From Bacteroidales bacterium (lineage in GTDB: Bacteria > Bacteroidota > Bacteroidia > Bacteroidales > P3), in NCBI GenBank assembly GCA_017443265.1, contig JAFSOU010000122.1, positions 1 through 64,000 of the forward strand: DNA of 64,000 nt. Reading direction: 5' to 3'. Position 1 is the first letter of the stretch, and every line of letters begins with the position of its first letter. A program made the translations under genes and the position numbers. A model generated the notes under the pieces. It ran no database searches and was not told the DNA's origin. It saw only the letters and a program-made list of their open reading frames with translations. Shown here one piece after another: positions 1 through 64,000 of this stretch.

Positions 1-119
1 CCACGGGCTTGGCCGATTTCCGCGAGCGTTTCAGCCCGCACTCGGCATTTGTGGTTGGGTACGAGGGCGTTCCCGCAACGGATTTTCTCAATTCCGACTT
101 GCGGCTGCTGTTCAAATAA
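1..119 (+). CDS. C-terminal tail of a probable AAA/DUF4143-type ATPase (cut by window edge)
   Basis: An open frame enters from the left edge and stops at a TAA at 117-119, giving 38 residues that end in ATDFLNSDLRLLFK. The pattern F-R-E-R-F, then a hydrophobic strand, then a small turn and an F-L ending resembles the nuclease-like tail of DUF4143 ATPases. That family also occurs intact at 46038-47162, and both genes are followed about 110-140 bases downstream by related copies of a dispersed repeat. The assignment is an inference from a very short tail and could be wrong. Confidence 0.4.
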   Translation, partial: TGLADFRERFSPHSAFVVGYEGVPATDFLNSDLRLLFK

Positions 120-157
120 CACAAACCTGCTTTATAGCTGCTGTAGATAACAAAAAT

Positions 158-188
158 CGCCAGAAGCTTTGTGCCGCTGGCGTTTTTT
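158..188 (+). terminator. Rho-independent terminator after the first gene
   Basis: The stem CGCCAG (158-163) pairs with CTGGCG (177-182) and is followed directly by six T residues. It lies about 40 bases after the stop of the partial gene at the left edge and would end its transcript before mutS. Confidence 0.7.
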
Positions 189-255
189 GTTTTGCGAAAA
201 TCTAAAATGTTTGTCTTAATTGGTTCCCAAGGCAATACTATTTGTGGTAAAATGT

Positions 256-304
256 AATAGTTCATAACGTTATTGTAGAAAATGGCTATTTTCACACTGC
301 AAAA
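256..304 (+). repeat. Dispersed repeat, copy 1
   Basis: This stretch shares CTATTTTCACACTGCAAAA (286-304) exactly with the reverse complement of 47288-47306. Its left part TAGTTCATA...TTATTGT.GAAAA also matches the other end of that 63-bp element. A third, shorter copy is at 37390-37410, with 20 of 21 bases shared with 263-283. Here only the left terminal repeat (GTAATAGTTCA, one change from the intact copy) is recognisable. Confidence 0.6.
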
Positions 305-361
305 TTACACTTTTTTCCGTTCGGCAAAATTTTTTTATGAATCCCAAAAGAGCGTGATTTC

Positions 362-394
362 GCACAATTTTAAAGTTCAACTTTAAAACTGTGC
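362..394. promoter_or_regulatory. 33-nt near-perfect palindrome in the mutS leader region
   Basis: GCACA (362-366), TTTTAAAGTT (368-377), a central C, AACTTTAAAA (379-388) and TGTGC (390-394) form an inverted repeat with one mismatched pair (367/389). An A-run follows. It lies about 100 bases upstream of the mutS -7 box. It could be an operator, a hairpin or a mobile-element remnant, and the sequence does not decide between them. Confidence 0.5.
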
Positions 395-495
395 AAAAAA
401 ACTTATCAAATCCCAACCCTCTATCAAACACCTTTTTACAAAAAAATGTTATCTTCTATTTCAGCTCGCAGGCAGGGCGGTGCCATAAAAATATG

Positions 496-503
496 TACTT
501 TTG
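496..503 (+). promoter_or_regulatory. -7 box of the mutS promoter
   Basis: TACTTTTG fits the Bacteroidetes consensus TAnnTTTG. It predicts a start a few bases downstream and a leader of about 15 nt before the GTG start of mutS at 524. No convincing -33 TTTG was seen. Confidence 0.6.
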
Positions 504-523
504 CAATCTAAAAAACAAAGACA

Positions 524-3142
524 GTGGCCACAAACAAAGAAGAAAAAGTTACGCCCCTGATGCGGCAGTACTACGCTATGAAACAGCGTCATCCCGACGC
601 CGTGCTCCTTTTCCGCGTGGGCGATTTCTACGAGACCTACGGCGACGATGCCGTACGCTCATCCTCTATCCTCGGCATCACCCTCACCAAACGTTCTAAC
701 GGCGCCGCCGCCGATGTGGAGATGGCCGGTTTCCCGCACCACGCCATCGACGTGTATCTGCCCAAGCTGGTGCGTGCCGGACTCCGTGTGGCCATCTGCG
801 AACAGCTCGAAGACCCCAAGCTGGCCAAAGGACTTGTGAAACGCGACATCACCGAACTGGTAACCCCGGGCGTTTCGTACAACGACAAAGTGCTGGAAAA
901 CAAGGAGAACAACTTCCTTTGCGGACTCCATCTCGACAAAAACATCCACGGCATCTCTTTCCTCGACGTCTCCACCGGCGAGTTCTACCTCGCCCAAGGC
1001 GACACGGGCTATATCGACAAACTGCTCCAGAGCTTCAAACCCAGCGAGATTGTGCTGCAGAAACGTAAACTCAACGAGTTCCACGAGACTTTCTCCGAAA
1101 AATATTATGTAAACACCTTCGACGACTGGGTGTTCACCAGCGATTTTGCCAACGAGCTGCTGCTCAAGCAGTTCGGTACCAATTCTCTGAAGGGTTTTGG
1201 GGTGGAAAATCTGGAGATGGGCATTATCGCCGCCGGTGCCGCACTGCATTATCTTTACGACACACAGCACGATAAAACACAGCATATCTGCAAGATAACA
1301 CGTATCGAAGAGGACAAATACGTGTGGATCGACAAGTTCTCGTCGCGCAACCTCGAGCTGATACATTCGCCCAACGAGAACGCCAAAACGCTTATCGACG
1401 TCATCGACCGCACCCTCTCGCCCATGGGCAGCCGTCAGCTGAAACGCTGGGTGATGATGCCCCTCAAGGAAATACCTTTCATCGAAGACCGCCTCTGCGT
1501 GGTTGATTTCATGCTTGCCAACGCCGAATTCCTTTCGTCGCTGCAGCAGCTGATAAAAAACATCGGCGACCTCGAGCGCCTTATCGGCAAAGTGGCCATC
1601 CGTCGCATCACTCCCCGCGAGCTGGTGTATCTGAAAAACTCTCTTGCCTCGATAGCCGAGGTGAAGAAACTCTGTGCCACAGCCGACAGCGACTCCCTGC
1701 GCAAGACCGCCGAGCAGATAAATCCCTGCAAATACGTTTACGATCGCATCCGTAAGGAAATCCGCGACGACGCACCCTCTATGGTGGCCAAGGGCAATGT
1801 TATAGCCGACGGAGTGAACGCCGAACTCGACGACCTGAGAAAACTCTCCTCGTCGAGCAAGCAGTATCTTGCCGAGATGCAGCAGCGCGAGAGCCAAGTC
1901 ACTGGCATTCCGTCGCTTAAGATCGGTTTCAACAATGTTTTCGGATATTATATCGAAGTTACCAACGCCCACCGCAACAAGGTGCCCGACACATGGACCC
2001 GCAAGCAGACCCTCACCAACGCCGAGCGTTACATCACCCCCGAACTGAAGGAGTACGAAACTAAGATTCTCACCTCCGAGGAACGTATAGCCACCATCGA
2101 GGCTCAACTCTACGACCAGATACTCGACGCCCTTGTGGATTTTGTGCAGCCCATACAGTACGACGCCCAGCTCATAGCCCGCCTCGACTGCCTGCAGAGT
2201 TTCGCCAGCGTGTCGCAAAGCAACGACTACCACCGTCCGCAGCTCACCGACAGCCATGTAATTGACATCAAAGGCGGCCGCCATCCCGTTATCGAGACAC
2301 AGCTGCCCCCGGGCGAGGACTATATCAGCAACGACGTGTATCTCGACAACCAGTCGCAGCAGATTATCATCATCACCGGCCCCAATATGTCGGGAAAGTC
2401 GGCACTGCTGCGGCAGACGGCACTTATAGTGCTCCTTGCGCAGATAGGCTGCTACGTGCCCGCCACCGAAGCCAGCATCGGGGTGGTGGACAAGATTTTC
2501 ACCCGCGTGGGCGCCTCCGACAACCTCTCGCTCGGCGAGTCCACTTTTATGGTGGAGATGAACGAAACCGCCAACATCCTCAACAACATCTCCGACCGCA
2601 GCCTCGTGCTCCTCGACGAGATAGGGCGCGGCACCAGCACCTACGACGGCATCAGCATAGCGTGGGCCATCACCGAGTACCTTCACAACCATCCGCACTG
2701 TCGCCCAAAAGTGCTGTTTGCCACTCATTATCACGAACTTATTGATATGGAGAAACAGTTCGAGCGCATACGCAACTACCATATCTCCGTTAAAGAGGTG
2801 GGCAACAAGGTGATATTCCTGCGAAAGCTGGCCATCGGCGGCAGCGAGCACAGTTTCGGCATACATGTGGCCAAAATGGCGGGCATGCCACCCAAGGTGG
2901 TGAAACGTGCCGACGAGATGCTCAAAATTTTGGAGGAAAAAAGTGCCAAAAACGCCAAAAAATCCGACAAAAAACCGAAAAATGAACCCGATTTGGGCTA
3001 TCAATTGAGCTTTATCCAGCTCGACGACCCCTCGCTGTTGGAAATTCGAGATATTCTGTTGGATATTGATATTGATGTACTTACGCCAGTGGAAGCACTC
3101 TTTAAATTGAACGAGATAAAAAAAATTGTGAAAAAAAAGTAG
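524..3142 (+). CDS. mutS: DNA mismatch repair protein MutS
   Basis: This is the mismatch-recognition ATPase of post-replicative repair, acting with MutL in the cytoplasm. The 872-residue product has the usual MutS length. The N-terminal mismatch-binding motif F-Y-E is at residues 35-37 ([11 protein letters not shown]). The Walker A motif GPNMSGKS is near residues 619-626, followed by the Walker B/signature region [14 protein letters not shown] and the ATHYHEL histidine motif. The end is Lys-rich, as is common in MutS linkers. The start is GTG (gtggccacaaac): the TAnnTTTG promoter at 496-503 leaves no room for an earlier start, and [17 protein letters not shown] is a normal MutS N-terminus. 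The gene is transcribed alone and is followed by a tRNA promoter. Confidence 0.97.
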
Positions 3143-3148
3143 AAAAAT

Positions 3149-3179
3149 TTTGTCAGTTCGAAAAAAGGTTGTATCTTTG
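3149..3179 (+). promoter_or_regulatory. Promoter of the tRNA cluster
   Basis: A -33 TTTG (3149-3152) and a -7 box TATCTTTG (3172-3179) are separated by 19 bases, the expected Bacteroidetes sigma-ABfr spacing. Transcription would start about 30 bases upstream of tRNA-Gly. Confidence 0.75.
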
Positions 3180-3216
3180 CATCCGCAAACGCAAGGAAAA
3201 ATTTGCAAAGAAAAAA

Positions 3217-3289
<73 letters not shown>

Positions 3290-3297
3290 CGAAAGAG

Positions 3298-3320
3298 CCC
3301 GAAGCAGTTCGGGTTTTTTT
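3298..3320 (+). terminator. Hairpin and T-run after tRNA-Gly
   Basis: CCCGAA (3298-3303) pairs with TTCGGG (3308-3313) around a four-base loop and is followed by seven T residues. It may end part of the transcripts after tRNA-Gly or serve as a processing signal, because the other four tRNAs follow without an obvious new promoter. Confidence 0.6.
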
Positions 3321-3362
3321 GTAAAAGAAATACGGTCTTTGAGATTACAAGCATTGAAAAAT

Positions 3363-3447
3363 GCTCTGGTGGTGGAATTGGTAGACACGCAGGACTTAAA
3401 ATCCTGTGACCGTTGAGGTCGTGCGGGTTCAAGCCCCGCCCGGAGTA
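3363..3447 (+). tRNA. tRNA-Leu (TAA)
   Basis: This is a class II tRNA of 85 nt with a long variable arm. The anticodon loop CTTAAAA, between CAGGA and TCCTG, gives anticodon TAA. The acceptor GCTCTGG pairs with CCGGAGT, including a terminal G-U pair. The D-loop (GGTAGACACGC) and T-loop (GGGTTCAAGCCCC) are typical of leucine tRNAs. Confidence 0.95.
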
Positions 3448-3486
3448 CTAACGGCGGCCTTTCCGCCGGAGCTTATGCTAAAAAAT

Positions 3487-3559
3487 GTCTTGGTAGCTCA
3501 GTTGGTAGAGCAATTGACTCTTAATCAATGGGTCCAGGGTTCGAGTCCCTGCCAGGACA
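3487..3559 (+). tRNA. tRNA-Lys (CTT)
   Basis: The acceptor GTCTTGG pairs with CCAGGAC and the discriminator is A. The anticodon stem ATTGA/TCAAT encloses CTCTTAA, giving anticodon CTT. The length is 73 nt and no CCA is encoded. Confidence 0.96.
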
Positions 3560-3565
3560 CTAAAT

Positions 3566-3639
3566 CGGGGTGTAGCGCAGTTGGCTAGCGCGCCACGTTC
3601 GGGACGTGGAGGCCGGAAGTTCGAGTCTTCTCACCCCGA
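3566..3639 (+). tRNA. tRNA-Pro (CGG)
   Basis: The acceptor CGGGGTG pairs with CACCCCG. The anticodon stem CCACG/CGTGG encloses TTCGGGA, giving anticodon CGG. The length is 74 nt. Confidence 0.96.
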
Positions 3640-3659
3640 CTTTTTTTATGCACCCTCAA

Positions 3660-3732
<73 letters not shown>

Positions 3733-3755
3733 CTTTCTTTAAAATTTTTGTGTTT

Positions 3756-4472
3756 TTAGTGCTCCACACGCTGGGTAAGCATCTCGGTAACGACTTTTGT
3801 GAACACACTGTTTGCCGAAAGTTCTTTTTCAAATAGTTTGAAAGCTTCGCCTACACTTTTTGTCAGAATCTCCACAGAAACAATGGTGTCGCCTTCGATG
3901 ATGTTGTGGGTGCGTTCTACTTTCTGTATTTCTGCGTTTTCCAATTTGTCAACGAGCATAAGCAGTATGGAACGCATTTCGTCCTCGTCGGGGGTTTTGC
4001 CTGTAGCTACTACGCGCACACCTATTTTCTTCATCTCCACATATTTGCGTGGACGCCTGTCCAAACGGTCGGTGATGGGTTTAAGGGCGAGGTGTGTGCC
4101 AACGATGGCAACGGCAGCCATCCCGCCTTCGAAAAACATTCCGAAACCGCATAGCGAACCCACAGCTGCCGAGCACCAGATGGTGGCGGCGGTGTTCAGC
4201 CCGTGTATGTTGAAACCGTCGCGCATAATAACGCCGGCTCCCAAAAATCCTATTCCTGTAACTATCTGTGAAACAACGCGCAGGCGGTCGATGTTGCCTT
4301 GCTCCTCTCCGTACATTATCTCCGAAAGCAGTATAAAAACACAGGCACCCACCGAAACTAGGGCGTTGGTGGTAAGTCCGGCGCTGCGTTGCCTAATCTG
4401 CCGTTCCAAGCCTATGCCGGCTCCGAAAAGGAATGCAAGCACAAGGCGCAGTAAATACATCTCGTAATTCAT
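3756..4472 (-). CDS. MgtC/SapB family membrane protein
   Basis: The 238-residue product starts MNYEMYLLRLVLAFLFGAG and carries the family hallmark of an N-terminal membrane domain. It has GIGLERQIR near residue 20, GIGFLGAGVIMRDG near residue 95 and GLNTAATIWCSAAVG near residue 110, giving four to five predicted membrane helices. A soluble C-terminal domain of the ACT-like type seen in MgtC homologues follows. MgtC proteins are linked to magnesium limitation and to inhibition of F-type ATPase, but the role here is unknown. The gene starts 4 bases after recN stops and is probably cotranscribed with it. Confidence 0.9.
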   Translation of the reverse strand: MNYEMYLLRLVLAFLFGAGIGLERQIRQRSAGLTTNALVSVGACVFILLSEIMYGEEQGNIDRLRVVSQIVTGIGFLGAGVIMRDGFNIHGLNTAATIWCSAAVGSLCGFGMFFEGGMAAVAIVGTHLALKPITDRLDRRPRKYVEMKKIGVRVVATGKTPDEDEMRSILLMLVDKLENAEIQKVERTHNIIEGDTIVSVEILTKSVGEAFKLFEKELSANSVFTKVVTEMLTQRVEH

Positions 4473-4476
4473 AATA

Positions 4477-6129
4477 TCAAGACATTAGTTGTTTTGCGGT
4501 TTCTATTGCCGAGGCTGTCAGCTTTTCCGACGAGAGCATAGTGGCTATCTCCTCAACACGCTGTTCCTCCGTTAGTTGCCGCATCGAAGTCTGTGTGGAG
4601 ACTTCGTCGCTCTCCTTGTAAACCTTGAACTGTGTTTTGGCTTTGCCAGCCACCTGCGGCAGATGGGTAATGGCCACAACCTGAGTGTTTTGCGACATCT
4701 TTTGCATTATGTTGGCCATAGCCACAGCTATTGTTCCCGACACTCCGGTGTCTATCTCGTCGAAAATTATGGTTGGCAGGAGGTTGGTTTTGACTATCAG
4801 CGATTTGAGCGCAAGCATGAGCCTCGAAAGCTCGCCTCCTGAAATGACCTTGCCCACCTCGCGCAGCTCGCCGCCGCGGTTGGCGTTGAAAAGAAGCCGC
4901 ACGGTGTCGGTGCCGTTGGAAAGCAGGTTTTCTGTCGGTGTCAGCTCCACCACTATCTGTGCGTCTTTCATCCCCAGTTCGGCAAGGGTTGGGAGTAACT
5001 CGGATTCTATTTGTCGCGAAGTCTTGTGTCGTCGGTCCGACAGCACTCTGGCCTTCTGTCGCAACTGGATTTCTGTTTCGGCAATCTGGTTTTCCAATTT
5101 GTTTATGCGTCCATCTAAATCGGTTACTGCCAATAACTTGTCGCTTAGCTGCGACTTTATTTCCAATAGTTCCGCCACCGTGCTTACCGAGTGTTTGGTC
5201 TGCAGGTTGTAGATGGTGTCGAGTCGCTGTGATACATATTGTTGACGCTCAAGGGAATAGGATAGGTTTTCGTCTAAGCTCTCTATTTCCGAAAAAATGT
5301 CGCGAAGTTCTATAATGCTGGATTCTAGACGGTTGAAAAGGTCTTCCACTTCGGGGTAGTATGATACTATCTTGGATAGTTGGCTTTTTGCCGACTGCAA
5401 CCGTGCTATTGCCGCGTCGTCCTGACGGTCGGCGGTTTCGAGCACCTCGCCGAAGGTTTGTTTTATGGTTTCGGTGTGGTTGAGAAGGTTGAGTTCCTGT
5501 TCCAATTCTTCCTGCTCGTTTTCAGCGAGTTGGGCTTTGTCGAGTTCGTCGAAAAGAAATTGGTTGTAGTCCTTGTCGCGGCGGTTTTGCTGTAGCTCGT
5601 CGCGCAGTTGCGACAACTCGTTTTTTGCCTGCACATACACGCCATAAAGTGCCGAATAGTCTTTCAGTAGTTCTTCGTTGCCGGCAAGAGTGTCCACAAA
5701 ACGCATCTGAAAATCGGTGTTGAGCAGCGTAAGTGTTTGGTTCTGAGAGTGAATGTCCAACACTTTCGTTCCGAAATCGCGTAGTTGTTGCAGCGAAACG
5801 GGTGTGTCGTTGATAAATGCCCTTGTCTTGGCTGTGGGCAGTATCTCGCGACGTATCAGCACGTTGTCGTCGTAGTCGAGGTCGTTGTCGTCGAAAAACT
5901 TTTTCAATCCCAAAGTCCCAATGCCGAAAACTGCCTCTATCACGCATTTTTTGTTTTTGTCTGAAAGCACCTGAGTGTCAGCTCGTTGTCCTGCCAAGAG
6001 TCCCAAAGCTCCGAGAATGATGGATTTTCCGGCTCCAGTTTCGCCGGTAATGGCTGTAAATCCCTCGTTGAAAGCTATTTGCAACGAGCGGATAAGTGCG
6101 TAGTTTTCTATACTTAGTTGTCGGAGCAT
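4477..6129 (-). CDS. recN: DNA repair protein RecN
   Basis: RecN is an SMC-like ATPase that holds broken ends together during double-strand-break repair. The 550-residue product has the usual length. Walker A (GETGAGKS) is at residues 29-36. A long central coiled coil rich in Glu, Gln and Leu follows, then the ABC signature VISGGELSRLMLALK and Walker B TIIFDEIDTGVSG near the C-terminus. The D-loop/H region VVAITHLPQVAGKA is also present. It sits between a small lipoprotein gene (gap 11 bases) and mgtC (gap 4 bases) in the minus-strand run. Confidence 0.97.
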   Translation of the reverse strand: MLRQLSIENYALIRSLQIAFNEGFTAITGETGAGKSIILGALGLLAGQRADTQVLSDKNKKCVIEAVFGIGTLGLKKFFDDNDLDYDDNVLIRREILPTAKTRAFINDTPVSLQQLRDFGTKVLDIHSQNQTLTLLNTDFQMRFVDTLAGNEELLKDYSALYGVYVQAKNELSQLRDELQQNRRDKDYNQFLFDELDKAQLAENEQEELEQELNLLNHTETIKQTFGEVLETADRQDDAAIARLQSAKSQLSKIVSYYPEVEDLFNRLESSIIELRDIFSEIESLDENLSYSLERQQYVSQRLDTIYNLQTKHSVSTVAELLEIKSQLSDKLLAVTDLDGRINKLENQIAETEIQLRQKARVLSDRRHKTSRQIESELLPTLAELGMKDAQIVVELTPTENLLSNGTDTVRLLFNANRGGELREVGKVISGGELSRLMLALKSLIVKTNLLPTIIFDEIDTGVSGTIAVAMANIMQKMSQNTQVVAITHLPQVAGKAKTQFKVYKESDEVSTQTSMRQLTEEQRVEEIATMLSSEKLTASAIETAKQLMS

Positions 6130-6140
6130 GGGTTGGTATC

Positions 6141-6689
6141 TTATTGCTTTTCAGCTATTTCGTTTTGTGCGTCGGGATTCTGGCTCAGGATTTTTTCGAG
6201 TAGTTCTTCGGGGCTAAGTCCCAGATTTTCAATGCTTATGCGAGCGTCGTCGGCCAACGGGTCGTTGGGGTATTTGTCGATAAATTCCTGATAGGCCATA
6301 CGTGCGTGTTCCAAGTCGCCGGACACGTTTTCCAGCACAAAACCTTTGTAAAAGGCGCATACTGCAACGTCCTTGTAGTCAGGGTATTTGACTGTAACGG
6401 TGTCGAGGTATTGTAGCGCCAAGTCGGGACGGTGTATGTTGGCGGCCACTTGTGCGGCGCGGTGCAGGTACATGGGAGCGAGGCTGTCGTCGGGGTGGTT
6501 GTTGGAAAAAGTGGTGTAGAGGTCGATAAGGCGGTTGCCAGTTTCCACGGAGAGAATGGCATTTTGTATGTCGATGCTATCCTCGTAGCGAGTGATGTTG
6601 TCGAGGTCGGCCTGGCGGCTGTGTTTAGAGCTGCAGGCAAGCAACAAGGCTCCTGCTGCAATAGCTATAATGATGTTTTTTATCTTCAT
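6141..6689 (-). CDS. TPR-type lipoprotein, function unknown
   Basis: The 182-residue product begins MKIKNIIIAIAAGALLLACSS, a lipoprotein signal peptide with a lipobox ending LLAC, so it should be anchored in an envelope membrane. The mature part has tetratricopeptide-like helices: AAQVAANIHRPDLALQYL, then a repeat of the type AFYKGFVLEN...AYQEFIDKYPNDPLADDA, similar to the repeats of YbgF and BamD. A role in envelope assembly is plausible but not shown. It lies between def (gap 6) and recN (gap 11) in the same transcription run. Confidence 0.75.
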   Translation of the reverse strand: MKIKNIIIAIAAGALLLACSSKHSRQADLDNITRYEDSIDIQNAILSVETGNRLIDLYTTFSNNHPDDSLAPMYLHRAAQVAANIHRPDLALQYLDTVTVKYPDYKDVAVCAFYKGFVLENVSGDLEHARMAYQEFIDKYPNDPLADDARISIENLGLSPEELLEKILSQNPDAQNEIAEKQ

Positions 6690-6695
6690 TTCGTT

Positions 6696-7262
6696 TTATT
6701 TTTTGTTTGCGAATTTCATACGGTAGTGGGTGCGGGTTTTGCCTGTAACTATGTCGTTGAGTTTGCGTTTCAGTAGTGTGCGTTTCAGCGGCGACAGCCG
6801 GTCCACAAACACTTTGCCGTTGAGGTGGTCTATCTCGTGCTGGGCTATGCGTGCCAGCAGTGCGGTCATCTCCTCGGTCTGTGGCTGGAAATTGCGGTCG
6901 AAGTATTTCACCACCACGGTCTCGGGACGCAGCACGTCTTCGTGGATGTTGGGCACACTCAGGCAGCCTTCGTTGTAGTATTGCATCTCGCCTTTGGCTT
7001 CCACTATCTCTGGATTTATCATGGTGCGTTCTATGGGGTCGCCGACGTACTCTTTCTTTTTTTCGTCGTATTCGCGATAGCCCATCACCACCAGTCTTAT
7101 GGGCAGGTCCACCTGCGGGGCGGCAAGGCCCACGCCGTCGGCGGCGTACATGGTTTCAAACATATTGTCGATAAGCTGTTGAAGGTCAGGATAATCGGCG
7201 TCGATCGGTTGGGCGGTTTTTCTTAAAGTGGGATGCCCGAGTCCTATTATTGGCAAAATCAT
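6696..7262 (-). CDS. def: Peptide deformylase
   Basis: This enzyme removes the formyl group from the N-terminal Met of new proteins in the cytoplasm. The 188-residue product has all three metal-site motifs in order: GVGLAAPQ (residues 43-50), EGCLSVP with the metal-binding Cys, and QHEIDHLNG with the catalytic Glu and two His ligands. It starts MILPIIGLGHPTLRK, and its ATG overlaps the ruvX stop codon by 4 bases, which suggests translational coupling. Confidence 0.97.
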   Translation of the reverse strand: MILPIIGLGHPTLRKTAQPIDADYPDLQQLIDNMFETMYAADGVGLAAPQVDLPIRLVVMGYREYDEKKKEYVGDPIERTMINPEIVEAKGEMQYYNEGCLSVPNIHEDVLRPETVVVKYFDRNFQPQTEEMTALLARIAQHEIDHLNGKVFVDRLSPLKRTLLKRKLNDIVTGKTRTHYRMKFANKK

Positions 7263-7681
7263 TTTGTGTTGTTTTTAAGGTCCATATATGATTGAAGTAT
7301 CAGGGTGGCGCTCACCGTGTCGATGAGAGCCTTGTTCTGACGTTGTTTTTTGTGCAAACCTGAGTTCACGATGGCCTGCGAGGCTATTTTGGAGGTGAAA
7401 CGTTCGTCAATACGTGCTATCTCCTTGTCGGGAAAGGCTTTGTGCAGCTGTTTCACAAACGGCTCTATGTATTTCGCCGATTCCGACGGGGTGTTGTTCA
7501 GGTGTTTTGGCTCGCCCACAACAAAGCATTCCACGTTTTCTTTGCTGCAATAGTCGGTCAGAAAAGCCATCAGTTTTGGCGTGTCCACAGTCGTAAGGGG
7601 TGTCGCAATAATCTGTAAATCATCGGTTACTGCGATACCTGTGCGTTTTTGTCCGTAGTCTATAGCCAAAATTCGTGCCAT
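7259..7681 (-). CDS. ruvX: Putative pre-16S rRNA nuclease / Holliday junction resolvase YqgF (RuvX)
   Basis: The product has an RNase H-like fold and acts in 16S rRNA 5'-end maturation in other bacteria. The 140-residue sequence begins MARILAIDYGQKRTGIAV, with the first catalytic Asp in AIDYG. VVGEPKHLNN and RIDERFTSKIA are the other family motifs, and the late catalytic Asp is in LIDTVSA. An upstream in-frame TTG at 7696 was not used because it lies inside the -7 promoter box, so the ATG at 7681 is the start. The gene overlaps def. Confidence 0.93.
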   Translation of the reverse strand: MARILAIDYGQKRTGIAVTDDLQIIATPLTTVDTPKLMAFLTDYCSKENVECFVVGEPKHLNNTPSESAKYIEPFVKQLHKAFPDKEIARIDERFTSKIASQAIVNSGLHKKQRQNKALIDTVSATLILQSYMDLKNNTK

Positions 7682-7693
7682 CGATTTTTTTTG

Positions 7694-7701
7694 CAAAAAT
7701 A
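7694..7701 (-). promoter_or_regulatory. -7 box of a ruvX-def promoter
   Basis: Read on the minus strand, TATTTTTG fits TAnnTTTG. An ATTG about 20 bases further upstream may act as the -33 element. The ATG of ruvX is about 12 bases downstream, so the leader would be very short. Confidence 0.5.
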
Positions 7702-7707
7702 CGATTT

Positions 7708-8361
7708 TTATTTCATTTTTTCAATAGCCACGGGTTGCACTCTTGCGTCGAGCGATACCAGATATAGTCGGTTGTTGTTGAGGCATAGACATTTGCATCG
7801 GGTGCGACGTGTATTAAGTTTCTTAAAAATGCGTCCGCGGATAGAGAAAAAGCTGTTTTCGGCCAATTTCGATAGTAGCACCCCCTCTTGTTGTGTCGTT
7901 TCGCCTGCCATTTCTCGGAATGTGTGTGCGATTTCTCGTTCCAAGCTCTTTCGTAGCGGCAGTTTGGAATAATACTCGGCGACAAGTTTTTCTGTCTCGG
8001 CCGGGAAACAGTGTCTTTCGTTGAAAAAACGAAGGTTTTTGGCAAAAGCCGTTTGAAACTCGTCGCCGTGAGGCTTGGGCCGTTTGCCGAATGCCACAAA
8101 TACTTGGTAATGTGCAATTTCGTGAAGCATCACCCAAAGGAAAGTGTTTTTGTCGAGGTTGTCGTTGATGCTTATGCGGTGCCCGTGCTTTTTCAGCGGA
8201 TTGGGAAAGGAGTAGTCGCCGAGTTTGGTTTGTCGGGGACGGCTGATGACGAGCGAAATTTTGTTGTTGAACAGGAATCCGGCTACATGTGGGAGGGCTG
8301 GTGTCGGCAGGTGAGGTGCAAGAGTGTTGCTATAGTCGTGCAAGGTCGCAGGTTTGGGCAT
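7708..8361 (-). CDS. SprT-like zinc metalloprotease-type protein
   Basis: The 217-residue product contains WVMLHEIAHYQVF near residue 83, with a zinc-binding HExxH in the form HEIAH, followed by HGDEFQTAF in which the third ligand would be His. This is the SprT/Spartan-like layout. The C-terminal part includes RCKCLCLNNNRLYL, similar to the zinc-ribbon end of SprT-like proteins but with fewer cysteines. The substrate is unknown. The start at 8361 overlaps the small lipoprotein gene upstream by about 30 bases, so a slightly later start is possible. Confidence 0.75.
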   Translation of the reverse strand: MPKPATLHDYSNTLAPHLPTPALPHVAGFLFNNKISLVISRPRQTKLGDYSFPNPLKKHGHRISINDNLDKNTFLWVMLHEIAHYQVFVAFGKRPKPHGDEFQTAFAKNLRFFNERHCFPAETEKLVAEYYSKLPLRKSLEREIAHTFREMAGETTQQEGVLLSKLAENSFFSIRGRIFKKLNTRRTRCKCLCLNNNRLYLVSLDARVQPVAIEKMK

Positions 8362-8527
8362 CGTTTTGTGTGTTGGGAGTAGTGTAGCTGAAGGTGGGGC
8401 AGGTGTTGCAGCGCGACTTGCGGCGGCGGGTCATGTTCACGTCGCTTTTGCACGAAATCATAGTGCCGGCCAAAATAGCGGCAAGCAGTGCAATGGCTGT
8501 AATCCGTTTTATGTCTTGTTTTTTCAT
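8330..8527 (-). CDS. Small lipoprotein, function unknown
   Basis: The 65-residue product begins MKKQDIKRITAIALLAAIL and has a lipobox ending at the Cys of TMISCKS. The short mature part is basic and then Thr/Asn-rich (RRRKSRCNTCPTF). The ATG at 8527 is preferred over one at 8539 because the latter overlaps the nlpC stop. Its 3' end overlaps the SprT-like gene in another frame. The signal peptide and tight spacing (5 bases after nlpC) support it as real, but I recognise no family. Confidence 0.6.
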   Translation of the reverse strand: MKKQDIKRITAIALLAAILAGTMISCKSDVNMTRRRKSRCNTCPTFSYTTPNTQNDAQTCDLARL

Positions 8528-8532
8528 CGTTT

Positions 8533-9150
8533 CTACCATTTTGTGGTTACTTTACTGTGGCGGCCTGCCGCGAAATAGCGCGTGTCCCAGTATTTTTCGG
8601 ACAGTTTGCTTATCGTTACCCCCTTCGACGAGGAGGCGTGGGCGAACATTCCGTCTTTTAGATATATACCAACGTGGGATATGGCAGATTTATTGTTTGA
8701 AAAGAAAACAACATCGCCTTCGCGCAACTGGCTGCGTTCTATCAACGTTACGTTTTTGGTGATGTCGGCCGCCACACGGTTGAGGTTTACGTCATAAACT
8801 TCGCTGAAAACGTTTTTTACAAAGCAGGAGCAGTCGATGCCCGACGAAGAGCAGCCGCCGTATTTATAGGGAGTCCCGTACCATTTTTCTATCACTTTGT
8901 ATAGTTTCGCGTTGTCCTTGTCGGTAACGGCGATGGGCATTTTGCCGTTTTTGGTGCCGGTAGGACTGTTCCCCTTTTTGGAGGTCTTTTTCGGTACTCG
9001 TTTGTAGGTCTTGTGTCCATCGAAATTTTCGGTTACCTCGAAATCTTCGTCCTCCAAATCGGCGGTGAAGAAATTGCGAAGTGGACCGCATGAACTTATT
9101 GCCAGGCAGACACAAGCAACATATACACAGAGTTTTATATTCTTTTTCAT
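8533..9150 (-). CDS. NlpC/P60 family lipoprotein, probable peptidoglycan hydrolase
   Basis: The 205-residue product carries a lipoprotein signal (CLAISSCGPLRN) and a C-terminal NlpC/P60 domain. The catalytic Cys lies in GIDCSCFVKNVF (D-C-S-x-F), the His in ISHVGIYLKDG, and the later motif is FAHASSSKGV. Such enzymes cleave D-Glu-meso-diaminopimelate bonds in peptidoglycan stems. The first Cys after the signal would be lipidated, placing it at the envelope. The gene follows the ftsB-like gene by 19 bases. Confidence 0.9.
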   Translation of the reverse strand: MKKNIKLCVYVACVCLAISSCGPLRNFFTADLEDEDFEVTENFDGHKTYKRVPKKTSKKGNSPTGTKNGKMPIAVTDKDNAKLYKVIEKWYGTPYKYGGCSSSGIDCSCFVKNVFSEVYDVNLNRVAADITKNVTLIERSQLREGDVVFFSNNKSAISHVGIYLKDGMFAHASSSKGVTISKLSEKYWDTRYFAAGRHSKVTTKW

Positions 9151-9169
9151 AATAGATGGCCTTCTTTGG

Positions 9170-9478
9170 TTACTTGTCTCGTTTTACGATGAAAATGTCC
9201 TCGTTGTCGCGTTTCATAAAATAATTTTCGCGCCCGAAACGCTCTATCTCTTCATAGTCTTTGGTCATTTTTTGGTAGTTTATGCTGTCGGTGAGGATGT
9301 CTTTCTCGAGTTCGGTTTTTTGCTGGTTCAAAAGTGCGTTCTGGTTGCGCAGCCGGTAGTAGGTCATAAAACCGTTGTTGTCTATTATGATGAAAAACAA
9401 AAAGAATATCAGTGTGCAGATAACGTATTTGTTACCCAACACTTTAAGGAATTTTTTTGTCTTTTTTTGCTCGGTCAT
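9170..9478 (-). CDS. FtsB/DivIC-type septum formation initiator
   Basis: The 102-residue protein has a short cytoplasmic N-terminus, one membrane helix (residues 19-37, YVICTLIFFLFFIIIDNN) and a periplasmic coiled coil (LRNQNALLNQQKTELEKD). It ends with the family motif IERFGRENYFMKRDNEDIF. These are the features of FtsB/DivIC, which bridges FtsL and FtsQ at the division septum. Size and topology fit well. It lies upstream of the NlpC/P60 gene in the same orientation. Confidence 0.88.
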   Translation of the reverse strand: MTEQKKTKKFLKVLGNKYVICTLIFFLFFIIIDNNGFMTYYRLRNQNALLNQQKTELEKDILTDSINYQKMTKDYEEIERFGRENYFMKRDNEDIFIVKRDK

Positions 9479-9484
9479 GATTCT

Positions 9485-9492
9485 GCAAATTT
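9485..9492 (-). promoter_or_regulatory. Possible -7 box for the ftsB-like gene
   Basis: TAAATTTG on the minus strand matches TAnnTTTG within a 95-base gap after the nitroreductase gene. It is so close to the ATG at 9478 that the transcript would be nearly leaderless, and no -33 element is obvious. Confidence 0.35.
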
Positions 9493-9573
9493 ATTGCAAA
9501 AAACCGATATTTCCGACTGTTTTCGGGGTGTTTTTTCCCCAGCCAGATGTGAATAAAACTGCGCCGACGGCTG

Positions 9574-10335
9574 CTATTTTAGGAATCCGCTGTCTTTCAG
9601 ATATTTGTAAAGTTTTTCCGATATGGCTATGTTGTCGGCTTTGGTGTAACGTTTTTCGGTAAAAATCTGTGCGAGGTTTTCAGTGCCGTTCTGCTTTATC
9701 AAATCCTTGGTCAGCTGCAGGTTTTCCTTTTCGGCAAAGGCTTTGTCGATGTCGGCGGGGCTGTAGTCGCTATATTGTTCGTAATGTACCACGCTGTGGA
9801 GGGGCAGACGGTCCGATTCGGCGGGTGTCTCGTCGGGATAACCCATTGTTATTGTGGTAATTGGGACTACGCCTTTGGGCAGTGCCAGAAATTCGGCAAT
9901 TTCGGGGGCGTTGTAGAGCACTGTGCCGAGGTAGCAGATGCCCAGTCCCTCGGCTTCGGCGGCCACGCAGATGTTCTGCGACACTATGGTGGCGTCCACC
10001 GAACCTGTCAGCAGCCACAGCAGATTGTCGTATCCGGGGTCGGCGTTGCGTTGCAGGCACCATTTGTCCCAACGGTTGATGTCGAGGCAAACGGTGACCA
10101 CAGCGGCGGCGCTTGCCACCATCGGCTGGTTGAAATGAAACTTGGCCAGTTCTTTCTTCCGTTGGGTGTCGCGGGTTACTACAATGCTGTAAATTTGCAT
10201 GTTGCCAGTGTTGGAGCCGCGCATCCCGGCTTCTAGTATCTGGTCGAGCAACTTCTGCTCTATGGGCTGGTTTTTGTATTTCCTCACCGAACGGTGGGCT
10301 TTGAGTAGGTTCAAAGTGTCGCTAAATGTCTGCAT
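9574..10335 (-). CDS. NfsA/FRP-like nitroreductase
   Basis: The 253-residue protein starts with the flavin-binding pattern of nitroreductases, LKAHRSVRKYKNQPIEQ, followed by MRGSNTGNMQIYSIVV. The later motif GLGICYLGTVLYNAPEIAEFLALPKGVVPIT is typical of the NfsA/FRP group, which uses FMN and NAD(P)H to reduce nitro compounds or flavins. The natural substrate is unknown. It follows recR by 15 bases. Confidence 0.9.
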   Translation of the reverse strand: MQTFSDTLNLLKAHRSVRKYKNQPIEQKLLDQILEAGMRGSNTGNMQIYSIVVTRDTQRKKELAKFHFNQPMVASAAAVVTVCLDINRWDKWCLQRNADPGYDNLLWLLTGSVDATIVSQNICVAAEAEGLGICYLGTVLYNAPEIAEFLALPKGVVPITTITMGYPDETPAESDRLPLHSVVHYEQYSDYSPADIDKAFAEKENLQLTKDLIKQNGTENLAQIFTEKRYTKADNIAISEKLYKYLKDSGFLK

Positions 10336-10350
10336 ATTTTTTTGTCTATT

Positions 10351-10974
10351 CTACTGTTTGTTGAAAATGCTGTCGAACGGCACCCTGTTCACAATGGACC
10401 GTCCGAGGGTTATCTCGTCGGCATATTCGAGGTTGTCGCCGATGGCCACGCCTCTTGCAAGTGTTGACACACTTACAGGGAGCCTTTGTAACTGCTTGTT
10501 TATGTAAAAGTTTGTGGTGTCGCCCTCCATGGTGGTGGGCAGTGCCAGAATCACTTCCTTAATTCCTTCTTTTTCAACGCGTTCCAATAGTTGGGCAATG
10601 GTAAGGTCGTTGATGCCGATTCCGTCGATGGGGGAGATGACACCGCCGAGGACGTGGTAAACGCCGGTAAACTGTGCTGTGTGCTCTATCGCCATCAGGC
10701 CTTGAATGTTCTCCACCACGCACACTACGTCTTTCTGCCGTTTTGGGTTGGAGCAAATCTCGCACACGTCGCTGTCGGAGATGCAGTGGCAGTGCTTGCA
10801 GAATTTGATTTCTTCGAGCATCTGATCTATGGCGGCAGGCAGGGTGGCTGCGTCGTTTTTGTTCTGCCTGAGCAGATGCAGTGCAAAACGCAGTGCCGTT
10901 TGTTTGCCTACGCCGGGCAGTTTCGAGAACTCTTCTACTGTCCGTTCGAGCAGTTTCGAAGGCAGGGCTTCCAT
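10351..10974 (-). CDS. recR: Recombination protein RecR
   Basis: RecR works with RecF and RecO to load RecA at gaps. The 207-residue product shows the helix-hairpin-helix region [18 protein letters not shown] near residue 20. The four-Cys zinc finger [16 protein letters not shown] is at about residues 58-73. The Toprim domain has [12 protein letters not shown] and the conserved [11 protein letters not shown]. It begins 3 bases after hutH stops. Confidence 0.97.
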
Positions 10975-10977
10975 TTG

Positions 10978-12462
10978 TTAGTCTGAGTATTCCGAAATGA
11001 ATTTCACCGAGTTGTGGATGTGGGTGTACATTATCTCGTCGTTGTTCACAAAATTCACGCATTTGCGGTATTTTGCCATCATGCCTTCCACAAAGGGCGA
11101 CGATTTCAGCGGACGACGGAATTCCAGCGCCTGAGCGGCGTTGAACATCTCTATTGCCAGCACACGTTCCACGTTCTGCATCACTTTGTAGCATTTGGTG
11201 GCGGCGTTGGCGCCCATGCTCACGTGGTCTTCCTGTCCCTGCGACGATTCGATGGAATCCACCGAAGCGGGGGTGCAGAGCTGTTTTGTCTGGCTAACTA
11301 TCGAAGCAGCAGTGTATTGCGGAATCATAAAGCCGCTGTTGAGACCGGGGTTGGCCACTAAGAAATGGGGCAGACCGCGTTTGCCGGAAATGAGCTGATA
11401 GGTACGGCGTTCGGAGATGTTGCCCAGCTCGGCGGTGGCTATTGCCATGAAATCGAGCACCAAAGCAAGTGGCTGGCCGTGGAAATTGCCTGCCGAAACC
11501 ACCATATCTTCGTCGGGGAATACGGTGGGGTTGTCGGTGGCGCTGTTAATCTCGGTCTCTATCACCGATGCCACGTAGGCAAGGCTGTCCTTGGTGGCGC
11601 CGTGTACCTGCGGTATGCAACGGAATGAGTACGGGTCTTGTACGTGCTCTTTGTGACGTTTTATTATCTCGCTGCCTTCCAGATATTTGCGCATGTTGCG
11701 TGCTGTGGCCAGCTGACCGTTGTGGGGGCGTACCAGATGCACCTCGTCGCAGAAGGGTTCGATGCGTCCGTCGAAGGCGTCGAGCGAAACGGCGGCAACT
11801 TTGTCGGCCATTTGTGCCAGGTGCTGTGCTTTGAGTATGCACCAAGTGCCGAATGAGCTCATGAACTGGGTGCCGTTGAGCAGTGCCAAGCCTTCTTTCG
11901 ACTGCAGCTCGATGGGTTGCCAATCGAATTTGGCGTTGACCTCGGCGGCGGGCATGCGTTTGCCTTGATAATAAACTTCGCCCAAGCCAAGAAGTGGAAG
12001 GCACATGTGTGCCAGAGGGGCCAAATCGCCGCTGGCTCCGAGCGAACCTTGTTGATACACAACTGGATACACATCGTTATTGAAGAAATCCACAAGTCTT
12101 TGAACGGTCTGCAGCTGCACGCCCGAATGACCGTACGATAGCGACTGTATTTTCATCAGCAGCATCAGTTTCACGATGTTTTGAGGCACCTCCTCGCCCA
12201 CGCCGCAAGCATGCGACATTACGAGGTTTTTCTGCAGTTGCGACAGCTCCTCGCGACTTACCGAAATGTTGCAAAGCGAGCCGAAACCCGTTGTTACTCC
12301 GTAGATGGGCTCTTTTTGGTTTTCCATCTTGCGGTCCAGATAGTTGCGGCATTTCTGCACTCTGTCGATGGCATCCTGTGAGAGTTCCAGTTTCATGCCT
12401 TTTTCGATAATTTCCTGCACGCGTTGCAGGGTAAGTCTTTCGGAACTGATTTTGTGTATCAT
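10978..12462 (-). CDS. hutH: Histidine ammonia-lyase
   Basis: This enzyme turns L-histidine into urocanate and ammonia, the first step of histidine breakdown. The 494-residue product has the MIO-forming Ala-Ser-Gly at residues 143-145 within GSLGASGDLAPLAH. It also has the HutH-type stretches EVHLVRPHNGQ and HVQDPYSFRCIPQVHGA, and EDHVSMGANAATK near the C-terminus. The selectivity site reads NLVMSHACG. No hutU, hutI or formiminotransferase gene is next to it: its neighbours are a small exported protein and recR. The sequence looks like a true HutH rather than a tyrosine ammonia-lyase, though the SH pair alone does not prove this. Confidence 0.92.
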   Translation of the reverse strand: MIHKISSERLTLQRVQEIIEKGMKLELSQDAIDRVQKCRNYLDRKMENQKEPIYGVTTGFGSLCNISVSREELSQLQKNLVMSHACGVGEEVPQNIVKLMLLMKIQSLSYGHSGVQLQTVQRLVDFFNNDVYPVVYQQGSLGASGDLAPLAHMCLPLLGLGEVYYQGKRMPAAEVNAKFDWQPIELQSKEGLALLNGTQFMSSFGTWCILKAQHLAQMADKVAAVSLDAFDGRIEPFCDEVHLVRPHNGQLATARNMRKYLEGSEIIKRHKEHVQDPYSFRCIPQVHGATKDSLAYVASVIETEINSATDNPTVFPDEDMVVSAGNFHGQPLALVLDFMAIATAELGNISERRTYQLISGKRGLPHFLVANPGLNSGFMIPQYTAASIVSQTKQLCTPASVDSIESSQGQEDHVSMGANAATKCYKVMQNVERVLAIEMFNAAQALEFRRPLKSSPFVEGMMAKYRKCVNFVNNDEIMYTHIHNSVKFISEYSD

Positions 12463-12475
12463 AATGGTTTTGATT

Positions 12476-12967
12476 TTAGTTTTCCTGATTGTTTTTATAA
12501 TTCACTTTGTCAATGATATTTATCTCCTCGTAGTTGATTCCGTTTTTCGATGATTTCACGCTGATGACGTATTTTTTGTACATGAAGCCGAAACCGTCGG
12601 CGATGGAAACGTTGCTTGGATGTGTGAATTTTTTGAGCAATTTCTCTACAATGCTGATATTGTTGTCGTTGCTCACCCACACTATGCTTGTGCCGAACTG
12701 TTGCGATTTCCCGAAAACCATCTTGGATTTATCGAGGCTGCCCTTTGTGTATATGTTTTCCTCTGTGGTGAAATCGAAACTTCGCATAACGCTGTCGAAA
12801 GCGGCCGAGTCCATGTCGCAGTAGCGCATCAAATTGTCCATCGTAATGGTTGGGAAAGTGTATCCGTTCGATTGGAAAGTGGCGTCGCTTTTCTGTGCCA
12901 CCACAGCTATGGTTGTGGCAAGGCACAGCAGCAGGGTGGCAAAGGCTTTCGTGGCGATAGTTGTCAT
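12476..12967 (-). CDS. Exported protein, function unknown
   Basis: The 163-residue product begins MTTIATKAFATLLLCLATT and ends its signal peptide near VVAQ, so it is probably periplasmic. The mature part contains ITMDNLMRYCDMDSAAFDSV and a C-terminal half with repeated Lys-Tyr-Val strands (FMYKKYVISVKSSKNG). I recognise no family. An upstream in-frame Met at 12985 is possible, but the ATG at 12967 gives a standard signal peptide. It ends 13 bases before hutH in the same run. Confidence 0.6.
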   Translation of the reverse strand: MTTIATKAFATLLLCLATTIAVVAQKSDATFQSNGYTFPTITMDNLMRYCDMDSAAFDSVMRSFDFTTEENIYTKGSLDKSKMVFGKSQQFGTSIVWVSNDNNISIVEKLLKKFTHPSNVSIADGFGFMYKKYVISVKSSKNGINYEEINIIDKVNYKNNQEN

Positions 12968-13031
12968 AGGCTTAAAACTGAACAACGGCAGAAAAAAATC
13001 CGCCGTTGCTTTTGTGTTTATTGTCGGGTTG

Positions 13032-13865
13032 TTATTTGTTTTCGGCCAAAGCTTCTCTGGTGCGCTTTACAATGTCCGAGTCAACCAAAATGCGTCCGCA
13101 ATGCTCGCAAACGATGATTTTGCGGTGCATCATGATATCCATCTGGCGTTGGAATGGGATTTGGCTGAAGCAACCGCCGCAGGCTTCGCGTTCTACAGGA
13201 ACCACGGCCAGACCGTTGCGGGCGGCGTTGCGTATGCGTTTGTAGGCGGTGAGATAACGTTCGTCGATGAGCTTTTCCTGCTCCTGCGATTTCTGGATGA
13301 GCACTTTTTCTTCGCGTTCGGCTTCGCTGGTAATCTCTTCCAGTTCCTGTTTTTTCAACTGAAGGTCGCTTTGGCGGGTTTCCAGAAGGTTTTTGGCAAT
13401 TTCGATGTGTTGGTTTTTCTCTTTGATGGCGGCTTTCAGCTCTTTCATTTTGCGTTCGCAAAGTTGAATTTCAAGTCCTTGATATTCAATTTCTTTGTTT
13501 AAGGATTCGAATTCGCGGTTATTGCGGACGTTGTCCTGCTGTTTGGTGTATTTTTCGATGGCTGCCTTGTGTGTCTCGATGGCTGCCTTGTGTTCGTTGA
13601 TGGCGTTTTCGCTTGCGCTGATTTCCGATTTGAAGTTGTTGATGCGTGTCTCCAATCCAACAATCTCATCTTCAAGGTCTTGAACTTCGAGGGGGAGTTC
13701 ACCTCGGGTGATTCGGATTTTATCGATCTGCGTGTCAATGCTTTGCAGGGTATATAATGCCAGCAGTCGTTTTTCTACAACGATATCAACATCTTGCTGT
13801 TTTACAAATTCGTCAACCACAGATGTTTCGGCCTGTGATTTTGCTGTTTTAGTTCTTTTTGCCAT
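13032..13865 (-). CDS. Coiled-coil protein with C-terminal C4 zinc ribbon
   Basis: The 277-residue protein has a long central coiled coil of about residues 45-190 (for example LEDEIVGLETRINNFKSE and LQLKKQELEEITSEAEREE). A C-terminal zinc ribbon follows, with CGGC and CEHCGR as the paired knuckles. This is the layout of the CT398/C4-type zinc-ribbon family found next to nif3-like genes in many bacteria, as here. Its role is uncertain, and a nucleic-acid or RNA polymerase link has been suggested for the family. Confidence 0.88.
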   Translation of the reverse strand: MAKRTKTAKSQAETSVVDEFVKQQDVDIVVEKRLLALYTLQSIDTQIDKIRITRGELPLEVQDLEDEIVGLETRINNFKSEISASENAINEHKAAIETHKAAIEKYTKQQDNVRNNREFESLNKEIEYQGLEIQLCERKMKELKAAIKEKNQHIEIAKNLLETRQSDLQLKKQELEEITSEAEREEKVLIQKSQEQEKLIDERYLTAYKRIRNAARNGLAVVPVEREACGGCFSQIPFQRQMDIMMHRKIIVCEHCGRILVDSDIVKRTREALAENK

Positions 13866-13890
13866 ATATCGATATATTTTTAATTTTCAA

Positions 13891-14985
13891 TTACATATAG
13901 CCAACGAAGTTGGTTTCCGTCTTTGCAATTCGGATGGCAAATATACGAAATTTTTCCGATAATTTGTCATAAAAAAATTCTTTTGCAAATTGTTCGCTTT
14001 CGTAATGCCCTATATCGGCCAAAACGATGTGTCCCGTCGCTTTTTGGAAATCGTGGTATTTGATGTCGCCGGTGAGGTATATGTCGGCGTTTTGCGCCAC
14101 TGCAGTGCCTATAAATTCTGCTCCCGCGCCTCCGCATAGTGCCACTGTGCGTACTTTTTTGCGACATAGTTCTGAATGACGAACTACGGGAATTCCGACG
14201 GTTTGCTTTACGGTTTCTATAAATGTTTCTATTTCAACATCCTCCGGCAGTTCGCCCATTATGCCCAATCCCACATCGGGATTGGCGTTGGAAAGCGGGA
14301 TAAGACTGTAGGCTGGCGTTTCGTATGGGTGGTTGGCTTTCAGTGCCGACACTATCTTGTTTTCAAATGCCTTGGGGTACACCATCTCGATGCGTTCCTC
14401 GGAGGTGTATGTTTCGCTGCCCACTGTTCCTACAAAGGGATTGGCACCCTGCAAAGGTTCGAAAGTGCCAGTTCCATTTGCGGAGTACGAGCAATGGCGG
14501 TAGTTTCCTATGTTGCCCGCACCGGCGGCGTAAAGGGCGTCTTTCAGCTGCTGCGACTGCTCTTTGGGACAATAAACTACGAGCTGTTTCAGCGAGTCGG
14601 AGTCTGGTGCGAGGATGCGCAAATTACACAGCCCCAGACGTTTGGCCAGCTGTGCGCTTACGCCGTTACTGAGTTTGTCGAGGCTGGTGTGTGCCGAATA
14701 CACGGCAATGCCGTTGCGTATCAGCTTGTAGATAATGCGTCCGGCAGGACTGTCGGCATCGATGCGTTTCAAACCTCCGAAAATAAACGGGTGATGTGTT
14801 ACAATAAGGTTGCTGCGGGTTTCCACGGCTTCGTCCACCACCGCCTCGGTGAGGTCGAGGGAGATAAGTGCGCCGGTGATTTCGGCCGAGGTGTCGCCGA
14901 CCTGCAGCCCGCAGTTGTCGTAACTTTCCTGATAACCAGCGGGAATGAGTTGGTCAAGGTATTTTATAACGTCAAGTATCTTCAT
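13891..14985 (-). CDS. Nif3-like dinuclear metal-centre protein (GTP cyclohydrolase I type 2 family)
   Basis: The 364-residue product begins MKILDVIKYLDQLIPAGYQE, with the conserved DNCGLQVG next. LIVTHHPFIFGGL provides the His pair of the dinuclear metal site, AVYSAHTSLDKLSNGVS follows, and the C-terminal motif is LTGDIKYHDFQKA. The central region (about residues 125-240) is the PII-like insert seen in longer members. An upstream open stretch to 15084 was rejected because it runs back into aroE. The biochemical role of the family is unsettled. It lies between aroE (gap 13) and the zinc-ribbon gene (gap 25). Confidence 0.9.
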   Translation of the reverse strand: MKILDVIKYLDQLIPAGYQESYDNCGLQVGDTSAEITGALISLDLTEAVVDEAVETRSNLIVTHHPFIFGGLKRIDADSPAGRIIYKLIRNGIAVYSAHTSLDKLSNGVSAQLAKRLGLCNLRILAPDSDSLKQLVVYCPKEQSQQLKDALYAAGAGNIGNYRHCSYSANGTGTFEPLQGANPFVGTVGSETYTSEERIEMVYPKAFENKIVSALKANHPYETPAYSLIPLSNANPDVGLGIMGELPEDVEIETFIETVKQTVGIPVVRHSELCRKKVRTVALCGGAGAEFIGTAVAQNADIYLTGDIKYHDFQKATGHIVLADIGHYESEQFAKEFFYDKLSEKFRIFAIRIAKTETNFVGYM

Positions 14986-14998
14986 GATTTTCAATGTT

Positions 14999-15757
14999 TT
15001 ACGTGTTCCAAATTTTCCAAGCCTCCTCGGCCTGTAGGTGGAGCATCTCCAAACCGTTTTTTGCCGTGGCACCGCGTTTGGCACACTCTTTTGTGAAACG
15101 TGTTTGCAACGGATTGTAAACCAAATCTATACAAAAATGTGCCGGAGTAATGGCGTTGTACGGTATTTCCACCTCGCCACCGCTGCCAGATGTGCCGAGT
15201 GGTGTGGCGTTGACAATCAACGTGTTGCGTTCAACTTCCTGCTCGCTAAGCTGGCCGTAGCCGATTACTCCATCGCCTTTTTTGGTGCGGCTTACGAAAG
15301 TTGCCGCTATTCCGTGCTTTTGCAAAACGTATGCCACTGCTTTTGCCGCTCCGCCGGTGCCGAGCACAAGGGCGTTGCTATGATTCGGCAAACAATCTTT
15401 TACACAAACTTCAAAGCCGATTGCGTCGGTGTTGTGGCCTTCGGCGATGACGCCCGAATCCATATATTTGAATTTCAATGTATTGACAGCGCCTATTTCT
15501 TTCGCTTCATCTGAAAGTGAATCCAAAAATTGGATGACGGTTTCTTTGAAAGGAATGGTAACATTCAGTCCGTCAAGGTGTTGTTTTTTGGCAAGAGGCA
15601 CAATCATTTCCGCCGACGGCAGTTCGTAGTTGTCGTAGCGGGCCGGCTGTGTATATAAATTATGGTATTCTTGCTCGAAATAGGCTTTTGAGAAAGAGTA
15701 GTCGAGTCGTTTTCCGACCAAACCGAAGCGTTTTATATCTTTTTTTGCCTCAATCAT
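14999..15757 (-). CDS. aroE: Shikimate dehydrogenase
   Basis: This enzyme reduces 3-dehydroshikimate with NADPH in the route to aromatic amino acids. The 252-residue product carries the substrate-binding start FGLVGKRLDYSFSK, the catalytic Lys region GLNVTIPFKETVI, GAVNTLKF, the nucleotide-binding loop VLGTGGAAKAVAYVL and the end NGLEMLHLQAEEAWKIW. Its ATG overlaps the stop of the phosphomannomutase gene, so the two are probably coupled. Confidence 0.95.
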   Translation of the reverse strand: MIEAKKDIKRFGLVGKRLDYSFSKAYFEQEYHNLYTQPARYDNYELPSAEMIVPLAKKQHLDGLNVTIPFKETVIQFLDSLSDEAKEIGAVNTLKFKYMDSGVIAEGHNTDAIGFEVCVKDCLPNHSNALVLGTGGAAKAVAYVLQKHGIAATFVSRTKKGDGVIGYGQLSEQEVERNTLIVNATPLGTSGSGGEVEIPYNAITPAHFCIDLVYNPLQTRFTKECAKRGATAKNGLEMLHLQAEEAWKIWNT

Positions 15758-17109
15758 TTACAAATAAACGGATTGAGGAGTTGTTTTATTTCGTCGGTTT
15801 TTTGGGCCAAAAGTTCGTCGGTGTCGGCTTCGAGTATCAGACGCAGGTAAGGCTCTGTGTTTGAGGGGCGTATGTTGAACCACCAGTGCGGGTATTCCAC
15901 GCGGTAGCCGTCGAAATCGAGAAAACGTGTGGGGTTTTCGGCATTGCAGAAATGGTTTTTCACCACCTCCATTGCTTCGGCCTTTTTGTCGATGGTAAAG
16001 TTTATCTCGCCTGAGTTTTTGTAGCGTGCTATCTTGCCCATCACCTGCGAGAAAGACTCGCCGTTGCGGTGTCGTTCGGCTATAATGCTGAGTATCAGTA
16101 GTGAAGCCATTATGCCGCTGTCGCTGTAATAGAAATCGCGGAAGTAGTAGTGGCCGGCCAGTTCGCCGCCGAACAGTCCGTCGATATCGTGGAGTTTTTT
16201 TGCTGCGTAGGCTCGTCCCACGCGCCAGATGCATGGCTCGCCGCCAAGCTCGTCGATAAGTTCGGCCACTGCCTTGGAGGTGCGTATGTCCTGCAGCACT
16301 TTGGGGCGGCTGCCGTCGTTTTTCAGGAAATGCGTTGCCAGAAGGCCTATCATCAGGTCGGGCGACACGAATTTGGCATTCTCGTCCACAAACATCACGC
16401 GGTCGGCGTCGCCGTCGTATATAACGCCTATGTCGGCATGAGTTTCGCGCACTTTCTGCTGCAAAGCCACGATGTTGGCCGGTTCCAGCGGGTTGGGCTC
16501 GTGGCAGGGGAAAGTGCCGTCGATGTTGTCGGCGATGTAGATAACGTTGTCGGGCAGAAGTTGCTTGACAAAGAGGTTGGCCATTCCGTTGGAGCAGTCC
16601 ACCACCATTTTCAATCCGTCAAGGTTGCCCACATATTGGCGTTGGAACTCGACATATTCTTTTTTCAGCGAAGTGCTGCAGTCGTGCACTGTGCCTTTAT
16701 TCGCCACGGGCACGGGAGTTTCGTTTTCCACCCACTGTTCCAGTTTGTTGAGTCCGGTGTCGTAGCCCACCGGTGCGGCGTCTTTGGCCGAAATTTTAAG
16801 GCCGTTGTGGTTTTTGGGGTTGTGCGAGGCTGTTATCATCACCGAGGTGTCGTAGCCTTGGCGTGCTGTAATCCAATAGACGAAAGGTGTTGTGGATAGG
16901 TCGTAGAAATCCACGTCGGTGCCGCTGTCGGCGATGCCTTGCAGCAGGGTTTGGGCTATTTCGGGCGATGAGATGCGAGCGTCGCGTCCCACGGCTATGG
17001 TCTTGGCTCCGAACAGGCGGGGCAGGTGGTAGCCTATGCGGTAAACGGCATCACGATCGAAATCCACGCCATACACGCCACGTATGTCGTAGGCTTTGAA
17101 TGCTTTCAT
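15754..17109 (-). CDS. Phosphomannomutase/phosphoglucomutase
   Basis: The 451-residue member of the alpha-D-phosphohexomutase family interconverts hexose 6- and 1-phosphates for sugar-nucleotide supply. The phosphoserine loop TASHNPKNHNGLKIS has Ser95. The metal loop is DGDADRVMFVDE, the sugar-binding loop is GGELAGHYYFRD, and the phosphate-binding loop is NIRPSNTEPYLRL. The order and length fit bacterial ManB/AlgC-type bifunctional enzymes, but substrate preference cannot be read from the sequence. Confidence 0.93.
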   Translation of the reverse strand: MKAFKAYDIRGVYGVDFDRDAVYRIGYHLPRLFGAKTIAVGRDARISSPEIAQTLLQGIADSGTDVDFYDLSTTPFVYWITARQGYDTSVMITASHNPKNHNGLKISAKDAAPVGYDTGLNKLEQWVENETPVPVANKGTVHDCSTSLKKEYVEFQRQYVGNLDGLKMVVDCSNGMANLFVKQLLPDNVIYIADNIDGTFPCHEPNPLEPANIVALQQKVRETHADIGVIYDGDADRVMFVDENAKFVSPDLMIGLLATHFLKNDGSRPKVLQDIRTSKAVAELIDELGGEPCIWRVGRAYAAKKLHDIDGLFGGELAGHYYFRDFYYSDSGIMASLLILSIIAERHRNGESFSQVMGKIARYKNSGEINFTIDKKAEAMEVVKNHFCNAENPTRFLDFDGYRVEYPHWWFNIRPSNTEPYLRLILEADTDELLAQKTDEIKQLLNPFICK

Positions 17110-17145
17110 AGTAGGTGGTTTATGTCGCCCAACGAGCGACGGTTT

Positions 17146-17589
17146 TTATTTCTTTTCTTCGGTGTTTTCGGCAGACTCTTCGGCGGGTTCCTCGTCGGCT
17201 TTTTCGTCAATCAAGTCCTTGCTAAGCAGCAGGTTGTACCAAGCAATGGCTTTTTTCACGTCGGAAGCGTGGACTCTCTCGGTGTCGATGTTGGGGAGTA
17301 CTTCGCCGAAATATGCGAACAGGGCGTCTTTGGGGGCGTTCTTGATGTCGTCGGCCACAGGCTGGTGGTTTTCTTTCACAAACATATTGGCGAAGACTTT
17401 GCGCAAGGGGTAGTCTTCGTCGGTGGTGAACATGCTTATCTCGTTCAAAGAACTGATTCTGTCGCTTTGGAACACGGGTTGACGCTTGCCGTCGATGAGC
17501 GATTCTACGATGGCGCCGGTTTTGGTGCGCGAAACGAGTTTGTAAAGGCCCGGTTTTCCGGAAATTGCCAATATTTTACTTAAGTCCAT
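17146..17589 (-). CDS. DUF5606-type protein
   Basis: The 147-residue soluble protein starts MDLSKILAISGKPGLYKLVS and continues SLNEISMFTTDEDYPLRKVF, which matches the conserved core I associate with the Bacteroidetes family DUF5606. The C-terminus is a Glu-rich tail. Its function is unknown. It heads the run that continues with phosphomannomutase (gap 36 bases) and aroE. Confidence 0.85.
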   Translation of the reverse strand: MDLSKILAISGKPGLYKLVSRTKTGAIVESLIDGKRQPVFQSDRISSLNEISMFTTDEDYPLRKVFANMFVKENHQPVADDIKNAPKDALFAYFGEVLPNIDTERVHASDVKKAIAWYNLLLSKDLIDEKADEEPAEESAENTEEKK

Positions 17590-17761
17590 TTGTGTTGTGT
17601 TTTTTAGTTTACAGTTTGCTAAAACGCAGTTTTGCCGAAAAAATTATGTGGTGGAATTTTTTTTTCAGAAAAAGATATTGATTGTGATAGGTAATTGGTT
17701 GTTTTTTTGATAGATGTGTTTTTTTTGAGGGGGGGCGAGGGGGGGGCAGTGCACGAGGATG

Positions 17762-18601
17762 CTAATTCGTTACACGTCCGATGTTGGCGCCAATTTTTAT
17801 GAATATGTTGCCCATATTCAACGAGCCGTTCGGGTGGCTCAAATTGTTGAAGAAAGTCCAGTACTCGTGTTTGTACATTCTGTCCAATGGCAGAATATAA
17901 TATTCGTATCCGGCGCTTATTTCGAAGTGCCAAATTACTATGCCTATTCCGACCGAGAAGAACGGCGACCCGAAAAACTCCCTTGTCCATTCTCTTTTGC
18001 ACATTGAGTAACCGGCTTCTATTTCGGCGAATGGAATGACCTGTTCTTTAAGGCGATAAGTGAATCGTCCTGAAAGGAAAGTGGTGAAATTGAATCGCGG
18101 TATTTCGTCGTAATACAACTTGTTCACAGTGTCAATCATTTCGTAGCCCGAATCGTAGATGTTGTCGGCAAAGATTGTGACGCTTGCTCCAGCCCCGACA
18201 AAGAAATGATCGTTAAGCTGCACTCCAATTATGGCCCTGACAGGGTCTATGGATTTGAGCGAGTGCGAAGGATAGAAGGAGAAGGAGTTCTCTATAAAAG
18301 CGTTGATTGTAGGTTCTTGGATGTATTTGTCGTCATTTTCCGGTTGCGGAGTTTCGCTTTCGGCGTTGTTTCCGATGTCCAGATCGCTTTCATAAATGAT
18401 GGATTTGACTTCATTTACAGGAATGGAGAAGACGTGCGATTCCGGCTTGCCATATATCTTGTATCTTACATAAGTGGGTGAAACTTCGATTATTACGGCT
18501 TGAATATGGCGTGAGTCTTTTGTAACAATCACATCTTGGGAGTATGCAGCCACACAAAAACAAATAAAAATCAAAATTGAAACAAACTTTGGAACTTTCA
18601 T
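17762..18601 (-). CDS. Outer-membrane-type protein, tandem paralogue A
   Basis: The 279-residue product begins MKVPKFVSILIFICFCVAA with cleavage after YSQ. The first mature segment (DVIVTKDSRHIQAVIIEV, YVRYKIYGKP, then VNEVKSIIYES) is an N-terminal motif common in Bacteroidales envelope proteins. The rest has alternating aromatic strands typical of a small beta barrel (FFSVGIGIVIWHFEISAGYEY), ending IGRVTN. It is a clear paralogue of the gene at 18771-19637. Two G tracts lie just past its 3' end at 17729-17735 and 17739-17746. Its function is unknown. Confidence 0.75.
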   Translation of the reverse strand: MKVPKFVSILIFICFCVAAYSQDVIVTKDSRHIQAVIIEVSPTYVRYKIYGKPESHVFSIPVNEVKSIIYESDLDIGNNAESETPQPENDDKYIQEPTINAFIENSFSFYPSHSLKSIDPVRAIIGVQLNDHFFVGAGASVTIFADNIYDSGYEMIDTVNKLYYDEIPRFNFTTFLSGRFTYRLKEQVIPFAEIEAGYSMCKREWTREFFGSPFFSVGIGIVIWHFEISAGYEYYILPLDRMYKHEYWTFFNNLSHPNGSLNMGNIFIKIGANIGRVTN

Positions 18602-18770
18602 CTTTCCTGTTTTTATTACTTTTTGGTTATTATTTGTGGTTAAACAATTAAAAAACGAATACAATGCCGTTATGATTTTGTGTTTTACGACAAAACAAAT
18701 GTTTAGTTACATTTGTTGAAGTAAAAAAAACAGGCAGTTTTTGTGGGCGGTGGGGAGTTGGTGGAGCTTG

Positions 18771-19637
18771 CTAATTGTTGAGATAGCCTATTTTCGCTTC
18801 GATTTTCACGTAAAAGTTGCCAAAATTGAGGTTCCCTTTCGGGTGGTTTGTTTCTTCGAAATAGTCCCAGCCCTGATAGGGTTTGTACAATCTGTCGAGC
18901 GGTGCTTTGAACAGCTCGTATCCGCCGCTTATCTCGATGTGCGAGAAACAAAATCCCAATCCGCCAGAAACAAAGGGGGAACAGTAAATCTCATCGTTCC
19001 ATCCTCTCGAACTGAGCGATATGCCTCCTTCAATATCCAAAAATGGAATGATTTTTTTTGTTATTGGTAGAGATAGGTGTATCACGCCGAAAACCGAATA
19101 TTTGTACTGGGGGATTTGGTCGAAATATTCGTTGATAATAGTCTCAATTCCGTTTTCGGTAACTGTTTCAAAAGTCTCCTCTCCGGTTTCGAAAACGACG
19201 TCGGGGAAATAGCTGAAGCCGACACCCATCCCTGCGAAGAAATAGTCGTGCATCTGCAAGCCCATCGACACCCTCAGGGGGTCGAAGGAGTTGAGGTAGT
19301 GTTTGTCGTCGTATGAAAATGTGCTCCCTATACGCCAGTGGATGGTGTTGCCCGATATGAACGGACGTTTTGCCTTTCTCGAAATAATGACGTCGGCTAT
19401 GGTGTCGCCGAAAATATCGCCGTTTTCGTAATAGATTGCCTTAACTTCTTTCACTGGAATGGATACTTCGGGCAAAAATGGTTTGCCAAAAATTTTGTAT
19501 TTGATGAAGCGAGGCGTTGCTTCGATGCTTTCGGCCTCTATCTTACGGGCGTCTTTAGTGATAATGATGTCCTGCGCCGCCGAAGCTGTGCAGAGGCAAA
19601 GTGTTATTATAATTGGTAATAGTCGTTTGGTATTCAT
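18771..19637 (-). CDS. Outer-membrane-type protein, tandem paralogue B
   Basis: The 288-residue product begins MNTKRLLPIIITLCLCTASA and matures near AAQ. It shares with its downstream neighbour the N-terminal block (DIIITKDARKIEAESIEA, then FIKYKIFGKP and VPVKEVKAI-type strand), the barrel-like body (GGLGFCFSHIEISGGYELF) and the ending IGYLNN. The two genes differ enough to be an old duplication. Neither has a recognisable catalytic motif. No strong promoter box was found in the 160-base gaps on either side. Confidence 0.75.
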   Translation of the reverse strand: MNTKRLLPIIITLCLCTASAAQDIIITKDARKIEAESIEATPRFIKYKIFGKPFLPEVSIPVKEVKAIYYENGDIFGDTIADVIISRKAKRPFISGNTIHWRIGSTFSYDDKHYLNSFDPLRVSMGLQMHDYFFAGMGVGFSYFPDVVFETGEETFETVTENGIETIINEYFDQIPQYKYSVFGVIHLSLPITKKIIPFLDIEGGISLSSRGWNDEIYCSPFVSGGLGFCFSHIEISGGYELFKAPLDRLYKPYQGWDYFEETNHPKGNLNFGNFYVKIEAKIGYLNN

Positions 19638-19800
19638 CTATTTTATTTGATGATTGTTGTTTATTTCACTGCTTTCCTGTATGTTTCGTCGTTATTTGTG
19701 TTGTTTTTGGAAAAATAATGTATGTATTAACGAAAAGAAATTTTTTTTATTGCGTGTTTTTTTATTTTTGAAGCCGGTTTGTTTAGATGTTGCTTTATTG

Positions 19801-20418
19801 CTACAATTTCCCCGCTTTGAATTTTTCGTAAATCTCTTTGTGCGAAAGGCCTTCCAGCTCGGGGCAGTGCCAAGTGTAGTTGCGTATCACCAATTCCTCC
19901 ATGTACATCCTTTCCACCACCTGTCCGCAGCAGATATTGTGGATTATCACATCGTCCTCCACAAGGATTCCGATGTGCAGCCGGCCGTTGGTGAGTTTCC
20001 ATACAACAATGTTCCCTTTTCTGAATTTGCCTCCTTTGTCGTTGCGAAGCGTTTTCACTTCATCGAAATAGGCCATCATATTGACAACCCTGCGGTGGTC
20101 GATGTTGGTGTTGGTGGGCTGTTTCTTGGCTTTGCGGAACTCGTAGATGCTTTTCTGCAAATCCCAGTTGAAAGCCTTGCGGAAAGCCCTGACAACTACG
20201 TCGGTGCAGACTCCGATTTTTGGCGGTACATCACCGTTGGGGTAGGGAATTTGTCGGTACGAAGGGTCGTAAACAACTGTGTTGTCGGCCAGATTCTTTG
20301 CGCTGTCGGCCAGGATGTTGGGGGCTTGCCAGCATTTGACGTTGGACGGAAGTTGGGCAAAAGTGTTGCCAAAACTCACAACCATTCCGAACAAAACGAT
20401 TGTAACGATTTTTCTCAT
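19801..20418 (-). CDS. DUF1287 family exported protein
   Basis: The 205-residue product begins MRKIVTIVLFGMVVSFGNTFA, a signal peptide. The DUF1287 core follows: VVYDPSYRQIPYPNGDVPP, then GVCTDVVVRAFR with a conserved Cys, and NIDHRRVVNMMAYF. The later segment GNIVVWKLTNGRLHIGILV with its His resembles NlpC/P60-like Cys-His hydrolases. A role in cell-wall or envelope hydrolysis is likely by fold, but the substrate is unknown. Confidence 0.85.
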   Translation of the reverse strand: MRKIVTIVLFGMVVSFGNTFAQLPSNVKCWQAPNILADSAKNLADNTVVYDPSYRQIPYPNGDVPPKIGVCTDVVVRAFRKAFNWDLQKSIYEFRKAKKQPTNTNIDHRRVVNMMAYFDEVKTLRNDKGGKFRKGNIVVWKLTNGRLHIGILVEDDVIIHNICCGQVVERMYMEELVIRNYTWHCPELEGLSHKEIYEKFKAGKL

Positions 20419-20431
20419 AAAGTATTATCAA

Positions 20432-21058
20432 TTAAAGGTTTGTGAAAGCGTTTCCAGCTTCTTTCAGGTATTGCCTGCTTTCGGGACCGAGGTTGAAAAG
20501 CAGGTCGAGGACTCCCACTTCGCCCACAAAGCCATATCTTTCTTCGAAAACCTGAGGGTAGGGGGGCAGGCTGATTTTGTCTTTTGCTTTGGGTGAGAAC
20601 ACATTGCGGTAGTCGTCGGTAGCATCGGCAGGCGAAACGAAGTCGGCGGTGAGGTTGGCGGATGTGTTGATTCTCAGTTTTTTAACAAGGAAATGAAGTA
20701 TGTCCATGTTCAAGTCGAGCAGAAAGGCATGTTTGCCGAATATGAGTTTGTGTATGTCATCGGCGTAGTATTGGAAGTAGGGCGAGGCGTTGTATGCCGA
20801 CTCTATGGCTCGCCAGTGCTGCACGGGCCAATTTTCTTTACGACAGATGGTTATGTCTTTCGTTAGAGTGTGGTTGCCGTTTGGTTTGGTAACGTTCACT
20901 GTTAGCGGCAGAAGTCCGTTGGCGGTAGCTATCACGGTGCGGTTGCGGTAGGTCTGCTTTGGATAGGTTTCGCAGGCCTCAATCTGCACCTCGTCGCATC
21001 CGGCAAAGGCTGCCATATATGTCACGGTGGGGAAATATGCGGTGCTAAAAAGTGCCAT
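20432..21058 (-). CDS. WbqC-like family protein
   Basis: The 208-residue product opens with STAYFPTVTYMAAFAGCDEV and continues YPKQTYRNRTVIATANG, the hallmark N-terminal pattern of the WbqC family. Later motifs are WRAIESAYNASPYFQYYAD and DLLFNLGPES. WbqC-like proteins occur in O-antigen and surface-sugar gene sets, but their reaction is not firmly known. It starts just before the small unknown gene at 21060 stops, so the two are probably cotranscribed. Confidence 0.87.
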   Translation of the reverse strand: MALFSTAYFPTVTYMAAFAGCDEVQIEACETYPKQTYRNRTVIATANGLLPLTVNVTKPNGNHTLTKDITICRKENWPVQHWRAIESAYNASPYFQYYADDIHKLIFGKHAFLLDLNMDILHFLVKKLRINTSANLTADFVSPADATDDYRNVFSPKAKDKISLPPYPQVFEERYGFVGEVGVLDLLFNLGPESRQYLKEAGNAFTNL

Positions 21059-21059
21059 T

Positions 21060-21473
21060 TCAGCTGCCTATCGATATGGAAACCAGACTGTTGTCGGCAA
21101 AGAAAAGGTCGATGTTGCCTTCGGCGAAGGATACGCGTCGTTCGCCCCATGCCTCCGTCTCTATGTCCTGTTCGTAGTACTTGTTGGCCACGAGCAGGTT
21201 TACAACTTCGCGTTCGTTGCGTCCTAATATTTTCTCGCCGAAGAGTTTGGCGTTTGCGTTGTAAATGTCGATGCAGTTCAGCGTTTTGTCGTCGCCTTCG
21301 AAGAAAAATGTCATCTCCAGCTCATCGTAGTGGGCCACTTTCAGAGCTTCGCCAAAGCCGTTGTCAATGTCTTCGTATTCAGAGGGTTGTCCCAACAGGG
21401 CTTCGGTCTCGGCGGTGGTCATTCCGAAACGCACATCGCCAATACCTTGTTTTATAAGTATTTCCAAATCCAT
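21060..21473 (-). CDS. Small soluble protein, function unknown
   Basis: The 137-residue acidic protein begins MDLEILIKQGIGDVRFGMTT and has AETEALLGQPSEYED and LEMTFFFEGDDKTLNCIDI. The pattern of a G-x-V-x-F-G-M strand, helix and L-L-G-x-P turn resembles small SmpA-like or immunity-type folds, but I do not recognise a family. It has no signal peptide. It lies between truA (gap 87) and the WbqC-like gene. Confidence 0.6.
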   Translation of the reverse strand: MDLEILIKQGIGDVRFGMTTAETEALLGQPSEYEDIDNGFGEALKVAHYDELEMTFFFEGDDKTLNCIDIYNANAKLFGEKILGRNEREVVNLLVANKYYEQDIETEAWGERRVSFAEGNIDLFFADNSLVSISIGS

Positions 21474-21560
21474 AATATGCTTTTTTGTGCTGATATGTAA
21501 TGTTATAACGCAGCGTTGGCGTTAAAATTGTGTGAAATGGCTTTTTTAACTATTTGTTTG

Positions 21561-22310
21561 TTAAACAAACAGTCCGTCGTACTCTACTTCGGTGAGAAAC
21601 AATGCTTTGGCTGGCAGCGAGGTGCCGGCGCAGCAGCGGTCTTTGCTTTCGATGATGCGTTGCAAATCGTCGAGGGTGGTTTTTCCGCGTCCCACGTCGA
21701 TGAGTGTTCCTGCGATGGCCCGCACCATATTACGCAGGAAACGGTTGGCTTTGATGGTGAAAACCAGTTCGTTGCCAGTCTGTTCCCAATGGGCGTAGGT
21801 GATGTTGCAGATGTTGGTGGCGGTTTGGGTGTGGAGTTTGGAGAACGAGGTGAAGTCGTGTTCGCCCAGCAGCATCGAGGCGGCGGTGTTCATCAAATCG
21901 GTGTCGAGCGGAACATACACACGGTGCGTAAAATCTTTGCCGAAAGGCTGTTTCTGCTCCGACACGTGGTATTGGTAAGTTCGTGCGGTGGCGCTGAAAC
22001 GTGCGTGCAGGTCGTCGGCTACATGGAAAATGCTGAATATCAGAATCTCTTCGGGCAGAAATGCGTTGAGTTTGTAAGTTAGCTGTTGCAGTTGCGACTT
22101 GTCCCATTGCTGTTGTGTGTCGAAATGGGCGTAGAAATCTTTTGCGTGCACCCCGGTGTCGGTGCGGCCGCAGCCGACTATGTTGATGTTTTCGCCGCAC
22201 AGTTTGCCCAGAGCATACTCCAAAGTCTGTTGCACGCTGTCGGCGTTTGGCTGTATCTGCCATCCATGGAAGGGGGTGCCGTTGTAGGCAAGGTGCATGA
22301 AATAGCGCAT
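21561..22310 (-). CDS. truA: tRNA pseudouridine synthase A
   Basis: TruA makes pseudouridine at positions 38-40 of tRNA anticodon arms. The 249-residue product begins MRYFMHLAYNGTPFHGWQIQ. The catalytic Asp is in GCGRTDTGVHAKDFYAHF near residue 52. Later motifs are YQYHVSEQKQPF and FLRNMVRAIAGTLIDVGRG. It starts 16 bases after the tonB-like gene. Confidence 0.96.
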   Translation of the reverse strand: MRYFMHLAYNGTPFHGWQIQPNADSVQQTLEYALGKLCGENINIVGCGRTDTGVHAKDFYAHFDTQQQWDKSQLQQLTYKLNAFLPEEILIFSIFHVADDLHARFSATARTYQYHVSEQKQPFGKDFTHRVYVPLDTDLMNTAASMLLGEHDFTSFSKLHTQTATNICNITYAHWEQTGNELVFTIKANRFLRNMVRAIAGTLIDVGRGKTTLDDLQRIIESKDRCCAGTSLPAKALFLTEVEYDGLFV

Positions 22311-22326
22311 GGCGATGTCTTTTTCG

Positions 22327-23112
22327 TCAGCTCGATTTACGGAAATAGTAGGTGATGGTGCCTGTTTGCAGCTCGGTGGCGTTGGGGTCGGGGCTGAATT
22401 TGGATTTAAGAGCTGCGTTCTCGGCCTGTCGTTTCAGTGCGGCGTCGGTGATGGTAGAGTTGGCCGTGGCTTCGGCGCGGGTAACCACTCCGTCGCGGTT
22501 CACCCATATTTTCACCACCACGTTGCCTTGTTGGTTGGAGTTGTAGCTTGGTTCGGGCAGAGCTTTGGCTGTACGTCCTTTGAGCGACCACCCTGTGCCG
22601 CCCTTGCCGGGTATGCCGTCGTAGCGGTTGCTGTTGGGGTCGCCGCCAGCCTTGCCTTGGTTGCCGGGACCGTAGGTGGCTCCTTGGCTGCCTCCCTGTT
22701 GGTTGGTTTTTTTGCTGCCCGGGAACAGAGCTTTTTTGTTTATTTCGGGTTCTTTGTTGGTAGGTTCGGGGTCGGGTTCCACCTTGGTCTCCTTGGTTTC
22801 TTTCTGTTTTTCTTTTTTTGTTAGGGAGACGCTTTGCTGTGTGTTTTGAGTGCTTATGTTTTCGGCCACTGTCTGCGGACGAGGGGGTGTGGTTGGGTGT
22901 GGTGCCGGGTTTTCGGCGGGTTCGGGTTGTGGGTTGTCGCCGAAACCGAAATCGCTGTCGCCGAGGTTCACCTCAACGCCGCGTTCTTCGGGTGGTGGGT
23001 TTTGGTAGCTCATTCCCAGAAACAGCAATGCCACAAACACCAGTGCCACGGTGAGCACGGTACCTCCTGCCGCGATAATCCGGTTGCGTCGTTTTTCTTC
23101 TGGGTTCTGCAT
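22327..23112 (-). CDS. TonB/TolA-like energy transducer
   Basis: The 261-residue product has a basic N-terminus and one membrane helix (VLTVALVFVALLFLGMSY, about residues 18-36). A Pro/Glu-rich periplasmic spacer (QPEPAENPAPHPTTPPRP) and a Gly/Asn-rich stretch follow. The C-terminal TonB-like domain (VVVKIWVNRDGVVTRAEATA) ends in ITYYFRK. With the ExbD- and ExbB-like proteins encoded just upstream it would couple proton flow to outer-membrane transport or envelope integrity. Whether it serves a TonB or a Tol role cannot be told from sequence. Confidence 0.9.
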   Translation of the reverse strand: MQNPEEKRRNRIIAAGGTVLTVALVFVALLFLGMSYQNPPPEERGVEVNLGDSDFGFGDNPQPEPAENPAPHPTTPPRPQTVAENISTQNTQQSVSLTKKEKQKETKETKVEPDPEPTNKEPEINKKALFPGSKKTNQQGGSQGATYGPGNQGKAGGDPNSNRYDGIPGKGGTGWSLKGRTAKALPEPSYNSNQQGNVVVKIWVNRDGVVTRAEATANSTITDAALKRQAENAALKSKFSPDPNATELQTGTITYYFRKSS

Positions 23113-23122
23113 AGTTCAATAG

Positions 23123-23554
23123 TTATTTCGGGCTTGTTGCCAATATCACTTTGTGTTGTGCCCCTGTGCGTTCGTTGATGGCGTTTACTGCGTCTATCAC
23201 GTTCACCACATATTGCACGGGCACCGTCTTGTCCGACCGCAGCACAACGCAGGCGTCGTGAGTCTCGCCGCCGGGCACGCTTTCATATATGCCTTGTTCT
23301 ATCATGGGTTCCAGCGTCTCTACAGATGCAGGGGTGTTGGCGTCGCCCACATAGAACTCGAAATTATCGTTGATATATACGGTGACGTTCTGCTTGGCCA
23401 TTGTTTTGCTGTTGCTCTCGGGCAGAAGCAGTTTCACGGCGTTGGGACTTATCAGCGTTGATGTTATCATAAAGAAAATCAACAGCAGGAACACAAGGTC
23501 CGACATTGTGGAGCTGTTCGATTCTATCTTTATCTGGTTTTGACTGCGTATCAT
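23123..23554 (-). CDS. ExbD/TolR family protein
   Basis: The 143-residue product starts with a polar segment and then one membrane helix containing MSDLVFLLLIFFMITSTLI. Its membrane Asp is the residue that carries protons in ExbD/TolR. The periplasmic part follows the family pattern (VTVYINDNFEFYV, VVLRSDKTVPVQYVVNVID). It lies between the exbB- and tonB-like genes in one operon. Confidence 0.92.
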   Translation of the reverse strand: MIRSQNQIKIESNSSTMSDLVFLLLIFFMITSTLISPNAVKLLLPESNSKTMAKQNVTVYINDNFEFYVGDANTPASVETLEPMIEQGIYESVPGGETHDACVVLRSDKTVPVQYVVNVIDAVNAINERTGAQHKVILATSPK

Positions 23555-23587
23555 AATCTGTTTGATTAAGGTTTGAAAGTCAAAAAC

Positions 23588-24301
23588 TTACTGTTCGGGT
23601 TCGTTGAGCAGGTCCATAAATTCGATGGTACGTGCCTCGAGTTGGAACACCACGTTGTTGATACGGCTTACGAGCAGTGTGTAAAGGAAATAGGCAATGA
23701 TGCCGACGATAAGGCCTCCCACGGTGGTTACCATGGCTTCGTAGATGCCGCTCGACAGCACGCTGATTTCGATGTTGTTGCCGGCGTGGGCCATTTCGAA
23801 GAAAGCCTTGATCATACCGGTAACGGTGCCGAGGAAGCCAATCATGGGTCCGAGACTGGCCACGGTGGCTATCAGCGACACTCGTTTTTCGAGGTCCGAC
23901 ACCTCCAGACGTCCCACGTTCTCGATGGAAGTCTGTATGTCGCCCAGCGGACGGCCGAGGCGCGAAAGTCCCGAGTCCACCATGCGTGCGATGGGCGAAT
24001 TGGTGGATTTTGCAAGTGAGCGGGCGCCGTCAACATCGCCTTGGTGGATGTAGCTGCGTATGTTGCTCATAAACTGCGTTGAGTCGGATTTCAGAGTGCG
24101 GTTGAGGGTGAGGAAACGCTCGATAAAAATGTAGATGCACAACGCCAGAAGCGCTAGCAAAACCCACATTATCCATCCGCCGTGCATTGCCATGTTCCAC
24201 AGCGATAACGTTTCTTCTTTCACGCCACTTTCCACAACTTGTGCCGTGGCTTGTGTGGCGGAGTCTATTTCATTGACTGTTAATAAGATACCTTTAAACA
24301 T
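23588..24301 (-). CDS. ExbB/TolQ/MotA family proton channel
   Basis: The 237-residue product has an N-terminal membrane helix (WIMWVLLALLALCIYIFIERFL). The conserved cytoplasmic and membrane regions are LSLIATVASLGPMIGFLGTV-type (actual start RVSLIATVASLG) and MVTTVGGLIVGIIAYFLY. The Thr and Gly positions of the ion path match ExbB/TolQ proteins. It is the first gene of the exbB-exbD-tonB-truA operon, with a -7 box at 24321-24328. Confidence 0.93.
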   Translation of the reverse strand: MFKGILLTVNEIDSATQATAQVVESGVKEETLSLWNMAMHGGWIMWVLLALLALCIYIFIERFLTLNRTLKSDSTQFMSNIRSYIHQGDVDGARSLAKSTNSPIARMVDSGLSRLGRPLGDIQTSIENVGRLEVSDLEKRVSLIATVASLGPMIGFLGTVTGMIKAFFEMAHAGNNIEISVLSSGIYEAMVTTVGGLIVGIIAYFLYTLLVSRINNVVFQLEARTIEFMDLLNEPEQ

Positions 24302-24320
24302 TGTTTTTTACGATTTTTTG

Positions 24321-24328
24321 CAAAAATA
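24321..24328 (-). promoter_or_regulatory. -7 box of the exbB-exbD-tonB operon
   Basis: TATTTTTG on the minus strand lies about 20 bases upstream of the exbB-like start codon and fits TAnnTTTG. Confidence 0.55.
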
Positions 24329-24445
24329 ACGTTTCTTTGGTTATTATAACGTGTAAGTGTGTGAATTATTTCAACAGCAATATGTTAGTTTTGTGGATGA
24401 TTCAAGTCGTTTACCTATAATAAAATACCGATAGTCGAAAAAAAA

Positions 24446-24477
24446 TTTGTTTTTTTCGTAAAAAGTTCGTAACTTTG
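24446..24477 (+). promoter_or_regulatory. Promoter of the trigger factor gene
   Basis: The -33 TTTG (24446-24449) and -7 TAACTTTG (24470-24477) are 20 bases apart. The leader to the ATG at 24533 is about 50 nt. Confidence 0.75.
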
Positions 24478-24532
24478 CAAATTCCATTAAAAAGTATATA
24501 GTATTAGTAATCACCATTATACAAAAAATAAG

Positions 24533-25888
24533 ATGAATATAACAAGAGAAAATGTAAGTGATCTTGAACTTTTGATAAAAGTTGACATCAACGAAGCCGA
24601 CTACAGCGAAAAAGTTACAAAAACCCTCAAAGAGTACCGCCAGAAAGCCAATATACCCGGATTTAGAAAGGGTATGGCTCCAATGGGACTGATAAGCAGA
24701 CAGTACAAAGGCGCTGTTGTTGCCGACACCGTTCAGAACACACTCAACGACGCTCTCTACAAATACATCACCGACGAGAAACTCGACCTCATCGGATTGC
24801 CCATCTCCAACCACGAAAAGACCGGCACGTTGGATTTCGACCACCAGACCGATTTCACATTCTATTTCGACGCCGCTTTCTTCCCCAAGATGAACATCGA
24901 ATGGAACAAGATCGACGCCAAGCTTTATCAGGTGAAAGTGGCCGCCAAAGACGTGGAGGAGCAGGTTGAATCGGCCTGCCGCAACTACGGTAAATTCGAA
25001 GTCCCCGCTGAAATCGCCAACGACAGCGACGCCATCTACGGCCGCTATGTGGAGCTGGTGAAAGGCGAGAAAAAAGAAGGCGAGAACGAGAAATACCTCA
25101 CCTTCGAAGTGGGCAAAATCAAGGACGAAGAGATAAAACAATCCCTGATGGGCAAGAAAGCCAACGACGTGGTTAAGCTGAACGTAAGCAAGGCTTTCGC
25201 CGCCGCCGACATCGAGCAGATTTTCCACCTCGCCCCCGCCGACGCCAAGAAATACAAAGCCGAGATAGAGCTGACAATAAGCAGCCTTGCACACATAACC
25301 CCTCACGAGATGAACAAAGAACTGTACGAAAAGATGTATCCGGGCGCCGGATTCACAACCGCCGATCAGTTCAAGAAAGCTATCAAGAAAGACATCGAGG
25401 AAAGCTACGCCCGCCAGTGCGAGATAATGTACGTGAACGATGTTGAGAAATGGCTTCTCGACAATTTCGGCACCGTACTGCCCACCAATTTCCTGCAGCG
25501 CTACATTGCCGACAGAGGCGAGAAAGACCAGACCCTCGAAGAAGTGGTGAGCAACTGGGAAACCAAGTACCTGCCCTCCATAAAAGTGGAGATACTCGAA
25601 GAGAACCTCGGTAAGGAAGGCAACATCACCCCCTCGCACGCCGACGTGGTGAAAGAAGTGTCGAGCATCCTGAAACAGCGCGACATAAAGAAAGACGAGG
25701 AAAGCGACGAAGACTACGAGAAACGTATCTCCGAAATGGCCGAAACGATATCCAAAGACCGCCAGAACGTGGAGCAGATCTACGGTCGTCTGCGCGGCGA
25801 GATGATGTTCAAACTCTTCAGCGAGAAAGCAAAACCCGAAACCGAGAAAATCACCATCAAGGAATTTGTGGAAAAAGCCCGAGGCTAA
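24533..25888 (+). CDS. tig: Trigger factor
   Basis: This ribosome-associated chaperone binds nascent chains at the exit tunnel. The 451-residue product begins MNITRENVSDLELLIKVDIN, and the ribosome-binding signature is in ANIPGFRKGMAPMGLI (G-F-R-K). The region of about residues 150-240 would be the PPIase-like domain, though it is poorly conserved as in other Bacteroidetes. A long helical C-terminal chaperone domain follows. The start matches the N-terminal strand of the family, and a strong terminator follows at 25921. Confidence 0.93.
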   Translation: MNITRENVSDLELLIKVDINEADYSEKVTKTLKEYRQKANIPGFRKGMAPMGLISRQYKGAVVADTVQNTLNDALYKYITDEKLDLIGLPISNHEKTGTLDFDHQTDFTFYFDAAFFPKMNIEWNKIDAKLYQVKVAAKDVEEQVESACRNYGKFEVPAEIANDSDAIYGRYVELVKGEKKEGENEKYLTFEVGKIKDEEIKQSLMGKKANDVVKLNVSKAFAAADIEQIFHLAPADAKKYKAEIELTISSLAHITPHEMNKELYEKMYPGAGFTTADQFKKAIKKDIEESYARQCEIMYVNDVEKWLLDNFGTVLPTNFLQRYIADRGEKDQTLEEVVSNWETKYLPSIKVEILEENLGKEGNITPSHADVVKEVSSILKQRDIKKDEESDEDYEKRISEMAETISKDRQNVEQIYGRLRGEMMFKLFSEKAKPETEKITIKEFVEKARG

Positions 25889-25920
25889 ACTTGCTTGACT
25901 TCGAACAAAACCAACATAAT

Positions 25921-25949
25921 GGCGGATTGTACGACAGTCCGCCTTTTTT
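25921..25949 (+). terminator. Terminator of tig
   Basis: GGCGGATTGT (25921-25930) and ACAGTCCGCC (25934-25943) form a 10-pair stem with one T-G pair and a three-base loop, followed by six T residues. Confidence 0.9.
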
Positions 25950-25996
25950 ATGCTAAAAAATACTGCCCGATGTTCGGAAAATCCAAATAAAAAACG

Positions 25997-26004
25997 TATA
26001 TTTG
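25997..26004 (+). promoter_or_regulatory. -7 box of the secreted transglutaminase-like gene
   Basis: TATATTTG matches TAnnTTTG. It lies 72 bases upstream of the ATG at 26076 and just after the tig terminator. It also shows that the open frame upstream of 26076 is not translated. Confidence 0.65.
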
Positions 26005-26075
26005 CAGTTCCTTTCGTAGTTGCAACGAAGGCTGAAAAGAGATATAAAACATTAAAAAATAAACATTTACAGAAA

Positions 26076-26624
26076 ATGAAAAGAGTAGCACTCACCATCG
26101 CATTGCTGTTTGGAGCGTTTTGTGCAAGCGCCCAGCAGAACATTGTAGTAACCAAGCCCGCGGGTCCGCAGGAGATGCCTGGCATCTACAGAACAAACTC
26201 CGTTCCGGCCACGAGCGTATTGGCATTGCCAGACGACAACACTCAGTATCAGAGCGTAAATATCGGCAGGCCTTTCACAAAATCGGCCACCATGGACAGC
26301 AAACGTATGCTTGCTCCGGGCGAATCGGTAATTATTGCCGTGGAAAACGACACCATTACCGACGACAGCACCCACATACAGCTTTCGTCGACGATAGAAA
26401 GCGCCATCGCAAGAGTTCCCGTATGGATGCAATACGACCTGCGTTTCAAGTTCCGTCGCATGACATCGACTTACCAAACACGCATGGTGCAGATGATAAA
26501 CGAAACTCCGAAGCAATTTCTCGACGAAGTGGCCTTCCAGCTCACCTATCTGCCTGCCGAAGTGCTTACTCATTCCGCTTTCAACCATGCTTCCGACTGG
26601 CAGTATCTGGTACGCAATGTCTAG
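26076..26624 (+). pseudogene. 5' part of a secreted transglutaminase-like protein, ended by in-frame TAG
   Basis: From the ATG at 26076 a signal peptide is encoded (MKRVALTIALLFGAFCASAQ), followed by about 160 residues that include PGESVIIAVENDTITDDST and VPVWMQYDLRFKFRR. The frame stops at a TAG at 26622-26624. The very next codon is an ATG in the same frame, and reading continues for 602 residues into the transglutaminase-like and sorting domains. The 5' part alone lacks any catalytic or sorting region, so the two parts look like one gene broken by a nonsense change. TAG differs by one base from GAG, AAG or CAG. A sequencing or assembly error cannot be excluded. Confidence 0.75.
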
Positions 26625-28433
26625 ATGATATATGCACATGCCGACTCTCTTAAATATGTTCGTTTGAAAGAATACGGCGACACCAACACCGACGACTGGT
26701 ACACCACCACCGAATATAAGATAAAACAAGGCTCCAACTACATTTGGCGCGAAGTGGACCGCTACTATTATTATATGTTTATAGTAATGCCCAAGCTGTA
26801 CGACGAAGCTCTTGTGGTGCGCGACATCACCTCGTACACCGACCAGCGCACATGGGGTTATTTCTGGCGCGATTTCCTTTGGAACAACCCCAGTTCGGCG
26901 CACAACTACCAAAACGTGTACATGTGCGGCTATCCTGCCATTAACTCAGGTGGCACCCGCGACAGCGTTTGTATCGACACCATTCACCGTCTGGGACAAC
27001 TGATGCAGATGCCCGAATATCTGTGGGACGAGAACACTAGCACTTGGTTGTTCAACCGTGGCTACAGCTCAACCCAGAGTGCCCTCAACGTGCTCGGCAA
27101 CTGGTGCTCGCGCTGCATACCTTGGGATGTGACCTCTACCAGCCAGATGCGTTCCTCGCAACCCAACCAGATAGCCATGAACCATTTCGGCAACTGCCAC
27201 GAGGACGCAATACTCGTAACCTCGGCAGCACGCACAGCGCTGATACCCTGCATGCACATCTCCGACAACTGCGACGACCACGTGTGGGCAGCCATCCACG
27301 ACGGTGGCGACAGCGTATGGCATCACTTTGAATTCTTCCGCGGAGGCCTCTCCGATAACAAGCCTTACTATTGGGGAATGACAAATATGGCTGCCGATGG
27401 CGGATATGGCTGGAAAAGTTCTTTTGTGCACGGCGAAGTGCCCGACGGTAACTATATCAATGTTTCCAAAACCTACTCCGACGATACAACAGCCTGTCGT
27501 TTGAAAATAACCATCAAAGGTCGCGACGGCAAACCTGTAGATGGTGCAAGAGTCAATCTTTATTCAACCAATTATCAACACGGCTCAACCCCATATATCC
27601 TTAGCGCTGGATATGTGTGGACCAACGCACAAGGTCAGGTGGACTTGGCTGTGGGTACGGGCAACAAGTATTACATGAAAGTCTATCATCCCAAGTTTGG
27701 TTCCTTCCCCTCCACAAGTGGACAGGTTTATGTAATTTATTCAACTTCGAACACAGTGGCCGGACGTACATATTCCAAGACATATACTTTCGACACCACC
27801 CTCACACCTCAACGTAACCGAGTAACCTACGACCAAACAGAATATCCTGCGACCAAGAGCCTCAGCCTCTCGGTTAAAGCCGACAACGTTACCACCGGCC
27901 AACGTACAGTAGATGCCCAAGGCGGACGTTTCTTCCAACGTACCAAAACACTGGGTAATGTAAGCATTTATGTTGTTGATGAATCCAATATCAGCAGGTT
28001 CAAAAATGGCGATATGTCGGCCAATGCTGAATATTATTTCGGAAAACTGTCCGAGGGTCAGTTCGACGTGCCTCTGCACAGCACAGGAAAGACATACGTG
28101 GTGCTTACCAACAACAACAACTTCACCAACTACGTGGAACTTAACTACGGCTACGAGCTGAAAGAAGGCGCTCAGTTCGATTTCCTCGGTGTGCAAACCG
28201 CCGAAGCAGCCGAATTCACTGTATATCCCAACCCCGCCCAGGATAAAGTTACTGTAAGCGTAAGCGGTAATGTTCGCGACAATGCCCAGGTGGAAATCAT
28301 CGACATGTCGGGCAGAACAGTGGCCAGACAGAATATCTCCGACGGTACTGCTGAGATTAATATAAGCGACTTGCAGAAAGGAGTTTACATAGTGAAATAT
28401 GCCGGCAACGTTAAGAAAATTGTCAAGAAATAA
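26625..28433 (+). CDS. Transglutaminase-like domain and type IX sorting domain (3' part of the split gene)
   Basis: This frame directly continues the one ending at 26624. Its first half holds a transglutaminase-like core: GNCHEDAILVTSAARTALIP supplies the Cys and CDDHVWAAIHDGGDSVWHHF the His/Asp region. A carboxypeptidase-regulatory-like beta domain follows (LKITIKGRDGKPVDGARVNL). The last 75 residues are a type IX secretion sorting domain (FTVYPNPAQDKVTVSVSG, VEIIDMSGRTV, GVYIVKYAGNVKKIVKK). The intact protein would be exported by Sec and then carried to the cell surface. Starting at 26625 it has no signal peptide, so on its own it could not leave the cytoplasm. Confidence 0.8.
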   Translation: MIYAHADSLKYVRLKEYGDTNTDDWYTTTEYKIKQGSNYIWREVDRYYYYMFIVMPKLYDEALVVRDITSYTDQRTWGYFWRDFLWNNPSSAHNYQNVYMCGYPAINSGGTRDSVCIDTIHRLGQLMQMPEYLWDENTSTWLFNRGYSSTQSALNVLGNWCSRCIPWDVTSTSQMRSSQPNQIAMNHFGNCHEDAILVTSAARTALIPCMHISDNCDDHVWAAIHDGGDSVWHHFEFFRGGLSDNKPYYWGMTNMAADGGYGWKSSFVHGEVPDGNYINVSKTYSDDTTACRLKITIKGRDGKPVDGARVNLYSTNYQHGSTPYILSAGYVWTNAQGQVDLAVGTGNKYYMKVYHPKFGSFPSTSGQVYVIYSTSNTVAGRTYSKTYTFDTTLTPQRNRVTYDQTEYPATKSLSLSVKADNVTTGQRTVDAQGGRFFQRTKTLGNVSIYVVDESNISRFKNGDMSANAEYYFGKLSEGQFDVPLHSTGKTYVVLTNNNNFTNYVELNYGYELKEGAQFDFLGVQTAEAAEFTVYPNPAQDKVTVSVSGNVRDNAQVEIIDMSGRTVARQNISDGTAEINISDLQKGVYIVKYAGNVKKIVKK

Positions 28434-28457
28434 TATTTGAATTGTTTTATTAATATA

Positions 28458-28492
28458 ACGGAGTATGCAAATAAGCTACTCCGTTTTTTTTT
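28458..28492 (+). terminator. Terminator after the secreted transglutaminase-like gene
   Basis: ACGGAGTA (28458-28465) pairs with TACTCCGT (28477-28484) and is followed by a run of T residues. It separates this gene from the glf operon. Confidence 0.85.
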
Positions 28493-28559
28493 ACCATACC
28501 GTCACATAATATTTCTTGTATTATGTCGTTTATAATAAACTTTTTTTTGACGAAATAAT

Positions 28560-29669
28560 ATGAAAGAATACGATTATATAATAGTAGGTGCCGGACTTTA
28601 CGGAAGCATCTTTGCCCACGAGGCCACCAAATGCGGAAAGAAATGCCTTGTGCTCGAACGCCGCAGCCATATCGGAGGCAACTGCTATACCAAAACGGTG
28701 AACGACATCAACGTGCATTACTACGGCGCCCATATTTTCCACACATCCGACGAGCAGGTATGGCAATACATGAACCGTATCTGCACGTTCAACCACTATG
28801 TGAATTCGCCCATAGCCAACTACAAAGGCGAGTTGTACAACATGCCGTTCAACATGAACACTTTCTGCAAGCTGTGGCCCGACGTGCACACCCCTGCCGA
28901 AGCCAAAGCCCGCATTGCCGAACAGCAAGCCGAATACGCCAACATAGCCGAGCCGAAGAACCTTCTGGAACAGGGCATGAAACTGGCCGGACGCGACATC
29001 TTCACCAAGCTGGTGAAAGGCTACTCCGAAAAACAGTGGGGGCTGCCCGCCGAGGAAATCCCCGCCTTTGTGCTGCGTCGTCTGCCCTTCCGTTTCACTT
29101 TCGACAACAACTATTTCAACGACCCTCATCAGGGCATACCCATAGGCGGCTACACACCCATTTTCGAGAAACTCCTCGACGGCATCGAGGTGCGGCTCGA
29201 CACCGATTTCCTTGCCGAAAAGGAGCGTTTCCTGGCCATTGCCGACCGCGTGGTATATACCGGACCCATCGACGCCTATTTCGATTTCCGGCTGGGACAT
29301 CTCGACTTCCGCTCGCTGCGTTTCGACCACCAGCTGAAAGAGGGCGTGGAAAATTTCCAAGGCAACGCCGTGTTCAACTACACCGACCGCGAAACACCGT
29401 ACACACGCATCATTGAACATAAGCACTTCGAGTTCGGCCATCAGCCCGACACCGTGATTAGCTACGAGTATTCGCAGGACTGGCACCCCGGAGTGGAGCC
29501 CTATTACCCCATCAACAACGAACGCAACGACGCCCTCGCAGAACAGTACCGCCAACTGGCCAAAAACGAACAGAAAGTGAGCTTCGGCGGACGCTTGGGC
29601 GAATACAAATACTACGACATGGACAAGATTGTGGCACAGGTGCTGCAACATCCGTGGCTTAACGAATAA
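28560..29669 (+). CDS. glf: UDP-galactopyranose mutase
   Basis: This flavoenzyme converts UDP-galactopyranose to UDP-galactofuranose for surface polysaccharides. The 369-residue product has the FAD-binding start DYIIVGAGLYGSIFAHE, the second dinucleotide motif VLERRSHIGGNCYT and the substrate-site segment YYGAHIFHTSDEQVW. Other family marks are KGYSEKQWG, RLPFRFTFDNNYFND and YTGPIDAYFDFRLG. The length is standard. It is first in a three-gene operon with a GT2 and a second flavoprotein. Confidence 0.96.
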   Translation: MKEYDYIIVGAGLYGSIFAHEATKCGKKCLVLERRSHIGGNCYTKTVNDINVHYYGAHIFHTSDEQVWQYMNRICTFNHYVNSPIANYKGELYNMPFNMNTFCKLWPDVHTPAEAKARIAEQQAEYANIAEPKNLLEQGMKLAGRDIFTKLVKGYSEKQWGLPAEEIPAFVLRRLPFRFTFDNNYFNDPHQGIPIGGYTPIFEKLLDGIEVRLDTDFLAEKERFLAIADRVVYTGPIDAYFDFRLGHLDFRSLRFDHQLKEGVENFQGNAVFNYTDRETPYTRIIEHKHFEFGHQPDTVISYEYSQDWHPGVEPYYPINNERNDALAEQYRQLAKNEQKVSFGGRLGEYKYYDMDKIVAQVLQHPWLNE

Positions 29670-29684
29670 AAAAACAGGAGAAAA

Positions 29685-30698
29685 ATGGTAAAAGTTTCTG
29701 TGATACTGCCTGTTTATGGTGTGTCAGAATATATCGAAAAATGCACCAATTCGCTGCTGGCACAGACTTTGGACGAAATGGAGTTTATCTTTGTCGACGA
29801 CCACGGTCCCGACGACAGCATCGACATTGCCAAACGCACCATAGCCGGACATCCGCGCGAAGGCCAGTTTCGGTTCCTGAAACCAGAGCACAACCTCGGT
29901 GCAGGCATGGCACGCAATTTCGCTATTCCGCAGGCCAACGGAGAATACGTGGCATTTGTTGACAGCGACGACTGGGTGCTGCCCGAAATGTTCGAAGAAC
30001 TATATAACGCCGCCAAGCAAAACGGCCACTGCGATTTGTGCTGCTGCCAGATGCAAAAAGAATATCCCGACGGAAGCGTAGGTGAGATTTTGGAAAACCC
30101 GCACGTGGACAACGGAGCCATAAACCACGAAAGACGCTCGTTCCTGCTTACGCATTATGTGTCGTTGTTCGCTTCGTTCATCTACAAAAGGGAGTTCCTT
30201 TTGAACAACGGTATCCTTTTTGCCGATGACCGCTCCGCCGACGACAGCTATTTCGTCACCTGCGCGTGGATGAAAGCGGAGTCCATCGCCTATGTGGACA
30301 AACCTTTCTACAGATATCTGATAAGGCCCGGCTCGGTAACCACGACAAAGGACAGCTCGAAGTACCAGAAACGTCTGTCCACTTTCCGCAAACTGATGCA
30401 ATATATCAAAGAAAACCGTCTTTACGAAGAATTCAAGTACGAGGTGGATTTCATCTACCTGAAAAAAGGGTATTTGGCATCGGTTTTCAACTATGTGTCC
30501 AACTCGTTGGAACCCAAAAATGCCACACTCCGCGAGATTTACGACGAGTTGCTGAGTCAGGTTCCGGATTATAACAAAAACCCATTCTACAAGAAAAAAA
30601 CATCCTTGCGGGTATTGATTTGGATGCTGCGACATACGCCGTGTGCGGCAAAAAAAGTTATTGCGGTTTATGCACGCAAAAAAAATATTGTTGTTTGA
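29685..30698 (+). CDS. Family 2 glycosyltransferase
   Basis: The 337-residue product opens with KVSVILPVYGVSEYIEKCTN and has FIFVDDHGPDDS and the metal-binding AFVDSDDW motif near residue 92, all GT-A/GT2 features. A C-terminal helical region ends in a basic tail. It lies 15 bases after glf, so it may transfer galactofuranose or another sugar onto a surface glycan, but the donor and acceptor cannot be read from sequence. Confidence 0.92.
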   Translation: MVKVSVILPVYGVSEYIEKCTNSLLAQTLDEMEFIFVDDHGPDDSIDIAKRTIAGHPREGQFRFLKPEHNLGAGMARNFAIPQANGEYVAFVDSDDWVLPEMFEELYNAAKQNGHCDLCCCQMQKEYPDGSVGEILENPHVDNGAINHERRSFLLTHYVSLFASFIYKREFLLNNGILFADDRSADDSYFVTCAWMKAESIAYVDKPFYRYLIRPGSVTTTKDSSKYQKRLSTFRKLMQYIKENRLYEEFKYEVDFIYLKKGYLASVFNYVSNSLEPKNATLREIYDELLSQVPDYNKNPFYKKKTSLRVLIWMLRHTPCAAKKVIAVYARKKNIVV

Positions 30699-30722
30699 TT
30701 TGTAATGTAAATATATAAAAAT

Positions 30723-31970
30723 ATGGATTTGATTATTGGAGCGGGAATTTCCGGTTTGAGCTATGCGGCCACAACCCCCAACGATTATATTATTGTTGAA
30801 AAGGACAATGAAATAGGAGGTTACTGCAAAACCATCTATTCCGGCGATTATGTTTGGGATTACTCAGGGCATTTCTTTCATTTCCAACGACCTGAAATCA
30901 AGGATTATGTGATGAGCAAGTTGGATGACAATGATATTCTGAAAGTCCGTAAGTACACACAGATATACTACAAAGGCATTTATGTGGATTATCCTTTCCA
31001 GATGAACATCCACCAACTGAACAAGGACGAGTTCATCGATTGCATTTACGACCTTTTCACCATCGACGACAGTGTGGAGGTTACATCTTTCAAGAAGATG
31101 CTCTTTGCGAAATTCGGCAAATCCATTGCCGATAAATTCCTGATACCCTACAACGAGAAACTCTATGCCACCGATCTGGACAAACTCGATGTCGATGCGA
31201 TGGGCCGTTTTTTCCCATACGCCGACAAGGAACAGATTGTGAAAAATTTCAAAAATTCGACAAACCAGTCGTATAACTCGTTTTTCCTATATCCGCGAAA
31301 AGGTGTTATCAAAATAGTGGAGTCCGTGGCATCACACGTCGATAAATCAAAAATCCTTCTTGGAGAGAAACTGGTTTCGGTGGATTTGAAAAACAAAAAG
31401 GCCGTTACCGACAAAAGAACTATCGAATATGACAACTTGATTTCGACAATACCGTTCCCTGTTTTGATGGACAAATGCGGAGTGGATTACGACAGGGAAG
31501 TGTATTCGTGGAACAAAGTGCTGGTGTTCAACCTCGGTTTCGACAAGAAAGGGCCCGAAAAACAGAACAACTGGATTTATTTCCCCGACAGGGAGCTCGT
31601 TTTTTACAGGGTCGGATTCTATGACAATATCATAGGGCAGGACAAGACTTCGCTTTATGTGGAGATAGGTTTCGACCACGAAGCCAGCGACATAGACATC
31701 GACCAATTGCTTGACCGCACACTGTCCGACTTGCGTAAGGTGGGCATAATAACCGACCAGAAGCTGGTTGCCTCGCATCATATAATGATGGACCCCGCGT
31801 ACGTGCATATCACGCAACGTTCGGAAGAGGACAAGGCAAGGAAAAAAGACTTGTTCAAACAATCGGATGTCTATTCCATAGGTCGTTACGGCTCTTGGAC
31901 ATACTGCTCTTTGGAGGACAATATCCACGAGGCTTTCTCATTGGCAAAAGCTATTGCTGAGAAACAGTAA
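30723..31970 (+). CDS. UGM-like/amine-oxidase-type flavoprotein
   Basis: The 415-residue product begins MDLIIGAGISGLSYA, with an FAD-binding glycine motif, then IVEKDNEIGGYCKTIY. It resembles UDP-galactopyranose mutase at its N-terminus (DYSGHFFHFQRPEIKDYV corresponds to the HIFHT region of Glf) and the wider protoporphyrinogen-oxidase/amine-oxidase family in its end (YSIGRYGSWTYCSLEDNI). It is not a duplicate of glf. Such proteins occur in capsule loci, and the reaction here is unknown. It is the last gene before a bidirectional terminator. Confidence 0.8.
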   Translation: MDLIIGAGISGLSYAATTPNDYIIVEKDNEIGGYCKTIYSGDYVWDYSGHFFHFQRPEIKDYVMSKLDDNDILKVRKYTQIYYKGIYVDYPFQMNIHQLNKDEFIDCIYDLFTIDDSVEVTSFKKMLFAKFGKSIADKFLIPYNEKLYATDLDKLDVDAMGRFFPYADKEQIVKNFKNSTNQSYNSFFLYPRKGVIKIVESVASHVDKSKILLGEKLVSVDLKNKKAVTDKRTIEYDNLISTIPFPVLMDKCGVDYDREVYSWNKVLVFNLGFDKKGPEKQNNWIYFPDRELVFYRVGFYDNIIGQDKTSLYVEIGFDHEASDIDIDQLLDRTLSDLRKVGIITDQKLVASHHIMMDPAYVHITQRSEEDKARKKDLFKQSDVYSIGRYGSWTYCSLEDNIHEAFSLAKAIAEKQ

Positions 31971-32003
31971 TCCAGCTTCGGTTTTTGGATGCAAAAAAAA
32001 CAT

Positions 32004-32031
32004 AAAAGGCGACTCAACAGAGTCGCCTTTT
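32004..32031. terminator. Bidirectional terminator between the glf operon and leuS
   Basis: AAAAGGCGACT (32004-32014) and AGTCGCCTTTT (32021-32031) form an 11-pair stem with A/T flanks on both sides, suitable for ending both converging transcripts. Confidence 0.85.
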
Positions 32032-32048
32032 ATGTTGTGTAACGTGCT

Positions 32049-35000
32049 TTAGAATACCACGTTGATGATTTTCTTCGGCACGAAGATTATTTTCTTTGGC
32101 TGTTTGCCGGCGAGCCATTTCTGGGCGTCGGCATTTTCGGCTATCAGTTTCTCCACATCGGCAGCCGTGGTGGTAAGCGGCAGGTCGAGGGTGAAACGCA
32201 TCTTGCCGTTGAACGACACTGGGTATTTGCAGGTGTCCTCCACCAGATAGCTCTCGTCGCAGAGCGGGAAAGCGGCGACGGTTACGCTGGTGGTGTTGCC
32301 CAGCAGGTGCCACAGTTCCTCGGCGATGTGCGGTGCAAAGGGGGCTATCAAAACTGTCAGAGGTTCAAGTACTTGACGTTTGTTGCATTTAAGCGTGGAG
32401 AGCTCGTTGGCGCAAATCATAAAGGTGCTTACCGAGGTGTTGAACGAAAAACGCTCGATGTCGTCGGTAACTTTCTTGATAGTCTGGTGCAGTACTTTCA
32501 GCTCCTCTTTGGTGGGGGCTTCGTCGCTTACGCAGAATTCGTTTTTGTCGGTGTGGAACAGTTTCCACAGTTTGCGCATAAAACGGAACACGCCTTCGAT
32601 GCCGTTGGTGTCCCAAGGTTTAGCTTGCTCAATGGGGCCGAGGAACATCTCGTACAGCCGCAGAGTGTCGGCGCCGTAGCGTTCCACAAGGTCGTCGGGG
32701 TTCTGCACGTTGAACATCGACTTGGACATCTTTTCTATCTCCCAGCCGCAGATGTACTTGCCGTCCTCGAGCTGGAACTGGGCGTCGGCAAATTCGGGAC
32801 GCCAGGCACGGAACTTCTCTATGTCGAGGATGTCGTTGTTTACTATGTTGATATCCACATGGATAGGCACAGTGAACACCTCGCGTCCGGGAATGTTTTT
32901 TGAGATGAAGAGAGGGTAGGGGGCAAAAGTGTCTTCCTCCTGTTCCATTGCGGGGGTGTATTCGCCGTTGATGCAGTCTTTTATGCGTTGCTCGATATTT
33001 TCGGTGCCGTTCATCACATCGTTGATGGATATAAGCAGTATTTTGAATCCCTTTACGGTGGCGTATTCCTGATAAACTTCGGCCAGTTTTTCGAGCGACT
33101 CTTTGCGTTTTATCTCGAGGATAATTTTCTTGTGGTCGCTGTAGAAGTCGAAACGACGTTTGCCGTCCTTGTAGTCGCGTTTGAAATCGGCACCCAGACG
33201 ACCGTCTTTTATCAGCTGCCAAATATAATACTCGGCCATTTTCTCGAAATTGGCGCGGTACACGAAGTTGGAGCGTCCCTGTATCATGCCTTGGTTGATG
33301 AGTTTTTGGAAAGGCTCTTCCTTTACGCTCATGCCCATGTCGAACAGGAATTTGTTCCAGAAACGGCTGTAGATAAGATGTCCGCTGGCGTGCTCGGCTC
33401 CGCCCACGTAGAGGTCCACATTCTGCCAGTAGTTAACGGCTTGTTGGCTGAAATACTCGTTGTTGTTGCGGGGGTCCATATAGCGGAGGTAGTATCCGCT
33501 GGAGCCTGCAAAACCGGGCATGGTGCTGAGTTCGAGCGGGAAAACTGTTGCGTTGTCTATCAATGAGTTGTCCACCACCTGCTGTTTTTCGGTGTCCCAA
33601 GCCCATTGGGTGGCGTGTCCCAGTGGCGGCTCGCCTGTTTCGGTGGGCAGGAATTTGTCGATGTTGGGCAGCTGCAACGGCAGTTTGTCGGCGGGCAGGG
33701 GGTAGGGCATTCCGTCCTTGTAGTAAACGGGGAAAGGCTCGCCCCAGTAGCGCTGGCGGCTGAAAATGGCGTCGCGCAGACGGTAGTTCACCGTGCGGGT
33801 GCCTATGCCTTTTTCGTCGAGCCAGTCGATGACGGCTTTCATGGCGTCCTTCACTTTCATTCCGGTAACGAAACCGCTGTTCACCGAATAGCCGGTCTTG
33901 GCATCCATGCTCTCCGTCCATGTGGCGGGGTCGCTGGTAACGTCCTTTTCGAGGCTTACCACCTGACGGATGGGCAGGTCGAAATGGCGTGCGAAGGCGA
34001 AGTCGCGGCTGTCGTGGGCGGGCACTGCCATGATGGCTCCTGTGCCGTAGCCTGCCAGCACGTAGTCCGAAACCCAGATGGGGATGCGCTCCTCGGTGAG
34101 CGGGTTGACGGCGTAGGCGCCGGTGAACACGCCGCTCACTTTCTTCACCTCGGCCTGACGCTCGCGTTCGCTGCGGTTCTTGGCCCAGTTGAGGTATTCC
34201 TCCACCTCTTTGCGCTGCTCGGGTGTGGTGATGTCCATAATCATCTCGTGCTCAGGACACAGCACCATAAACGTGACGCCGAAGATGGTGTCGGGACGGG
34301 TGGTGAATATCTCGAAACTTTTGTCGCTGTTTTCTACGTTGAAGAACACCGAAGCGCCTTCGCTGCGTCCTATCCAGTTGCGCTGAATTTCTTTTAGGCT
34401 GTCGGTCCAATCGACAAGTTCCAGGCCGTCGAGCAGACGCTGGGCGTAGGCAGTGATACGCAACGACCACTGGCGCATCAGTTTGCGTTCCACGGGGTAG
34501 CCGCCGCGCACGGAGAGTCCGCCCACCACCTCGTCGTTGGCAAGCACGGTGCCGAGTTTCGGACACCAGTTTACGGGAATGTCGGCCAAGTAGGCAAGAC
34601 GGTAGTTCATCAGCGTTTGCTGACGTTCCTTTTCCGTAAAGGCGTTCCACTGCTCGGCGGTGATGTGCATGGGTTCACTGCAGGCGGCGTCGAGGCCGTC
34701 GGTGCCGTGTTGCGACAGATGTTTCTCCAATTCGCTGATAGGCAGGGCTTTGTTGGCTTTGTTGCAATAATAATGGTTGAACAGCTGGATGAAAGTCCAC
34801 TGAGTCCATTTGTAATATTCCGGATTACAGGTGCGTACCTCGCGGCTCCAGTCGAAGGAGAAACCTATTTTGTCGAGCTGTTCGCGGTAGCGTGCGATGT
34901 TCTTTTCGGTGGTGACGGCAGGGTGCTGGCCGGTTTGTATGGCGTACTGCTCGGCGGGCAGGCCGTAGGCGTCGTAGCCCATGGGGTGAAGCACGTTGAA

Positions 35001-35207
35001 CCCTTTCAGACGTTTGTAGCGGGCAAAGATGTCGCTGGCTATGTATCCCAGAGGGTGTCCCACATGCAGTCCCGCTCCCGAGGGGTAGGGGAACATGTCG
35101 AGGACGTAGTATTTTGGTTTGTCGGAGATGTTGTCGGTGCGGTAGGTCTCATTTTCGCGCCAGTAGTTCTGCCATTTGCGTTCGATGTCGTTGAAATTGT
35201 AATCCAT
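32049..35207 (-). CDS. leuS: Leucyl-tRNA synthetase with an inserted PD-(D/E)xK-like (DUF559-type) domain
   Basis: LeuRS charges tRNA-Leu. The 1052-residue product has the class I HIGH motif as HVGH at residues 48-51, an editing domain near residues 230-420, KMSKS at 826-830 and a helical anticodon domain after it. It is about 115 residues longer than I expect for Bacteroidetes LeuRS. The excess is one block, residues about 652-765 (bases 32913-33254), lying between GRSNFVYR and [19 protein letters not shown]. In relatives these segments are joined by a short turn. The block has E659 and W663, F675-K-R677, D687 in FDFYS and E698-I-K700, the order of a DUF559/VSR-like nuclease fold. Host motifs on both sides are intact, so the enzyme is probably functional. 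Confidence 0.93.
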
Positions 35208-35223
35208 TGTGTTTTATGTCATT

Positions 35224-35264
35224 AAAAAACACAAGCGAGGATTTCTTTGCCAAATCCTCACTTG
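35224..35264 (-). terminator. Terminator between the YxYD-repeat gene and leuS
   Basis: On the minus strand CAAGTGAGGATTT pairs with AAATCCTCGCTTG (one G-U pair) and is followed by TGTTTTTTAA. It ends just upstream of the leuS start codon, so leuS probably has its own start or depends on read-through. Confidence 0.7.
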
Positions 35265-35284
35265 CTGTTATAGTTCGTTTAATC

Positions 35285-36154
35285 TTATCTGAAAGCTATT
35301 TCGCGTTCTATTATCTGGTATTTCTCGCCGTTGCGGAAAATGGTCTGGCGCAGCCAGTTGCCGTCGTCGTCGTACTCGTAAACGTAGGTATGTTTCCAGT
35401 TCACGTGTTCGTCGTAGTTGAAGGAGTGTATTTCCGTTACGTTGTTGTGTTCGTCGTAGTAGTAGGTGGTTAGTTTTATGAGGTTTTCGTCGTCGTCGTA
35501 GAAACGCCATTCGATGCGGTTGCCGTTGCCGTCGTATTTGTAGTAGTAGGTCTGTTTGAGGTCGCCGTTGGCGTCGTAGAATTCAATTTGCGAGCAGTTG
35601 CCGCTGCCGTCGTATTTGTAGAGGCGTTTTTCGGACACGGAGCCGTTGTCAGCGTAGTACAGCTCTTCCACAAGGTTGTTGCCTTCGTATTTGTAGGTCT
35701 CGCGTTTGCTCATCTTGCCGGCAAAGAAAATGGTGCGTTCGGTGCGGTTGCCTTTGCGGTCGTTGAGGTAGGCGGTACGGGCCTGCAGTTTGTCGGCGCG
35801 GTCGTATTCGTTCCAGCCCAGCGAGTAGCTGTTGCCGTCGAAATAGTATGAATACCAAGTATATACGTTGTTGCGGATATACACACGGTCGTCGAGGTTG
35901 CCGCGCTTGTCGAAATTGATGGAGTCGGTGCTGTAGAGCTTTTTGGCATCGCCCTCCATATAGTAGGTGCGTTCCATTATGTAAACGATGTCGCCGTGCA
36001 AGTTCATGCGTGTGAGCGAGTTGCGGAACTGTTTGCCAAATTCCACGTTGCCCACGCCTATTATCTCGCACATGGTGCCTCCGCGCCATCCGGCGAAAGC
36101 TGTAGCTGTCAGTAGGGTGGACAGCAGTATCGTTGTGAGAAATGCTTTTTTCAT
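35285..36154 (-). CDS. Exported YxYD-repeat protein, function unknown
   Basis: The 289-residue product begins MKKAFLTTILLSTLLTATAFA with a signal peptide. The mature part is built of repeats of about 20 residues with the pattern Y-x-Y-D/E-x-x-G-N followed by a polar strand (YKYEGNNLVEELYY, YKYDGSGNCSQIEFYD, YKYDGNGNRIEWRFYD, YEYDDDGNWLRQTIF). This resembles the YD/RHS-type beta repeats and MORN-like envelope proteins. I see no enzyme motif. The longer open frame to 36211 was not used because it would lack a signal peptide start. A -7 box is at 36247-36254. Confidence 0.75.
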   Translation of the reverse strand: MKKAFLTTILLSTLLTATAFAGWRGGTMCEIIGVGNVEFGKQFRNSLTRMNLHGDIVYIMERTYYMEGDAKKLYSTDSINFDKRGNLDDRVYIRNNVYTWYSYYFDGNSYSLGWNEYDRADKLQARTAYLNDRKGNRTERTIFFAGKMSKRETYKYEGNNLVEELYYADNGSVSEKRLYKYDGSGNCSQIEFYDANGDLKQTYYYKYDGNGNRIEWRFYDDDENLIKLTTYYYDEHNNVTEIHSFNYDEHVNWKHTYVYEYDDDGNWLRQTIFRNGEKYQIIEREIAFR

Positions 36155-36246
36155 ATCAATGAAATTTATTGTATGTAACGATTTTTCAATATTTATTATT
36201 GTTTTGGCCAAGTTTCGACCGTTTTTTTATACGACGAAACGACCTG

Positions 36247-36254
36247 CAAAGATA
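36247..36254 (-). promoter_or_regulatory. -7 box of the YxYD-repeat gene
   Basis: TATCTTTG on the minus strand matches TAnnTTTG and lies about 93 bases upstream of the ATG at 36154. Confidence 0.6.
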
Positions 36255-36351
36255 CGAAAAAAAATCGGATTTTGAAAATATATTTTTTTGGACGTGCTTT
36301 TGTGGCGTTATTGGAGGGGGAAGGAGATTGCAAATTAGAGTTATGGGAATC

Positions 36352-37392
36352 CTAATTATCCAACTGTATTTTAATTTTTTTCTCTTTAGGGTCAGGCCTG
36401 TCATTCATCCACTCTGTTCCCTGCCACTTTATCACAATAGTATCATCAGAAAAATAAACGCTATCAATGCATTCGCCTTTAAAAGCTGCTGGACATATAT
36501 TTTCCTCTTTAATATCCAAATATTGACCTGTGACATAATTTTCTACTCTAATAAAAAGGTCTTCTTCTTCAGGTATATAAGCAACCATCTTTTTTTCTAA
36601 ATTAAATGCTTCGGCAAACATGTAGATCTTTTCCACGCTATTTGGCACTAATGGCAAGATAACATAATATTTACAGGAAGTTCCGCAACTTTGTCCTAAA
36701 ATAATTGTCTTTTCATCATAGTCAACCAAAGGCGGTACCCCGCTTCCTAATATTTCAAACTTTTCTTTGGAAGTATTGTTTACATTTTCATTTCCCCACT
36801 CTAATGTATAAGTGCTATCGCCATAAAAATGATATTTTACAAAAGAATTGCCATGTGTGCTTAACAATTGCAAATGCTTTTTAGGTCTCCCCGATTTCCT
36901 TTGAATCTGATGATATTCAGTTAATTGATATTCTTGAGAAGAGGTTCTTTTAAAATTAAAAATATGGTTGCCGTTGTACAAACAGATGTGTTCCGGCCTT
37001 TTTGGAACTGACAGATGTTGAATATGTTGTTTTTCCTGTGGTACAAATAGTGCTGACTCTAAGCCAAAATAATTTAAATTTCCATCATGATGTACATAAA
37101 CTTCTTCAACAAGTGCTTTTTGCAAATATATGACATATAACGTGTCGCCAACATACCACATACTATCCACAACACTCGTCATATCCGTTTTGGTTCGATG
37201 TTCTTTAGTTTTCGGTGCACGAAATTCGATTTTTCCCACATCTTTCTTTTTTATTTTAAAATTTAGTGTAATGTATTCATTCTGACCGTGACAATAAAAA
37301 GAGAAAAAAGTAAGAATGAATAATAAGGTATAACATCCCCGTATCGTCGGATTTATACTCTTGTTTTGGTTTTTTAGCGCATTTAGTATCAT
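36352..37392 (-). CDS. Exported protein in an AT-rich patch, function unknown
   Basis: The 346-residue product begins MILNALKNQNKSINPTIRGC, followed by a hydrophobic segment (YTLLFILTFFSFYCHGQ) that reads as a signal peptide. The mature part is rich in beta-type strands, for example YITLNFKIKKKDVGKIEF and GNENVNNTSKEKFEILGSG. It has no recognised family. Base composition is clearly more AT-rich than the genes on either side. The start codon lies inside dispersed-repeat copy 3, directly after an RHS-gene remnant. It may be a cargo or immunity-type gene linked to the lost RHS gene, but that is an inference from position only. Confidence 0.65.
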   Translation of the reverse strand: MILNALKNQNKSINPTIRGCYTLLFILTFFSFYCHGQNEYITLNFKIKKKDVGKIEFRAPKTKEHRTKTDMTSVVDSMWYVGDTLYVIYLQKALVEEVYVHHDGNLNYFGLESALFVPQEKQHIQHLSVPKRPEHICLYNGNHIFNFKRTSSQEYQLTEYHQIQRKSGRPKKHLQLLSTHGNSFVKYHFYGDSTYTLEWGNENVNNTSKEKFEILGSGVPPLVDYDEKTIILGQSCGTSCKYYVILPLVPNSVEKIYMFAEAFNLEKKMVAYIPEEEDLFIRVENYVTGQYLDIKEENICPAAFKGECIDSVYFSDDTIVIKWQGTEWMNDRPDPKEKKIKIQLDN

Positions 37393-37410
37393 AACGTTAT
37401 TGTTGAAAAT
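37390..37410 (+). repeat. Dispersed repeat, copy 3 (short)
   Basis: These 21 bases match 263-283 at 20 positions (CATAACGTTATTGT, then one change, then GAAAAT). The copy spans the end of the RHS remnant and the start codon of the next gene. Confidence 0.5.
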
Positions 37411-37786
37411 TCCATGTAATCCCGCTGTGGCATGGCAGTAAACGCCTCTCGTAGCTGTACAGCCGCAGGTTGCCGTCCGCGCCAAAACGGTAGTGCTCGG
37501 TTTCGGGCTGGCTGCCGGGGTGGTTTGTCTCCCTCTTTAACAGGCTGCCGTTTATGCCGTACTGCTCGTTCACGTTGGTGCCGTCGGCATAGCTTATGTT
37601 GTTTGGGGCAAAGGTGGTCTGCCCTTTGTTAAGGCTGCTGTAGCTGTAATAGCGTGTCTGGCTGGTGGTTGTGTTGCTGGCAAGGTCGGTCTGCTGCAGG
37701 CCGTACTGCTGTATCTTGCCCCAGTCGCCGTAGGTAACGCTCAGGGCGTAGGTCTGCGGGCAATATGTTATTCGAAACCGTGTCAT
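37397..37786 (-). pseudogene. RHS-repeat gene fragment
   Basis: The 129-residue open frame contains YD/RHS-type sequence: LSVTYGDWGKIQQYGLQQTD, YYSYSSLNKGQTTFAPNNIS, and HYRFGADGNLRLYSYERR. It lacks a signal peptide, the long repeat array and the conserved RHS core, and it ends abruptly in LPCHSGITWNFQQ inside repeat copy 3. It is GC-richer than both neighbours. This is what is left of a large RHS/YD-repeat polymorphic-toxin-type gene after deletion. Confidence 0.7.
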
Positions 37787-37834
37787 ATAATTGTCGCTTA
37801 TTTATATTACCACATCACAAGATATATTTTTGAA

Positions 37835-38371
37835 TTAAAATTTTGGTAACCAGTTATGTAGCAATCCTAAATTCTCTCGTTTCAAGTATTTATTCAATGT
37901 CTCATATAATAATAGTATTTGTTTTTCCTTAGTAAAACCAATTATTTCTATCTTTTTTATTTCGGCATCTTTCATCAAATATATTTTTGTCCGGTCCATA
38001 TCCATACCATGGCAAACATAAGAGGTGTCCCATTCATTCCAACCTTGCTTCGTTAAAATTTTAATACTTAACATATCCGAATTGGAAATTTCAATCGTCT
38101 TTATATGCATGTGTTTAATGAGGTGATTATTCCAGTCGATACCATAAACAACCATAACTGTATCAACAACATAAATTTCAACACCCCGATATTTTCTCAT
38201 ATAATTATCGGAATGCGTTGGAAATAAAAGTTGCTGTACACATACCAAATAATCCTCTGGTACAGTTGTTCTATAGATGTCTTTTTTTAACAATGAACAT
38301 GATTGAAAAACAATAATTATTATACTAATTATTGTAAATGCTATAAGTTTTTTCTTTGGAAAAGGATTCAT
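37835..38371 (-). CDS. Lipoprotein in an AT-rich patch, function unknown
   Basis: The 178-residue product begins MNPFPKKKLIAFTIISIIII and has a lipobox ending at the Cys of VFQSCSLLKK. The mature part includes EIYVVDTVMVVYGIDWNNHL and YLMKDAEIKKIEIIGFTKEK. I recognise no family. It is AT-rich like the gene at 36352-37392, and an RHS fragment separates the two. A -7 box is at 38480-38487. Confidence 0.65.
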   Translation of the reverse strand: MNPFPKKKLIAFTIISIIIIVFQSCSLLKKDIYRTTVPEDYLVCVQQLLFPTHSDNYMRKYRGVEIYVVDTVMVVYGIDWNNHLIKHMHIKTIEISNSDMLSIKILTKQGWNEWDTSYVCHGMDMDRTKIYLMKDAEIKKIEIIGFTKEKQILLLYETLNKYLKRENLGLLHNWLPKF

Positions 38372-38797
38372 GTTGAAATATTAAGGGGACTTCTAATTTT
38401 ACATTATTTCTGATTTCATAGTCATTTTATCCGATTTTTTGCGAAGTCCGTTAAACAAATAACGAACAAAACGACACTGCAAAGATACAACTTTATATTC
38501 AATTTTCGATGCGTATTGCACAAAAAGTATGTTTTTTGTGCAATACGGAGTATTTATTGCATAAAATAGGCAGTTTTTTGCACTTTTCCGTGACTTGGGT
38601 CGTGGAAGGTTGTAAATTTGCGTACATTATCGTTGCAAATTGTGCAACTGCTTATTATTCCATATTTTAAATCAATTATGCAAAATTGCATAATGCAAAA
38701 ATACATAATTTTATTTATTTTGCAAAAAAAGTTCTTTTTTTATGCAATGCAATGTTTTTGTAAAAAGGCGGGAAACTTACAATTCTGCATCAAGAGC
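38372..38797. other. Non-coding AT-rich region with TTGCA-rich inverted repeats
   Basis: This 426-base gap holds a -7 box for the lipoprotein gene (CAAAGATA at 38480-38487, minus strand) and a 14-bp perfect inverted repeat, GTATTGCACAAAAA (38513-38526) and TTTTTGTGCAATAC (38533-38546). Many further TTGCA/TGCAA words follow up to about 38760. Open frames here are short and lysine/phenylalanine-rich and look like chance. Confidence 0.55.
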
Positions 38798-40243
38798 TTA
38801 TACCTTCTCCCTCAGTTTCTCGGATTTTTTTGCTTTCCATGCGAAAAACCACACACATGAGGCGAGGGTTACTACTCCGCCGAGTATGTACGAAAGGGTG
38901 TGCGGCAGTCCGAAACCGCTGTCGGAGATGATGATAAAGGTGCTGCATACCATTGTCATAAACAGTGCTGGAATCAGGGTGATTATGTACGGTTTTTTGC
39001 GGAGCGTTAGGTAAACCGTTATTGCCCAGAGTGTTACCATGGCCAGTAGCTGGTTGGCCCAAGCAAAATAGCGCCAGATGGTTTGGAAACCGTCGGCATC
39101 GGCGAAGGTGTAAACCAATATGGCTCCGGCCAGCAGGAACACGGGCATCGCCACGAGGAAACGTTTCCAGATGGGTTTCTGGTCGATTTTGAAGATGTCG
39201 GCCACTATCAGACGTGCGGAACGCAATGCTGTGTCGCCCGAGGTGATGGCGGCGGCAATAACGCCGAGCACGGTAACCACGGCCAGCACGGGGGTGAACC
39301 ATTCGTTGGCGATGACACCCACCATGGCGTCGCCGCTCTTACCGGCGCAGAGGTCGGCTTTGTCGTGGAAGAAATATGTGGCGGCGGCGGCCCAGATAAG
39401 GGCTACGATGCCTTCGGCTATCATGGCGCCGTAGAAGATAGGACGTGCCTGTTTTTCGTTAACCATGCAGCGTGCCATCAGTGGCGACTGCGTGGCGTGG
39501 AATCCCGAAATGGCGCCGCAGGCTATGCTCACGAACATCATCGGGAAAATGGGGTTGGTGTCGGCCTTGGGATGGCGGTTGGCAAGTCCTTCCCACACCT
39601 CGGTAAGGTGCACTTCGGGACGGAAAAAGAAGGCGCACATCACAAACACCGCCATAAGCAGCAGCAAGATGCCGAAAATGGGGTAGATGCGGCCTATCAG
39701 CTTGTCGATGGGGAGCATGGTGGCAAGCATGTAATACACGAAGATTATCACCGGCCAAATCCATATCTGCCAGTCGGGGGTGAAGTTGGTGATAAGCAGC
39801 TGTGCGGGGGTTTTTACGAACACGGCTCCCACCAGAATCATCAGTATCACGGTGAAATACCGCATTATCTGCTTGGTGCCGTTGCCAAGGTAGCGGCCGT
39901 GTATCTCGGGCAGAGAGCAGCCCTTGTCGCGCAACGACACAAAACCGGCGATGAAATCGTGAACGGCACCTGCCAAGATACATCCGAACACTATCCACAG
40001 AAACGAGGCCGTGCCGAACTGCGCGCCCATTATGGCTCCCACGATGGGACCCACGCCTGCGATGTTCAGAAACTGGATAAGGAAAATGCGCCACGGTTTC
40101 ATCGGCACATAGTCCACGCCGTCGGCCATGGTGGTGGCGGGAGTGGCTCTGGCGGGGTCCACACCCAAAATCTTTTCTATTATCTTGGAGTACACAAAGT
40201 ATCCCAACAGAAGCAAAGCTACTGATATAATGAATGTTATCAT
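38798..40243 (-). CDS. cstA: Carbon starvation protein CstA-type peptide/pyruvate transporter
   Basis: The 481-residue membrane protein has about a dozen hydrophobic helices. The family motifs are GVDYVPMKPWRIFLIQF, FIAGFVSLRDKGCSLPEI and GFHATQSPLMARCM. It is shorter than the E. coli protein (about 700), as in other short CstA homologues of this phylum. CstA proteins take up peptides or pyruvate. A -7 box (TAAATTTG, minus strand 40281-40288) lies 38 bases upstream. Confidence 0.92.
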   Translation of the reverse strand: MITFIISVALLLLGYFVYSKIIEKILGVDPARATPATTMADGVDYVPMKPWRIFLIQFLNIAGVGPIVGAIMGAQFGTASFLWIVFGCILAGAVHDFIAGFVSLRDKGCSLPEIHGRYLGNGTKQIMRYFTVILMILVGAVFVKTPAQLLITNFTPDWQIWIWPVIIFVYYMLATMLPIDKLIGRIYPIFGILLLLMAVFVMCAFFFRPEVHLTEVWEGLANRHPKADTNPIFPMMFVSIACGAISGFHATQSPLMARCMVNEKQARPIFYGAMIAEGIVALIWAAAATYFFHDKADLCAGKSGDAMVGVIANEWFTPVLAVVTVLGVIAAAITSGDTALRSARLIVADIFKIDQKPIWKRFLVAMPVFLLAGAILVYTFADADGFQTIWRYFAWANQLLAMVTLWAITVYLTLRKKPYIITLIPALFMTMVCSTFIIISDSGFGLPHTLSYILGGVVTLASCVWFFAWKAKKSEKLREKV

Positions 40244-40280
40244 GGCTTGAACAGATTATATTTGTTAATGTATCAACATG

Positions 40281-40288
40281 CAAATTTA
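40281..40288 (-). promoter_or_regulatory. -7 box of cstA
   Basis: TAAATTTG on the minus strand fits TAnnTTTG. The rest of the 330-base gap up to 40574 holds the terminator at 40490-40522 and no convincing gene; a plus-strand open frame at 40247-40468 is discussed among the rejected items. Confidence 0.55.
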
Positions 40289-40489
40289 CGTTTTTTTTTA
40301 AAAAGAGGCGTGCTTAAAGTGATTTCTTTTGTTATATTTGGCGTAATTGTCGGATTGTTAGTTTGCTACGTTGCGAACAATCTGAGAAGGATTTGTCCAA
40401 GCAACAACGCTTTGTTTTCGGTTTTTTGCATGGCGTACAGTGCAGTGATGTGCGTTTCAGGTTTTTAATTAGTTGTAAATCCCATTTTA

Positions 40490-40522
40490 GAAAAAATAAA
40501 AAGGATGCCTTGGCGGCATCCT
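40490..40522 (-). terminator. Terminator of the PepSY-like lipoprotein gene
   Basis: AGGATGCC (40502-40509) and GGCATCCT (40515-40522) form an 8-pair stem. On the minus strand it is followed by TTTTTATTTTTTC. Confidence 0.85.
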
Positions 40523-40574
40523 AAATTGTTGTGAGAGCAGTATTTAAGTCGCTCATTTATTGCAGAAGGGCTTT

Positions 40575-41021
40575 TCAATCGTCGTAGCGTTGGAAGTTGC
40601 CGTTTTTGTCGAAAACTATCTCTATGGAGTTGTTCAGTTCCACCTCGTAGGTGCGGCGCTCTTTGTTTATGTCGACGATGTAGGTGTTTGGATGGGAGGA
40701 GTTTACGTAACTGGCGATAGCCTGTGGGATGATGGCCGTGGGCACTCCGTCGGAATCGCGGTCGGCAACTTCGTCCCATTCGCCTTTGGCAGTGAACTCC
40801 ACTTTGGCGCCGTCTGCAAACAGAACTTCGTATTCGTTGTCGCCGATGCCTGAGTCGTGGTAAACCACGGAAATCTGCTTGTCACCGAAGTGGGTTTTCA
40901 CGAAACTCTGTGCCGCGGATGGCAGCGAGCCGAAGTTGATAGCCTTCTTGTCGTTGTCGTTGCAGGCTGCCATGCTGAGGGCTGCAAGCAGCGATGCGGT
41001 AAGGAGAAAATTTTTCTTCAT
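40575..41021 (-). CDS. PepSY-like lipoprotein
   Basis: The 148-residue product begins MKKNFLLTASLLAALSMAAC, a lipoprotein signal. The mature part has the two-part PepSY-like (beta-lactamase-inhibitor-like) pattern: INFGSLPSAAQSFVKTHFGD followed by EYEVLFADGAKVEFTAKGEW, then IPQAIASYVNSSHPN followed by YEVELNNSIEIVFDKNGNF. These proteins are common periplasmic or outer-membrane lipoproteins of Bacteroidales with unknown roles. Confidence 0.88.
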   Translation of the reverse strand: MKKNFLLTASLLAALSMAACNDNDKKAINFGSLPSAAQSFVKTHFGDKQISVVYHDSGIGDNEYEVLFADGAKVEFTAKGEWDEVADRDSDGVPTAIIPQAIASYVNSSHPNTYIVDINKERRTYEVELNNSIEIVFDKNGNFQRYDD

Positions 41022-41349
41022 TTTGGATAAAAAAGTTTAGTCAGGGACTTCGGCTTTTTGCTCAGGTTTCGCCACCCTTGCCGAAGTCCATGAATAGAAG
41101 GGCGGCGAAACACCGTTGCAAAGTTCGTGTAAAAACTTTACGTAGACGTTACGTTTCGGTTACGTTTTTGTTAAATTTGAAAAGGTGGGTGGCGTTATTC
41201 TTTCGCATACAGGTATTTATCCTGTATTCCGACTATTTTTTTTTGTAAAAAACGCTCTATTGCGGCATGTACCCGGAGTATGTGCGAGCAATTAGGGGGT
41301 ATTCTATTCATTGTAAGATGTTTATCTTTGTTTTGTGCATTGCCAAGTT
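41022..41349. other. Non-coding gap between the PepSY-like and nucleotidase-HD genes
   Basis: A weak -7 box for the PepSY-like gene may be CAAAGTTC at 41119-41126 on the plus strand (GAACTTTG on minus, one mismatch). A small hairpin ATACAGG/CCTGTAT lies at 41207-41227. On the minus strand 41195-41284 encodes HILRVHAAIERFLQKKIVG-like sequence ending in a stop, which could be the tail of a lost gene, but nothing confirms it. Confidence 0.4.
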
Positions 41350-42258
41350 TCAGTCCATAATATTGGATGTGTGGGGTGCCAAGCCTTTCAGGAAACGCCA
41401 TGCGTGGAGGTATTTTTGTAGTCGTTGGCAGTCATTTTTGCCGAGGTCGGGCAGGCGGCTTATGTCCATGTTGTCCTCAAGGTCGGCAATTTTCACTTCG
41501 CGGCCCAGAGGGTTTGCTGCGGCCCGTTCGATATAATTTGCGTAAGACTCTCCTTTGTTGCGTGTTACGGACAAAACGGCATCGATTGTTTCGTTGTCGA
41601 ACCCTTGTTCTGATAGGAGTTGTGGAGTAAGGGCGGCGTCTTCTATAGCATCGTGCAGCAGCGCCACAATTTTGGCTTTTGGCGAGGAGCAACGTTCGGC
41701 CACGCGCAAGGGGTGTGAGATGTATTCGGTGCCGGCCTTGTCGACTTGTCCGGCGTGGGCTTTGCGGGCTATGGCTTCGGCTTTTTCGAGCATTGTTTCG
41801 GGCAGCAGGTAGTCCAAGACGGTCTGCCAGTTGGGGAACTGTTCCGAGCCGAACTGTATCCACTCGCCGCCGAAGTCTTTGGCGCCGTGGCGGTCGCGGT
41901 CATCGATAAGATACTCGCCATGGCACAGGTTTTTGTGGTGGCTTATGATGAGGCGTTTGTGGAAAACGTCGTCGAAATGGCGGGTTACCCACTGCACTTT
42001 GTCGGCCCATGCCGAAGGGTTTTTCCACGGGGCGGTGGAGAGGATGTACATGTCGAATTTTCCGCTTCGGGCAAGTGTGTGCACGGCTTCCACGGCACCG
42101 GGCATGGGGTCCATCAGGGCGAAGATGCCGGGTATGTCGTCGGGATGGTCTTTGTATTGCCTTTGTATATCGGGTGCAATATTGCCGAGTGCCGAACGGA
42201 AATCAACGAGCACGTTGTCCATGTCGAAATAGAGTCTTTTTTTTGGCATGGCTGTCAT
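41350..42258 (-). CDS. Fusion of a 5'-nucleotidase (HAD) and an HD phosphohydrolase domain
   Basis: The 302-residue protein joins two hydrolase domains. Residues 1-150 are a NT5C-type HAD domain: D12-M-D14-N in LYFDMDNVLVDF, STAPW for motif II, and GEYLIDDRDRHG for the last Asp pair. Residues 155-300 are a RelA/SpoT-like HD domain: AHAGQVDKAG, YISHPLRVAE, ALLHDAIED with H202-D203, and VKIADLEDNMD. All key residues of both are present. Deoxynucleotide dephosphorylation and (p)ppGpp-type or nucleotide hydrolysis are possible activities. The ATG at 42258 directly follows the TPR gene stop; a second ATG at 42249 is equally possible. Confidence 0.82.
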   Translation of the reverse strand: MTAMPKKRLYFDMDNVLVDFRSALGNIAPDIQRQYKDHPDDIPGIFALMDPMPGAVEAVHTLARSGKFDMYILSTAPWKNPSAWADKVQWVTRHFDDVFHKRLIISHHKNLCHGEYLIDDRDRHGAKDFGGEWIQFGSEQFPNWQTVLDYLLPETMLEKAEAIARKAHAGQVDKAGTEYISHPLRVAERCSSPKAKIVALLHDAIEDAALTPQLLSEQGFDNETIDAVLSVTRNKGESYANYIERAAANPLGREVKIADLEDNMDISRLPDLGKNDCQRLQKYLHAWRFLKGLAPHTSNIMD

Positions 42259-45200
42259 CTAATTCTGTTTCTCCAACTTCTTTTCCAGTTCGGCTTTCTG
42301 TTTGCGGTAGTTCTTGATGTCGGTTTCGCTGGCGTGTTGGGTGGGGTCTTCGAGGATGTCGAGCAGCATACTCACGGCGTAGTACTGTATGTTGAGCAGC
42401 TCGTCGGGGTCGGTGGCTTTCTGGCAGGTCTTGATGCAGGCTGTAAGCATCTCCTTGGCTTTGCTGAAATCCTCGTAATCCTCGTTGGAGCGGTAGATGA
42501 TGGCTTTGCCGAGGTAGTCGCGAGCCACCTCCTCCTCGGTATATTCCTTGAATTCGCCGTTGTAAAGGGGCAACATCACGGCAAGAGCGGTGTCGAAATG
42601 CTTGTCGGCGGAGTAGTAGTGGTTGAGGTTGAGGTGTACGTTGGCCAGACGGCGGTGGTAGTAGCCGAGGTTGCGTTTCAGCGATGGGTTGGTGTCCATG
42701 GTGGATAGCTTGTTGACAATCAATGTATAAAGTGGTATGGCCTCTTTGTACCAGTTTTCGCCCTCCACAGTGTCGCTCTGTGCCAAGTCCTCGTAGCTCT
42801 GTGCGGTCTGGCTTTTGATGTTGAGGTCGTTGAACATGGCTGTTTCCGGTGCTGTGTCGGCGTACATCATCAGGTTTATTTTCTCGCATTCGGCAAATTG
42901 CTCGATGGCCTGTTGGGTGGAGTCGCAGATGCGGTAGTAGCGGCCCACTTGGTAGGCCAGTTTGTAGTACTCGTCGTCTGGGTCCTGACCGTAGCCCATC
43001 AGGAATTCCTTGCCGGCTTTGGCCTCCTTGTAGTAGCGCAGCACCGCCGTGGGCAAACCAATGTTCGCCCACAGGTCGCCGAGCTCTATGGCACTGTTCA
43101 CATATTCTTCGTAATGCTCGAAATCGGTGTATTTCACAGTGTCGAGGTACTGGTGGAAGGTGGATTTGCACACAAGGTATTTGTTCCAGTCTTTGTTTTC
43201 TTTGTAGCGTTTTAAAAGAGTGTTCTTTACTGTCTCGTATTTGCGGCTGGCGTTGCCCATCGGCTTGGTTTGGTACAGGCGTTCGGCGATTTCGAGTTCC
43301 TCAATCATTTTGTCCTCTTTTTCTTGCTGAAGGTTGAGGATGGCCTTGCTGAAATGCAGTTCCGCCCAGTGGCCGTATAGTGTGCTGTCGCCCATTTTCT
43401 CGGCTTTTTTGAATTCCTTTTCCGCTTTGTCGAACAGTTTGTTGGCTTTTTTGAACTCTTTCTGTGCCAGCATCATATCGCCTTCGAAATGGTAGGCTTG
43501 GCCTTTCTGTGCGGTGTAGCGTGGTTTTGCGGGCTGCGGAATCTGTTTTTCGTAGTCGAAAACCTGTTGGTAGCAGGCTATGGCGTCGTCGTAGCGTTTG
43601 AGGTTGAAATAGGCATCGCCTTTCTGTAAAAGATTGTCGCACAGTTTGATATAGGCGAAACCCGAAGTGTCGTTGGCGGCGGCGCGGGTGTAGTATCCGG
43701 CGGCTTTGTTGTAACTTTTCATCGACTGCTGGTAAAGTTCCTCGCGGTATAGACTTTCGGCGTCGGAGTTGTAGAAAGCACCTTTCATCAGCAGACTGTC
43801 GGTGCCGTCTTTCTTGGCTTCGGCGGTGAGAATCTCTTCGGAGAGGGCGTCGGCAGGTTCGGCGATGAAATCGTTGCCGGTCTTATAGCCGCTCTTTTTT
43901 ATGTTGAAATTGTTGTAAAGGCAGTTGCTCTCGAAGATGCCGGGGAACAGCTCGCGACAAGCGTAGTAGGCCTTTTTGTATTCGTCGAAATTGCGTAGTA
44001 TCTCGCCGGGAGTGTCATCGCTGAAAAGTGCCGCAAAGGTGGTGTTGGCCTTTGTACGGAAAATGCCGGGCAGCATAATGTAGGGTAGGTCGTCTTTCAG
44101 ACTCTGCTCCACGCTGTCCATGGCGGGCAGGTAGGTGAGCATCAGGCTGTCGTTGCCGGCAACCCTTCTCTGCATTAAATACAAGTATAACAGGCGGTTG
44201 CACAGGCTGGGCTTTTCATCGAGTATCTCTTTGGTCAGACGCAGGGCGTAGTCTTTGATTTTATCGGATGTGGGCGACTCAAATCCGTTGAAGCATGGCA
44301 GAACCGACAACCGGTTGAGGATGCCGCGTTTGTACGAAAGTTCGTTGCTGAAATCTTTTTTGTCCAATTTCAGGATGGTGTTGAAGGCGGAGTCGAGGTA
44401 TTGTTCGGCTTGCTGTTCGTTTTCCTCCCAAAGATAAATATACGACGCGCATCTGTAGTAGTAATTCATATTATTGATTCTAAATAAGTTCTGTTCTACA
44501 GAACGTGTCGCTTCTATGTTGTCGAGGCACAGCTTTATTGCGGCTTCGGCATTGGGGTTTTCGGGGTCTTTGGAATAAATTTTGAAAGGATTTTGGCCGA
44601 GTTTTAGTTTCAGATACGGGCTTTTGGTTTTGGCAAGCTCGGTTTGCTTCAGTTGTTCGGCTTCGTCGGTTTTGCCTTCGTTTTCAAGTTCGAAATAATA
44701 GTTGTATATAAAATCATCGGAGCGGAATCCGTTGTTGTAAAGTATTTTGTAGTAATGGCTTACGTGGGTAGTGTCGTTTGTGGCGTCCCTCAATGTGAGG
44801 TAATAGTCAATGCGTTGCAGGTTATTGTCGCTGTTGTCGCCGTCAACGATTTGGTTTTTAGCTGTTTGCAGACAGTTTTCTGCATCGCCGCGCAGCAGGT
44901 ATTCCTCGCACGGGCGGCGTATCTCTTTGTCGATATAGTACATGTTGATAGGATGTACGTTGCATGCTGTGGTGTAATACAATTCGCGAGTTTCGCTTAA
45001 ATACTCCTGCCCTTTCAGCTGGTTGCAGAGTTCGTCGGCATCGGTACCGAAATAGAGCATGTAGGAGGCCTGTTCAAGACTGGGAACGAACTCGTTGCGG
45101 TATTTGAACATAAACAGCGAGTCGAACAGTCTATAGCGCTCGTCGAAATACTCTTTGGCATCGGCCATATAATAAACAATGGTGTCCTTGCACAGCAGAT

Positions 45201-45480
45201 CCGACTTGCGGTTTTTCCATCGCGGACCGATACTTACATAGCCTTCGGCCTTGATATAACCTGTCTCGCAGTAGTCGCCGTACTTGTGCTTTTGGGAGGT
45301 GAACACCGCCACCCCTTTGGCGTTGGTGGTGAGTTTTTGTCCGCAGCATTCGAAAGTGGCTCCGGCCAGCGGCTTTCTGGTGCTGTAGTCGATAACTTTG
45401 AAAATTTGTCGCACCTGCGCGTTGGCAAAAGTGCAGAGGAATGCTGTCAATGCGATGAAAATGAGGGATTTGGTCTTCAT
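42259..45480 (-). CDS. Large TPR protein with N-terminal carboxypeptidase-regulatory-like domain
   Basis: The 1073-residue product begins MKTKSLIFIALTAFLCTFANA with a signal peptide. The first mature domain (VRQIFKVIDYSTRKPLAGATF and following, about residues 22-95) is of the carboxypeptidase regulatory-like beta type. Most of the rest is helical repeats of TPR type, for example LQKGDAYFNLKRYDDAIACY near residue 620, KKANKLFDKAEKEFKKAEK, and GYYHRRLANVHLNLNHYY. A scaffold role at the envelope is likely, but the partner is unknown. The start at 45480 is chosen over 45525 because it begins the signal peptide. A -7 box lies at 45523-45530. Confidence 0.8.
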   Translation of the reverse strand: MKTKSLIFIALTAFLCTFANAQVRQIFKVIDYSTRKPLAGATFECCGQKLTTNAKGVAVFTSQKHKYGDYCETGYIKAEGYVSIGPRWKNRKSDLLCKDTIVYYMADAKEYFDERYRLFDSLFMFKYRNEFVPSLEQASYMLYFGTDADELCNQLKGQEYLSETRELYYTTACNVHPINMYYIDKEIRRPCEEYLLRGDAENCLQTAKNQIVDGDNSDNNLQRIDYYLTLRDATNDTTHVSHYYKILYNNGFRSDDFIYNYYFELENEGKTDEAEQLKQTELAKTKSPYLKLKLGQNPFKIYSKDPENPNAEAAIKLCLDNIEATRSVEQNLFRINNMNYYYRCASYIYLWEENEQQAEQYLDSAFNTILKLDKKDFSNELSYKRGILNRLSVLPCFNGFESPTSDKIKDYALRLTKEILDEKPSLCNRLLYLYLMQRRVAGNDSLMLTYLPAMDSVEQSLKDDLPYIMLPGIFRTKANTTFAALFSDDTPGEILRNFDEYKKAYYACRELFPGIFESNCLYNNFNIKKSGYKTGNDFIAEPADALSEEILTAEAKKDGTDSLLMKGAFYNSDAESLYREELYQQSMKSYNKAAGYYTRAAANDTSGFAYIKLCDNLLQKGDAYFNLKRYDDAIACYQQVFDYEKQIPQPAKPRYTAQKGQAYHFEGDMMLAQKEFKKANKLFDKAEKEFKKAEKMGDSTLYGHWAELHFSKAILNLQQEKEDKMIEELEIAERLYQTKPMGNASRKYETVKNTLLKRYKENKDWNKYLVCKSTFHQYLDTVKYTDFEHYEEYVNSAIELGDLWANIGLPTAVLRYYKEAKAGKEFLMGYGQDPDDEYYKLAYQVGRYYRICDSTQQAIEQFAECEKINLMMYADTAPETAMFNDLNIKSQTAQSYEDLAQSDTVEGENWYKEAIPLYTLIVNKLSTMDTNPSLKRNLGYYHRRLANVHLNLNHYYSADKHFDTALAVMLPLYNGEFKEYTEEEVARDYLGKAIIYRSNEDYEDFSKAKEMLTACIKTCQKATDPDELLNIQYYAVSMLLDILEDPTQHASETDIKNYRKQKAELEKKLEKQN

Positions 45481-45522
45481 AATAAATTGAATTTGATAAA
45501 AATTTATTGTTTGTTGGAACTG

Positions 45523-45530
45523 CAAAGATA
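45523..45530 (-). promoter_or_regulatory. -7 box of the large TPR gene
   Basis: TATCTTTG on the minus strand fits TAnnTTTG and lies about 42 bases upstream of the ATG at 45480. Confidence 0.6.
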
Positions 45531-45550
45531 CGATTTTTTTTTTAAAGGTT

Positions 45551-45565
45551 AACAGTGATCTGTGA
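45551..45565 (+). repeat. 15-bp repeat, inverted partner at 50626-50640
   Basis: AACAGTGATCTGTGA here is the exact reverse complement of TCACAGATCACTGTT at 50626-50640. The pair brackets the rearranged ligA locus. The surrounding 45551-45640 is low-complexity sequence built from ACTG/GATC words. Confidence 0.45.
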
Positions 45566-45660
45566 TCAGTGAACTGTGAAGGTGCGAAACAGCAACTTCA
45601 AACTGATTACTGAATACTAAATACTGACCACTAATTAAAAATTGCACAACATTTTTTCAC

Positions 45661-45832
45661 TTTTTGAGTTATAATATGTCTGTAACCAAAAGCCACATAA
45701 CATGGACCACACCGAAGCAAAACAGCGTATTGCCGAGCTCACCGAGCAGCTAAACCGCTACAACTACGAGTATTACATGAACGACACCTCGCTGGTGTCC
45801 GATTTCGAGTTCGACAAACTGCTTGAAGAACT
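45661..45832 (+). repeat. 172-bp direct repeat, copy A (ligA leader and 5' end)
   Basis: This segment matches 47344-47515 with two differences, both in the coding part and both silent (GAC/GAT and TAC/TAT). It covers about 40 bases of ligA leader and the first 131 bases of the gene. Confidence 0.95.
45702..45832 (+). pseudogene. Truncated duplicate of the ligA 5' end
   Basis: The first 43 codons are those of ligA ([20 protein letters not shown] and on to LLEEL). The reading then leaves the ligA sequence and hits a stop at 45885-45887. It lacks the catalytic lysine and every other ligase domain, so it cannot work. It keeps its leader and could still be transcribed and translated into a short peptide of 61 residues. 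Confidence 0.9.
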
Positions 45833-45835
45833 TGC

Positions 45836-45925
45836 CGAAAAGGGTATGCCACTTTACACAAATACCTGCACGCGTGGCGCTACCTGAAAGGTCTCGAACC
45901 CGACACCAGTTTGATTGAGGGATAG
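45836..45925 (+). pseudogene. 3' remnant of an HD-domain gene
   Basis: In a frame different from the ligA fragment, 45836-45925 reads LHKYLHAWRYLKGLEPDTS...IEG and then a stop. This matches the C-terminus of the nucleotidase-HD protein at 41350-42258, LQKYLHAWRFLKGLAPHTS...IMD, with a conserved pattern L-x-K-Y-L-H-A-W-R-x-L-K-G-L-x-P-x-T-S-x-I. At the DNA level they differ at many third positions, so this is the tail of a diverged relative, not a recent copy. Confidence 0.75.
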
Positions 45926-45961
45926 GGAGTTTTTTTATCAAAAATGCCAATTTTATAGACT

Positions 45962-46018
45962 ATAATCCAAAAAAAATATAATATTTTTGGATTGTAATCC
46001 AAAAAATAAGTATATTTG
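45962..46018 (+). promoter_or_regulatory. Operator and promoter of the ATPase gene
   Basis: A perfect palindrome TTGGATTGTAATCCAA is at 45987-46002, and a further half-site AATCCAA is at 45964-45970. The -7 box TATATTTG is at 46011-46018, directly after the palindrome, so a bound repressor would cover the promoter. The ATG at 46038 is about 20 bases downstream. Confidence 0.65.
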
Positions 46019-46037
46019 CAAAAACAAATATATAGTC

Positions 46038-47162
46038 ATGATAAAACGGGAATTGATAGAAGTTGTTGAAAAACAATTATTTAAAGGAAAAGCAATAGTT
46101 GTTGTTGGTCCACGTCAAGTGGGCAAAACTACTTTGTTGAAAGAGATAGTGAGCAGAAGCAATCGTAATGTTCTGTTGCTTAATTGCGATGAACCAGAGG
46201 TGGTTGCTATGCTTACCGCCACAAATGTTGTTAAACTTCGCTCAATTATTGGTGAACACGATTTGGTGGTGATAGATGAAGCTCAAAAGGTGGACAATAT
46301 AGGATTGACGCTAAAATTGATTGTGGACAATATCGAAGGTGTTCAGGTTATAGCTTCCGGATCTTCGGCATTTGAATTGCGCAACCGTCTTAACGAGCCG
46401 TTGACTGGGCGCAAATTCGAATATCAGATGCTTCCTGTTTCCAGCGGTGAAATGATCGGCACCTATGGACTTATTGAAGAGAAACGCACTCTTGAAAATC
46501 GTTTAGTGTACGGGTCATACCCTGATATTATAACCCATCCTGAAGCTTCGCAGCGTTTGCTTGCCGAGCTAACACAAAGCTATCTTTACAAAGACATACT
46601 GACTTTAAATGACATACGCAAACCGCAGCTAATCGACCGTCTGTTGCAAGCCCTTGCCTTTCAGGTTGGCAACGAAGTGTCCATAAATGAACTTTCACGT
46701 ACTCTGCAAACCGACAACAAAACCATCGACAAATATATTGTTTTGCTGGAAAAATGCTATGTGATATTTCATTTGGGAGGACTAAGTCGTAATCTGCGTG
46801 CCGAATTGAAAAATGCTAAGAAGTATTATTTTTACGACAATGGTGTGCGCAATGCGGTGATACAGCAATTTACCCCAGTTTCGATGCGTAACGACATGGG
46901 CGCGTTGTGGGAAAATTTCTTTGTCGCCGAACGCATAAAATTCAACAATTACCGTGGTTATTATGGACATTCTTATTTCTGGCGCACGGTACAACAACAG
47001 GAAATCGACCTTGTGGAGGATTGCGACGGCTGTCTTACTGCCTTTGAGATGAAATGGAACAGTGCAAAGAAAGTACGGTTCCCAAAAAGTTTTACAGATG
47101 CATATAATGTAAAGGAAACAGTTGTGATAACCCCCGAAAACTACCTTGATTATCTGACATAA
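46038..47162 (+). CDS. AAA ATPase with C-terminal DUF4143 domain
   Basis: The 374-residue product begins MIKRELIEVVEKQLFKGKAI. Walker A is GPRQVGKTTLL near residue 25 and Walker B is LVVIDEAQKV near residue 80. Sensor region ASGSSAFELRNRLNEPLTGR follows. The C-terminal half is the DUF4143 type: a winged-helix stretch LSRTLQTDNKTIDKYIVLLE, then YFYDNGVRNAVI, and a nuclease-like end with QQEIDLVEDCDGCLTAFEMKW (D..E-x-K pattern). An open frame extending to 45987 was rejected because it contains the promoter. These ATPases are abundant and variable in Bacteroidales and their role is not settled; it is a stand-alone module inserted in the ligA locus. Confidence 0.88.
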   Translation: MIKRELIEVVEKQLFKGKAIVVVGPRQVGKTTLLKEIVSRSNRNVLLLNCDEPEVVAMLTATNVVKLRSIIGEHDLVVIDEAQKVDNIGLTLKLIVDNIEGVQVIASGSSAFELRNRLNEPLTGRKFEYQMLPVSSGEMIGTYGLIEEKRTLENRLVYGSYPDIITHPEASQRLLAELTQSYLYKDILTLNDIRKPQLIDRLLQALAFQVGNEVSINELSRTLQTDNKTIDKYIVLLEKCYVIFHLGGLSRNLRAELKNAKKYYFYDNGVRNAVIQQFTPVSMRNDMGALWENFFVAERIKFNNYRGYYGHSYFWRTVQQQEIDLVEDCDGCLTAFEMKWNSAKKVRFPKSFTDAYNVKETVVITPENYLDYLT

Positions 47163-50530
<3,368 letters not shown>

Positions 50531-50625
50531 TTAGGAATTCGGAACCTTTAGCTCAGCGCAGCCAATGCGTAGTTCGGAAGTTATTGCTCGACGTTAGCCA
50601 ATTCGGAGTTTGGAGTTGAACGTAC

Positions 50626-50640
50626 TCACAGATCACTGTT
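50626..50640 (-). repeat. 15-bp repeat, inverted partner of 45551-45565
   Basis: TCACAGATCACTGTT is the reverse complement of the word at 45551-45565. Confidence 0.45.
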
Positions 50641-50650
50641 CACCATCACT

Positions 50651-50733
50651 TACACTTTTTAGTCGCACTTTTTGTTGTTTTACTACACTTTTTAGTCGCA
50701 CTTTTTGTAAAATTCCACACTTTTCTGTCGCAG
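50651..50733 (+). repeat. 33-bp tandem repeat, two copies plus a degenerate third
   Basis: TACACTTTTTAGTCGCACTT followed by TTTGT occurs at 50651-50675 and exactly again at 50684-50708, 33 bases apart. A weaker third copy (CACACTTTTCTGTCGCAG) begins at 50716. Confidence 0.75.
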
Positions 50734-50850
50734 TTGGGTAAAAATGTGCATTTTTGCAGAAAGAAATGTTGAGTAAAATAGCAGAGGAATGTGTTCACTT
50801 CATAAAAGAGCATAAAATAATTTTATAATGATCTAACACTCCTCAAAACA

Positions 50851-50935
50851 GCCCCGAAGGGGCGACAGATTACAGCCGGTGGTGTGAACCGCCGGTCAGG
50901 AAATATCACCCACAACCATAGAGCCCCGAAGGGGC
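50851..50935. repeat. REP-like palindrome cluster
   Basis: GCCCCGAAGGGGC occurs at 50851-50863 and 50923-50935. Between them a GCCGGTGG/CCGCCGGT hairpin lies at about 50875-50896. This arrangement resembles REP-type intergenic repeats of Bacteroidetes, which can be mobilised by REP-associated transposases; none is encoded in the window. Confidence 0.65.
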
Positions 50936-51183
50936 AACAAAAAAAAATCAGGCTGTCTGGCCAAAAGTCGGCAGCATGTTTTATTATTTGGTTTCAAAAT
51001 TTTGTACAGATAAACGAGAAAAAATCGTTTTTCTGTAAAATTTTATTTGCAAATTCCTAGTCCGCAACAACAAGGGAAAAAAGAATAATCAAAACCATTG
51101 TTGTATTCCTTTAAAAATCAATCATTTCCATCTTTTTCTGAACGCCAATCGCAAATCATTCGCAATTTTACAAAAAAAAATCG

Positions 51184-51191
51184 TATATTTG
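51184..51191 (+). promoter_or_regulatory. -7 box of the aryl-polyene-type operon
   Basis: TATATTTG fits TAnnTTTG and lies 38 bases upstream of the acyl carrier protein start codon. Confidence 0.7.
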
Positions 51192-51229
51192 CACTTTTAA
51201 TTTTCGTAAAAAGATAATAAAAAAATACA

Positions 51230-51487
51230 ATGGAAGAACTGATATTAGAGCTTAAGAAACAGATAATTGAGGTGCTCAACCTCGAAGACATGAAACCTGA
51301 GGACATCGACGAAAACGCTCCTCTTTTTGGCGAAGGTCTGGGTCTCGACTCCATCGACGCGCTGGAACTCATAGTGCTGATGGAGAAGAACTACGGCATC
51401 AAGCTGAACTCCGCCGCCGAAGGCAAGGACGTATTCAAATCGGTACGCGTGATGGCCGAATACATCCAGGCTCACCGTACAAAATAA
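51230..51487 (+). CDS. Acyl carrier protein of the polyene-type pathway
   Basis: The 85-residue protein carries the growing acyl chain on a phosphopantetheine arm. The attachment serine is S41 in GLGLDSIDALELIVL. The D-S-I-D form and the ending VMAEYIQAHR match carrier proteins of aryl-polyene/flexirubin clusters better than the primary AcpP (usually D-S-L-D). It is the first gene of the operon, and its neighbour encodes a ketosynthase. Confidence 0.9.
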   Translation: MEELILELKKQIIEVLNLEDMKPEDIDENAPLFGEGLGLDSIDALELIVLMEKNYGIKLNSAAEGKDVFKSVRVMAEYIQAHRTK

Positions 51488-51500
51488 GCCTTTTCTTTTG

Positions 51501-53744
51501 ATGGGAGACGCGATTGTAGTAACGGGGATGGGCATCGTTACGGGCATCGGTGTGGGCGTTGAGTCCACGCTCGATTCTCTTATGCACTGTCGTTCGGGCG
51601 TGGGTGCCGTCAGGTCCCTTAGCACCGCGCATACCGACATTCCCGTGTGCGAAGTGCCGATGACCGAAGGCGAGATGCGCCAACGGCTCGGCATCCCTGC
51701 CGACGTGGTAACCACCCGCACTCCCTTGCTCTCCCTTATTGCCATGCGCGAAGCCTTGCAGCAGTCGCTCCTACAACCCGATGGCGGCCGTGTAGCGTTG
51801 ATAAACGGCACCACCGTTGGCGGCATGGAGAAAAGCGAACAGCTGTACCTCGCTTTCTTCGACGACAAAGATGTGGCCTACATCTCGGCCCACGACTGCG
51901 GTGCAGGGACTGCTTTCGCTGCCGATTTCTTCGGCCGTTTCTCGCAGACCACCACCATCTCCACCGCCTGTTCTTCGGCCTCCAACGCCATCATCCTCGG
52001 CGCCAACCTCATCAAGAGCGGCAGGGCCGACAAAGCCGTGGTGGGCGGCACCGAGTGCCTGAGCAAGTTCCACCTCAACGGTTTCAACACACTGATGATT
52101 TTGGACCGCGAGCGCTGCCGTCCGTTCGACGATGGCCGCAACGGCCTTAACCTCGGCGAAGGTGCTGCTTTCCTTGTGATAGAACGCGAGAGCGATGCCA
52201 AGGCCCGTGGGGCGAAGATTCTCTGCACCCTCGAAGGCTATGCCAACAGCTGCGACGCTTTCCACCAGACGGCTACCTCGCCGGAAGGGGAGGGGGCTTA
52301 TTTGGCTATGACACAGGCTCTTGCCGACAGCGGACTGCAGCCTTCCGACATCGACTACATCAATGCACACGGCACGGGCACGCAAAACAACGACTCCAGC
52401 GAGGGCAACGCCATACTGCGGGTGTTCGGCAACAACTACCCGCCGATTTCCTCCACCAAAGCCTTTACAGGCCACTGCACAAGCGCCGCAGGCAGCGTGG
52501 AGGCGGTGATTTCCATACTTGCCATGCAACACGGCTTTATCCCTCCGAGCCTCGGTTTCGAGACGCCTATGGCCGACGTGCCTGTGGTGCCGCAAAAGAC
52601 CTTGAAAACTGGCGTTTCGCTAACCCATGTTATGACAAACTCTTTCGGTTTCGGAGGCAACGACTCATCGCTGATTTTTGGGAAATACCAACCAGAAAAA
52701 CAGATACTTGCAACCAGTGCTTACGACGAAAAACGCAGGGTGTTTATTGGCGCGGCTTCGCAAATAAGTGTGCAACATCCTCTTGGCGAGGAATGGTTTG
52801 AAAATCCGATCTTTTACAACGAAAAATATGTCAGGGCTCTGTCGCCTGACTATAAGCAATTTATCGACCCAAAGGCCGCACGTCGCATGGGCGCTGTGCT
52901 GAAACGTGCCCTCACCACTGCATTGTCGGCTTTGAAGGATAGAGATGTTGCTGATTTGCAGGCGGTTATTACTGGCACGGGCTTGGGCTGTATCGAAAAT
53001 ACCGAGAAATTTCTCCGCGCTATGGTTGTGGACGGCGAACAGCTGCTCACTCCGACCTATTTCATGCAGTCCACGCACAACACCATAAGCTCGCAGGTGG
53101 CGCTCAACCTGCACTGCCATGGCTACAACTGCACCTACTCGCAACGCGGGGTGTCGTTCGAAAGTGCCCTGCAGGACGCTTTTCTGCAGTTCAAACTTGG
53201 AAAACTCAGCAACGCGCTTGTCGGCGGGCACGACGAGATGACGCCCGACTACTACGACCTTCTGGACAAGGTACATTTTTGGGACGGCACCTTTGCCGGC
53301 GAAACAGCCGCCTGGCTCTATCTGGAAAACGGTCGCAAATCCGACACTTGGTGCGAACTGCTTGACACTCAACTGTTTTTCCGCCCAAGCGAAGGTGATT
53401 TGCATAATGCCATCGACGCAATGCTGCTGAGGCACGGACTGCAACGTTCCGACATCGCCGCTGTGATGACGGGCAAGGACGAAAATGCCGAAAACAACCG
53501 TCCGTACGACGATTTCTGCCGTCTGTTGCCGCAGGCTGCTGTGCTACGTTACAAACATCTTTTCGGCGAAGGTTTCACCATGCCGGCCATGGGAATCTAC
53601 GCTGCGGCCGTGTGCCTGAAAAATGGCAGGATTCCTTCATTTTTGATTGAAAACAAGGGCCAAGTAATTGACAATCCGCAAAATATACTAATTGTAAATT
53701 GTTTTAAAAACGCTGAATATTCATTAACATTGCTCTCTAAATGA
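51501..53744 (+). CDS. Fused beta-ketoacyl synthase and chain-length factor
   Basis: The 747-residue protein contains two thiolase-fold domains in one chain. Residues 1-395 are an active ketosynthase with C157 in STACSSA, H290 in NAHGTGT and H325 in KAFTGHC. After a short linker (about 396-412) residues 413-747 form a second, degenerate ketosynthase: GTGLGCIENTEKFL, then NCTYSQRGVSFESAL where the catalytic Cys position is Gly550, and GGHDEMTPDYYDLLDKVHFW. That is the chain-length-factor type, normally a separate protein in aryl-polyene clusters. A TTG at 51498 was rejected in favour of the ATG at 51501. It elongates ACP-bound chains with malonyl-ACP, and the degenerate half would set chain length. 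Confidence 0.9.
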   Translation: MGDAIVVTGMGIVTGIGVGVESTLDSLMHCRSGVGAVRSLSTAHTDIPVCEVPMTEGEMRQRLGIPADVVTTRTPLLSLIAMREALQQSLLQPDGGRVALINGTTVGGMEKSEQLYLAFFDDKDVAYISAHDCGAGTAFAADFFGRFSQTTTISTACSSASNAIILGANLIKSGRADKAVVGGTECLSKFHLNGFNTLMILDRERCRPFDDGRNGLNLGEGAAFLVIERESDAKARGAKILCTLEGYANSCDAFHQTATSPEGEGAYLAMTQALADSGLQPSDIDYINAHGTGTQNNDSSEGNAILRVFGNNYPPISSTKAFTGHCTSAAGSVEAVISILAMQHGFIPPSLGFETPMADVPVVPQKTLKTGVSLTHVMTNSFGFGGNDSSLIFGKYQPEKQILATSAYDEKRRVFIGAASQISVQHPLGEEWFENPIFYNEKYVRALSPDYKQFIDPKAARRMGAVLKRALTTALSALKDRDVADLQAVITGTGLGCIENTEKFLRAMVVDGEQLLTPTYFMQSTHNTISSQVALNLHCHGYNCTYSQRGVSFESALQDAFLQFKLGKLSNALVGGHDEMTPDYYDLLDKVHFWDGTFAGETAAWLYLENGRKSDTWCELLDTQLFFRPSEGDLHNAIDAMLLRHGLQRSDIAAVMTGKDENAENNRPYDDFCRLLPQAAVLRYKHLFGEGFTMPAMGIYAAAVCLKNGRIPSFLIENKGQVIDNPQNILIVNCFKNAEYSLTLLSK

Positions 53745-54091
53745 TACGATTGATATTGTTGAGTCTTCTACAGTCGCTGTTGCTTGCGCTAGGACAGGTC
53801 TTTATGAAATTTGCCACCGAGTGGGAGGGCCGATTTGAGTGGTCGTGGCGCATTTTCACCAATTGGTGGCTTTTGGCCGCAGGCGGTGCTATGGCGGCAG
53901 CTACAATCCTTTGGATGTATCTGTTGAAAAATCATGACCTTTCGGTAGTGCATCCGCTATCGGGAGCCAGTTTTATTTTTAGTATGGTTTTGGCGTGGAT
54001 TTTCTTTGGCGAGAATATTCCGCTAATACGCATTTTGGGCGTGGCTCTTATCATTGGAGGTATGTATTTTATTACAAGAAGTGCGTTATGA
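53741..54091 (+). CDS. Small multidrug-resistance/EamA-like membrane protein
   Basis: The 116-residue protein has four predicted membrane helices, starting LILLSLLQSLLLALGQVFMK and including WLLAAGGAMAAATILWMYLL, HPLSGASFIFSMVLAWIFFG and ILGVALIIGGMYFI. This is the half-size DMT/SMR layout, which works as a dimer. Its ATG overlaps the stop of the ketosynthase gene and its stop overlaps the next ATG, so all three are translated together. It may export or flip a pathway intermediate. Confidence 0.85.
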   Translation: MIRLILLSLLQSLLLALGQVFMKFATEWEGRFEWSWRIFTNWWLLAAGGAMAAATILWMYLLKNHDLSVVHPLSGASFIFSMVLAWIFFGENIPLIRILGVALIIGGMYFITRSAL

Positions 54092-54729
54092 AAAAAGTTT
54101 TGAGTTGTTTTTTGCCGTTTCTCCCGCTGCTTTTGGCTGTGTCGTTTGCTGTGGCTCAGCCTTCGGGATTCACCCGTCTTTCCGATGCCGAAAAAACGGC
54201 TTTGCTTTCGGCGATGAACGACAATTTCCAGTCGATGCAATGCGATTTCCGTCAGGAGAAAAAATCGGCACTTTTTGACGAAGTGTCTGTCAGTGAAGGT
54301 GTTATGTATTTTAAAAAACCGTCGTCGCTGCGATGGGAATACACCAAACCCACTGTGTCGGTGGTAGTTATGAATGGCACCAAAGTAAAAGTTACCGATG
54401 CCGACGGCAAGGAACAGGGCAAGGGCGGACGTATGTACCGTCAGATGGCCGCACTGATTACCGGCGTGGTGAGCGGCAGGGAGCTCGACGACGGCAAGAA
54501 TTTCAAGAGCGAGTTCTATGTCGGCGCCAATGCCTATTGGATTAAGCTGACACCCGCCAACCGCCGTCTGAAAGCCTTTTTCAACCATCTGGAACTGACT
54601 TTGGACAAGCAAAAGATGGTGGCTGTGAAAATGTTTATGAACGAAAAGGAGGGCGACAGCACCACCATCACTTTCAGCAACCACAAAGTGAACGCCGCCA
54701 TCGATGATAAAGTGTTTAACCTCAAATAA
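54088..54729 (+). CDS. LolA-like outer-membrane lipoprotein carrier homologue
   Basis: The 213-residue product begins MKKVLSCFLPFLPLLLAVSF with cleavage near AVAQ. The LolA pattern follows: MNDNFQSMQCDFRQEKKSAL, VMYFKKPSSLRWEYTKP and VVMNGTKVKVTDADG. It ends in FSNHKVNAAIDDKVFNL, as in LolA-like proteins. LolA homologues are regular members of aryl-polyene clusters and probably carry the lipid-linked product across the periplasm. An upstream in-frame start inside the transporter gene was rejected. Confidence 0.87.
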   Translation: MKKVLSCFLPFLPLLLAVSFAVAQPSGFTRLSDAEKTALLSAMNDNFQSMQCDFRQEKKSALFDEVSVSEGVMYFKKPSSLRWEYTKPTVSVVVMNGTKVKVTDADGKEQGKGGRMYRQMAALITGVVSGRELDDGKNFKSEFYVGANAYWIKLTPANRRLKAFFNHLELTLDKQKMVAVKMFMNEKEGDSTTITFSNHKVNAAIDDKVFNLK

Positions 54730-54734
54730 TTGCT

Positions 54735-55106
54735 ATGATAGACGGGAGTTTTTACACTATTGTCGGCACCTACGATACAGACCCGCTGCACATACGTCGC
54801 GAGATAGTGTTCCGTATGGACCACGTCATTTTTAAGGCGCATTTCCCCGACAAACCCATTGCTCCGGGCGTTTGCACTTTAGAGATTATCCGTCAGCTGG
54901 TTACCGAGGTCGTAGGCAGCGAAATCCGCATCCCGACGGTGAAAAATATGAAATTCCTGAACCTTATGACTCCGGCCGAAGGCAAGGTGTTTGCCTTTGA
55001 TATACAGTTGGTTGCACAAACCGAAACGCTGTATTCCGCCAAGGCAACAATTTCCGACCCCGAATCGACAGTCGTTAAAGCAAGCCTGCTTTGCGAGAAA
55101 CATTGA
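54735..55106 (+). CDS. FabZ/ApeI-like 3-hydroxyacyl-ACP dehydratase
   Basis: The 123-residue hotdog-fold protein has AHFPDKPIAPGVCTLEIIRQ near residue 36, the counterpart of the FabZ HFPG-x-P-x-x-P-G-V active-site stretch with its catalytic His. KNMKFLNLMTPAEG then corresponds to the F-x-x-P-x-x-P/G strand. It would remove water from 3-hydroxyacyl-ACP to create the conjugated double bonds. It is 5 bases downstream of the LolA-like gene. Confidence 0.88.
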   Translation: MIDGSFYTIVGTYDTDPLHIRREIVFRMDHVIFKAHFPDKPIAPGVCTLEIIRQLVTEVVGSEIRIPTVKNMKFLNLMTPAEGKVFAFDIQLVAQTETLYSAKATISDPESTVVKASLLCEKH

Positions 55107-55129
55107 GATATTCACCAAATGCCCCGACG

Positions 55130-55867
55130 ATGAGAGCCTGCGCCATTATACCTACTTACAATAATCTGGCAACCCTTCCGTCGGTTATAGGTGATGTGGC
55201 GGCGATAATCCCCGACATAATCGTGGTAAACGACGGCTCCACCGACGGCACTTCCGAATACCTTGCTACGGTGTCCGACAATGTTACCGTGGTTTCCTAT
55301 CCTAAAAACCGTGGCAAAGGCTATGCCCTGCGCCATGGCTTTAAAGCCGCTCTGCAAAAGGGTTTCGACACTGCCGTAACCCTCGACTCCGACGGCCAGC
55401 ACCTCGCTTCGGACATACCCACGATGCTCGACTGCTACGCCGCCGATGAAGGGAGTCTTGTTGTGGGCAGCCGCAAGTTCGACAACCCCAATATGCCGTC
55501 GAAAAACAGCTTTGCCAACCGTTTCTCCAATTTCTGGTTCACGGTGCAGACCGCCCGTCGTCTGCCCGACACACAGACGGGTTTCCGTGTGTATCCGCTG
55601 AAAAAGATCGGTCGTCACAATCCGCTAAACAACCGCTACGAGGCTGAACTTGAAATACTTGTGCGTTGTGCTTGGCGCGATGTGGATATAAAATCCTGTC
55701 CCATAAACGTTTACTACCCACCGCAGGAGGAACGTGTGAGTCATTTCCGGCCCACCATGGATTTTGTGCGTATCAGTCTGCTAAACACTGTGTTATGCCT
55801 GCTTGCCGTGGTTTACGGCTATCCGTCGATGGGAATACGAAAACTGATTAAATTGCTGAAGAAGTGA
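55130..55867 (+). CDS. Family 2 glycosyltransferase, DPM1-like
   Basis: The 245-residue product begins MRACAIIPTYNNLATLPSVI and has IIVVNDGSTDGTSEYL, TLDSDGQH with the D-x-D motif and DTQTGFRVYPL, all of the dolichol-phosphate-mannose synthase-like group. A C-terminal segment (ISLLNTVLCLLAVVYGYPSM) may touch the membrane. Such GT2 enzymes are standard in flexirubin/aryl-polyene operons, where they may attach a sugar to the acceptor lipid. The ATG at 55130 is used: the earlier TTG lies in the dehydratase gene. Confidence 0.88.
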   Translation: MRACAIIPTYNNLATLPSVIGDVAAIIPDIIVVNDGSTDGTSEYLATVSDNVTVVSYPKNRGKGYALRHGFKAALQKGFDTAVTLDSDGQHLASDIPTMLDCYAADEGSLVVGSRKFDNPNMPSKNSFANRFSNFWFTVQTARRLPDTQTGFRVYPLKKIGRHNPLNNRYEAELEILVRCAWRDVDIKSCPINVYYPPQEERVSHFRPTMDFVRISLLNTVLCLLAVVYGYPSMGIRKLIKLLKK

Positions 55868-58800
55868 GAAATATACTGCTCCGCCTATATGCCTTTTTCG
55901 ACAAACGTCATCCCTTGATGGTCGTTGCGCTGACGGTATTGCTCGCTTTGATGGCCTTGTGTCTGCTGCGGCTGGATTTTGTAGAGGACATCAGCCGTTT
56001 TCTACCGCAGGAGGGACACGACAACCGCCAAAACTATGCCTATCAGAACATCGGGGCTGCAAACAAGATAATGATAAACGTGTATGCCACGCAGGGCGAG
56101 CCCGACCAAGAAGTGCTGATGGAAGCCGTGGACCGTTTGGCCGAGCGTTTCGAAAGTGCCGATGTGGCGGAACATACCACCGATGTTTTCTATCAGGTGG
56201 ACGAGGAGAAAGTGTTCGAGCTGACGGGTTTCGTTCAGGCCAACATGCCGTACTACCTCGACAGCGCCGACTATGCCCGTATCGACAGCCTTCTCGCTCC
56301 GCAGAAGATAGCACAGGCACTTGCCGCCGACAAGCAGGTGCTTCTCTCGCCCGCCGGCGGTGTGGCCAAAAAGATAATCGTGAACGACCCGCTGGGGTTC
56401 GTATCGCCTAAACTTCAGCAACTTGGAGGGGGCAACCCCATGGGCGACCGCTACGAAATCGTCGACGGGTATGTGTTCAACAAGGAGGGCAACGAGGCGA
56501 TAATGGCCGTTACCTCCAAATATCCGGTTAGCGAGACTTCGGGCAACAAAAAGCTTGTGCAACAGATAGATAAGATTGCCCATGAGGTGGAGAACGAGTT
56601 CGGCGGCACGGTGAAAGTGGATTATATAGGCGCCGCTGTGATTTCGGTGGAAAACGCCGACCGCATCAAAACCGACAGCATAATCTCCACCATCCTTGCG
56701 CTGGTGCTCATCCTTGCCCTGCTGATGTATTTCTTCCGCGATGCCAGAGCGTTGATAATCATAGTGTTTTCGCTGATTTTCGGTGGGCTTTTCGGATTGG
56801 CGTTCCTCGCCCTGTTCAAAGGCACCGTGTCGGTGATAGCGATAGGGGTGGGGTCCATAATTGTCGGAATAGCAGTGAATTACCCACTGCATTTCCTCGC
56901 CCATTACCAGCAGGGATACAGCAAGGAGCAGACTATCAAGGACATAATAGAGCCGCTTGTTACGGGCAACCTAACCACCGTTGGAGCATTCCTGAGCCTC
57001 GTGTTCATCAGCTCCGACGCCATGAAAGACCTCGGACTCTTCGCCGCCTTGCTTTTGGTGGGAACGATATTGTTTGTCCTTGTCTTTTTGCCACATCTGT
57101 TCCGAAAAACTCTGTTCCATAGGCAGGACCGCTCCTCTACAAGGCTCGTCTTCGGCAAGGTGGCCGACCGCCGTTTCGAACAAAATAAATTCATCGTCCT
57201 TGCCATAGTGCTGATTACCATACCGTTGTATTATTTCAGCCGGCAGACGGCTTTCGAGTCGGACATGAGCAAAATCAACTACATGACTCCAGACCAACGC
57301 ACAAAGCTCGACAAGCTGATAGCCCAGACCGAGAGCGGTGTGCCGTCGGTTTACTGTGTGGCCGAGGGCAAGGATATGGAGGAAGCCCTGCGCGGCTACG
57401 AGGCGGCGATGCCCGTCATCGACAGTATGGCCGCCGACAGCACCGTGGTCAAAGTGTCGGGAATTGGCGGCTTTGTGCCTTCGCAGCAAATGCAGAAACA
57501 GCGTGTGGAGCAATGGGAGGCTTTCTGGTGCACCCGTCGCGACGAACTTGTGCGCAACGTCGAGGCCGAGGCCGCGAAACTCGGCTACAGCAAAGGAGCA
57601 TTGCAACCTTTCTTCGACATCATCGGCAAAAGCCACGGAACTCACGAATATACCTATTTTGAACCGATAATCAATTCGTTTGCAAGTAATTACCTATGCA
57701 GCAACCCCGACCACTGCATGGTTTACACCCTGATGGAGAGCAACCACCGCGAGGCTGTGGCGCAACGGCTTGGCAATGTGGACGATGGCGTATTCACCAT
57801 GGACAACACTAGCATAGTGAACAAAATGGTTGACGCACTTTCCGACGATTTCGACTATGTGCTTTATATCTGCGGTTTCATCGTGTTTTTATTCCTCACC
57901 ATCTCGTTCGGGCGGCTGGAGCTCAGCCTGTTGTCGTTCCTCCCGCTGGCGGTGGGCTGGATTTGGATTTTGGGCATTATGAACATCTTCGACATACGGT
58001 TTAACATCATCAACATCATTCTTGCCACCTTCATTTTCGGTCAGGGCGACGACTACACCATTTTCGTCACCGAAGGGATGATGTACGAATACACCTACCG
58101 TCGCAAGATGCTGGCGTCGTACAAAAACTCGGTGCTGCTGTCGGCCACCATTATGTTTATCGGCATCGGCTCGCTGATTATTGCCAAACACCCTGCCATG
58201 CACTCGCTGGCCGAAGTAACGATAATCGGTATGTTCTGCGTGGTGCTGATGGCCTACATTTTCCCGCCGCTCATCTACCGCTGGCTCACCAAAAAACGCG
58301 GCCACGACCGCCTGATGCCTATTACCTTGCTCAACCTTCTGAAAACTATCTACGCTTTTACGGTTTTCTTCGTTTTCTCGATATTCCTCTCTATTTTGGG
58401 ATTTTTTGTGCTTACCATCGGAGGCAAAACGCCAAAGCATAAGTTGTTTTACCACAAATGTTTATGTGGGCTTCTGCGCACCTGCGTGCGTTGGATGCCG
58501 GGAGTGGAGGCGCATGTGCACAACACCTCCGGCGAGACTTTCGAAAAGCCCGCCATCATCACCTGCAACCACCAGTCGCACCTCGACCTGCTTTATACGC
58601 TTGCCCTCAACCCCAAAATCATCTGTCTGACAAACAAATGGGTGTGGAACAGCCCGTTCTACGGCTGGATAATACGTTACGCCGATTTCTATCCCGTGGC
58701 CAATGGTCTTGAGGAGAACGAGAAACAGGTTGAAAAGGCTTTGCGCAACGGCTACTCGGTGCTTATCTTCCCCGAAGGCACCCGTTCCGAGACTTGCGAC

Positions 58801-59364
58801 ATACTGCGTTTCCACAAAGGTGCATTCCATCTGGCCAAAAAACTTGGCGTGGACGTGCTGCCGCTTGTTACCCACGGCATCGGACATGTTTTCCCGAAAC
58901 AGGAGTTTATGCTGCGCAAAGGGCGAGTGGATGTGCAGATTATGCCACGTGTTACCAACGAAAATCCGCTTATGGAAGGCGACGCCAACACAGTTGCCAA
59001 AGCCATGCGGCAATACTATGTGGAGCAATACGGGCAGCTGTGCCGCGATACCGAGACCGCCGACTACTACGCCGACCTTGTGCTGCACAACTATATTTAT
59101 AAAGGAAGCGACATAGAACGTCGTGCCCGTAAAAACCTGAAACATAACGGCAACTACCGCGAAGCCATCGCCGCACTGCCCGACAACGGTGAATTCCGTA
59201 TCGACAACTGCGGACAGGGCGAGTTTGCACTGCTTGCCGCCTTGGTGAAGAAAGACCTGCAAATCACGGCCACCGACAGCGACGCCGATTTGGTGGACAT
59301 CGCCGCCAACTGTGTCAGCGTGCCGCAAAACTTGAAATACGAACATCCCAATGCCGATGAATAA
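55864..59364 (+). CDS. MMPL/RND-type exporter fused to an acyltransferase and a C-terminal Rossmann-like segment
   Basis: The 1166-residue protein starts at a GTG overlapping the previous stop. Residues 1-860 are an RND/MMPL transporter with two sets of membrane helices, including GSIIVGIAVNYPLHFLAHY and, near residue 728, GQGDDYTIFVTEGMMYEYTY. Residues about 880-1050 are a PlsC-type acyltransferase with NHQSHLD at 902-908 and FPEGTRSE at 969-976. The last 100 residues include LHNYIYKGSDIERRARKNL and GQGEFALLAALVKKDL, resembling a truncated methyltransferase-like fold. The protein probably exports the polyene and esterifies it to a lipid, as suggested for homologues in flexirubin clusters. 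Confidence 0.87.
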   Translation: MRNILLRLYAFFDKRHPLMVVALTVLLALMALCLLRLDFVEDISRFLPQEGHDNRQNYAYQNIGAANKIMINVYATQGEPDQEVLMEAVDRLAERFESADVAEHTTDVFYQVDEEKVFELTGFVQANMPYYLDSADYARIDSLLAPQKIAQALAADKQVLLSPAGGVAKKIIVNDPLGFVSPKLQQLGGGNPMGDRYEIVDGYVFNKEGNEAIMAVTSKYPVSETSGNKKLVQQIDKIAHEVENEFGGTVKVDYIGAAVISVENADRIKTDSIISTILALVLILALLMYFFRDARALIIIVFSLIFGGLFGLAFLALFKGTVSVIAIGVGSIIVGIAVNYPLHFLAHYQQGYSKEQTIKDIIEPLVTGNLTTVGAFLSLVFISSDAMKDLGLFAALLLVGTILFVLVFLPHLFRKTLFHRQDRSSTRLVFGKVADRRFEQNKFIVLAIVLITIPLYYFSRQTAFESDMSKINYMTPDQRTKLDKLIAQTESGVPSVYCVAEGKDMEEALRGYEAAMPVIDSMAADSTVVKVSGIGGFVPSQQMQKQRVEQWEAFWCTRRDELVRNVEAEAAKLGYSKGALQPFFDIIGKSHGTHEYTYFEPIINSFASNYLCSNPDHCMVYTLMESNHREAVAQRLGNVDDGVFTMDNTSIVNKMVDALSDDFDYVLYICGFIVFLFLTISFGRLELSLLSFLPLAVGWIWILGIMNIFDIRFNIINIILATFIFGQGDDYTIFVTEGMMYEYTYRRKMLASYKNSVLLSATIMFIGIGSLIIAKHPAMHSLAEVTIIGMFCVVLMAYIFPPLIYRWLTKKRGHDRLMPITLLNLLKTIYAFTVFFVFSIFLSILGFFVLTIGGKTPKHKLFYHKCLCGLLRTCVRWMPGVEAHVHNTSGETFEKPAIITCNHQSHLDLLYTLALNPKIICLTNKWVWNSPFYGWIIRYADFYPVANGLEENEKQVEKALRNGYSVLIFPEGTRSETCDILRFHKGAFHLAKKLGVDVLPLVTHGIGHVFPKQEFMLRKGRVDVQIMPRVTNENPLMEGDANTVAKAMRQYYVEQYGQLCRDTETADYYADLVLHNYIYKGSDIERRARKNLKHNGNYREAIAALPDNGEFRIDNCGQGEFALLAALVKKDLQITATDSDADLVDIAANCVSVPQNLKYEHPNADE

Positions 59365-60853
59365 GAACAAAATAGTGATAGTGGGCAGCGGCCTCGGAGG
59401 GCTGGTGTGCGGTTACGTACTTTCCAAGAACGGATACGATGTAACCATCCTCGAAAAAAACGCCCAGATAGGAGGGTGCCTGCAGACTTTCCGCCGCGGC
59501 GGCGTGAAATTCGACACAGGTATGCATTACATAGGCAGTATGCTCGAAAACCAGATACTGCACCGTTTTTGGAACTACCTCGGTCTGCTCGACACTGTCC
59601 CCCTGCAGCAGCTCGACACCGGCGGCTACGACGTCATCTCCCTTGCAGGCGAGACCTTCAAATTCGCCAATGGATACGAGCGTTTCGCCGACACCCTATC
59701 TCAGCAGTTCCCCGACAACCGTTCCGACATAGAGACCTACCTCTCGCGTGTGCGCGAAATTGCCGACGCTTCGCCGCTCTACAACCTCCGCAAGATAAAC
59801 AACAACATCTTTATCGAAGCCGACTACATCAAAACCAGCATCAACGAATTTATAGCCTCATCGACATCCAACCCCAAGTTGCAGAACGTGCTGGCGGGCA
59901 ACCTGCCGCTGTATGCCGGCGTCAAGGACAAAACTCCTACATACGTCCATGCCCTGATTCATAACTTCTACATACAGAGTGCGTTCCGTATTATTGGCGG
60001 CAGCGACACCATAGCCCATTCGTTGGCCAAGTCCATCGAGAAATTCGGTGGCAAGGTGCGCACCAACGCCGAAGTGGAGAAACTTATCTGCGACGATACC
60101 CACGCCACTTCCGTGCTCCTGACCTCGGGCGAGGTGGTGGTGGCCGATTATTTCGTTTCCAACGTCCATCCGCAGGCGTTCCTCGGCAAAATCGATTCGC
60201 ACATAATACGCAAGGCCTATCGCGAACGCATCTCCAAACTGGAAAACACCATCTCCAATTTCACCGTATATATCAAATTCAAGGAAAACGCCACACCGTA
60301 CCTCAACTACAACTATTATTTCTACGAATTACCCGATGTCTGGAAATCAAACGATTACGACATCGGCAAATGGCCGCAAAGCTACCTCTTTATGCACCAG
60401 TGCCACCAGAAAAATCCCGTCTATGCCCAAAGTGCCGAGCTTATCGGCTACATGCACTACGACGAGGTGCGGCGTTGGGAAGGCACCCGTGTGGGACACC
60501 GCGGACAGGAGTATCTTGATTTCAAGGAGCAAAAAGCCGATAAACTTCTTGAAAGCCTCGAACAGTCGTTCCCCGGCATCCGCAGTTGCATAGAGTCGTA
60601 CTACACATCGACGCCGCTCACCTACAGCGACTACACTGCCACCCACGAAGGCTCGATGTACGGCATAATACGCGACAAAAACTTCCCCAGCCAGACCTAC
60701 GTTTCGCAACGCACCAAAATTCCCAACCTTTTTATGACTGGACAGAATATCAATTCGCACGGCATTCTCGGCGTAACCATCGGAGGAATAATAACTTGTG
60801 CCGAATTTCTTGGCATCAATAAAATTATCCAGGAGATTTATGACAATATCTAG
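59351..60853 (+). CDS. CrtI/phytoene-desaturase-like FAD oxidoreductase
   Basis: The 500-residue product has the N-terminal dinucleotide fold IVIVGSGLGGLVCGYVLS and EKNAQIGGCLQTFRRGGVKF, as in carotenoid desaturases and related isomerases. The C-terminus has the FAD-contact motif LFMTGQNINSHGILGVTIGG. Homologues accompany flexirubin/aryl-polyene gene sets and may oxidise or isomerise the polyene chain. The ATG at 59351 overlaps the exporter gene by 14 bases; a second ATG at 59357 is possible. It is the last gene of the operon, and no clear terminator follows. Confidence 0.87.
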   Translation: MPMNKNKIVIVGSGLGGLVCGYVLSKNGYDVTILEKNAQIGGCLQTFRRGGVKFDTGMHYIGSMLENQILHRFWNYLGLLDTVPLQQLDTGGYDVISLAGETFKFANGYERFADTLSQQFPDNRSDIETYLSRVREIADASPLYNLRKINNNIFIEADYIKTSINEFIASSTSNPKLQNVLAGNLPLYAGVKDKTPTYVHALIHNFYIQSAFRIIGGSDTIAHSLAKSIEKFGGKVRTNAEVEKLICDDTHATSVLLTSGEVVVADYFVSNVHPQAFLGKIDSHIIRKAYRERISKLENTISNFTVYIKFKENATPYLNYNYYFYELPDVWKSNDYDIGKWPQSYLFMHQCHQKNPVYAQSAELIGYMHYDEVRRWEGTRVGHRGQEYLDFKEQKADKLLESLEQSFPGIRSCIESYYTSTPLTYSDYTATHEGSMYGIIRDKNFPSQTYVSQRTKIPNLFMTGQNINSHGILGVTIGGIITCAEFLGINKIIQEIYDNI

Positions 60854-61315
60854 TGGTTGGTGGTGTGAGGATTTTAGATTGTAGATATTTTTTGTTGCAG
60901 TCTTCGTTGCTTTGTGTAAGAAGCTGAAATTTTGCATAATACTTTTTTTTTCTGTGTGATACATTCAACTTTTGCTGTACATCCATTGTGGTCGGGACCA
61001 AAGCACGACATTTGTCGAGAATGATGTTTTTTGGGTGCTGTCCGCGCCGAAAGTAGTAATAAAAACATCGTTTTAAGTGTTAATAATTCTTATGTAATTA
61101 GTTGATATGTAATAAGATAATATTTGTTAGTTCGTAATTGTTGAAAACTATGTTTTTATTTTTAACATTTTTTCTCGATAAAAAGTGTAACTTTGCAAAT
61201 GGATTTGGAAGTTGTAAAATGGGGATCCGGCGATTTCCCTTTCCGCACAAAATAAAAAGTAGTTGTTTTACGGACCCCACAAAAGTTGCGCCCGACACGT
61301 ATTAGGGATTATAAA
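60854..61315. other. Non-coding gap with the promoter of a small membrane-protein gene
   Basis: Apart from the -7 box at 61188-61195 and a leader of about 120 nt, I see no structured RNA or gene in this 462-base stretch. TAGTTCGTAATTGTTGAAAAC near 61130 vaguely resembles the dispersed repeat, but the match is too weak to count. Confidence 0.5.
61188..61195 (+). promoter_or_regulatory. -7 box upstream of the small membrane-protein gene
   Basis: TAACTTTG fits TAnnTTTG and is followed by the usual GC-poor initiation region. Confidence 0.65.
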
Positions 61316-61645
61316 ATGGAAGAAAATATGAATACTCCAGTTCAGGAAAATGCTCCAGTGGCAGAAACCCCGAAAAAAGGTGGTGGACTTGTAGTGGCAG
61401 CCTTCATTCTGGCTATCGTTTCCTTCATCGTATGCTGGTTCCCTGCAGTTGGCTGGCTTACTTATATTACAGCTACCCTGGCAGTTATTTTCGGCATCAT
61501 AGGCCTTGTTAAAAAACAGAAAAAAGTTCTGGCCATCATCAGCCTCGTTCTTGCTGGTGCAAGCTGGATTATCTACTATTTCGTGCTTAAAGCTGCCACT
61601 GAAGCTATTGCCAACGATTGGGCAAACAGCCTTATGAATATGTAA
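61316..61645 (+). CDS. Small membrane protein, DUF4190-like
   Basis: The 109-residue protein begins MEENMNTPVQENAPVAETPK, a polar tail. Two hydrophobic helix pairs follow: GGLVVAAFILAIVSFIVCWF with YITATLAVIFGIIGLV, and ISLVLAGASWIIYYFVLKA. This short cytoplasmic tail plus two to three helices is typical of the DUF4190/DUF308-like small membrane proteins. The frame upstream of 61316 includes only promoter-leader sequence. Its function is unknown. Confidence 0.8.
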   Translation: MEENMNTPVQENAPVAETPKKGGGLVVAAFILAIVSFIVCWFPAVGWLTYITATLAVIFGIIGLVKKQKKVLAIISLVLAGASWIIYYFVLKAATEAIANDWANSLMNM

Positions 61646-61664
61646 TTGAGAGAAACAATTATAT

Positions 61665-61700
61665 AAAGTGCAATTCCCGATGGGAGTTGCACTTTTTTTT
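61665..61700 (+). terminator. Terminator of the small membrane-protein gene
   Basis: AAAGTGCAATTCCC (61665-61678) pairs with GGGAGTTGCACTTT (61682 onward) apart from one pair, and is followed by eight T residues. Confidence 0.9.
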
Positions 61701-61765
61701 ATCAAAGTAACATTCTGTCTTTTAGCATTTTTGCGATACGTTTCGGCTATGTCGTAAAAAAATCG

Positions 61766-61773
61766 TATCTTTG
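61766..61773 (+). promoter_or_regulatory. -7 box of dapB
   Basis: TATCTTTG matches TAnnTTTG, 25 bases upstream of the dapB start codon. Confidence 0.7.
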
Positions 61774-61798
61774 CACCACGAACCATCTTATAACATTT

Positions 61799-62515
61799 AT
61801 GGAAATAGCATTGCTTGGCTACGGCAAAATGGGAAAAGAGATAGCTGCCGTGGCCGAAGAACGCGGACACGAAATCTCCGTAACCATCGACAGCGAGGCC
61901 GACTGGATGGAAAAAATCGACGACCTGCGCCACTGCGACGTGGCCATCGACTTCTCCACCCCCGACACCGCCGTGGACAACATCATGAAATGTTTCAACA
62001 TAGGCATGCCTATCGTTGTGGGCACCACCGGCTGGTACGACCAGCTGGAGAGCGTGGTCCACGACTGCCGCCAGCGCGACAACGCCGCCCTTTTCGTGGC
62101 CTCCAACTTCAGCATCGGGGCGAACATTCTCTTCCACCTCAACCGCCGTTTGGCCGAGGTGATGAACAACCATCCCGAATACAACGTGCGTATCGACGAA
62201 ACTCACCACATCCACAAGCTCGACGCCCCCAGCGGCACTGCCATCACCCTCGCCGAAGGCATCATCGACAACCTCGACGCCAAAGAGGGCTGGGAACTCG
62301 ACAGCGACAACCCCGAAGAGGTGAACATCGTGGCCCATCGCGAAGGCGAAGTGCCTGGCATACATCAGGTTACCTACGAGAGCGACATCGACCAGCTCTC
62401 CATCCGCCACGAGGCCAAATCGCGCAAAGGCTTCGCCCTCGGTGCAGTGGTGGCCGCCGAATTCCTAGAAGGCAAGAAAGGCTACTATACCATGGATGAT
62501 TTGCTTAACTTGTAG
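61799..62515 (+). CDS. dapB: 4-hydroxy-tetrahydrodipicolinate reductase
   Basis: DapB makes tetrahydrodipicolinate for lysine and peptidoglycan synthesis. The 238-residue product begins MEIALLGYGKMGKEIAAVAE with the NAD(P)H-binding loop. VAIDFSTPDT, VVGTTGWYDQ and the substrate motif HHIHKLDAPSGTA, with the catalytic His and Lys, are all present. The order and length are standard. It leads an operon with the ABC importer genes, 21 bases upstream of the permease. Confidence 0.95.
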   Translation: MEIALLGYGKMGKEIAAVAEERGHEISVTIDSEADWMEKIDDLRHCDVAIDFSTPDTAVDNIMKCFNIGMPIVVGTTGWYDQLESVVHDCRQRDNAALFVASNFSIGANILFHLNRRLAEVMNNHPEYNVRIDETHHIHKLDAPSGTAITLAEGIIDNLDAKEGWELDSDNPEEVNIVAHREGEVPGIHQVTYESDIDQLSIRHEAKSRKGFALGAVVAAEFLEGKKGYYTMDDLLNL

Positions 62516-62536
62516 ATTTACAAACCGTTATCCGAC

Positions 62537-63544
62537 GTGAAAAACAACAATCCGCTGCGCCGTCGTGGCATTGTGTTGCCGGTGTCGGCCATAGTGATGC
62601 TGGCATTGATGTTTGTGGTGTCGCTGGTGGGTATTGTGGGTTTTTCGCCCGCCGAGGCACTGGATTATCTCTGGCAGGGTGTCGGTGGCGGCGATACCAA
62701 CGTGATATACTGGAACTTGCGTCTACCGCGCATAGTGCTGTGCGTGCTGATAGGTGCTGTGCTCTCCGTGTCGGGAGCCACCTATCAGGCGGTGTTCCGC
62801 AACCCCCTCACCGACCCGTATGTGCTGGGTATCTCGTCGGGAGCCTCGCTGGGAGCGGCAGTGGCGATATTGCTCGGACTCGAGAGCTCCTTTTTCGGCG
62901 TAGGACTGATGGCCCTCGCCACCGCCCTCATCACTGTGCTTTTGATTTACAAGATAGCCTCCATCGGCAACCGCATGCACACCGCAACGCTCTTGCTCAC
63001 AGGTGTTTGCTTCACCTTTCTGGCCACGGCCATAGTGTCGTTCCTGATGGTGATAAATCAGGACAAGATGGACAGGATAATTTTCTGGACCATGGGCAGT
63101 TTCTCCACCGTGGCGTGGAGCGACGTGCTGATATTGCTCCCCGTGGCCGTGCTGGGCATCGCCGTGGTGCTTTTCCACAGTCGCGACCTCAACCTGCTGC
63201 TTGTTGGCAGCGAAACGGCCAAGAGTCTTGGCGTGGAGGTGGAGCGGGTGAAAAAGATACTCCTTTTCTGCACCACGCTGATGGTGGCTTTCGCAGTGTC
63301 GGCCTGCGGCGTTATCGGCTTTGTGGGACTTGTGGTGCCGCACTGCATACGTCTTGTGGTAGGCTCCGACAACCGTCTGATAATACCTTATTCCGTCGTC
63401 GCCGGCGGCATTTTCCTGCTTTTGTGCGACACTTTGGCGCGGACGGTGCTGATGCCCTCCGAAATCCCCGTGGGAAGCGTTACGGCACTTGTCGGCGCAC
63501 CGATGTTTATTTACCTGCTTTACAAATCAAAAAAACGTTTCTGA
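62537..63544 (+). CDS. FecCD/BtuC-type ABC importer permease
   Basis: The 335-residue membrane protein starts at GTG and has about ten hydrophobic helices. The BtuC/FecD family motifs are WNLRLPRIVLCVLIGAVLSV, GATYQAVFRNPLTDPYVLG, GISSGASLGAAVAI and ACGVIGFVGLVVPHCIRLVV. Such permeases import ferric siderophores, heme or cobalamin with a periplasmic binding protein; none is encoded within the window. The ATPase gene starts directly after its stop. Confidence 0.93.
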   Translation: MKNNNPLRRRGIVLPVSAIVMLALMFVVSLVGIVGFSPAEALDYLWQGVGGGDTNVIYWNLRLPRIVLCVLIGAVLSVSGATYQAVFRNPLTDPYVLGISSGASLGAAVAILLGLESSFFGVGLMALATALITVLLIYKIASIGNRMHTATLLLTGVCFTFLATAIVSFLMVINQDKMDRIIFWTMGSFSTVAWSDVLILLPVAVLGIAVVLFHSRDLNLLLVGSETAKSLGVEVERVKKILLFCTTLMVAFAVSACGVIGFVGLVVPHCIRLVVGSDNRLIIPYSVVAGGIFLLLCDTLARTVLMPSEIPVGSVTALVGAPMFIYLLYKSKKRF

Positions 63545-63545
63545 T

Positions 63546-64000
63546 ATGCTGAAAGTTAAGAACTTATCCTATGCCTTCGGGCAAAAGCAGGTGCTCAGCG
63601 ATATCAGTCTCGACATTGCCGAAGGCAGTTTCTATGCCGTGATGGGTGCCAACGGCTGCGGCAAGACCACACTCCTGCGTTGTATGGACAACCTGTTGGA
63701 GATACCAGCTGACACAGTGTTCCTTGGCGGGAAGGATATCACAGCCTACACCAGCCGGCAGCGCGCCATGCAGGTGGCTTACGTGGCACAACGTCCCACC
63801 TCCGATGTCGATTTCTCGGCTTTCGAGATAGTGCTGATGGGACGCAACCCGTATCAGAAACACCTGCAGAACGAGTCGCAGCACGACTGGGACATTGTGG
63901 AGCAGTGCATGCGGATGACCAACACATGGCACCTGCGTTTCTCCACCCTTGCACAGATGAGCGGGGGAGAGGTGCAGCGAGTGATGATAGCCCGTGCGCT
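63546..64000 (+). CDS. FecE/BtuD-type ABC importer ATPase (cut by window edge)
   Basis: The 151 residues visible begin MLKVKNLSYAFGQKQVLSDI. Walker A is GANGCGKTTLL, the Q-loop is VAQRPTSDVDF, FEIVLMGRNPY is typical of iron and cobalamin importers, and the ABC signature is MSGGEVQRVMIARA at the window end. It pairs with the permease immediately upstream. Confidence 0.93.
   Translation, partial: MLKVKNLSYAFGQKQVLSDISLDIAEGSFYAVMGANGCGKTTLLRCMDNLLEIPADTVFLGGKDITAYTSRQRAMQVAYVAQRPTSDVDFSAFEIVLMGRNPYQKHLQNESQHDWDIVEQCMRMTNTWHLRFSTLAQMSGGEVQRVMIARA

Follow-up and report, generated by a model that had tools for sequence, protein, structure and literature searches.

Ketosynthase (KS) and chain-length factor (CLF) of type II systems form obligate heterodimers, and partners from different systems cannot as a rule be exchanged (PMC12664062). 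In aryl-polyene clusters, which make orange polyene pigments, this pair is ApeO-ApeC (PMC8358021), known from solved complexes of Xenorhabdus doucetiae (6QSP) and Acinetobacter baumannii (7F28), in which an active KS is combined with a nucleophile-free CLF that best retains its first thiolase lobe. The flexirubin cluster flxA-Y of Chitinophaga pinensis also has separate KS and CLF genes, overlapping at TAATG. The actinorhodin-type KS-CLF (1TQY), an obligate heterodimer of separate chains (PMC12664062), follows the same general KS-CLF logic and makes a poly-beta-ketone, not a polyene. A covalent KS-CLF didomain, with a CLF without catalytic residues, has been described in the PUFA synthase PfaC, with a crystal structure from Moritella marina (PMC9702510, PMC12895367). 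In a literature search that covered few subscription papers, this didomain was the only natural KS-CLF fusion found, and there was no report of one in dissociated type II systems.

The window analysed here, a stretch of 64,000 nucleotides from a Bacteroidales bacterium (contig JAFSOU010000122.1), carries at 51501-53744 (+) one open frame of 747 aa, running from an ATG at 51501 to a TGA at 53742-53744, and no internal stop or frameshift was found across it. In the KS half, the Pfam domains ketoacyl-synt (residues 4-233) and Ketoacyl-synt_C (242-353) were both recognized far over the cut-off, and in the CLF half Ketoacyl-synt_2 (PF13723) matched residues 451-590, weakly yet over its cut-off. The Cys-His-His triad C157, H290 and H325 and the lysine K320 are kept in all 123 KS homologues. 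Column 550 of the CLF is Gly in 63 of 88 homologues and Cys is absent from the residues listed there, although the residue opposite C157 moves one or two positions with the alignment. Comparison by hhalign of the 88 CLF halves with the KS set gave a probability of 99.7, with the nucleophile Cys lost in the CLF. Thus, the original prediction that an active KS and a degenerate one, with Gly550 at the Cys position, share one unbroken frame was confirmed by the ORF, the Pfam matches and the conservation.

The best-conserved region of the CLF is its N-terminal thiolase lobe (Y542, N543, T545, Y546, S552, F553 and D559), and these residues form the strand and elbow around the former nucleophile. In KS folds the strand and elbow segment at the nucleophile sits at the dimer interface, and the conservation of this segment in the CLF would be consistent with packing against the KS. 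The AF2 model of the 747-aa chain, built on an alignment of 41 fused homologues, had a mean pLDDT of 92.1 and a pTM of 0.95, with pLDDT of 76-96 in the linker blocks. A pTM of this size across two lobes indicates that the relative placement of the KS and CLF halves is predicted with confidence, and from it we infer that the halves may pack as an intrachain KS-CLF pseudo-twofold dimer.

The KS half matches ApeO and the CLF profile matches ApeC (7f28_A, E 8.9e-8; 6qsp_B, E 3.6e-5), which belong to the same kind of pathway. These data support the view that the single chain combines the KS and the CLF of an aryl-polyene/flexirubin-type pathway. The usual description of type II aryl-polyene and flexirubin systems as having separate KS and CLF polypeptides does not hold here, since the single frame is kept across the genus; the protein is ApeO-ApeC-like in its working, but a fused variant, one chain instead of two proteins. 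As in PfaC, the KS is followed by the CLF in one polypeptide. However, PfaC is a large multidomain synthase subunit, whereas this is a stand-alone two-domain protein in a dissociated type II system: no further PUFA synthase domains were found in the ORF, which ends after the CLF, and its neighbours are aryl-polyene genes (Table 1).

Table 1. Features of the KS-CLF frame and of the two pathway loci
Feature	Position	Strand	Basis and remarks
Acyl carrier protein, PRK09184 type, directly upstream of KS-CLF	51230..51487	+	NCBIfam NF006617, 92.1 bits (cut-off 70)
KS half, residues 1-397	51501..52691	+	Pfam PF00109/PF02801; C157, H290, K320, H325 catalytic
Interdomain linker YQPEKQILATSAYDEK, residues ~396-411, about 16 aa	52686..52733	+	Linker table, 51 fused homologues
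CLF half, residues ~412-747	52734..53741	+	PF13723; Gly550 at nucleophile position
EamA-type small membrane protein	53741..54091	+	PF00892; next gene also in relatives
LolA2-type flexirubin-cluster lipoprotein carrier	54076..54729	+	NCBIfam NF053544, 159 bits (cut-off 125)
FabA/FabZ-like dehydratase	54735..55106	+	PF07977
GT2 glycosyltransferase	55130..55867	+	PF00535
MMPL exporter fused to phospholipid acyltransferase domain	55864..59364	+	PF03176, PF01553
CrtI-like FAD oxidoreductase, last gene of the locus	59351..60853	+	PF01593, PF13450; place conserved in relatives
FlxA tyrosine ammonia-lyase	contig C3		825 bits (cut-off 700)
FlxB reductase	contig C3		401 bits (cut-off 340)
FlxJ methyltransferase	contig C3		602 bits (cut-off 560)
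KS_R	L115:14608-15804		Contig C3, same genome
orf3	L115:15946-16593		Contig C3; no Pfam match

The genome contains ACP, KR, DH, TE, tyrosine ammonia-lyase, methyltransferase and exporter genes of the pathway, distributed between the window (51230-60853) and contig C3 (6081-16593), which also carries a FabB-like KS, an LpxL-like acyltransferase, a dehydratase, a thioesterase, KS_R and the unannotated orf3. In relatives the order TAL-KR-KS-acyltransferase-MT-DH-TE-KS_R-orf3-ACP-KS-CLF-EamA-LolA-DH-GT2-MMPL/AT-CrtI is conserved. Since they carry one operon in this same order, the pathway is here split over two loci. The window locus is flanked by ligA/hemW-like genes on one side and a dapB-like gene on the other, named from their translations. 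The pigment operon is contiguous in most relatives, and the congeneric genome G182 (L160) shares the window-side arrangement beside hemW and ligA. Two copies of a AGCCCCGAAGGGGC-type palindromic repeat lie in intergenic DNA upstream of the gene for the ACP (window 50850-50940).

The FlxA, FlxB, FlxJ and LolA2 models match here over their curated cut-offs, and the order around ACP-KS-CLF-LolA-DH-GT2-MMPL/AT-CrtI is the same as in the C. pinensis flexirubin cluster (MAG L074), so that, judging from gene order, the fused ORF is the probable counterpart of Chitinophaga FlxN/FlxO (PMC3992019). Two features set the window genome apart from C. pinensis: its pathway is divided between two loci, and a search of the whole genome found no KAS III of the DarB type, which would serve the dialkylresorcinol half. 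We take DarB to be a member of Pfam family PF08541; the sole match to this family, on contig C38, adjoins a KS gene and is therefore probably FabH. A complete flexirubin pathway was also considered and is unsupported, with no KAS III beyond this one probable FabH. Given this negative result, the pathway probably yields an aryl polyene and lacks the resorcinol part of complete flexirubin.

The same uninterrupted ORF is present in the assemblies of two congeneric species, G183 and G182, with 95% and 91% identity, which are the other genomes of the genus carrying the gene. In the family, with KS counted at E<=1e-90, 29 of the 42 KS-bearing genomes have the fused form, 12 have split genes and one is unresolved; the fused ones belong to genera g1 (3), g4 (25 of the 26 with the gene) and g9 (1). 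In an order-wide sample that included the window genome, fusion was seen in at least 10 of the 108 genomes with a KS. Outside the order no fused KS-CLF was found in the phylum sample (0/31; 0/33 others, two of them from the same order), the criterion being a KS open frame of ~400 aa or a stop separating the halves. In most Bacteroidota homologues KS and CLF are split, and the two genes usually abut or overlap, in frame or out of frame. The expectation that KS and CLF are normally two adjacent genes thus stands in Bacteroidota, but not for the E. coli aryl-polyene system, where the gene of ApeC, the CLF, is not adjacent to that of its KS (PMC8253772). These surveys rule out the fused ORF as a unique oddity, and the implication of an exceptional architecture is not supported: fusion recurs in the family (25 of its 29 cases coming from one genus) and in the order, and the PfaC didomain was already known. 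The fused form is nearly the rule within the family, but not in the order or the phylum.

On a KS tree of 126 rows, from which the distant matches L091-L114 were excluded except three kept as outgroup, the window genus is nested among split relatives. There were 10 changes between fused and split, at least 8 of them on well-supported branches, but the tree on which these counts depend was a quick one, many of its branches being weak, and some of the changes may be fissions. In some fused lineages the CLF is reduced to its first lobe, as in ApeC, and it is apparently shrinking stepwise toward an ApeC-like half size. The second lobe was unrecognizable in part of genus g4 (L017-L030) and absent in several other lineages (L133, L137, L173-L175). 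Oscillospiraceae/Clostridia (L087-L089 and L090:9980-12178, from Ruminococcus bromii strain 5AMG) encode a double-KS protein of ~730-770 aa, whose second half has no Cys in L087 and L090; in L090 the gene is followed by an apparent SDR reductase and a FabZ-like dehydratase. Firmicutes thus also have a fused protein resembling KS-CLF, though a distant one.

The most informative result is the pattern of which genes fuse. The contig C3 protein orf3 matched the CLF profile with a probability of 97.9 (E 4e-13) and the KS profile with only 0.7, and the Cys, both His and the Lys of KS_R are kept in 74 of 74 sequences. From these profiles and residues, orf3 is probably a half-size CLF-like partner of KS_R, and a second pair of KS-CLF type therefore seems to belong to the pathway. 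Many relatives have KS_R and orf3 in one fused gene (e.g. L163:7606-9390:-), with 39 of 103 rows fused and 11 changes, at least 7 of them forced; the AF2 model of one such fusion, from the relative G090, reached a mean pLDDT of 94.0 and a pTM of 0.95, with only 66-72 in the linker. Among adjacent pairs, KS-CLF was fused in 53 of 131 cases and KS_R-orf3 in 42 of 109, against 0/130 for ACP-KS, 0/83 for CLF-EamA, 0/77 for TE-KS_R, 7/71 for DH-GT2 and 0-2 for others. Because the fused protein served as query for gathering the loci, the raw KS-CLF count is inflated and, to a lesser extent, that of KS_R-orf3; genus g4 is also heavily represented among the loci. EamA, LolA and MMPL are membrane or exported proteins, for which fusion would be excluded for other reasons; the cytosolic controls are ACP-KS, orf3-ACP, TE-KS_R and c3DH-TE. 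Counted as events, fusion occurred 10 times in KS-CLF and 12 times in KS_R-orf3, against 5 in DH-GT2 and 0-2 in the other tested pairs, a contrast smaller than the raw counts suggest. Fusion in the operon is not exclusive to the KS pairs, since rarer neighbourhoods are also often fused (GT2-AT 10/12 and CrtI-CrtI 5/10, too few for event counting) and the MMPL/AT fusion, shared by 50 of 50 relatives, is an ancestral trait of this operon.

We consider it highly probable that the ORF encodes, in one chain, the elongating KS-CLF of a type II PKS of the aryl-polyene (flexirubin-type) class, fused through loss of the KS stop. The N-terminal half would most likely carry out decarboxylative condensations through C157/H290/H325, supported by K320, on malonyl units supplied by the ACP encoded just upstream, and the nucleophile-free C-terminal half would pack against the KS in a pseudo-twofold arrangement and shape the chain pocket. 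The second locus would supply the KR, dehydratase, thioesterase and tyrosine-derived starter, and the linker may act as a passive tether. Most likely, the KS stop was lost by indel or substitution where the two genes abutted or overlapped, and this loss could be tolerated or favoured because KS and CLF are obligate 1:1 partners.

Regarding the cause of fusion, it is a real possibility, albeit short of probable, that neutral compaction of the operon is responsible, the stop between such genes being lost by chance and the fusion meaning only that it is tolerated. One or a few mutations suffice for this, split relatives abutting or overlapping both in and out of frame, and DH-GT2 also fuses occasionally. 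The linkers of the 51 fused homologues, with an HMM-defined gap of 0-41 aa, are hypervariable and unconserved: lineages differ in both the length and the sequence, and no motif is shared. However, stop-to-start gaps are similar for most adjacent pairs, and same-spacing neighbours (ACP-KS, TE-KS_R, c3DH-TE) were fused 0-1 times out of 61-130. Moreover, the fused form was kept throughout nearly all of g4, and purifying selection in the window genus is strong on the KS (dN/dS 0.04-0.08), clear on the CLF (0.14-0.18) and on the whole more relaxed at the junction (0.12-0.38, on 19 codons only). It is possible that the KS pairs differ from other neighbours in tolerance only, not in benefit.

It is less likely, and on balance improbable, that fusion arose because it enforces correct pairing and prevents cross-pairing of the two paralogous KS-CLF pairs. 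The same pathway does encode KS_R, with its invariant Cys-His-His, and a half-size CLF-like partner, fusion being most frequent in these two pairs; however, both remain split in many lineages and the two fusions are unassociated once phylogeny is considered. A correlation between them was rejected: it is suggested by the raw counts (43 FF, 62 ss, 26 Fs and 15 sF, duplicated loci included) and not by independent pairs. Additional translation of the CLF half from an internal start, giving free CLF beside the fused form, seems very unlikely. An in-frame GTG or TTG occurs in 34 of the 51 fused junctions, and the window has a GTG at Val413, close to where the CLF begins, but an in-frame ATG occurs in only 9, and a start at Val413 would lose the first residues of split CLFs. 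An assembly or consensus error deleting a real stop has a negligible chance of explaining the single chain in this draft genome of 134 contigs, given that the two congeneric species share the frame at the identities above and that fusions with other linkers occur in unrelated assemblies.

The fusion is thus real, recurrent and not unique, a new arrangement of known parts and not a new kind of enzyme. Made several times with different linkers, these natural fusions offer single-chain enzymes in finished form, with linker lengths already tried out in nature. The pattern of fusion is also a Rosetta-stone signal, which predicts the unannotated half-size CLF orf3 as the obligate partner of KS_R. 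As for gut Bacteroidales, we suggest only tentatively, as a rather doubtful idea, that KS-CLF tethering may have been repeatedly selected in them, two paralogous pairs of one pigment pathway fusing independently many times and a correct 1:1 pairing being thereby guaranteed.
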